A stretch of 37,400 nucleotides of DNA from an uncultured Nitrosomonadales bacterium. Lineage in GTDB: Bacteria > Pseudomonadota > Gammaproteobacteria > Burkholderiales > Gallionellaceae. The notes beneath the pieces are model-generated. The model saw nothing but the letters and a program-made list of their open reading frames with translations. It did no database searches and had not been told where the DNA came from. Below, piece by piece: positions 1-37,400 of the stretch; the first letter of the stretch is position 1; each line of letters begins with the position of its first letter. The stretch covers positions 1 through 37,400 of the forward strand of contig CAIOKY010000059.1 in NCBI GenBank assembly GCA_903858965.1. Direction: 5' to 3'. The translations under genes and the position numbers were made by a program.

Positions 1-395
1 GAAATTAAGAACCGGCTATTTGGTACACTTATCCACAGCTGTTTGTTCTAAAAACAGCTCACGTACTTGGGTCAACGCAAAGTCGGCACGTTGGGTCAGT
101 ATTTAATCGGCGCATACATGCAGCGATCTTCTCGCGTATTGAAGTGTATCAGGCACCGCCGCAAAGGGTGCGCACCACCCTGGCCCATGCGCACGGTGGT
201 GCGTAGCAGCCATCGTTGCAGAAAAAGGAAACGTGTACTCCAGCTGGAATGAAAGATTAGGCGGGCCGAAAACGAATATTTTTCGGCCTGCTTGCCGGAT
301 GCAATAGTTGATATTTAAAGACAACTGGCGGACCCAAAGGTAAGACAACCAGTTATCCTAACCAAGCAACCTAGGGACGGTTGCCAAATGGCTGA

Positions 396-704
396 TTAAA
401 GCAGTTGCTTCAACTCACCGCTCTGGTACATCTCGGTCATGATGTCGGAGCCGCCAATGAATTCACCCTTGATATATAGCTGCGGGATTGTCGGCCAGTT
501 TGCGTATTCTTTGATGCCCTGACGAATCTCCGAATCCTGCAAAACATCTACGGTGAACAATTCCTTCACGCCCAGTGCATTGAGGATGCCCACCGCATTT
601 GCGGAAAAGCCGCACTGCGGAAATTGCGGATTGCCCTTCATATAGAGTACTACCGGATGTGTCGTGACTTGTTCGCGGATACGTTCTTGTACGTCTTTGC
701 TCAT
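396..704 (-). CDS. grxD: Monothiol glutaredoxin, Grx4 family
   Basis: 102 aa ORF with the CGFS active site (FPQCGFSANAV), WPTIPQLYIKGEFIGGSDIM. Confidence 0.96.
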   Translation of the reverse strand: MSKDVQERIREQVTTHPVVLYMKGNPQFPQCGFSANAVGILNALGVKELFTVDVLQDSEIRQGIKEYANWPTIPQLYIKGEFIGGSDIMTEMYQSGELKQLL

Positions 705-932
705 GATGTTATTACCTTAATTAAATAGTCGGGAATTCTAGGTTGTCGTGATTACTGCGTCAAGCATAATGGCATCGGTGACGCTATTCAAATTCCCCCG
801 GAACAAATTCCTGGGACAAATTCCGCAGACAAATTTTTTCGTAGCCGCTCATCAGTCCGATATTTTGGTAAAGTGCCCTGACTGAAATTGCCGCTCACCA
901 ATCCCGTGGGCAAAGCAAAAATAAGGGAAACC

Positions 933-2168
933 ATGGAACCTTCTGTCTCACTCGAACTGGCCAAGCATACACTGATGATGCTCGGCATCATCCTTGCCGT
1001 TGGAACTTTCTCCGGCTTGATCGCCCGGCTGGTGCGGATACCGGATGTGGCGGTGTTTCTGCTGGCAGGGATGTTGCTTGGTCCAGGTATCTCGGGCTTG
1101 GTAAATATCAAAGCTGATTCCACAATCAATCAATTGATCATGATTTTCGGCTCCAGCTATATTCTGTTTGATGGTGGCGCTTCTGTTCGCATCAAGGTAT
1201 TGAAAGAAGTCTGGATCACCATCGTGGTGATCTCCACCGCAGGTGTGCTGATCACTGCCGCGATCACCGGCGTGGCCGCCTGGTACTTTCTCGGACTTGC
1301 GCCCGCCGTCGCGTTGTTGCTTGGCACCGTAATCGCTTCCACCGACCCGGCCACGCTGGTTCCGGTGTTCAAACAGGTGCACATCAAGGATCGCGTGGCA
1401 CAAACCGTCATGAGCGAATCCGCATTCAACGATGCGATGGGGGCCATCCTCACTTTTACCGTGCTGGGCATCGCAATGGGCGCGGGAGAGTTTTCTGCGG
1501 GTGACGCGATTATCGACCTGCTCAAACAATCGCTGCTGGGTATCCTGATTGGCGGCATACTCGGTTATCTGGCCGCATTTTTTATTTCGCATGAGAAGTT
1601 CGGCTTTCTCGCCGAGTTCGCTCCTGTGGTTACACTGATGGCTGTGATCTGCGCTTACATGAGCGCAGATGGCTTTCATTCCAGCGGGTTCATGGCAGTA
1701 TTCGTGTTCGGCATCATGATAGGTAACCAGGAATCGCTGGGCTTCAAACTCACCCGGCGGGAAAATAACCTGCTGGAAGACTATGTGATCACCACTGCCT
1801 TCATCATGCGCATGTTCATCTTCATCCTGCTCGGCACGCAGGTGGATTTCGGACTGATGAACCAATACCTGCTCAACGGCGTCGCGGTAGTCGTGGTGTT
1901 CATGCTGGTAGCGCGCCCCGCTACGGTGTTTCTGTGCGCGTTGCCCGACCGTCGTGCCAAGTGGAGCTTCAGTGAGATGCTATTCATGTGCTGGACACGC
2001 GAGACCGGCGTGATTCCCGGCGCACTGGCCGGCATGCTGGTCGGCATGAAAGCCCCGGGCGCACAGATCATCGCTTCGGTGGCCTTCATTGCAATTCTGA
2101 TGACTATCTTGATTCAGGCGACCACAACTAAATGGCTGGCGAGGAAACTGGGCTTGCTGGTGGAATGA
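933..2168 (+). CDS. Cation:proton antiporter (CPA1/NhaP-like)
   Basis: Multi-TM protein with ASTDPATLVPVF and SESAFNDA motifs; ATG at 933 (METPSV-type N-terminus MEPSVSLE) preferred over TTG at 888. Confidence 0.9.
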   Translation: MEPSVSLELAKHTLMMLGIILAVGTFSGLIARLVRIPDVAVFLLAGMLLGPGISGLVNIKADSTINQLIMIFGSSYILFDGGASVRIKVLKEVWITIVVISTAGVLITAAITGVAAWYFLGLAPAVALLLGTVIASTDPATLVPVFKQVHIKDRVAQTVMSESAFNDAMGAILTFTVLGIAMGAGEFSAGDAIIDLLKQSLLGILIGGILGYLAAFFISHEKFGFLAEFAPVVTLMAVICAYMSADGFHSSGFMAVFVFGIMIGNQESLGFKLTRRENNLLEDYVITTAFIMRMFIFILLGTQVDFGLMNQYLLNGVAVVVVFMLVARPATVFLCALPDRRAKWSFSEMLFMCWTRETGVIPGALAGMLVGMKAPGAQIIASVAFIAILMTILIQATTTKWLARKLGLLVE

Positions 2169-2179
2169 TGTATCTCTAC

Positions 2180-3424
2180 CTATGAGTCTGCCGTTTCGGA
2201 TGCCAAGGATTTATTCAATACCCGTGCATAGAAATATTGCACGAAACGGTTGGGATAAGCCATCACCAGCAGGGCAGTAAGAGTGATGCTGACCAACACC
2301 ACCATATAGGTTACATCCCGGATCACTTCACCACCCGCAACGCCATACTCCAGCGGCAGAGTGGCCAGCACTGCGGCCGCCAGTCCTTTGGGTGCCATCA
2401 TCGAGGTGATAGCGGCATCACGCAAACTGTAACTGGCGTCTTTGAAAATAAAACGAGTAAGCGCCAGGCGCATGGCATATACCATCAACACTATCGCGAT
2501 CGCGGCATCAGCCAGGAGCGTATTACCAAAGTGGATTGAAATGCCGAGATAGACGAAGAAGTAGGTTTTCAGCAGAAATACCGCTTCGCTGTAGAACGCC
2601 AGGTCCATTTCATTCAGCGGCACAAGATTCTGATCGATATTGGAGATACGGTACAAACCAAACTTTTCGAAATTGGTCAGCGTGATGCCCAAGGCCAGCG
2701 CAGCGATCGCCCCTGAAAAGCCGAGCATCTCGGTCAAGCCATAGAGAATGAACACATAAGCAAGTGTAGAGGAAATAGTATTGGGAAAGTCGCGCACCTT
2801 GCCCAGCACCAGCAGCCAGCCGATGCCGCCCAGTACGCCGATTGCCGCCGCGAAGATCAGTGCGGCCAACACGCTGCCAACCAGCTTGCCCGGCTCGACG
2901 CCACCTTGCGTTTGTATCTGCAACAGGGCGAACACACCGACGATACTCAGCACGTCGGTCAGTGCGGATTCCAGCACCAGGACGGTGGCCGGTTTTTCCG
3001 ACAGCCGCAATGCGCTCACCATCGGAATGACTACTGCTGAAGAAGTATTTCCCAACGTGACACCAAGCAACGTGGCGGGCAATAACGTCAGTCCCAGTGC
3101 ATAAAAACCGATCGACGCAACAATGGCGGCAGTCAATACGAAACAGGCCATGGCCAATAAACCGGTCGTGCCCAGTGATTTGCCCAGTACGTCCAGATTC
3201 AGCGAAGTGCCGCCTTCAAACAGGATGACCACCAAGGCAATGGTGGCGATCAATGAACCTATCTTGCCAAAATCTTGCGGTGTAGTAATGCCCAACATCG
3301 GACCGATCACGATGCCGACCAGCATCAGGATCAACACGTCCGGAATATTGGTCTTGCGAAATTGCAGGGACAGGAAATGGGCAAAAAACACCATCAAGCC
3401 GATGACCAGGATCGTCGTAGACAT
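2180..3424 (-). CDS. Cation:proton antiporter family protein
   Basis: 414 aa multi-TM protein; LFEGGTSLNLDVLGK, GNTSSAVVIPM, LESALTDVLSIVG motifs of the CPA fold. Confidence 0.88.
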   Translation of the reverse strand: MSTTILVIGLMVFFAHFLSLQFRKTNIPDVLILMLVGIVIGPMLGITTPQDFGKIGSLIATIALVVILFEGGTSLNLDVLGKSLGTTGLLAMACFVLTAAIVASIGFYALGLTLLPATLLGVTLGNTSSAVVIPMVSALRLSEKPATVLVLESALTDVLSIVGVFALLQIQTQGGVEPGKLVGSVLAALIFAAAIGVLGGIGWLLVLGKVRDFPNTISSTLAYVFILYGLTEMLGFSGAIAALALGITLTNFEKFGLYRISNIDQNLVPLNEMDLAFYSEAVFLLKTYFFVYLGISIHFGNTLLADAAIAIVLMVYAMRLALTRFIFKDASYSLRDAAITSMMAPKGLAAAVLATLPLEYGVAGGEVIRDVTYMVVLVSITLTALLVMAYPNRFVQYFYARVLNKSLASETADS

Positions 3425-3561
3425 TTCATTTTCTCCTGTTCGATAGGTCTTGGATTATACATGCCGGATTTTTGGCCATACCATGCATGCCGGAAATGAC
3501 GCAAGCTGCAGATTGTAGGGGATCATGGTATCGCGATGAGCGAGGTTACACACGGGCCCTA

Positions 3562-4194
3562 CTAAGCCGGCTTTCGCAACACGATCCCGCGAAACCAGCC
3601 CCCGGCAAGCAGTGGCTCATCGCTGATTAATTGCAGTGATGGCACCTCGCGCAGCACATCTTCAAACACGACATCCATGCGTGTGGCTATGCGGCGCGAC
3701 AAAGGATTGAGCGCGCGGCGCAGCAAGGCGATTTGTTGCGGGCGCAGAAACTTGTCGAAGATGATAACGGTGCCGCCGGATTTAAGCACGCGCGCGGCCT
3801 CGCCCAGACATCGCGCGGGTTGTGGCACGACAGCCAGGATCAGATGCAGCACGATATGGTCGAACTGCGCATCGGGGAACGGCAAGGCCATGCTGTCGCC
3901 CAGCACCCACTCCACTTGCAAACCCGAGTCATGCTGCCTGGCACGCGACAGCATCGCGGCATTGAAATCCAGTGCGGTGTAATGATGCAATTTCGGCAGC
4001 AACGGCAGATCAAGACCCGTACCAATACCGCTCAGTAATACTTCCTTGGGCACATCCATTGGTAAAGATCGCAGTGACCGGATGCGTACCGCCCGCATTG
4101 GACGCGCAATGAACAAATCATAAATCGGCGCAATCAGGCTGTAGCTCCATCTGAGCATGGGATTCTCCCGATAGGGCAAGTCATGCTTCAGCAT
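3562..4194 (-). CDS. Class I SAM-dependent methyltransferase (UbiE-like)
   Basis: SGIGTGLDLPLLP SAM motif, ALDFNAAMLSRAR, LPFPDAQFDHIVLHLIL; start could be internal (MLRWSY, 4158). Confidence 0.85.
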   Translation of the reverse strand: MLKHDLPYRENPMLRWSYSLIAPIYDLFIARPMRAVRIRSLRSLPMDVPKEVLLSGIGTGLDLPLLPKLHHYTALDFNAAMLSRARQHDSGLQVEWVLGDSMALPFPDAQFDHIVLHLILAVVPQPARCLGEAARVLKSGGTVIIFDKFLRPQQIALLRRALNPLSRRIATRMDVVFEDVLREVPSLQLISDEPLLAGGWFRGIVLRKPA

Positions 4195-4203
4195 AAGTCT
4201 AGT

Positions 4204-5109
4204 CTAGCGCAAAAGTTCAATGCCGGAAATTTTGGCATGCGCAACAGCTTGTGTGAGTGCTTCGATAGCCTGCCCGCGGGTAAAACTCTTGCGCCATGCC
4301 AGCGCAATGCGACGTGACGGTGCAGGATTGCTGAATGGAATCACCTTCAGCGACTTGCTACGGTAGCGCGCGCTGTTCGCCGAAGCAGGCAACACGGTAA
4401 TGCCCAAACCGGAAGCCACCATGTTGCGTATTGTTTCGAGCGAGGTGCCTTGCTGTATCTCCGCACCCTTGCGGTTGAGGTCCGGACAGGCTTCGGCGAC
4501 CTGATTGCTGAAGCAATGCCCCGAATCAAGCAACAACACCTTTTCTGCGGAAAGTTCCTGCGCCTTGATGCTGCGCCGGTTGGCCCAGTGATGATCATTG
4601 CCGACCACCACTTCGAAAGGTTCATCATACAAAGGTTGAGTAACAATGCCGTTATCGCCGTATGGCAGCGCGATGATGATGACGTCGAGCTTGCCGTTGC
4701 GCAACAGAGCATCCAGATTGGCCGTGATGTTTTCTTCAACTTCCAGCGGCATGTTCGGAGCGAGCTTCTTCAGTGCGGGGATCAGGTCGGGTAGAAGGTA
4801 AGGACCCACGCTATAGATAATCCCGACGCGCAACACACCCGACAGCTGGTCGTTGCCCTGCTTGGCAATCTCGCGGATGTGCGCCGCCTCTTCGAGTACA
4901 CGCTGTGCCTGCTCTACGATCTGCACACCGATAGGAGTGACAGAGACTTCGTTTTTGCCACGCTCGAAGATTTGCACGCCCAGTTCTTCCTCGAGCTTCT
5001 GGATCGCCAGCGACAGCGCGGGCTGGCTGATGAAGGATTTTTCTGCGGCACGGCGGAAATTGCGTTCCTGCGCGACCGCAACGATGTAACGCAGTTCACT
5101 GAGGGTCAT
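4204..5109 (-). CDS. oxyR: LysR-family hydrogen peroxide sensor OxyR
   Basis: LysR HTH at N-terminus; DSGHCFSNQVAEAC contains two Cys with the same 9-residue spacing as E. coli OxyR C199/C208. Confidence 0.93.
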   Translation of the reverse strand: MTLSELRYIVAVAQERNFRRAAEKSFISQPALSLAIQKLEEELGVQIFERGKNEVSVTPIGVQIVEQAQRVLEEAAHIREIAKQGNDQLSGVLRVGIIYSVGPYLLPDLIPALKKLAPNMPLEVEENITANLDALLRNGKLDVIIIALPYGDNGIVTQPLYDEPFEVVVGNDHHWANRRSIKAQELSAEKVLLLDSGHCFSNQVAEACPDLNRKGAEIQQGTSLETIRNMVASGLGITVLPASANSARYRSKSLKVIPFSNPAPSRRIALAWRKSFTRGQAIEALTQAVAHAKISGIELLR

Positions 5110-5122
5110 GACAATACCTCCT

Positions 5123-5143
5123 TTGATTTATATAATAAATCAA
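5123..5143. promoter_or_regulatory. Perfect 21-bp palindrome, candidate OxyR operator
   Basis: TTGATTTAT-ATA-ATAAATCAA (9-3-9 perfect inverted repeat) just upstream of oxyR in the divergent oxyR/rubrerythrin intergenic region, followed by degenerate half-sites (TTGGTTTA, TAATCAA, TAGATTTAT). Confidence 0.65.
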
Positions 5144-5238
5144 CTTGGTTTAAATAATCAATTAGATTTATCGATGTGCAAACCTTAGATTGCACCCGTG
5201 GACAAAAACCACTCAATCAACTTTTTAAGGAGAGCATC

Positions 5239-5712
5239 ATGAAACGACCGGAAATAAAAACAGTCGCCAACCTCGAATCGGCATTTGCCGGTGAATCGAT
5301 GGCACACATCAAGTATCGCTACTTCGCGAAGATCGCACGTGCCACTGGCGACGAGGAAACAGCGCGGATATTCGAGGAGACCGCCGACCAGGAAGTACAG
5401 CACGCGTTCGGACATCTCAATCTGCTTTACCCGAAAGAGGCTATGACCCCGGCAAGCTGTTTGAAAATGGCGATAGAAGGCGAAACCTACGAATACACCG
5501 AAATGTATCCGGGCTTTCTCAAAACGGCACAACAGGAAGGCAATGTTGCTGCTGTCGCGGAAATCAAGGAGCAGATCGCCGAATCGAAGGAACACGCCGA
5601 ACAATTTCAGGCGATGCTGCAAAAAGCGGCAAAGCGCTTTGCCGCATTGGCCAAGGTTGAGGAGCGTCACGCCAACCAGTATCGCGTCGTGTTGGCGAAA
5701 GTTTCATCTTAA
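5239..5712 (+). CDS. rbr: Rubrerythrin, di-iron domain only (no C-terminal rubredoxin domain)
   Basis: MKRPEIKTVANLESAFAGESMAHIKYRYF; di-iron ligand motifs ADQEVQH and VEERHANQY; AAGGAG RBS before ATG at 5239. Confidence 0.93.
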   Translation: MKRPEIKTVANLESAFAGESMAHIKYRYFAKIARATGDEETARIFEETADQEVQHAFGHLNLLYPKEAMTPASCLKMAIEGETYEYTEMYPGFLKTAQQEGNVAAVAEIKEQIAESKEHAEQFQAMLQKAAKRFAALAKVEERHANQYRVVLAKVSS

Positions 5713-5727
5713 CTCAAGGAGAACATC

Positions 5728-5892
5728 ATGAAAGTTTGGCAATGTGTGGTTTGTGGTTTCATCTATGACGAAGCAGCTGGCTTGCCAGTCGAGGGGATCA
5801 AGCCCGGCACGGCGTGGGCAGATATTCCCGACAACTGGGCGTGTCCTGATTGCGGTGTGGCCAAAGCCGATTTCGAAATGGCACAGATATAA
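5728..5892 (+). CDS. Rubredoxin (54 aa)
   Basis: Read directly: MKVWQCVVCGFIYDEAAGLPVEGIKPGTAWADIPDNWACPDCGVAKADFEMAQI*; CxxCG...CPxCG iron site; AAGGAGAA RBS; absent from the supplied ORF track because it is short. Confidence 0.97.
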   Translation: MKVWQCVVCGFIYDEAAGLPVEGIKPGTAWADIPDNWACPDCGVAKADFEMAQI

Positions 5893-5945
5893 ATCGCCGA
5901 CCATTTGTGCAGGCTGCATCAGCCAGTTAAAAATCAAAGGTGAAT

Positions 5946-7100
5946 ATGATGAAACCTATCATAGTGTTGGGCAGTGGCCTGGCTGGTTACACGCTGGTGC
6001 GTGAATTGCGCAAGCTGGATCGCGACGTGCCAATCACGCTGATATCGCGGGACAGCGGTGATTATTATTCCAAACCAATGCTATCGAATGCGCTGGCGCA
6101 GCATAAAACCGCCGAGTCACTGGTGATCACTGCAGCGGCGGAAATGGCCAAGCAATTGGACTTCACGCTTCTGCAACATGTCGAGGTGTCTGGCATACAC
6201 CGCGAACGCAAGGAGTTGCAGACCAGCGCGGGCTTGGTCGAATATAGCCGTCTGGTGCTGGCGCTGGGCGCTGACCCGATACGCCTGCCGTTGCGGGGCG
6301 ACGCAGTTGATGCGGTGATGTCGGTGAACGATCTTTCGGATTACGCGAAATTCCGCAACCTGCTTCAATCGGCAAAACATATCGCGATCATCGGCGGCGG
6401 CCTGATCGGCTGTGAATTCGCCAACGATCTGGCGGGCGCAGGATGCGCCGTGACGGTGATAGACCCGACCGCGTATCCGCTCTCCGGCCTGATGCCTGAA
6501 CAAGCGGGAAAACAACTGCTGGCACCGCTAGCCAAGCTCGGCATCACGTGGAGATTCGGTGCGGCAGTGCAAGCTGTCGATCATGCCGCAACGGGCTATG
6601 CGCTGACGCTGACCGATGGCACGATTTTGGCGGCGGATTTGGTATTGTCTGCAGTCGGCTTGCGTCCGCGCATCGGACTGGCGCGCAATGCCGGACTCAC
6701 GATAAATCGCGGCATCGTCGTGAATACGCAATTGCGCAGCAGCGACCCGGACATTTACGCGCTGGGCGATTGCGCCGAGATCGACGGTCGGGTATTGCCT
6801 TATGTGCTGCCCATCATGCACGCTGCGCGTGCCTTGGCGCGCGTGCTCACGGGCGAAGATGCGCGAGTCGAATTCCCTGCAATGCCGGTCGTGGTCAAGA
6901 CGCCTGCATATCCGGTCGCGGTGTTGCCGGTGGCGCGCGATGCATTAGGTGAATGGAAACTTCTGGCAAACGGGAATGAAATTAAATCGGGAATGAAGCT
7001 GGGATTTTTCGACACGCAAGATCAATTACGCGGATTCGCTCTCACCGGTGACTACGCAGTTGAGCGTAGTGCCATGTCAAAGCAAGTCGGGGCGCAGTAA
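5946..7100 (+). CDS. FAD-dependent rubredoxin-NAD+ reductase
   Basis: VLGSGLAGYTLVRELRKLD, YYSKPMLSNAL, IIGGGLIGCEFANDLAGAG, DIYALGDCAEIDGRVLPYVLPIM; resembles pseudomonad rubredoxin reductase; immediately follows the rubredoxin. Confidence 0.9.
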   Translation: MMKPIIVLGSGLAGYTLVRELRKLDRDVPITLISRDSGDYYSKPMLSNALAQHKTAESLVITAAAEMAKQLDFTLLQHVEVSGIHRERKELQTSAGLVEYSRLVLALGADPIRLPLRGDAVDAVMSVNDLSDYAKFRNLLQSAKHIAIIGGGLIGCEFANDLAGAGCAVTVIDPTAYPLSGLMPEQAGKQLLAPLAKLGITWRFGAAVQAVDHAATGYALTLTDGTILAADLVLSAVGLRPRIGLARNAGLTINRGIVVNTQLRSSDPDIYALGDCAEIDGRVLPYVLPIMHAARALARVLTGEDARVEFPAMPVVVKTPAYPVAVLPVARDALGEWKLLANGNEIKSGMKLGFFDTQDQLRGFALTGDYAVERSAMSKQVGAQ

Positions 7101-7114
7101 TAACTGCGCCCCGG
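7089..7114. terminator. Strong hairpin between convergent genes, overlapping the reductase stop codon
   Basis: CGGGGCGCAGT-AATA-ACTGCGCCCCG, 11-bp perfect stem with 4-nt loop; no adjacent U-tract, so termination function is uncertain. Confidence 0.5.
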
Positions 7115-7144
7115 CTTCGTAATCAAACTAATAATTCCTAAACT

Positions 7145-8626
7145 CTAGCCAAGCTCGATAGGCACGAACATCTTGTTGTTCCCCCTCAACACCAATAGCG
7201 CAAGGCTCTTGTCATGTTTGGCCACGAGGGAACGAAGCTTTGCAACACTGCCAACTTTCTCTCCATTCACGGAAAGAATCACGTCGCCGGACTGGATACC
7301 TGCACGGGCGGCGGGGCCGTCATTGACATCTTCCACCAGCAAACCTTCACCAACCTCCGCTTCCTTGCGTTCATCCGGCGAAAGCGGACGCACAGCCAAG
7401 CCTAATCCGCCCTTTTCCTGATCGCCGGGTTTTTCTTCGGCACTGGCAGTTTTCATCTCGCCCACATCCACCGACACTTCCTTGGCTTTGCCCGCGTGCC
7501 AGATTTCCACCTTGGCAGTCTTGCCGGGAGTGATATCGGCGACCATAGCCGGCAGATCGCGCGAACCGGCGACTTCCTTGCCATTGAACTTGATGATCAC
7601 GTCGCCGGATTCAATGCCGGCTTTTTCAGCCGGGCTGCCTTTTTCGACTGCGCTCACCAATGCCCCGATGGGCTTGGCCAAGCCGAAAGATTTGGCCAGT
7701 TCCTGATTGACTTCCTGGATCGTGACGCCGAGCCTGCCCCTGCTCACCTTGCCGTGATCGACCAGTTGTTTTTCCACTTTCATCGCCACATCGATGGGGA
7801 TGGAAAATGACAGGCCTTGATAGCCGCCGCTCTGGCTGTATATTTGCGAATTGATTCCGATCACTTCACCGTTCAGGTCAAACAACGGTCCACCGGAATT
7901 GCCCGGATTGATCGCGACGTCGGTCTGTAAAAATGGCACATAATTTTCGTCAGGCAGGGAACGCGATTTCGCCGAAACGATCCCCGCTGTCACGCTGTTC
8001 TCAAAGCCGAACGGCGAACCGATCGCCACGACCCATTCACCTACGCGGACATTTTGCGGATCGCCAATTTTAACGGCGGGCAAATCACTGGCATCGATCT
8101 TCAGCACCGCGACATCGGAAGGTTTGTCGATGCCGATTACTTTTGCCTTGAATTCCCTTTTGTCGGTGAGCTTTACGATGACCTCATCGGCATTCGCCAC
8201 CACATGGGCATTGGTCAAAATCACACCATCGGGGCTCACGATGAAACCGGATCCCAAGCCATGCGTGGGCGTGTTTCCTTGTGGTGCGGGGGCCTGAAAA
8301 CGGCGGAAGAATTCATAGAATGGATCGTTCGGGTCCATTTGCGGGAAGCCCGGCATCCCGGAAAACCGCGTCTTGACCGTACCGGAGACACTGATATTGA
8401 CCACGGACGGGCCTTGCTGGGCGGCGATCTTTTCAAAGTCCGGCAGGGTGACGGTAGGCTTTTGCGATGTTTCGCCCAGCGTTGCGATTGCGGCTGTGTT
8501 CGTTGTTGCTCCGGCATCCCCGACAAGAGAAACACCGCGATAGATATAGCCGCCCGCAATGGCCGCTGTGACCGCCATGGCAAAGGCGCTGTATTTTGCA
8601 AACTTCGGTAATTTTCCCAATTTCAT
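7145..8626 (-). CDS. Do-family serine endoprotease (DegP/MucD-like), periplasmic
   Basis: Signal/anchor N-terminus, LTNAHVV (His), SDVAVLKID (Asp), NPGNSGGPL (Ser), two PDZ domains. Confidence 0.95.
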   Translation of the reverse strand: MKLGKLPKFAKYSAFAMAVTAAIAGGYIYRGVSLVGDAGATTNTAAIATLGETSQKPTVTLPDFEKIAAQQGPSVVNISVSGTVKTRFSGMPGFPQMDPNDPFYEFFRRFQAPAPQGNTPTHGLGSGFIVSPDGVILTNAHVVANADEVIVKLTDKREFKAKVIGIDKPSDVAVLKIDASDLPAVKIGDPQNVRVGEWVVAIGSPFGFENSVTAGIVSAKSRSLPDENYVPFLQTDVAINPGNSGGPLFDLNGEVIGINSQIYSQSGGYQGLSFSIPIDVAMKVEKQLVDHGKVSRGRLGVTIQEVNQELAKSFGLAKPIGALVSAVEKGSPAEKAGIESGDVIIKFNGKEVAGSRDLPAMVADITPGKTAKVEIWHAGKAKEVSVDVGEMKTASAEEKPGDQEKGGLGLAVRPLSPDERKEAEVGEGLLVEDVNDGPAARAGIQSGDVILSVNGEKVGSVAKLRSLVAKHDKSLALLVLRGNNKMFVPIELG

Positions 8627-8786
8627 TTTTTAAACTCCTCTAGCAAAAAATCATGTCCGTTATTTGTCTGAGAAAAATTGCATGCGTAAGGATAACCGCT
8701 TGAGGCTGATTTTGTTTTTTATAAAGCGAAAAAGTTCAGGAAAAGATGCAACAAATTGTTACACCGTCGCAATAGCAACTTTGCCC

Positions 8787-9659
8787 TTACTGCCAGCTGC
8801 GGAACAAATAATCCGCCGCGATCCCTGCAAATACAGTCGCGCCGAACCAGTTGTTATGCAGGAATGCGGCGAAGCACCCCTCGCGCTGGCGATGTCTGAT
8901 CAAGCGGTAATGATAGAGCGCGATGCCCTCGGCCAGTATCAGCCCGATAAAATACAACATCCCCGCGCCTGTCATCAACCCCGCTATTGCCAGCAGCGCC
9001 ACAGTGATCGCGTAACAGGCCATCACCGCAACCACATCGTGTTTGCCAAACAATAATGCAGCAGAATGGATACCGAGACGAATGTCGTCGTCCCTGTCCA
9101 CCATCGCGTATTCCGTGTCATAAGCGATCGCCCAGAACACATTGGCGACGAGCAACAGCCACGCCACCGGGGGCACGTCGCCCAGCTGCGCAGCGAACGC
9201 CATGGGAATACCAAAGCCGAACGCGATGCCTAGGTAGGCTTGCGGAATCGCAAGGAAACGCTTGGTAAACGGATAACTGGTGGCAAGAAAAACCGCCGGG
9301 AACGACAGCAGCAGGGTCAGACTATTCAGTGGCAGGATCAATACAAAAGCAAGTAACGATAGAACCACACCCACCCACACCGCCTCGCGCGGCGGAATGC
9401 GTCCGCTGGTGACCGGCCGCTCGCGTGTGCGCTTCACGTGCTTGTCGAAGTCACGATCCGCATAATCGTTGATCGCACATCCGGCGGAGCGCATCAGCAC
9501 CGTGCCCAGCACAAAGATCAGCACGATGTACCAGGCAGGATGTCCTGCACCCGCAATCCATACACCCCACAATGTCGGCCAAAGCAATAGCAAGATGCCG
9601 ATGGGGCGGTTCATGCGGGTGAGCTGCAAGTACAGCGAGAATCGTTCTGCAATAGTCAT
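8787..9659 (-). CDS. ubiA: 4-hydroxybenzoate octaprenyltransferase
   Basis: [64 protein letters not shown] prenyltransferase motifs. Confidence 0.96.
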
Positions 9660-9809
9660 TGCTTTAATCAAAATGGATATGTTCAACCAATCTACCTTGC
9701 GGGACACACCAGAGTCTGATCGGTAACAGAATGATACCGGACAGCAAACTTCGGCGGGTTGAATCCGCACTTGTTAGCAGACACTCGTACATCCCTCGCA
9801 ACCTTATAA

Positions 9810-10526
9810 TTAAAACTTCTCCTGCGCCATCAAATACCGCCATTCCCCTGGCGGCAACTTGCCCATGGCGACTTGCCCAATTCGGATTCGTTTCATCGCC
9901 AGCACTTTTAGTCCGACGCTGGTACACATATGCGTAATCTGGCCGGGTTGCACGCCTTTGAGGGCGAAACGCAGCCGGGTTTCGTTTTGCCAGCTGACTT
10001 TGATCGGGGGCAGTGCGTGTCCGTTGAACGTGAGTCCGTGGTTGAGCAGCTTGAGTCCTGCGGGCGGCAGTTCACCCGAAACCTCGACAATGTATTCCTG
10101 TTCCAGGGAGGTGGCATCTTCGCTGAGTTTGCGCGCCGCGCGCCAATCCTGGGTGAATATCACCAGGCCACTCGCGTTGCGCTCCAACGGTATGTGCGGC
10201 GTGAGCCGGAGGAAGTGTTGCTTGAGTATATGGATGCCGGAGGGATCGTCCGCCGCATGGGTTTCGGCACGGATCAATTGCAGTGCCGCGCTCGGGTTTA
10301 TTGCCGTATCAACCGGCTGGTGCAGCAGGATGGTCGCGGGTTCCAGCGGTGCGAGGCTGGCATCGGGGTGGAGATCGATCTTTTGCTCTGACACCATGAA
10401 CTGCGGCTCTTCCACCACCAAGCCATCCACCATCACCCAGCCGCCCGCGATGTAAAGCTCCGCCTCGCGGCGCGAGCATGGAAGTGATGCGGCGAGGCGT
10501 TTTGCAAGACGTACGGGAGTTGTCAT
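9810..10526 (-). CDS. S4-domain pseudouridine synthase family protein (RsuA/RluB/E/F type), atypical active site
   Basis: S4 domain VRLAKRLAASLPCSRREAELYIAGGWVMVDG; catalytic-loop equivalent HIPLERNASGLVIFTQDW; KxxR..CxxxGL-like C-terminus. Confidence 0.85.
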   Translation of the reverse strand: MTTPVRLAKRLAASLPCSRREAELYIAGGWVMVDGLVVEEPQFMVSEQKIDLHPDASLAPLEPATILLHQPVDTAINPSAALQLIRAETHAADDPSGIHILKQHFLRLTPHIPLERNASGLVIFTQDWRAARKLSEDATSLEQEYIVEVSGELPPAGLKLLNHGLTFNGHALPPIKVSWQNETRLRFALKGVQPGQITHMCTSVGLKVLAMKRIRIGQVAMGKLPPGEWRYLMAQEKF

Positions 10527-10599
10527 GACAGACGCCTGATGGAAACATGGAGCGGCATTGTATACGCTCAAGCTCGGTGATCATCTGTAAAATGCAGGC

Positions 10600-10842
10600 A
10601 TGGACACAAATAGAAAATTGGACGGCCGCCCCGCCCTGGAAGGCATCACGCTAGAGATGATGGTCACTCAGCTATCAGAACAGATGGGCTGGGGGGCGAT
10701 GGGTAATGCTGTGCCGATACGCTGCTTTACGCACGATCCCAGCATCAAGTCGAGCTTGAAGTTCTTGCGCAGAACGCCGTGGGCGCGTGCCAAGGTGGAG
10801 GAGTTGTATTTGATAAGTCATGTGCGGGTTAAGGAAATTTAA
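10600..10842 (+). CDS. VF530 family (DUF2132-type) DNA-binding protein
   Basis: DGRPALEGITLEMMVTQLSEQMGWGAMGNAVPIRCFTHDPSIKSSLKFLRRTPWARAKVEELYL. Confidence 0.9.
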   Translation: MDTNRKLDGRPALEGITLEMMVTQLSEQMGWGAMGNAVPIRCFTHDPSIKSSLKFLRRTPWARAKVEELYLISHVRVKEI

Positions 10843-10935
10843 TCGGGTATCATGTATCTGCTGTCAGGCTTTAAATAAATACCATGACCGCTTTGTGCCA
10901 ACATGGCAAAACCCACTTCTGCATATTGGACTTGA

Positions 10936-12138
10936 TTGATGTCCCAAAAAGACCTTTCGGTATCTCCTCATTTATCGGGTTTTCTCGATTTTGTCAGATG
11001 GCTGGCTGCATTGCTTGTTGTTTTAGGACACATTCGGGGTTTGTGGTGTGCCGAGTATGCCAATTTGCAAAATAAAACATTCTTGATAAAAGCGCTTTAT
11101 TTCCTTACCGGGTTTGGACCTGAAGCAGTCATGGTGTTTTTCGTGCTTAGTGGATACCTGGTTGGGGGAGGCGCATTACTTAGATGGCGTGCGGGTAAAT
11201 TCAGGGCCCGCGATTATTTTATTAGTCGGTTCAGTCGAATCTATACGGTGCTTTTACCCGCACTTGTCTTTGGCGGGATATTAGACTGGCTTGGTCTGCG
11301 TTATTTTAACGCGACAGAAATCTATACGAATTCACCAAGCCTTCACACGCTACTCCTGGACTTTTATATAAATAAAAACCTGGGTATCGCCACATTCCTG
11401 GGGAACGTGGCCAATCTGCAGAGCATCTTGACCAGCCACTTCGGGAGCAATAGTCCTTTATGGTCATTGGCATGGGAATGGTGGTACTACTGTCTGTTTG
11501 GCCTGATGCTGGAACTCGTCGTCAGAAGAAGTTCTGGTTTGTTATTCTGGATTTTTGCTTCTGCTGTTCTATTTGCATTCGCTGTATTACCAGCACTTTT
11601 GCTGCTCTACATGGTTATTTGGGGAGTCGGCGCTTTGGCAGCAAACCTCGACTTCAAGCGTTTTATAATTTCTCCCTACGCCGCCGCTGCTTTGTTTATT
11701 TTTATGCTGATTGGGACAAGGCTGCTTCGCATCTTGTGGGATAGCTATATGACAACCTTGCCGAGTTCGATGTATACCAGATTCTGGCCAAATCTCTTAT
11801 TGGCAGCAAGTTTTTCCCTACTGATTATTTCTTTGCGAAACCGGCCATACCCGATTCTGCGCCACTTGGCGTTCCACAAACACATGGCAGATTTTTCTTA
11901 CACAATCTATCTTATGCATGTTCCTCTGCTGGTATTTATAACGGCAATATTAAGCAGCCATTTTGGAGTGCCATTTTTTATACCGCCCGGCCCGCAGGTT
12001 CTTTTAATAATGATAGCCATCCTTCTGGTGATATACATTCTCTTGTACTTGTTTTCAAGGATAGCAGAGCGGTTTACTCCAAATGTAAAAGCTTTGCTTT
12101 CCGGAATCATTCCGGGGCAATTGAAAACCGGTGGCTAG
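10936..12138 (+). CDS. Acyltransferase family 3 (OafA/YrhL-like) membrane protein
   Basis: SGFLDFVRWLAALLVVLGHIRG, FVLSGYLVGG, FSRIYTVLLPALV, multiple TM segments, DFSYTIYLMHVPLLVF. Confidence 0.92.
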   Translation: MMSQKDLSVSPHLSGFLDFVRWLAALLVVLGHIRGLWCAEYANLQNKTFLIKALYFLTGFGPEAVMVFFVLSGYLVGGGALLRWRAGKFRARDYFISRFSRIYTVLLPALVFGGILDWLGLRYFNATEIYTNSPSLHTLLLDFYINKNLGIATFLGNVANLQSILTSHFGSNSPLWSLAWEWWYYCLFGLMLELVVRRSSGLLFWIFASAVLFAFAVLPALLLLYMVIWGVGALAANLDFKRFIISPYAAAALFIFMLIGTRLLRILWDSYMTTLPSSMYTRFWPNLLLAASFSLLIISLRNRPYPILRHLAFHKHMADFSYTIYLMHVPLLVFITAILSSHFGVPFFIPPGPQVLLIMIAILLVIYILLYLFSRIAERFTPNVKALLSGIIPGQLKTGG

Positions 12139-12212
12139 AGGAACCTCGCCCCATGGAAACAGAAGCTGCTAAACCGGCTCTATCAGTTCATCTGCATCCG
12201 CTTCCGCTTGAT

Positions 12213-12815
12213 TCACATGACTGCGGCATGACTCTGCAACTCCTGCCACATCTCTGCCGGTGGACGATCGAACAGGACCGCTTCGTCGAGCGGCATGACG
12301 AACCAATCGCCGCGCTTGATTTCATATTCCAGTTGGCCGGGCGCCCACGAAGCTAATCCATGCATCACGCGCAAACCTGTGTAGTGTTTTTTCCCGTTCA
12401 GCAATTCACCCAGCAGTGCCGCATCATAGGCAAGATAGGTATTTACGGTTATCGTCAGTGCCCCTTTTACAGTGTCCGCACCGCGAACCAGATAGGAAAT
12501 TTGATCCGGATAGACGGGCCCGCCATCAAATAAGTTGAAATTTTTGGCTTCCGCGAAATCAGGCATTATTTTGTCTAGTGTGATGTCTTGCGGACGATTG
12601 AGGATAACACCAATAGGGCCGGTATTGCCATGCCGGGTAACCAGGATCACCGTTTGGCGGAATCGCGGATCCGCTATCTGTTGACTGGCAACCAGTAGAA
12701 AGCTTGAAGAAGAAAGCGTAGGCGGTGCCTGCTCAATCTGGTTGGCACGGAGCGCGTCCGGCCAGCTGCCAACAAACAGCAAGACTAAAGGTATAAAAAA
12801 GCGTATCTGGCTCAT
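12213..12815 (-). CDS. YqgE/AlgH family protein with predicted signal peptide
   Basis: GPIGVILNRPQDITLDKIM, FDGGPVYPDQISYLVR, HYTGLRVMHGLASWAPGQLEYEI; N-terminus MSQIRFFIPLVLLFVGSWPDALRA looks like a Sec signal. Confidence 0.88.
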   Translation of the reverse strand: MSQIRFFIPLVLLFVGSWPDALRANQIEQAPPTLSSSSFLLVASQQIADPRFRQTVILVTRHGNTGPIGVILNRPQDITLDKIMPDFAEAKNFNLFDGGPVYPDQISYLVRGADTVKGALTITVNTYLAYDAALLGELLNGKKHYTGLRVMHGLASWAPGQLEYEIKRGDWFVMPLDEAVLFDRPPAEMWQELQSHAAVM

Positions 12816-12820
12816 AATTG

Positions 12821-13465
12821 CTAGCGGCTCGCAGGACTGCCCATATCGTTCTTGCCGGGCATCTTCTGCAGCTCTTTGGTAAATTCCTTCAGGCGTTCCC
12901 TGGATTGCATTTCCGAGGATACCGAGTTGTAATAAATCAGTCCCGACAATGCCGCGATGATACCGAATACCGGCAAGGCGGGTTTGATCGATATTTTGTG
13001 CGCTTCCCTGGTCGCAACCAGCATCAGATAGAACCACCACGCGATGCCCAGCAAACCCAGGTAAGGCACGAAGCTGAGCAGGATAGTGATCGGCATCAAG
13101 ATGTGCATATAGGCCAGGCAGCGATAGCTGGCCTCATAGTTTTCGCTGGAACCCGTGAACGACCAGATCGCAAAACAGACAGCAGCCACAAAGAAACTCA
13201 TAATGGCCGCAATCAGCGGCACAATGATCAACCAGATGAGCAACATGGCCAGATCATGGACTCCTGCGCCATACAATATGGAAGATTCGACAGCGCTGAT
13301 CACCACGCTGAGCAATGCGGCCATGACGACATAAAGCAGCGGATCGATCACACCGCCAGTCTTGGGCATGGTCCGGAAAAAGTCTGCCGGATTCATTACC
13401 AGCTTGATCGCAAGGTCTATCAATCCTTTGATGTAGGTTTGCGCCTTGGCTCTGCTTGCATTCAT
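12821..13465 (-). CDS. YIP1 family membrane protein
   Basis: 214 aa multi-TM protein, MNPADFFRTMPKTGGVIDPLLYVVMAALLS; 5 bp upstream of the AlgH-like gene. Confidence 0.75.
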   Translation of the reverse strand: MNASRAKAQTYIKGLIDLAIKLVMNPADFFRTMPKTGGVIDPLLYVVMAALLSVVISAVESSILYGAGVHDLAMLLIWLIIVPLIAAIMSFFVAAVCFAIWSFTGSSENYEASYRCLAYMHILMPITILLSFVPYLGLLGIAWWFYLMLVATREAHKISIKPALPVFGIIAALSGLIYYNSVSSEMQSRERLKEFTKELQKMPGKNDMGSPASR

Positions 13466-13592
13466 GGTTTTCTCCTGGTGCTTCTGGCCCTGAACATAGT
13501 CGCAAAAACCCGGGGTGACGTTCGTCCAGCATGAAACAATGGCTTAAGTATACTGAAAACTGATGCCAGTTTGGTCCGATGCGGAATCCCCG

Positions 13593-14162
13593 TCAAGAAC
13601 GAATCCGCGGATTATCCGACTCAGACAATCGCGATATCCCCGGCAGAAATACTTCCGTGACCAGCAGCGGCACACCGTGCAAATGGAACAACGAGCGGCG
13701 CGCCCATAACTTCGGAGGGGGCTCAATCAATGTCTCAGCAGCACGCCGATACAGCGGGTGTGTGCTGCGCAACGCTTTGTAATGCAGCGGCCTGCGCTCC
13801 ACCAGCGGATGCGAGAACAGCAGGGCACCGAGCGGCTTGTTGCCCAGCCCGCGCACGGACGACCATGCGCCACACAGATGTTCTCGGGCGAGCGCGCTGT
13901 GCGCAAATACTACCGGCTGGTCATCGGCATACAGAAACACCTCTCGCGAGTATGCAAGCTGATGCGGCGCGATACCCAGCAACACGGACTCGTCGAACGC
14001 AATGCGTGCAAAACCACTACGCACACCGCGCACCGAAAAATGTGTGCAACGCTGCTGGATACGCTGCGTAAGCGAGCCGCGATCTCGCAGCCAGGATGCA
14101 AGACCAGCTCCGCAACCCAGTGCGGCTCCATTCCACAGTTCATCAGACATGTAAATAGTCAT
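13593..14162 (-). CDS. ubiC: Chorismate--pyruvate lyase
   Basis: WLRDRGSLTQRIQQRC, REVFLYADDQPVVFAHSA, RGLGNKPLGALLFSHPLVERRPLHY, WARRSLFHLHGVPLLVTEVFLP; overlaps the 3' end of recG. Confidence 0.95.
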   Translation of the reverse strand: MTIYMSDELWNGAALGCGAGLASWLRDRGSLTQRIQQRCTHFSVRGVRSGFARIAFDESVLLGIAPHQLAYSREVFLYADDQPVVFAHSALAREHLCGAWSSVRGLGNKPLGALLFSHPLVERRPLHYKALRSTHPLYRRAAETLIEPPPKLWARRSLFHLHGVPLLVTEVFLPGISRLSESDNPRIRS

Positions 14163-16314
14163 GCCGGTTTGCCATCCAGCGCTGCAAATGTGCCCGTGCC
14201 GCTTCGGGAAAATCGCGCAGCAATTCGTCGGCGGCTTGTCGCGCGAGATTCAATAAGTCTTCATCGGCGCTAATGTCGGCAAAGCGCAACATCGCAACGC
14301 CGCTTTGTCGTGCGCCTAACAATTCGCCGGGGCCGCGCAACAGCAAATCCTGTTGCGCAATGGCAAAGCCGTCGTTGCTTTCGAAAATAATTTTCAGGCG
14401 CGCCCGCGCGAGTTCGGAGAGCGGGCGCTGATACAACAGGATGCACAGGCTTTGCGCCGCGCCGCGCCCAACCCTGCCGCGCAGTTGATGCAACTGTGCC
14501 AGCCCCATGCGCTCGGCATGGTCGATCACCATCAGGCTGGCGTTCGGCACATCCACGCCAACCTCAATAACGGTGGTGGCAACCAGCAATTGCAATTCAT
14601 TGGCCTTGAACGCGGCCATCACGCCTGCTTTCTCGGCGTTATCGAGCTTGCCGTGCACCAAGCCAGTATTTAATTCGGGGAAAGTGGCGCGCAACATTTC
14701 GTACGTCTCTATTGCGGTTTGCAATTGAAGTATTTCCGATTCGTCGATCAGCGGGCACACCCAGTATGCCTGTTGCCCCACCATACAGGCGGCGCGCACC
14801 CGCTCTATCACCTCGTCGCGGCGTTCATCGCTGACCAGCTTGGTGATTACCGGCGTGCGGCCCGGCGGAAGTTCGTCGATGACCGACACATCCAGGTCGG
14901 CGTAATAACTCATCGCCAAAGTTCGGGGGATAGGTGTGGCGCTCATCATCAACTGATGGGGAATGATCCCAGAATCTACTGGGCCATCAATCTGCTTTGT
15001 CGTGTGCTCGCTCGATTCTCGTCTATCTTCGAGATATGCCTCGGCACTCACTGCGCGGCTTCGCGCATCTTGATGTGCTCGTGACGATTCTGGAACCATT
15101 CCCTTGCCTTTACCCTTGTTGCGAAGAGAGAGCCGTTGCTGCACGCCGAACTTGTGCTGTTCATCGACAATTGCCAGGCCGAGTTTATGAAAATTGATCT
15201 GCTGCTGGAACAGCGCATGCGTGCCGATCGCAAGCAGTGTTTCTCCGGATGCGATGTGTTCTGCAGCGAGCTGTTTGTCTTTTTTCTTCAGGCTGCCGGA
15301 CAGCCACGCGGGTTCGATGCCAAGCGGTTCCAGCCAGTCGCGCAGTTTGAGGTAATGCTGCTCGGCGAGTATCTCGGTGGGCGCCATCAGCGCGACCTGA
15401 TAACCGTTTTCAATCGCCTGCAACGCGGCCAGTGCCGCGACTATGGTCTTGCCGCTGCCGACATCACCGAGCAGCAGGCGCTGCATCGGATGAGATTGCG
15501 CAAGGTCACGGCTGATCTCGGCGAAGGTGCGCTGCTGAGCTCTGGTCAGCCTGAACGGCAGTGCTTTTATCAGGCGTGCCGTAAACTTTTCGCGGGCCGC
15601 AAGTTTGGGTGCGATACGTTTGCTGCGTTCGCTGTGATGCAAGCGCATCGACAATTGTTGCGCCAGTAATTCGTCAAATTTGATGCGCCGCCAGGCCGCG
15701 TGGCTGCGTTCTTCCAATGAATCTGCCGACGTCTCCGGAGAAGGGCAATGCAGCAGCCGAATGCTCTCTGCAAAGCCCGCCAGCTTTAATCTTTGCAGCA
15801 GTGCGTCCGGCAATGTTTCGCTCAACGGCAGTGTCTCGAGCGCATTGACGATCAGCTTGCGCAACAGGGGCTGCGCCAACCCCGCGGTGGTCGGATACAC
15901 CGGTGTGAGGCTTTGCTGCAGCGGTGTGTCGTCATCCACTGCGCGGCATTTCGGATGCACCATCTCCAGCGCGTAATGGCCCATACGCACTTCGCCGATC
16001 GCGCGTATCTGTTTGCCGACCGCGAGCTGTTTTTGTTGACTGGGATAAAAATTCAGGAAGCGCAGATACAGCTCTCCGCCATTATCTTCAAGGCGGCACA
16101 CCAACGTGCGGCGTGGACGGAAGGCGACCTCGCTGTGGGTGATGGTGCCTTGAACCTGCACGGTCTCGCCTGCTTGCACGGCGGCGATAGGCGCGAGATG
16201 GGTTTCGTCCTCGTAACGCAACGGCAAATGCAACAGCAGATCGGCGCGATGATGAATGCCCAGCCTGGCGAGTTTGGCCAGCGTGACGGGGGAGATTTTT
16301 GCCGGGGTACTCAA
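14143..16314 (-). CDS. recG: ATP-dependent DNA helicase RecG, carrying an in-frame insertion
   Basis: LLLGDVGSGKTIVAALAAL Walker A, VDEQHKFGVQQRLSLR, MMSATPIPRTLAMSYYADLDVSVIDELPPGRTPV, QLRGRVGRG; 44-aa extra segment between motifs II and III. Confidence 0.97.
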   Translation of the reverse strand: MSTPAKISPVTLAKLARLGIHHRADLLLHLPLRYEDETHLAPIAAVQAGETVQVQGTITHSEVAFRPRRTLVCRLEDNGGELYLRFLNFYPSQQKQLAVGKQIRAIGEVRMGHYALEMVHPKCRAVDDDTPLQQSLTPVYPTTAGLAQPLLRKLIVNALETLPLSETLPDALLQRLKLAGFAESIRLLHCPSPETSADSLEERSHAAWRRIKFDELLAQQLSMRLHHSERSKRIAPKLAAREKFTARLIKALPFRLTRAQQRTFAEISRDLAQSHPMQRLLLGDVGSGKTIVAALAALQAIENGYQVALMAPTEILAEQHYLKLRDWLEPLGIEPAWLSGSLKKKDKQLAAEHIASGETLLAIGTHALFQQQINFHKLGLAIVDEQHKFGVQQRLSLRNKGKGKGMVPESSRAHQDARSRAVSAEAYLEDRRESSEHTTKQIDGPVDSGIIPHQLMMSATPIPRTLAMSYYADLDVSVIDELPPGRTPVITKLVSDERRDEVIERVRAACMVGQQAYWVCPLIDESEILQLQTAIETYEMLRATFPELNTGLVHGKLDNAEKAGVMAAFKANELQLLVATTVIEVGVDVPNASLMVIDHAERMGLAQLHQLRGRVGRGAAQSLCILLYQRPLSELARARLKIIFESNDGFAIAQQDLLLRGPGELLGARQSGVAMLRFADISADEDLLNLARQAADELLRDFPEAARAHLQRWMANRHDYLHV
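14959..15103. repeat. MITE/RPE-like palindrome-ended element inserted in-frame in recG
   Basis: Terminal inverted repeats GGGAATGATCCCAGAATC (14959-14976) and GATTCTGGAACCATTCCC (15086-15103), 16/18 matches; internal hairpins and a direct repeat; encodes ESSRAHQDARSRAVSAEAYLEDRRESSEHTTKQIDGPVDSGIIP. Confidence 0.75.
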
Positions 16315-16333
16315 TTCAATATTGCGGATAGTT

Positions 16334-16876
16334 TCAAGCCGTCTGCTCGTCGCGGAATGTCACCACGGCGCGCGCAAGTGCGCGCCGTGCTTCGCGTATG
16401 GAAGCCGACATATCCGGCTCATCGTGGATTCCGTTTTCATCAAGCCTGGAACCGCGCACCGGCAGGACGATGGACGACTCCTCCACAACGCGTGCCGACA
16501 TCACGGTAACGATCTCCCTGAGCGATGCATGGGCGTGAACAGAAAGCGGTGACGCATTGAACAGTGCCACCGGCTTATTGATAAATGCCTCGCTGCTGAC
16601 CAGCCAATCAAGCGCATTCTTGAGCACGCCGGTGATGCCATGTGCATACTCAGGACTGGCAATGATGAGCGCGTCTGCGGCGATGATTCGGCTCCTTAAT
16701 GTGGCGACGGGGATCGGGTCCGTCTGTTCAATGTCGGGATTGAACAGCGGCAATTCTCCCAACCCCTGGAATAATTGCACCGATATCCCCGGCGGAGCCA
16801 AGCGCACTGTCGCACGCAGGAGCGCGGAGTTCAGCGAGGCTGCACGCAGGCTGCCCGAGATCGCAAGAAAATTCAT
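16334..16876 (-). CDS. NADPH-dependent FMN reductase family protein
   Basis: MNFLAISGSLRAASLNSALLRA, LIIASPEYAHGITGVLKNALDWL. Confidence 0.92.
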   Translation of the reverse strand: MNFLAISGSLRAASLNSALLRATVRLAPPGISVQLFQGLGELPLFNPDIEQTDPIPVATLRSRIIAADALIIASPEYAHGITGVLKNALDWLVSSEAFINKPVALFNASPLSVHAHASLREIVTVMSARVVEESSIVLPVRGSRLDENGIHDEPDMSASIREARRALARAVVTFRDEQTA

Positions 16877-16915
16877 CGTGCCCGATCTGCAATAAAAATA
16901 ATTGGCGCAAGCAAC

Positions 16916-17302
16916 TCAGTCCTGTACGACCAGCACACCGTCCATCTCCACCAGCGCGCCGCGTGGCAACGCGGCAACGCCCACTGCAGCGCGTGCCGGA
17001 TAGGGCTGGCGAAAATAGCTGGCCATGATCTCGTTCACCTTGGCGAAATGACCAAGGTCGGTGAGATACACGTTCAGCTTCACCAGATCATCAAAGCTGC
17101 TGTCGGCGGCGCTGGATACCGCGCGCAGATTCTGGAATACACGATGTATCTGCGCCTCGATACCTTCCACCATCTGCATGGTGCTTGGATCCAGCCCGAT
17201 CTGGCCGGATAGATACACTGTTTCACCGACACGCACGGCTTGCGAATAAGTGCCGATTGCGGTCGGCGCATCTGGGGTCTGGATGATTTTTTTGCCTGGC
17301 AT
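16916..17302 (-). CDS. ridA: RidA family (YjgF) enamine/imine deaminase
   Basis: [66 protein letters not shown]. Confidence 0.95.
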
Positions 17303-17371
17303 GGGTTGCTCCTTGAAATGAGTCCGCGCCTATTCGGCGCGGGCGTTTGTCACCTTACGGATTATAGCCGC

Positions 17372-19030
<1,659 letters not shown>

Positions 19031-19173
19031 TCAACGGTATCTTACCACTGCTGCACCGGAATTCAGCCTGCCAATCCCGTGGATGATCCACTTTCCCGAA
19101 TGACCGCTGGGACTTCGATCCTATTGACGCCGCATCATCCCGGGCTTACATTCACTCACGAGCGAGACAAGCA

Positions 19174-19782
19174 ATGAAAAATATCTCAACGATCATTCTG
19201 GCCCTCTCCTTGATACCCGCTGCACACGCAGTCGAAATCGCACCGTTGACCGGCCACCGCTACGGAGGCAGCTTCGAGGATGCAAACACCGCAGCCAAAT
19301 TCGAGGTTGGGGATGCGGCTACCTACGGATTGATACTCGACTTCGATTCAGAACCGGACAAACAGATCGAAATATTCCTGAGCCGCCAGACCACGCAAAT
19401 GACGACTCCCGGAATATTCACGGGCAGCCCGTTGTTTGATCTCACGATTGATTACTACCACATCGGCGGGCTGTATATGTTGCCGGAAGACGGATCGGTG
19501 CCTCCCTTCGTGCACCCTTTCGTCTCTGGTACATTCGGCCTAACGCGCATGACCCCGAAACATTCTGACCTGACTACGGAGAACCACTTATCGCTTTCGC
19601 TCGGCGGCGGCGCCAAATTTTTCCTGGCCAGGAACCTCGGATTACGATTTGATGTACGCGGTATCTACACGATGCTGAATGGCGACACATCTATCTTCTG
19701 TTCCGGTGGTTGTACCATCAAGGTTAACGGCACCGGCTTTGTGCAAATGGAAGCCGGTGCAGCTCTGGTGATGCGCTTTTAA
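19174..19782 (+). CDS. Outer-membrane beta-barrel protein
   Basis: Signal peptide MKNISTIILALSLIPAAHA, alternating beta-strand pattern, C-terminal Phe (ALVMRF). Confidence 0.75.
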   Translation: MKNISTIILALSLIPAAHAVEIAPLTGHRYGGSFEDANTAAKFEVGDAATYGLILDFDSEPDKQIEIFLSRQTTQMTTPGIFTGSPLFDLTIDYYHIGGLYMLPEDGSVPPFVHPFVSGTFGLTRMTPKHSDLTTENHLSLSLGGGAKFFLARNLGLRFDVRGIYTMLNGDTSIFCSGGCTIKVNGTGFVQMEAGAALVMRF

Positions 19783-19929
19783 TCCGCCCCGACAATTGGA
19801 TGGGAATGCAAAAAGCCGCCCTTTCTATTATTGACCGGGGCTCTGTCACATGAGCAAAACTCCCCAAACTTTTCAATTCCTGCAATAATTGCGGGTGCGA
19901 ATCAATAATATCGAAAGTGGGCATATAGA

Positions 19930-20592
19930 ATGATGAATCAGGATGAACTGAAACGTGCGGTCGCCAAGGCCGCGATTGAATATGTGCCGGCTGATTGCAT
20001 CGTCGGCGTGGGTACCGGTTCCACCGCCAATTTTTTCATCGATGAGTTGGCCAGGATCAAGCACAAAATACGCGGCGCAGTGGCCAGCTCGGAAGCTTCG
20101 GCCAAGCGTTTGCAGGGCCATGGCATCGAGGTGCTATCCCTGAACGACGCGGGCAGCCTGCCGGTATATGTGGACGGCGCCGACGAGATTACGCGCCACC
20201 TGCACATGATCAAGGGCGGCGGCGGCGCGCTGACACGCGAAAAGATCGTCGCGGCAGCCAGCAAGAAGTTCATCTGCGTGTGCGATGCCAGCAAGCTGGT
20301 GGATGTACTGGGCAAGTTCCCGCTGCCGATCGAGGTGATCCCGATGGCGCGCAGTTCGGTGGCGCGCCAGCTGGTCGCGCTGGGCGGACAGCCGAAATTG
20401 CGCGAGGGCTTCACCACCGACAATGGCAACATCATCATCGATGTGCATGGGCTGGACATCATGAATCCGGTGGAGCTGGAATCCACGCTGGATCACATCG
20501 CCGGCGTGGTCACCAACGGTTTGTTCGCGCGCCGGGGTGCCGATGTGCTGCTGCTCGGCACCCCGGAAGGCGTGAAGACGATGAGGGTTTAG
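19930..20592 (+). CDS. rpiA: Ribose-5-phosphate isomerase A
   Basis: [45 protein letters not shown]. Confidence 0.97.
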
Positions 20593-20673
20593 AGGGGCGG
20601 TATTACCGGTTGTCATTTTCTCTTCACATTTATCGCATATCCTGCACAGTTGCACAATTTTAAGGATTACATC

Positions 20674-21381
20674 ATGACCAGCAGTGACCATATTTCCCGT
20701 CAGTTCGATGCCGATCTCGAGGCCATCCGGGCTCACGTGCTGCAGATGGGCGGCTTGGTGGAAAGCCAGATCAAGAGCGCCATCGAATCTCTCGTCAACA
20801 GCGATGTCGCGCTGATGACACGCGTGATCAATGACGACCACCGTGTCAACGCGATGGAAGTGAAGATAGACGAAGCGTGCAGCCAGGTTATCGCGCGCCG
20901 CCAGCCGGCAGCCGGCGATCTGCGCCTGGTGATGGCCGTGATCAAGACCATCACCGATTTGGAACGCATCGGCGACGAGGCCGAAAAGATCGCGCGCATG
21001 GCCAAGTTGCTGTCGCAAAAGCAGGGACTCGCTATCCCGCGTTATCAGGAGATCAAGCATGCCGCAGAAATCGCCCTGGATATGTTGCGCAAATCACTGG
21101 ATGCCTTCGCACGCCTCGATGTGGTAATGGCCGCACAGGTAGTGCGCCAGGACGACCAGGTGGACGAAGAGTTTCGCGCCATCATGCGCTACCTGATCAC
21201 GTTCATGATGGAAGACCCTCGCACCATTTCCACTTCGCTGGAAATATTGTTCGTCGCAAAAGCGATTGAGCGCATCGGCGACCATGCCAAGAACATGTCC
21301 GAGTATGTCATCTACATGGTCAAGGGACGCGATGTCCGCCACATTACCATTGATGAAATCGATGAAGAAATCCAGAAATAG
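20674..21381 (+). CDS. phoU: Phosphate transport system regulator PhoU
   Basis: HISRQFDADLEAIRAHVLQMGGLVESQI, RRQPAAGDLRLVMAVIKTITDLERIGDEAEKIA, ERIGDHAKNMSEYVIYMVKGRDVRH. Confidence 0.96.
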   Translation: MTSSDHISRQFDADLEAIRAHVLQMGGLVESQIKSAIESLVNSDVALMTRVINDDHRVNAMEVKIDEACSQVIARRQPAAGDLRLVMAVIKTITDLERIGDEAEKIARMAKLLSQKQGLAIPRYQEIKHAAEIALDMLRKSLDAFARLDVVMAAQVVRQDDQVDEEFRAIMRYLITFMMEDPRTISTSLEILFVAKAIERIGDHAKNMSEYVIYMVKGRDVRHITIDEIDEEIQK

Positions 21382-22874
21382 TGCAGCAACAACCGATACT
21401 CGCCGCTGTTGACCTGGGTTCGAACAGCTTCCGGTTACAGGTCGCGCGCGTCGAGGGTGACCAGCTATATATGCTGGACGAATTGCGCGAACCGGTGCGG
21501 ATGGCCGCCGGGCTCACTGCTGATAAATACCTGAATGCCGAGGTACAGCAACGCGCCCTGGCAGCGCTCGGACGATTCGCCGAGCGCTTGCGCGACCTGC
21601 CGAGCGATGCAGTGCGCGCGGTCGGCACCAACTCGTTTCGCGTCGCAAAAAATGCCGCTGACTTTATCCCCCAGGCCGAACATGTCTTGGGGTTTCCGAT
21701 CGAGGTCATCGCCGGACGCGAAGAGGCACGCCTGATCTATCTCGGCGTTGCGCATGGTTTGCCGCCAGCAAAAGAACCTCGCCTGGTGATCGATATCGGC
21801 GGCGGTTCCACCGAATGCATCATCGGCACCGGACTCAGGCCGCTCAAACTGGAAAGCCTGTACATGGGCTGCGTCAGTTTCAGCACCCGGTATTTTCCCG
21901 ACGGGAAAATCACCAAACAGAATCTCAAGCAGGCCGAACTCGCTGCGCGCAATGAATTCCTGGCCATTGCTGCGGATTACAAAGGGCAATGGCAGCACGC
22001 CTTCGGCTCATCCGGCACCGCCAAAGCCATCGCAGAAATCATGGAGTTGAACGGCTACAGCAAGAACGGCATCACCCGCGAGGGACTGGAAAAGTTGCGT
22101 GTCCATCTGCTGGATGCCGGCGATGTGCAGAAATTATCGTTGCAAGGTTTGCGCCCGGACCGGATACCCGTACTCGCTGGCGGCTTTTCAATCATGTACG
22201 CGGCATTCTGCGAACTGGACATTGCACGCATGGATGCCGCACTGGGCGCTTTGCGCGAAGGCGTGTTATATGATTTGTGGGGACGGTTTCACAACCAGGA
22301 TGTGCGCGAAGTGACGGTGCAGCAATTCATGCAGCGTTATCACGTCGATACAAAACAAGCCGGGCGTGTAACAAAGCTGGCGCAGGCATTAGCGCAGCAA
22401 TTCCTCGGCAACGAGAACGTTTCCGACAGCATAAACGGGGACACCGCGCTACACTTGCTCGGCTGGGCAGCCAGTCTGCACGAGATCGGCATCAGCGTCG
22501 CGCACAGCGGTTATCACAAACACACCGCCTACATCCTCGCCAACGCCGACATGCCCGGCTTTTCGAAAAAAGAGCAGGCACGCCTGAGCCGCATGACGCT
22601 GGCACAGCGCGGCAATCTGGGCAAATTGCAAGGTCAATTGAAAGATGCGGTGGATTATGTGCTGGCGATGAGCCTGCGACTGGCGGTGCTGTTCTATCGC
22701 AATCGCAGCGACAGCAGCCTGCCTGTTTTGCACGGGCGGTTCAGCGGCACCAAATTCCATCTCGCTGTGGACCCTGACTGGCTGGCACAGAATCCGCTCA
22801 CCGAAACTGCCCTGCTGGATGAAGTGAAGCAGTGGAAAACTTTGGGTATGAATTTGCAAGTACTGGCGGAGTGA
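21381..22874 (+). CDS. ppx: Exopolyphosphatase (Ppx/GppA family)
   Basis: AAVDLGSNSFRLQVARVEGDQLYMLDELREPVR, IDIGGGSTECIIG; GTG start overlaps the phoU TAG by 1 nt. Confidence 0.94.
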   Translation: MQQQPILAAVDLGSNSFRLQVARVEGDQLYMLDELREPVRMAAGLTADKYLNAEVQQRALAALGRFAERLRDLPSDAVRAVGTNSFRVAKNAADFIPQAEHVLGFPIEVIAGREEARLIYLGVAHGLPPAKEPRLVIDIGGGSTECIIGTGLRPLKLESLYMGCVSFSTRYFPDGKITKQNLKQAELAARNEFLAIAADYKGQWQHAFGSSGTAKAIAEIMELNGYSKNGITREGLEKLRVHLLDAGDVQKLSLQGLRPDRIPVLAGGFSIMYAAFCELDIARMDAALGALREGVLYDLWGRFHNQDVREVTVQQFMQRYHVDTKQAGRVTKLAQALAQQFLGNENVSDSINGDTALHLLGWAASLHEIGISVAHSGYHKHTAYILANADMPGFSKKEQARLSRMTLAQRGNLGKLQGQLKDAVDYVLAMSLRLAVLFYRNRSDSSLPVLHGRFSGTKFHLAVDPDWLAQNPLTETALLDEVKQWKTLGMNLQVLAE

Positions 22875-23042
22875 TCATACTTGATGGGCAAGTCTCCGTC
22901 CTAGAATATCCGCAATAATTAACATATCGCCTGCATCAAAGTAACCGGCTCACGCTGAACTTACCTGCATGGTCAGGCCCGTGCAAGCACAAGCCGAGCA
23001 CCAGGAAAATTTACGTTTCTACATGTTTTGGTATAACAAACT

Positions 23043-24023
23043 TCAGCGATACATCGCACATTTTACGCCTGCGTTATAGCTATTCCCATCACGTTGAGAC
23101 ATTTGCTGGTTCATGCAGCTCCAATATTGCTTTTCTTTCATTATCCTTAAATTTTCAGCTTGATCTTGCTGTGCCTTCTGCCTTTGCTCGTCTGCTTGCA
23201 TACGGCTTTCCTGCATCAATCTCTGCTGCTCAAGATTCTGGTCATTTGTTCTGGCCCGAAACTCCATGTCTTGATTTTGCCTTTCTGCGGCAAGCCTTAA
23301 TTGTTCAGCCCTAAAATCTATATCAGCCTGTGTCTTCATTTGCGTAACGTCAGAAATTGTGTGTAACGCCTCTTTCTGTAATCCGTTGCCATTCCGCTCC
23401 TTCAGATAATTGAGTCCTAGATATCCGACAAGAACCAACGACAAGACACCGATAATCACCGACATCTTGCTTGACTCCCACCATGAATATCCGCTGTATA
23501 TCTCCTCTGCGGCATAGGATTGATGGGGTTTCGATGAATTAGATATGCTGTCCAGAAGCTTGCGGTCATATTGTTCGCGCAGGCTGGGGTTGCTCAATGT
23601 ATCTTTGGCGTATTTGAATTCTGCCGGACTAATGCCGGTACCTGCCAGATTTGTCGACTCCAAATCCCCAATGGCTGTTGCAATTACAGCATCGCTCGCA
23701 TCCGGTTGAAGCTTGAGGGTCGAGTACAAACTATGCTTCCCTTGATTTAATAGCTTTTTCGACAATTCGCTACGTATTCGCCACAATCCATCATCCTTGG
23801 ATTTCATCACGACCCCTATGCCCGCGCTACCAGTAGGTACAAGGGGTTGGGGAGGTTGTATTGAAGATTTTATCAGCTCTAGAAATCTTAAACGAATGTA
23901 AGCGGCTTCCGTCTTATCCGGATCTCCTCCAGCCGTTTCTTTAGCCTGTATCCACAGCGCAGTATCTATGTTCTTGGTCTTTAACTCATCAGCAATTATT
24001 TTGTAGACTTCCTTATCCGACAT
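23043..24023 (-). CDS. Hypothetical protein: degenerate J-like domain, one TM segment, Q/E/R-rich coiled coil
   Basis: LYSTLKLQPDASDAVIATAIGDLES...FKYAKDTLSNPSLREQYDRKL (J-domain-like, no HPD); TM MSVIIGVLSLVLVGYLGLNYL; coiled-coil tail; ATG at 24023 preferred. Confidence 0.7.
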   Translation of the reverse strand: MSDKEVYKIIADELKTKNIDTALWIQAKETAGGDPDKTEAAYIRLRFLELIKSSIQPPQPLVPTGSAGIGVVMKSKDDGLWRIRSELSKKLLNQGKHSLYSTLKLQPDASDAVIATAIGDLESTNLAGTGISPAEFKYAKDTLSNPSLREQYDRKLLDSISNSSKPHQSYAAEEIYSGYSWWESSKMSVIIGVLSLVLVGYLGLNYLKERNGNGLQKEALHTISDVTQMKTQADIDFRAEQLRLAAERQNQDMEFRARTNDQNLEQQRLMQESRMQADEQRQKAQQDQAENLRIMKEKQYWSCMNQQMSQRDGNSYNAGVKCAMYR

Positions 24024-24166
24024 TTTAAATTCCTTCAAAGCTGCGCCATTCGAGAAAACAATTACCCCATCCAGGAAGCATGGAAAGTTATAAATGCATA
24101 ACAATACACTAGCAGCTAATTTTTCATATTGCCAGAATAAAATCGTCACTACTACAAACTAGTCGC

Positions 24167-25081
24167 CTATGTTTTCTCCAACACTTCGCTCAACATCCGT
24201 TCTACGCCAACCTGCCAATCAGGCAGATGCAGATCGAACGTGCGCTGTAATTTAGATGTATCCATACGCGAGTTGTGCGGACGCATGGCCGGAGTGGGGA
24301 ATGCGCTGGTGGGCACCGGCTTGATCGCATCGGGTGCGACCTTGAGCGCGACACCATTGCGCCGCGCATAGTCGATGACGAAGCTGGCGTAACCGTGCCA
24401 CGAGGTCTCGCCTGCCGCGACCAGATGATACAGACCGGATAATTCCGGCCGTTGTAATGTAGTTTTGATCGCATGCGCGGTGACATCGGCCAATAAGTCC
24501 GCGCCGGTAGGCGCGCCAATCTGGTCATCGATGACACTGAGGCTGTCGCGCTCACGAGCGAGACGCAGCATGGTCTTGGCGAAATTGCCGCCGCGCGCAC
24601 CGTACACCCAGCTGGTGCGGAAGACCAAGTGTTTGCAACCGGATTGCTGTATCAGCTGCTCGCCTTCCAGCTTGGTCGCGCCATAGACATTGAGCGGTGC
24701 GGTCGCATCCGTTTCCAGCCATGGCTTTTCGCCGCTGCCATCAAATACATAGTCGGTGGAATAATGGATCAGCCAGGTATCAGCACGCTGGGCTTCCTGC
24801 GCCAGCACACCGGGCGCGAGCGCGTTGATCGTGCGCGCAAGTTGCAGTTCGCTCTCGGCCTTGTCCACTGCAGTGTGCGCGGCAGCGTTGACGATCACAT
24901 CCGGTTTGACGGTACGCACTGTTTTAGCCAAGCCTTCCAGATTGGTAAAATCGCCGCAATGGCCGTTACTTGCATCATATGGGCTGTCGTGATCCAGCGC
25001 GATCAGTTCACCGAGCGGCGCGAGGCTGCGCTGCAATTCCCAGCCGACTTGTCCGTTCTTGCCGAACAGCAATATTTTCAT
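24167..25081 (-). CDS. rfbD: dTDP-4-dehydrorhamnose reductase
   Basis: [56 protein letters not shown] overlap with rfbB. Confidence 0.96.
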
Positions 25082-26145
25082 CGGGCCCGCCCCGCGTAAT
25101 TTTTCTCGACCCACTTGCGGTAATCGCCCGACTGCACGTGACTCACCCAGTCCCGGTTATCGAGATACCACTGAACGGTCTTGCGGATACCGGTCTCGAA
25201 TGTCTCGGCAGGTTTCCAGCCCAGCTCGCACTCTATCTTGCGTGCGTCGATCGCATAGCGGCGATCGTGGCCTGGTCGGTCGGTGACGAAAGCGATTTGC
25301 TCGCGATAGGATTTTTTATCGGTACGCGGGCGCAGTTGGTCGAGCAGCGTACAAACGGTATGCACGATATCGAGATTGGCTTTTTCGTTCCAGCCGCCGA
25401 TGTTGTATACCTCGCCCAGTTTTCCTTTCGCCAGCACCGTGCGGATCGCACTGCAATGATCCTTGACGTACAGCCAGTCGCGGATCTGCTGGCCGTCACC
25501 GTACACCGGCAGCGGCTTGCCCGCGAGCGCGTTGACGATCATCAGGGGGATCAGCTTTTCCGGAAAATGATACGGGCCGTAATTGTTGGAACAGTTGGTG
25601 GTCAGCACCGGCAGGCCGTAAGTGTGGTGATAGGCTCGCACCAGATGATCGCTGGCGGCCTTGCTGGCCGAGTAAGGGCTGTTTGGTTCGTAGCGTTTTG
25701 TTTCGCTGAACGCCGGCTCACCCTGCGCAAGCGAGCCGTATACTTCGTCAGTAGAGACATGCAGAAATCGGAAAGCAGCCTTCTCCGCCTCCGCCAAACC
25801 GGACCAGTATGCGCGTACAGTCTCCAACAAATGAAAGGTGCCGACGATGTTGGTCTGGATGAAATCTTCGGGCCCGTGTATCGACCTGTCGACATGGCTC
25901 TCTGCAGCGAAATTAACCACGGCGCGCGGACAATGTTGCGCCAGCAATTTTTCCACCAGCTGCGTATTCCCGATGTCGCCTTGCACGAAGATGTGGCGCG
26001 GGTCGTCCTTGAGTGCAACGAGGTTCTCCAGATTGCCTGCATAGGTCAGCTTGTCCAGATTGATGACGGCCTCATTATTTTGCGCGAGCCAATCCAGGAC
26101 AAAATTTGCACCGATGAATCCTGCGCCGCCAGTTACTAATATCAT
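25078..26145 (-). CDS. rfbB: dTDP-glucose 4,6-dehydratase
   Basis: [94 protein letters not shown]. Confidence 0.97.
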
Positions 26146-26178
26146 GATCTTATCGCTGCTGTGTGCAGCGCTATAGTT

Positions 26179-27156
26179 TTATGAGGTGCCGTGATTATAT
26201 CCATTGCGCTGGCTGTGATACCAATCCGCCGTGATATGCAAACCCTGTTCCATGGTATACGGCGGAATCCAGGCCAATTCGCTGCGTATTTTTTCATCAT
26301 TGATACGCAACGAACCGAACAGTCTGTCCATCTGTTCCGCACGCCCCAATAGCCTTGCCACCACGCGCAACAGGCAAGGTGGAAAATAAAACGAGCTGCT
26401 GCCCCGGCCCAACGCTATCGCGATCTTGTTAGCCAGCCTCGCTGTCGAGACATCTTCGCCATCGCTGACCAGATAAGTCTGCTCCGCCGCCGCCGAATGA
26501 GTTGCGCAAGCGATCAAGGCGTCCACCAGATTGCCTACATATATCATGCTGCGTGCATTGTGCGCACCAGCCAGCGGCAACGGCGTGCCTTTGTCTATCG
26601 CTCCCAGCAGCCTGATGAAATTACCCTTTACGCCCGGGCCATATACCAGCGGCGGACGCACGATCACGATCTCCAGACCGGTTTCGTTGGCAATGCGATG
26701 CAAAGCCTGTTCGGCCTGCCATTTGGAAACACCGTAATGGTCTTGCGGATCGGTCTGGTTGTTCTCACTGAAGGATTGCGTTCCCGCTGTTTGTTCGCCG
26801 TTCACCTTGATGGAACTGGCATACACAAATCGTTTTACTCCGGCATGCACCGCCTGCCGCGCAAGATTCTCCGTGCCGTGCAGATTGACCTTGAGAAATT
26901 CCGCGAGTGGATCGGTGGAGGTTTCCTTCATTACATGTACCCGCGCGGCGAGGTGGATGATCGTATCCACGCCTTGCAACGCAACCGTCCAATCTGTCGT
27001 GCCATCAATATCTCCTGCCTCGATGGCTTCCACACCTTCCGGCATTCGAGTGGGCGAGCGCACGGCAGCCCTGACCCGATGTCCCCGATAAAGCAGTTCT
27101 TCGCATAGCGGACGCCCGATAAAACCATTTGCTCCGGTGACAAGGATCAGGCTCAA
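26179..27156 (-). CDS. NAD-dependent epimerase/dehydratase (WbpV/GalE-like)
   Basis: LVTGANGFIGRPLCEELL, IHLAARVHVMKE, YGVSKWQAEQAL. Confidence 0.88.
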   Translation of the reverse strand: MSLILVTGANGFIGRPLCEELLYRGHRVRAAVRSPTRMPEGVEAIEAGDIDGTTDWTVALQGVDTIIHLAARVHVMKETSTDPLAEFLKVNLHGTENLARQAVHAGVKRFVYASSIKVNGEQTAGTQSFSENNQTDPQDHYGVSKWQAEQALHRIANETGLEIVIVRPPLVYGPGVKGNFIRLLGAIDKGTPLPLAGAHNARSMIYVGNLVDALIACATHSAAAEQTYLVSDGEDVSTARLANKIAIALGRGSSSFYFPPCLLRVVARLLGRAEQMDRLFGSLRINDEKIRSELAWIPPYTMEQGLHITADWYHSQRNGYNHGTS

Positions 27157-28277
27157 GACAATACCTCGCGATATATCTCTATAACCTGGGCAACGATCTT
27201 CTCCTGGGAAAATTCCTTTAATACAAGTTCCCGCCCGCGCTGCCCCATCTTCACCCGCAAAGCAGAGTCAGCCAACAATTTTGCCAACGCCTCCGCGAGG
27301 GCCGTTGCGTCGCGCGCCTCCACCAGAAAGCCATTGTCCCCGTCACGAACGATCTCCCTGCAACCCGGCACATTGGTTGTTACGATGGGGCGCGCACAGG
27401 ACGCCGCCTCCAGCAAGGATTTGGGCAGCCCTTCGCGGTATGACGGCAAACAAACAATGTGAGACTGCGCATAGACCTGCGGCATATCCTCGTGTCTCCC
27501 CCACCATTCCACCACGCCCTCTTCTTTCCATGCCATCAGTTGCTCCACCGGCACGCTCGCGGGATTCTCCTCATCAGGTTCCCCCACCAACACAAACCTG
27601 GCGTTCACGCCATGCTGCCGGAGCTGTTTCGCGGCACTGACGAATTCCCCGACGCCCTTGTCCCAAAGCATGCGCGCCGGCAGCACAACCAGCGGAATAC
27701 TCTCAGGCTCAATCGATGGTGCATACAGCGACGTATCCACACCGGCACCGCGAACCAGATGAATATGCTGAGTTGAAATGCCGAGGTTGGAAATAATCGC
27801 CTGGTCGTCCTTGTTCTCGACAATCACCGATGTCCCTCGCAGCAATATCCCGAGCGCATTACGAACCACAGCTTGCAGGATTTTTGCGCCGTTATTGGCG
27901 GAAACAAACAGCCAACCCATTCCGGCTACCCAATTTACCTGGTGCGGGATGCCTATCAGCCGCGCGGCGAGCGACCCATACAGCATGGGTTTCATCGCAA
28001 CGTGATGAACTATGTCCGGCCGCTCTGCACGGTAAATTTTGGCAAGATGCAAAATGGTCGAAAACTCCCGGAATAGATTGAAGCCACGCCGCGATATCTG
28101 GAAGGGGATCAGCTTCACGCCAAGCCCCAGTATTTTCTCCGCATGTTTGTTGGTGCGCGTAACCACGACCACATCCATGCCTACATCTTTCGCACCGCCA
28201 ATCAGCGGCAGCCAATGGGAACAGACAAACCAATCCTCGGTGACAAAGAACAATGTCTTGTAATGGTTAGTCTTCAT
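27153..28277 (-). CDS. Glycosyltransferase family 4
   Basis: FFVTEDWFVCSHWLPLIGGAKDVGMDVVVVTR, VVLPARMLWDKGVGEFVSAAKQL, CLPSYREGLPKSLLEAASCARPIVTTNVPGCREIVRDGDNGFLV. Confidence 0.93.
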   Translation of the reverse strand: MKTNHYKTLFFVTEDWFVCSHWLPLIGGAKDVGMDVVVVTRTNKHAEKILGLGVKLIPFQISRRGFNLFREFSTILHLAKIYRAERPDIVHHVAMKPMLYGSLAARLIGIPHQVNWVAGMGWLFVSANNGAKILQAVVRNALGILLRGTSVIVENKDDQAIISNLGISTQHIHLVRGAGVDTSLYAPSIEPESIPLVVLPARMLWDKGVGEFVSAAKQLRQHGVNARFVLVGEPDEENPASVPVEQLMAWKEEGVVEWWGRHEDMPQVYAQSHIVCLPSYREGLPKSLLEAASCARPIVTTNVPGCREIVRDGDNGFLVEARDATALAEALAKLLADSALRVKMGQRGRELVLKEFSQEKIVAQVIEIYREVLS

Positions 28278-29280
28278 ACCCGCCGGGATTTCTGGCTTGC
28301 CAATTCCAGGCGTCTTTACACATTTCCGCAATGCCACGCTGGGCTTTCCAGCCCAGCTCACTTTTTGCAAGCGACGGATCGGCATAGCATTGCGCGATAT
28401 CGCCCGGCCTGCGATCCACGATACGATAGGAAATACGTTTTCCTGTCACCGTTTCGAATGCACGCACGACTTCCAGTACGCTGCTACCCTGCCCTGTTCC
28501 GAGATTGAAAGTATGTATGCCCTTGTGCCGTTGCAGCCAGTCCAGCGCCGCGATATGTCCGCAAGCAAGGTCCACGACGTGGATATAATCCCGGACACCC
28601 GTTCCATCCGGCGTCGGATAATCCCCGCCGAATATCTGCAATTCCTTGCGCCGCCCTGCCGCGACCTGGCTGATATATGGCATCAGGTTATTCGGGATGC
28701 CTGCCGGGTCTTCGCCTATCAGTCCGCTTTCGTGGGCTCCGACAGGATTGAAATAGCGCAGCAGCGCGATATGCCATGAGCCATCCGCGATTATCAGGTC
28801 ACGCAGGATCTCCTCGACCATCAATTTGGAGCGGCCATATGGATTCGTAGCCGAGAGCGGGAAATCTTCATGGATGGGAACGCTGTGCGGATTGCCATAA
28901 ACGGTGGCGGAAGAACTGAAAACCAATGTGCGCACGCCGGCTTCCATCATTGCACTGAATAATGCCAGACTGCCCGTTACATTATTATCGTAATACCGCA
29001 ATGGCTGGGCCACGGACTCTCCCACTGCCTTGAGTCCGGCGAAATGAATCACTGCGTCTATGCCGTGCTCCGCGAGAATCCCGGCAACCTTGCCGCCATC
29101 ACGCACGTCTCCCTCATAAAAAACCGGGCGGCGACCGCAAATGTGTTCGATACGATCAAAGACAACCGGGTTGCTGTTTGAAAGGTTGTCGATGGCGACG
29201 ACTTCATGCCCGGCTTTCAATAATTCCAGGCAGGTATGTGAGCCGATATAACCGGCTCCGCCGGTAACCAATATTTTCAT
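28267..29280 (-). CDS. galE: UDP-glucose 4-epimerase
   Basis: [79 protein letters not shown]. Confidence 0.97.
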   Translation of the reverse strand: MKILVTGGAGYIGSHTCLELLKAGHEVVAIDNLSNSNPVVFDRIEHICGRRPVFYEGDVRDGGKVAGILAEHGIDAVIHFAGLKAVGESVAQPLRYYDNNVTGSLALFSAMMEAGVRTLVFSSSATVYGNPHSVPIHEDFPLSATNPYGRSKLMVEEILRDLIIADGSWHIALLRYFNPVGAHESGLIGEDPAGIPNNLMPYISQVAAGRRKELQIFGGDYPTPDGTGVRDYIHVVDLACGHIAALDWLQRHKGIHTFNLGTGQGSSVLEVVRAFETVTGKRISYRIVDRRPGDIAQCYADPSLAKSELGWKAQRGIAEMCKDAWNWQARNPGGYED

Positions 29281-29299
29281 GTTGTTCGAACCTTTAAGG

Positions 29300-29986
29300 T
29301 TATATGGCCTTAGCCCTGACCATCAAACTGTAACCGCCCAGGAGCTTACAGGCCAATCTGCTGCCGAGCAAAAAATGTGCAATGATCCGCGGAAAAGCAA
29401 CCAGAAGTTGCCGAATGTTTCTGGGAGGCACCCTCAGGAATGCCGCAGATAACCTTGCCACTTCGATCCCGTAACCGCAATCCGCCAGCGTAGCTTTCGC
29501 GCTCCATTCATTGAAATAATGAAGATGCCCGACTTCCTCCCTGGCATACCTCAGTCCGCCGCTAAGCAACTTCATGACACACATGTCCATCGGGACATTG
29601 AAAATGAAATGCGCACCATGCGACCTGAGTTTTTGCAGGAACCCCATGTAATCGTTCACATGCTCAAAGACATCCAGGCACAGCACCACATCGGCATGCG
29701 TTTCAGAATCAAGGAGGTTGGCACGGAAAAATGAAAGGTTGGCCGATTTTTTTTCCGCCCAGAAAGATTCGACGTCCGGTGAAATGTCATAGCCATAGAA
29801 TTGCATATCCGGAAAATGGCTTGACAGTATCTTTATTACTTCGCCTGCTCCGCAACCGACTTCCAGGATTGACTTTGCAGGCAGGTTGTCCAGCAATCCG
29901 ATAACCCGCTTCGCCTTGTAGGGGCTATCCTCCTGATGCCAATTGGCATTATGTTCAAGGTAAGTGCCTTCGTTATAGATACTCAT
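29300..29986 (-). CDS. Class I SAM-dependent methyltransferase
   Basis: ILEVGCGAGEVIKILSSHFP, VVLCLDVFEHVNDYMGFLQKLRSHGAHFIFNVPMD. Confidence 0.86.
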   Translation of the reverse strand: MSIYNEGTYLEHNANWHQEDSPYKAKRVIGLLDNLPAKSILEVGCGAGEVIKILSSHFPDMQFYGYDISPDVESFWAEKKSANLSFFRANLLDSETHADVVLCLDVFEHVNDYMGFLQKLRSHGAHFIFNVPMDMCVMKLLSGGLRYAREEVGHLHYFNEWSAKATLADCGYGIEVARLSAAFLRVPPRNIRQLLVAFPRIIAHFLLGSRLACKLLGGYSLMVRAKAI

Positions 29987-30030
29987 ATGATTTTGGAATG
30001 GCGGTGTAGCCTCAATTTTTTGCAATCGCC

Positions 30031-30780
30031 TTAACGGCGACGCTCGAACAGCACGATTCTCAGGAGACGCAAAACAAGCAACGGAAATTGGACCAGCAAT
30101 GAACTTCTCACTGCCAGCTGCACCCTGAAAAATTCCAATGCCACGCCTATTCTATCAACACTGCTTACACCTGCCGCGCCCATTTCTCCTGCCACAAAAT
30201 CGGCTTCATGAATTTTTGCTCCTCCCCTGCCCGCAGTGATGACAAAAAATTGATCTCCGCCGATCGGAAATTCACCGGAATATTTCCCAAACCGTTCATG
30301 CAAATCTTTTTTGAAGGCTGTGGCCAGGGTATGCCCGGCGATGAATGCCGATTGGCCGAATAGCCAGGATGGTCCTTTCTTTACCCCCACCTTCCTCGAT
30401 GCAAATAGATAATTTGCCGCGATGATATCCGCATGTGACCGTGACATCGCCACGCGAAAATTTTCGATCGCATCGGCATGAAATATGTCATCGCCCCCGG
30501 CTACGACATAATATTCTCCCGATGCAAGATCGATCGCCCGATTCAGCGCATCATAGATGCCGAAATCCGCCTGCGAGGAGATCACCAGATTGATGCCGGT
30601 AACGGAACGCAACAACTCCAGCGTGCCGTCATCGGATGCGCCATCAGCCACCACCCATTCGAAATCCTTGTCGGTCTGCCCGCGCAGGCTACCTATCAGT
30701 TTGGGCAGATGTTCCACGGCATTGCGGGTGGCAGTGACGACGCTGATCGTGGCCCGCTTTTCTTTTTCGCTTTTACTCAA
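30031..30780 (-). CDS. Glycosyltransferase family 2
   Basis: ISVVTATRNAVEHLPKLIGSL, WVVADGASDDGTLELL, DFGIYDALNRAIDLASGEYYVVAGGDD. Confidence 0.93.
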   Translation of the reverse strand: MSKSEKEKRATISVVTATRNAVEHLPKLIGSLRGQTDKDFEWVVADGASDDGTLELLRSVTGINLVISSQADFGIYDALNRAIDLASGEYYVVAGGDDIFHADAIENFRVAMSRSHADIIAANYLFASRKVGVKKGPSWLFGQSAFIAGHTLATAFKKDLHERFGKYSGEFPIGGDQFFVITAGRGGAKIHEADFVAGEMGAAGVSSVDRIGVALEFFRVQLAVRSSLLVQFPLLVLRLLRIVLFERRR

Positions 30781-30798
30781 AGAACAGTTCCATCCTTG

Positions 30799-31698
30799 TC
30801 ATGTTCTTGTCCAGAATGGCGGCAATCCCATCATGCGCCGGCCAAAGTCGAGTGCCTTCCTCGCCAATCGTTCACCGAGTATCTTCCATAACAGCAAGCG
30901 CAAATATAATCTCACGACTGCCATCGACCATATCATCCCGGGAAAACGCAAACCGTTCTTGAGTTGCGCGCGCCTGGATTCGCGCAACACCAGCAGCGAA
31001 TTCCCGGGATCGCTACTGATGCCGCCGCCCTGGCGCATCGCGGCGATGATGATGCCGGGAATGAAACGCGCATCGGCTGATCTCAGCTCGCGCAACAGTA
31101 ATTCATAATCACCGGCAATGCGAAACGACTCATCAAACTTGCCGTGCTGCTCGAACAAGCTGCGCCGGTGCATCGTACCCTGATGGGGAATGCTCATGGT
31201 TTGTTTGAAGCGCTCCCTGACGTTCTCCCATGGTTCGCCGAAAGCTTGGATGACCAGACCATCGGCGTTGACCAGCATGATCTTCCCGTAGGCCACCTGC
31301 ACACTCGCAGGCAGTCTCGCCAGTTGCGTGCTCATCCGCGCCAGCACATGCGCATCCCAAAAATAATCGTCGGCACCGAGAAAGCCTATCCACTCGCCTT
31401 GCGCCTGTGCCAGGCCCTTGTTCCATGCGTTGTAGATTCCGCTATCCGGCTCGCTGAGCCAGTAATCGATCACGTCTTCGTTCGCTTTCAGCAGATCGAC
31501 TGTTGCATCTGTCGACCCGCCGTCGATGACGATCCATTCGATATTGGGATAGCTTTGCGCACGAATCGACCTGATCGTATCGGGCAGGAATCTGGCAGCG
31601 TTGAAAGTTGCCGTGATGATGCTGATCAGCGGCTTGTCCGGTTCGCCCTGTTTCAGCTTGCCATGCAGTCGTGAGCCGCCTTCTTCCCGGCTTGTCAT
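30799..31698 (-). CDS. Glycosyltransferase family 2
   Basis: PLISIITATFNAARFLPDTIRSI, IVIDGGSTDATVDLL, GIYNAWNKGLAQAQGEWIGFLGADD. Confidence 0.94.
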   Translation of the reverse strand: MTSREEGGSRLHGKLKQGEPDKPLISIITATFNAARFLPDTIRSIRAQSYPNIEWIVIDGGSTDATVDLLKANEDVIDYWLSEPDSGIYNAWNKGLAQAQGEWIGFLGADDYFWDAHVLARMSTQLARLPASVQVAYGKIMLVNADGLVIQAFGEPWENVRERFKQTMSIPHQGTMHRRSLFEQHGKFDESFRIAGDYELLLRELRSADARFIPGIIIAAMRQGGGISSDPGNSLLVLRESRRAQLKNGLRFPGMIWSMAVVRLYLRLLLWKILGERLARKALDFGRRMMGLPPFWTRT

Positions 31699-31720
31699 GG
31701 CGTTGTCAGGGAGGTATACA

Positions 31721-32596
31721 TCACTGCCATCCCTTGCCTTTCACCCACGTCAACATGGCATTGCCCGCCAGCATCTTCTTGACGCGGATCGGTGCATACT
31801 TCAACGGCATCCTTGACAGTATCTTTATCCGCGCAGCGAAAGTGATGTGATCGAGAAAAGTCTCTGCTTCCTTCCAATAGGCCTGCTTGTCGCTGCTTAA
31901 CTGACCCTCATGGATGCAGAAACTTCCCAGACCCGCGCACACCAGGGTGAGCTTATCGTGTTTTGCAAAACACGACCACAGATAGAGATCGCCGGCCAGC
32001 TTGAATTGCCGGAACTCTTCGATGTTGACGCCATCCAGCATAGCGCGCCTGAAGAAAGTGGCTTCCTGTTCGATATAGGGCAGCCACTTGCCGTAAGCGC
32101 CGCATCCGATCAGACCGCTGTCGTACGCGGGCGGGATGAAACTGCCGATTATCCTGCAACCCGGCAGGTGCCAGAACTGTATCCCGGTGATCCAGTTCGT
32201 TTCGGGATGGGTTTGAAATACCTCCGCAACGGTCGAAAGCGCGCCGTTCAGAAATATATCCCCGGCATTGAGCCAGCATACAATCTCGCCGCGTGCCTGC
32301 TTGAATCCCTTTGCCAGTGCGTCATACATTCCGTGATCCGGCTCACTCAGCCAGTAATCGATCACATCCTCATTGGCGCGCAAGAGATCGATCGTCCCGT
32401 CTGTCGATCCGCCATCGATGACGATCCACTCCATATTGGGGTAATCCTGCGCGCGTATCGTCTTCAGTGTATCCGGGAGATGCTGCACGGCATTGTAAGT
32501 AACGGTGACGATACTGATCAGGGGAACAGCTGATCCTGCCCGTTTCGAGCCCTGACCCAGCCTTGCCCCGCCTTCCCGCCTATCACTCATGTTCAA
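31721..32596 (-). CDS. Glycosyltransferase family 2
   Basis: PLISIVTVTYNAVQHLPDTLKTI, IVIDGGSTDGTIDLL, GMYDALAKGFKQARGEIVCWLNAGD. Confidence 0.94.
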   Translation of the reverse strand: MNMSDRREGGARLGQGSKRAGSAVPLISIVTVTYNAVQHLPDTLKTIRAQDYPNMEWIVIDGGSTDGTIDLLRANEDVIDYWLSEPDHGMYDALAKGFKQARGEIVCWLNAGDIFLNGALSTVAEVFQTHPETNWITGIQFWHLPGCRIIGSFIPPAYDSGLIGCGAYGKWLPYIEQEATFFRRAMLDGVNIEEFRQFKLAGDLYLWSCFAKHDKLTLVCAGLGSFCIHEGQLSSDKQAYWKEAETFLDHITFAARIKILSRMPLKYAPIRVKKMLAGNAMLTWVKGKGWQ

Positions 32597-32621
32597 TCAG
32601 GTCTCCGTCGCCGCCTGTTTT

Positions 32622-33356
32622 TCAGGCGTAGCGATTATATGAGAACTCGGGCCGGTTTTTTGGTATGAAAAGGATGTCTATCTGCCAGAAGGCATCATCT
32701 TTCAAGCGCCACAATGGCTCGGAAATGTCGATCACACTGAAGCCCAGCTCATCCATGAATCGGCACATCTGCCAGAATTTCAGGCTATCCGGCTCCAGCT
32801 GAAAATTGTAGGTTTCTATCACCACCAGATTCGCCCGGGCCAATACTTCTTTGGCGCCATTCAGGATGGGCACTTCAAAACCATGCGTATCAAGCTTGAC
32901 CAGATAAGGCCCGACCAAACCTTTGCTTTTAACCTCACCATCCAGCGTTACCGCTGGCACTCCGTGGGCGCCCGGCCTGCTTGCACTTTCGCCTTTCATG
33001 GCCAGGCCGCCAAATGAATCGCTGCCATCAAAAAATACCGTGCCCGGCTCATCGCTTGCGGCAGCAAGCACATAACTGAACCTTGGCGTGGTGCGACACA
33101 CCGCATCCAGTGCCGGCTTGTGTTGCGCATTGGCTTCTACCAGATGGTAGTGCGCTTCCGGCCAGCACTGCCTTGTCTCAAGCGACCATGAGCCATTCGA
33201 TGCCCCCACATCAATCACCGTGTTGATAGAAATACCCCGTGCAGCGATCCGCTTCAATGCAAGTGTCGTGCTCATGGAAACAAAAGCAAATTTCTTTGCC
33301 TTGCCAAAATCACAGATGGCACTGCGAATAATTCTGGAAATGATTTTTTTTATCAT
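32622..33356 (-). CDS. FkbM family methyltransferase
   Basis: TVIDVGASNGSWSLETRQCWPEAHYHLVEAN, YLVKLDTHGFEVPILNGAKEVL. Confidence 0.9.
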   Translation of the reverse strand: MIKKIISRIIRSAICDFGKAKKFAFVSMSTTLALKRIAARGISINTVIDVGASNGSWSLETRQCWPEAHYHLVEANAQHKPALDAVCRTTPRFSYVLAAASDEPGTVFFDGSDSFGGLAMKGESASRPGAHGVPAVTLDGEVKSKGLVGPYLVKLDTHGFEVPILNGAKEVLARANLVVIETYNFQLEPDSLKFWQMCRFMDELGFSVIDISEPLWRLKDDAFWQIDILFIPKNRPEFSYNRYA

Positions 33357-33405
33357 GCGTGTTCCCTATGCAATCTGGCCCCGGAGATCCAGAGGCTTTT
33401 AGTGT

Positions 33406-34659
33406 TCAAACTTTTGACAGCCTTTTAAAAAGATCGAGATGCATCCGGGCCGTCACATTGATGTCAAAGCGCTCAACAGCGCGTTGGCGCGCCACGGACG
33501 ACATCTGCCGGCGTATGTCGGCAGCCTCGATCAACGATCTTATCCCATTCGCAAAATCGCCCGTTTCAAAATCGTCCGCCAGATACCCAGTCATCAGATG
33601 GTCGACAATATCTTTCAAGCCGGTCGTGCGAAACGCAACGACAGGGGTTCCGCATGATAACGATTCCGATGCGACTTGACCGAACGATTCGCTCCTTGAC
33701 GGCACGACTGTTAGATCAGCCGCTGAATAAATTTGCGCGAGCATGTGCTCATCCCTGATCATGCCCAGACTGACAACGGGTATTGGGAACATCCCCGGCA
33801 GGGATTGGTTGTCGGTACCGGTCACTACCAGCAAATTGTGCTTTGCGAAATTTGCATCGTTTGCGGAGAGTATGCTCAATGCCTCGATAAGCAGATCCAT
33901 GCCTTTATTCCTGTCCATATCGGCATACATCGAGCCGAACAGAATGATCCCTTTATCGTTCGGAAGATTCAAAGTATCCCGTGAATCGGATTTCCCGCGC
34001 GGCGTAAAGATACCCGTATCAAGACCGTTGGGGATCACCGTAACCGGAAAGCCGCTCAAGAGCCTGCTTGCTTTGGCCTCATCTGCCATCCAATGACTGG
34101 GGGCAACAAGGTTCAGCGACACCTCAGGATAAACGGCCGCCTTTTTTCTCCATATCCTGTTGCTGATGTCATCCTGGCCGTTATTCAATAACTGCGGACA
34201 TTGTCCGCAGCTTTGTTCGAAACGGCGGCAACCGGAGGGTACGTGACAGCCACCCGTGTATGCCCAGCTGTCATGCAGTGTCCAAACCACGGGTTGCCTG
34301 AAGTTACGCATCCAGCCGACCGGCAACATGTTTCTGCCAACCCAGTTAAGATGGATCACATCAAAGCCGCTGATGTAATCCTTGTTCAGCAAGGGATTGG
34401 GAAACAGATTCAGGCTCCACGAATAGCGCGAATCGATCCCGATGAATTGCTTTGCCATCAGGTCCATCCTGGGGAGCAATCGGGAAACAAAAGCCTGGTA
34501 GTTATTCCCCGGGCCTGCAACCCATCCATCATCGCCCAGTTTGCGCATGACCTGCATCTTCAGATCAACTTCCATCTCGACCAATTTGGATGCAACCCGG
34601 TACGCGGCACGGGCTGCACCGCCATCAAGGTCGGACTGGTTGATTTGCAAAATCTTCAT
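33406..34659 (-). CDS. Glycosyltransferase family 4 (WcaC-like)
   Basis: MKILQINQSDLDGGAARAAYRVASKL, TLHDSWAYTGGCHVPSGCRRFEQSCGQCPQL, VVPSRSESFGQVASESLSCGTPVVAFRTTGLKDIV. Confidence 0.93.
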   Translation of the reverse strand: MKILQINQSDLDGGAARAAYRVASKLVEMEVDLKMQVMRKLGDDGWVAGPGNNYQAFVSRLLPRMDLMAKQFIGIDSRYSWSLNLFPNPLLNKDYISGFDVIHLNWVGRNMLPVGWMRNFRQPVVWTLHDSWAYTGGCHVPSGCRRFEQSCGQCPQLLNNGQDDISNRIWRKKAAVYPEVSLNLVAPSHWMADEAKASRLLSGFPVTVIPNGLDTGIFTPRGKSDSRDTLNLPNDKGIILFGSMYADMDRNKGMDLLIEALSILSANDANFAKHNLLVVTGTDNQSLPGMFPIPVVSLGMIRDEHMLAQIYSAADLTVVPSRSESFGQVASESLSCGTPVVAFRTTGLKDIVDHLMTGYLADDFETGDFANGIRSLIEAADIRRQMSSVARQRAVERFDINVTARMHLDLFKRLSKV

Positions 34660-34690
34660 TGTCGGTCAGAAGCAGGCCAGTGATCCGTGG

Positions 34691-35542
34691 TCATGTTTTT
34701 GTCCAGTGCGGTGGCAAGCCTTTGATACGCCTGCGCAGGTCCAGCAGTTTTCTCGCCAAACTATCCCCAAGCACCCCCCATAACAGCTTGCGACTAAACT
34801 CCCTGCCCATCGCCTTCAGCAAAAACCATCCCGGCAATAATTGCCCATGCATCCGTTGCGCGCGGCCAAGTTCTCGCAACGCCTTCATCGTGTTTCCGGG
34901 ATGCATGCTGATACCGCCAGCCCGCACCCCGGTTGTAATTATGCCCGGGATGAACACCGCATCTCCCGTTTTCAATTCGCGCAACAGCAATTCATAATCA
35001 CCGGCGATGCGGAATGACTCATCGAATCTGCCATGCTTTTCGAACAGGCTTCTCCTGTGCATCACAGCCGGATGCGGAATGGTCATGTATTGTTGCCGGA
35101 AACGTTCCTTTGCTTTCGGCCATGGTTCGCCTTCTGTATCAAGCTCCTTGCCATCGACACTGAGCTTCATGATCTGAGCATAAGCCACGCGGATCTCAGG
35201 CGGGATCTTTGCCAGTTGTTCTGCCATCCGCTCCAGCACCTGTGCATCCCAAAGATAATCATCCGCCCCGAGAAAGCATATCCACTCGCCTTTAGCCTGC
35301 ATCAGGGCTTTGTTCCACGCATTGTAGATGCCGCTATCCGGTTCGGAAATCCAATAAGCGATCTTGTCCCGGTTTGCATTCAACAGGTCGGGCGTCCCGT
35401 CTTTCGAACCACCATCGATCACGATCAACTCTTTATGCGGGTAGGTTTGCTGTGTGACGCTATCGATACATTGCTGCAGCGTACCCGCACCGTTGAAAAC
35501 GGCGACGATGATCGAAATCAAAGGAGCTGTTTCATGGTTCAT
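34691..35542 (-). CDS. Glycosyltransferase family 2
   Basis: PLISIIVAVFNGAGTLQQCIDSV, IVIDGGSKDGTPDLL, GIYNAWNKALMQAKGEWICFLGADD. Confidence 0.94.
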   Translation of the reverse strand: MNHETAPLISIIVAVFNGAGTLQQCIDSVTQQTYPHKELIVIDGGSKDGTPDLLNANRDKIAYWISEPDSGIYNAWNKALMQAKGEWICFLGADDYLWDAQVLERMAEQLAKIPPEIRVAYAQIMKLSVDGKELDTEGEPWPKAKERFRQQYMTIPHPAVMHRRSLFEKHGRFDESFRIAGDYELLLRELKTGDAVFIPGIITTGVRAGGISMHPGNTMKALRELGRAQRMHGQLLPGWFLLKAMGREFSRKLLWGVLGDSLARKLLDLRRRIKGLPPHWTKT

Positions 35543-35590
35543 GGCTTCGTCGCAACCTATATCTCTTCAATGTAAGGTATCCGCCAGAAC

Positions 35591-36328
35591 TCATGGATTG
35601 CGGTAGAAGAGCCCATCGACCTGAAGTGTGCGTCCGGTAGCCTGATTGGAAAACTCCGGATTGAATGCCCACAAAGTAAAACCCTCGGCTTCAAGGCGAT
35701 CTATCACTTCCCGCCATAAATGTTGTCCTTCGTAAAGAGGCACCAGTGAGAGTTCTACCAGTATTCCCTTGATGTGTGGCAATGTGTTGCGCGCCCCATC
35801 CAGCACTTGCCACTCAAATCCCTGAGTGTCGATTTTCAGGAAAGGCGCCTGTGATCCATCGAGGTATTGCCCGACAAGGCTATCCAATGTTTTGATCGGA
35901 ACGGTTTCCTTCCCTTGATAGGCTGATTCCGGCGCAGCGCTTCGATGTGATTCCAGCATCGGCAAGATGGGGCTGCTTGCAGAATTCCCCGCGATATTGA
36001 TCTCCGCTTCGCCATCATGATCACCCAATGCACAGCGTGGACAAACAATCCAATCCGGACCAGCGGCACTTGCCAGCGACAATTCACTATGAGCGGAAGT
36101 AAGCGGCTCAAACGACACGATCTTGCCCGCATAGCCACTGCGGCGAATATCAGATCCAAACTGACCCTTGTTTGCACCCACATCCAGAACCAGATCTATC
36201 CCGAATTTTCGCAATGAGGTAACAATAGGCGAAGGTAGTGGAACTGGCGGTATATAACGATGGATTTCCAGACCCAACTTGCGGAAAGCAATCCTGATGG
36301 CGGCTTTAAACTTCATGGTCTTTTTCAA
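35591..36328 (-). CDS. FkbM family methyltransferase
   Basis: LVLDVGANKGQFGSDIRRSGYAGKIVSFEPL, FLKIDTQGFEWQVLDGARNTL. Confidence 0.92.
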   Translation of the reverse strand: MKKTMKFKAAIRIAFRKLGLEIHRYIPPVPLPSPIVTSLRKFGIDLVLDVGANKGQFGSDIRRSGYAGKIVSFEPLTSAHSELSLASAAGPDWIVCPRCALGDHDGEAEINIAGNSASSPILPMLESHRSAAPESAYQGKETVPIKTLDSLVGQYLDGSQAPFLKIDTQGFEWQVLDGARNTLPHIKGILVELSLVPLYEGQHLWREVIDRLEAEGFTLWAFNPEFSNQATGRTLQVDGLFYRNP

Positions 36329-36347
36329 TTAGTGAACCGTATCATGG

Positions 36348-37334
36348 TTATAATCCAATTTTAATTCTGGCAAATATTTTTTTTCTTGTATTGTTAAGGA
36401 CTCGAATCCATCTGCTTTTTAGAAGCAATCTGCTCTTTACCAACATCCACAATGGTGGATGCGATGGCTGAAAACGAACACGAAAAATTGCGTAATCCAC
36501 TGACCTACTAAGCCGCACATCCGCAGGATGTATGAGCGGAAATTTCAGCTCGCCCCTTGGAACGTCAGACATCAGTGCAGATTCCTCCAAACAATTTGTA
36601 CCATCTGGGCCAAAACCTATATTGGAAACCAAGTTGACGCTTGGAATTATGCAAAGCTGTGAATGCCGAAAGGATGAAAGCATTATTTGATAATCCCAGG
36701 CGTTCTTCATCTCGCCGCTATGGATACGTTCATATAATTGATACCAGTATCGCCATACTGCCGACCGCGGGAATAATGTTCGCAGCATTTTGCTGCCTGT
36801 CTCCGGCGTCCACCAGGACATTTCCAAATCAACTTGCTTCCATGCGCGCCTCCAGGATGCCCAAGCCCAATTGAGCGTATAAGCAGAAAAGAAATAACTG
36901 TCATTTTTGCGGCCACTCACGGGAAAGCCAAGGTTGTATCCGGTTATAACTCCAACCCTGGGGTCATCCCTGTAACGCTCCAGCAACTCTTCGCAATATC
37001 GAAAAAATGATATTGAGGGAACGCAATCATCCTCAATGATGATGGCCTCTTCGACGGTATCGAACACCCAGTTCAGGCCGCTGGAATTACTTTTGAAACT
37101 GCCAAGATTGGTATCCGAGAATTTCCGGGAAACTTGACAGTCCCAATCAATCTCGTCAAAGATTGCGCGAACTTCAGCGCACAATCTGATATCGTCTGGC
37201 CTGGATTCACGCGGCCCATCTGCAATAAGCAGCAATCGTTGTGGCTTGATTTGCCGGACAACCTCGAAGACGCGGCGAGTCATTTGAGGCCGATTGAAAT
37301 TCAATATGGCAACAGGTACGCCAAAGCCGTTCAT
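36348..37334 (-). CDS. GT-A type glycosyltransferase (HlpA-like)
   Basis: VPVAILNFNRPQMTRRVFEVVRQIKPQRLLLIADGPR, AIIIEDDCVPSISFFRYCEELLERYRDDPRVGVITGYN. Confidence 0.82.
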   Translation of the reverse strand: MNGFGVPVAILNFNRPQMTRRVFEVVRQIKPQRLLLIADGPRESRPDDIRLCAEVRAIFDEIDWDCQVSRKFSDTNLGSFKSNSSGLNWVFDTVEEAIIIEDDCVPSISFFRYCEELLERYRDDPRVGVITGYNLGFPVSGRKNDSYFFSAYTLNWAWASWRRAWKQVDLEMSWWTPETGSKMLRTLFPRSAVWRYWYQLYERIHSGEMKNAWDYQIMLSSFRHSQLCIIPSVNLVSNIGFGPDGTNCLEESALMSDVPRGELKFPLIHPADVRLSRSVDYAIFRVRFQPSHPPLWMLVKSRLLLKSRWIRVLNNTRKKIFARIKIGL

Positions 37335-37400
37335 TATTTCCCGGCCCAGCGAATACGCGGCATCACTATCCGGCGGTCAATCGAGTTTTTATACTTGATC
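37334..37400 (-). CDS. C-terminal fragment of an upstream ORF truncated by the window edge
   Basis: Minus-strand reading IKYKNSIDRRIVMPRIRWAGK* with TAATG stop/start overlap with the next gene. Confidence 0.5.
   Translation of the reverse strand, partial: IKYKNSIDRRIVMPRIRWAGK

Follow-up and report, generated by a model that had tools for sequence, protein, structure and literature searches.

A palindromic element of a dispersed repeat family lies in frame within the recG gene of a Gallionellaceae bacterium

Palindromic repeats that become part of proteins were first considered a peculiarity of Rickettsia; cases in Wolbachia followed, as did REPs within scattered genes. Rickettsia palindromic elements (RPEs; Ogata et al. 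2000), in the accounts given in PMC2229807 and PMC10969869, are 105–146 bp long, form a long stem-loop with terminal inverted repeats, and fall into several families. They occur both between genes and in frame within genes, where an open frame yields a recognizable peptide. The Rickettsia gmk enzyme with an RPE insert is active and has a changed substrate affinity (PMC2229807). REPs, which are 20–40 bp long and linked to RAYT, lie in frame within DNA-repair genes (Di Nocera et al. 2013, PMC3733652), and two Xanthomonas species have different REPs at about one site in recB (PMC3733652). In Wolbachia, palindromic elements lie in frame in addA, addB, and priA, and these recombination genes are mostly left open (PMC4224334). 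ERIC and NEMIS/Correia are intergenic elements of about 100–150 bp that form a long hairpin, are transcribed with genes, and have internal extra segments in some copies (PMC2229807).

In this study, a 145-bp segment with 16/18 matching terminal repeats in recG of an uncultured Gallionellaceae bacterium was analyzed and was found to belong to a dispersed family, named PEgal for convenience. No description of this family was found, and its lineage is new for protein-coding palindromes. By analogy, PEgal works like RPEs; membership in an RPE family is not claimed. PEgal also has intergenic and in-frame copies and an open frame with a recognizable peptide, the in-frame state having been clearly found in one gene only. 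Unlike RPEs as described in those accounts, PEgal occurs in free-living betaproteobacteria, has one clear in-frame copy, and has its usual address before start codons, and here a single loop of a single protein, RecG, gathers several repeat families. The closest precedent for this loop is the recB site of Xanthomonas (PMC3733652), and some of the non-PEgal inserts of RecG, e.g., the GTAGGTCGGGC repeat, look REP-like. PEgal differs from REPs (PMC3733652) in its length and in being abundant in genomes without detectable RAYT. The likeness to the Wolbachia elements is one of description; the lineage is another, and recG is not among the genes reported there (PMC4224334). PEgal shares the general features of ERIC and NEMIS/Correia listed above, while its spacing from the start codon is far more tightly constrained than published accounts report (PMC2229807). 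A search of E. coli genomes with word size 11 gave no match, and kinship with ERIC was rejected.

The window, i.e., the whole 37,400-nucleotide stretch analyzed, is one contig (C59) of a 2.22-Mb genome in 160 contigs (G000). The original prediction of a 44-residue in-frame insert with terminal inverted repeats was confirmed by sequence and translation (Table 1). The peptide, ESSRAH...SGIIP, stands between DEQHKFGVQQRLSLRNKGKGKGMVP and HQLMMSATP, that is, between motif II (DEQH) and motif III (SATP). The frame was kept across the insert, as predicted. RecG normally lacks it: solved RecG 9wm0 reads KGQQQGFHPHQLIMTATP and solved RecG 1gm5 reads NKGK..VMSATP, both without a comparable insert, and the shortest loops among relatives read KG-x-EPHQLMM. 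An Rfam Ysr141 match antisense to recG (15274–15533, plus strand) scored 55.5 bits, below the cut-off of 196, and probably reflects the conserved recG coding sequence.

Table 1. Features of the recG locus in the window
Feature	Position	Strand	Evidence
recG	14143–16314	minus	723-aa ORF with insert in frame; both halves match solved RecG chains
Palindromic element, B-type PEgal copy, 145 bp	14959–15103	minus	covariance model R1 positions 1–145, E = 8e-25; fold z = −5.9
44 extra codons, residues 409–452	14959–15090	minus	translation; absent where the loop of relatives is empty
Outer stem 5' arm, recG sense, GGGAATGGTTCCAGAATC	15086–15103	minus	sequence; paired in predicted fold
Outer stem 3' arm, recG sense, GATTCTGGGATCATTCCC	14959–14976	minus	sequence; paired in predicted fold
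Apex stem TATC/GATA, family-conserved	15024–15036	minus	alignment A1 columns 70–73 with 81–84
Helicase motif II DEQH, residues 384–387, intact	15154–15165	minus	translation

The minimum free energy of the recG segment as RNA was −59.8, compared with −37.3 (sd 3.8) for shuffled sequences; folded as DNA, the segment had z = −4.1. In an alignment of 60 copies, the PEgal consensus was a single long hairpin of 42 pairs. In this alignment, 95.5% of cells were paired, and 26 of the 42 pairs had changes on both sides. The covariation score was 0.389, compared with 0.183 (sd 0.006) for shuffled alignments and 0.045–0.112 for slid partners; kinship among copies inflates the contrast with shuffles, while the slid-partner control preserves kinship, yet the score collapses. 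The inner stem, read directly off the alignment, consisted of short G-C runs alternating with G/A mismatches. Two internal hairpins had been predicted. The TATC/GATA hairpin is the conserved apex (99% of cells paired, one pair changed from U-A to C-G in 17 copies), whereas GCGCG-aagc-CGCGC is no family feature and competes for bases with the long-range pairing that is conserved. The predicted direct repeat is present; it arises because both arms of the B-type subfamily contain similar motifs. Pairing extended 5 bases beyond the conserved CC...GG (83–93% paired) and reached the background level by the 7th base; the outer pairs varied freely in sequence with complementarity kept. The sharp drop in pairing and these variable complementary pairs located the ends of the element. 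Extra segments of about 30–90 bp lay at recurrent positions within the stem of some copies (L075, L078, L080, L113, and L222).

A plain DNA search with the recG segment, carried out before the covariance model was built, found three further copies in the genome, and a search with the consensus found 10 places. The covariance model detected 16 copies, 14 of them at E < 0.001 in a stricter run, and gave the recG copy exactly the limits in Table 1; since the model had been trained on 60 copies that included this one, the score of the recG copy is not independent. That copy was about 20% divergent from the nearest copies in the same genome. Of 41 genomes representing the genus (Gallionella/Sideroxydans/Ferrigenium records), 34 contained PEgal, and the richest had 20 copies; a DNA search of 16 genomes that belong to the order but to different families gave no match. 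The search of the source genome and its relatives, suggested with the original prediction, thus revealed about 15 other copies in the former and wide distribution in the latter. Matches listed for the core pattern in GTDB species genomes were mainly Gallionella-type records (Gallionella, Sideroxydans, and Candidatus Ferrigenium), with a few from Halothiobacillus, Guyparkeria, Pseudomethylobacillus, Methylophilaceae, and Rhodocyclaceae. The prevailing names suggest that the genus is Gallionella-like. The distant matches listed for Halothiobacillus, Guyparkeria, and Pseudomethylobacillus were L077, L079, L096, L109, L113, and L114. Occurrence outside the genus may reflect either an old family or horizontal spread. 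The element had no plasmid match, and no viral contig matched the pattern exactly, which argued against carriage by plasmids or viruses. Rfam covariance models, run on the window and on L002–L004, matched nothing over the element up to E = 1, which argued against a known RNA family.

Two subfamilies were distinguished. A-type copies have the ends CCTCTAGAAATT...AATTTATAGAGG, and B-type copies, including that in recG, start with AAATCGTAGCGAGC and end with GCGCAGTAGATT. Most B-type copies between genes, when translated in the frame used by recG, contained an open core, ARSRAVNDETYLIGRRGLNEHAT..CAVD, whose kinship with the peptide encoded in recG, ARSRAVSAEAYLEDRRESSEHTTKQIDGPVD, was clear. The frame was open over the full length in 3 of 14 intergenic B-type copies; in the rest it was shifted or was interrupted by a stop close to one end. 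In a search for further in-frame copies, the frames across other PEgal copies appeared antisense or spurious, and recG was the only clear case.

RecG was aligned from 53 genomes of the genus. The stretch from KG to HQLMMSATP varied from 3 to 62 codons and had at least 20 codons in 24 RecGs. The inserts, sorted by eye, comprised at least five types of palindromic repeat. PEgal was found in this genome and, with its right half only, in G022. The TTCG..GTCGAAGGGC repeat (VRPEPVEG..VRQAHHERP) was found in 8 RecGs and the GTAGGTCGGGC repeat (VGRASARH..VGLKPDLQ) in 7, each including one remnant; one RecG had both. The SKVKQGGNEPATQ repeat was present in three RecGs, C/T-rich hairpins in two, and another insert in one. 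Nested repeats were observed in four loops (L167, L169, L170, and L164), with TTCGACAGGCTCAG pieces inside the GTAGGTCGGGC repeat. A RecG tree was built with the loop left out, and many of its branches were weakly supported; the insert labels needed 21 changes on this tree, compared with a mean of 22.8 for shuffled labels (22 of 200 shuffles were as low). The closeness of these counts indicated that insert types were scattered, not inherited in blocks. Genome-wide counts covered the VRPEPVEG and SKVKQGG repeats. The VRPEPVEG repeat had 10–53 matches in seven genomes with a recG copy and one weak match in this genome; the SKVKQGG repeat had 7–21 matches in several genomes and matched only itself in G058, the source of the query.

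The contrast between RecG and the rest of the proteome was assessed with two control proteins only. Ppx had one comparable internal insert among 36 genomes (G003), and ThrC had none among the 37 genomes with a match, two of which were incomplete. The insert in the G003 Ppx (C7:3861–5525) was about 60 codons long and located near residue 350. A second insert-prone site of RecG was observed after residue 526 of the window protein, with inserts of 21–36 aa in four genomes of the genus (L176, L179, L190, and L194) and in other families of the order (L235, L239, L247, and L257). A few RecGs of other families were filled at the same two sites, including a VQAEPVEA insert in G109. The RecG loop accepts repeats generally, not PEgal specifically, a point that the original prediction missed, as it did the usual address of the element directly before start codons. 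One loop of a housekeeping enzyme is thus filled by at least five repeat types inside a single genus. Its empty and filled orthologues are natural replicates for studying how selfish DNA becomes protein and at what cost, if any, to function.

Among the 53 relatives, G022 was the only one sharing any of the insert peptide. Its RecG kept the right half with silent and replacement differences, and the left half was missing, so the hairpin was gone. The 44 residues were therefore neither generally conserved among related RecGs nor without other genomic copies, the two circumstances that the original prediction had set against a mobile element. G000 and G022 fell within one supported six-member group on the RecG tree, the other four members of which carry other repeats. 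The simplest reading is one insertion with later loss or replacement; separate insertions in G000 and G022 may instead have occurred. None of the sampled RecGs came from a sister that lacked the element and had a clearly empty site, and the insertion step was not seen directly. Direct repeats of at least 5 nt were found at the ends of 30% of copies, compared with 13% after shuffling, with no fixed boundary. RAYT (Y1_Tnp, PF01797) had no match in the many-copy genomes G000, G022, G056, and G053, which argued against mobilization by RAYT. The predicted likeness to RPEs stood as an analogy. MITE status in the strict sense was not demonstrated: the analysis yielded neither a transposase nor a clear target-site duplication.

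Taken together, the locus is very probably a dispersed non-autonomous palindromic element inserted in the recG loop, persisting through a nearly stop-free frame and a permissive loop. This reading is based on the dispersal of copies in the genome and genus, the covariation of the hairpin, the sharp ends, and the match between the recG peptide and the open core of intergenic B-type copies. It is also based on the variable loop length and the scattered repeat types, several of which are multi-copy in their carriers, on the near absence of such inserts from Ppx and ThrC, and on the precedents of RPEs (PMC2229807) and intragenic REPs (PMC3733652). A copy would have moved into the loop between DEQH and SATP, rather than arising in place, through an activity presumably acting in trans. 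The insert would be tolerated since the element has one frame with almost no stops and since the loop takes long inserts. RecG would still work, with the peptide forming a mostly neutral surface loop, neutral or mildly costly.

A recruited extension of RecG, selected for a role in the protein and with the palindrome as a relic, is improbable. It would agree with the open frame and with the right half of the peptide in G022 outlasting the left hairpin half, but the loop of near relatives is nearly empty or filled with unrelated sequence, and just one relative shares the peptide. Still less likely is retention of the recG hairpin for an action on RNA, such as slower translation or a cleavage site, as perhaps before genes. 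The strong fold of the recG copy, its preserved 18-bp outer stem, and the location of other PEgal copies at ribosome-binding sites are consistent with such a role; the recG copy, however, lies within coding sequence far from the start, the stem was lost in the G022 remnant, and other repeats take its place in relatives. Misjoining of a repeat copy into recG during assembly is very hard to credit. The assembly is fragmented and such repeats terminate contigs, as in two G016 contigs, but the frame is unbroken across the insert, the recG copy diverges from the nearest genomic copies, and the homologous remnant occupies the same place in the independent assembly of G022.

Outside recG, copies in this genome lay at the starts of thrC, cysB, pilU, greA, aroC, apt, and others (names read from the proteins). 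The terminal GG was 5–9 nt from the ATG of a long frame in 40 of 60 copies. In a second set of 40 copies fetched afterwards, which had some genomes in common with the first, an ATG of this kind lay between −2 and +14 nt from an end in 26, compared with 7.5% per end for random nearby positions. This spacing indicated that GAGG of the element occupies the place expected of the Shine-Dalgarno sequence, with the spacer in the outer stem. Outer-stem pairing was 4.6 of 5 pairs near starts and 4.2 far from them (p = 0.09), a weak difference that does not decide whether the complementary ends stem from selection at the RNA level or from the insertion process. We offer only tentatively the wider reading that PEgal might be a mobile cis-acting RNA of a kind not described before, a spreading hairpin that supplies or masks, with its end, the Shine-Dalgarno region at natural spacing from the start codon and gates translation of housekeeping genes (thrC, cysB, pilU, greA, aroC, and apt), the recG copy being an element turned coding in a repeat-trap helicase loop; on balance this is somewhat doubtful. 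The covariation and the tight position before starts make a regulatory role directly testable.

At many genes (L002–L004, L213–L226, and L303–L342), the element end was at the Shine-Dalgarno position in either orientation and the outer stem paired the spacer before the ATG, which is a possible new cis-acting RNA. The G000 thrC copy had TTGAGGT at one end and CCTCAA at the other; the former matched the native TTGAGGT near the thrC start of differently filled relatives (L276, L277, and L289). The space before thrC (L273–L302) held different hairpin repeats by species, and hom and thrC were nearly adjacent in some.
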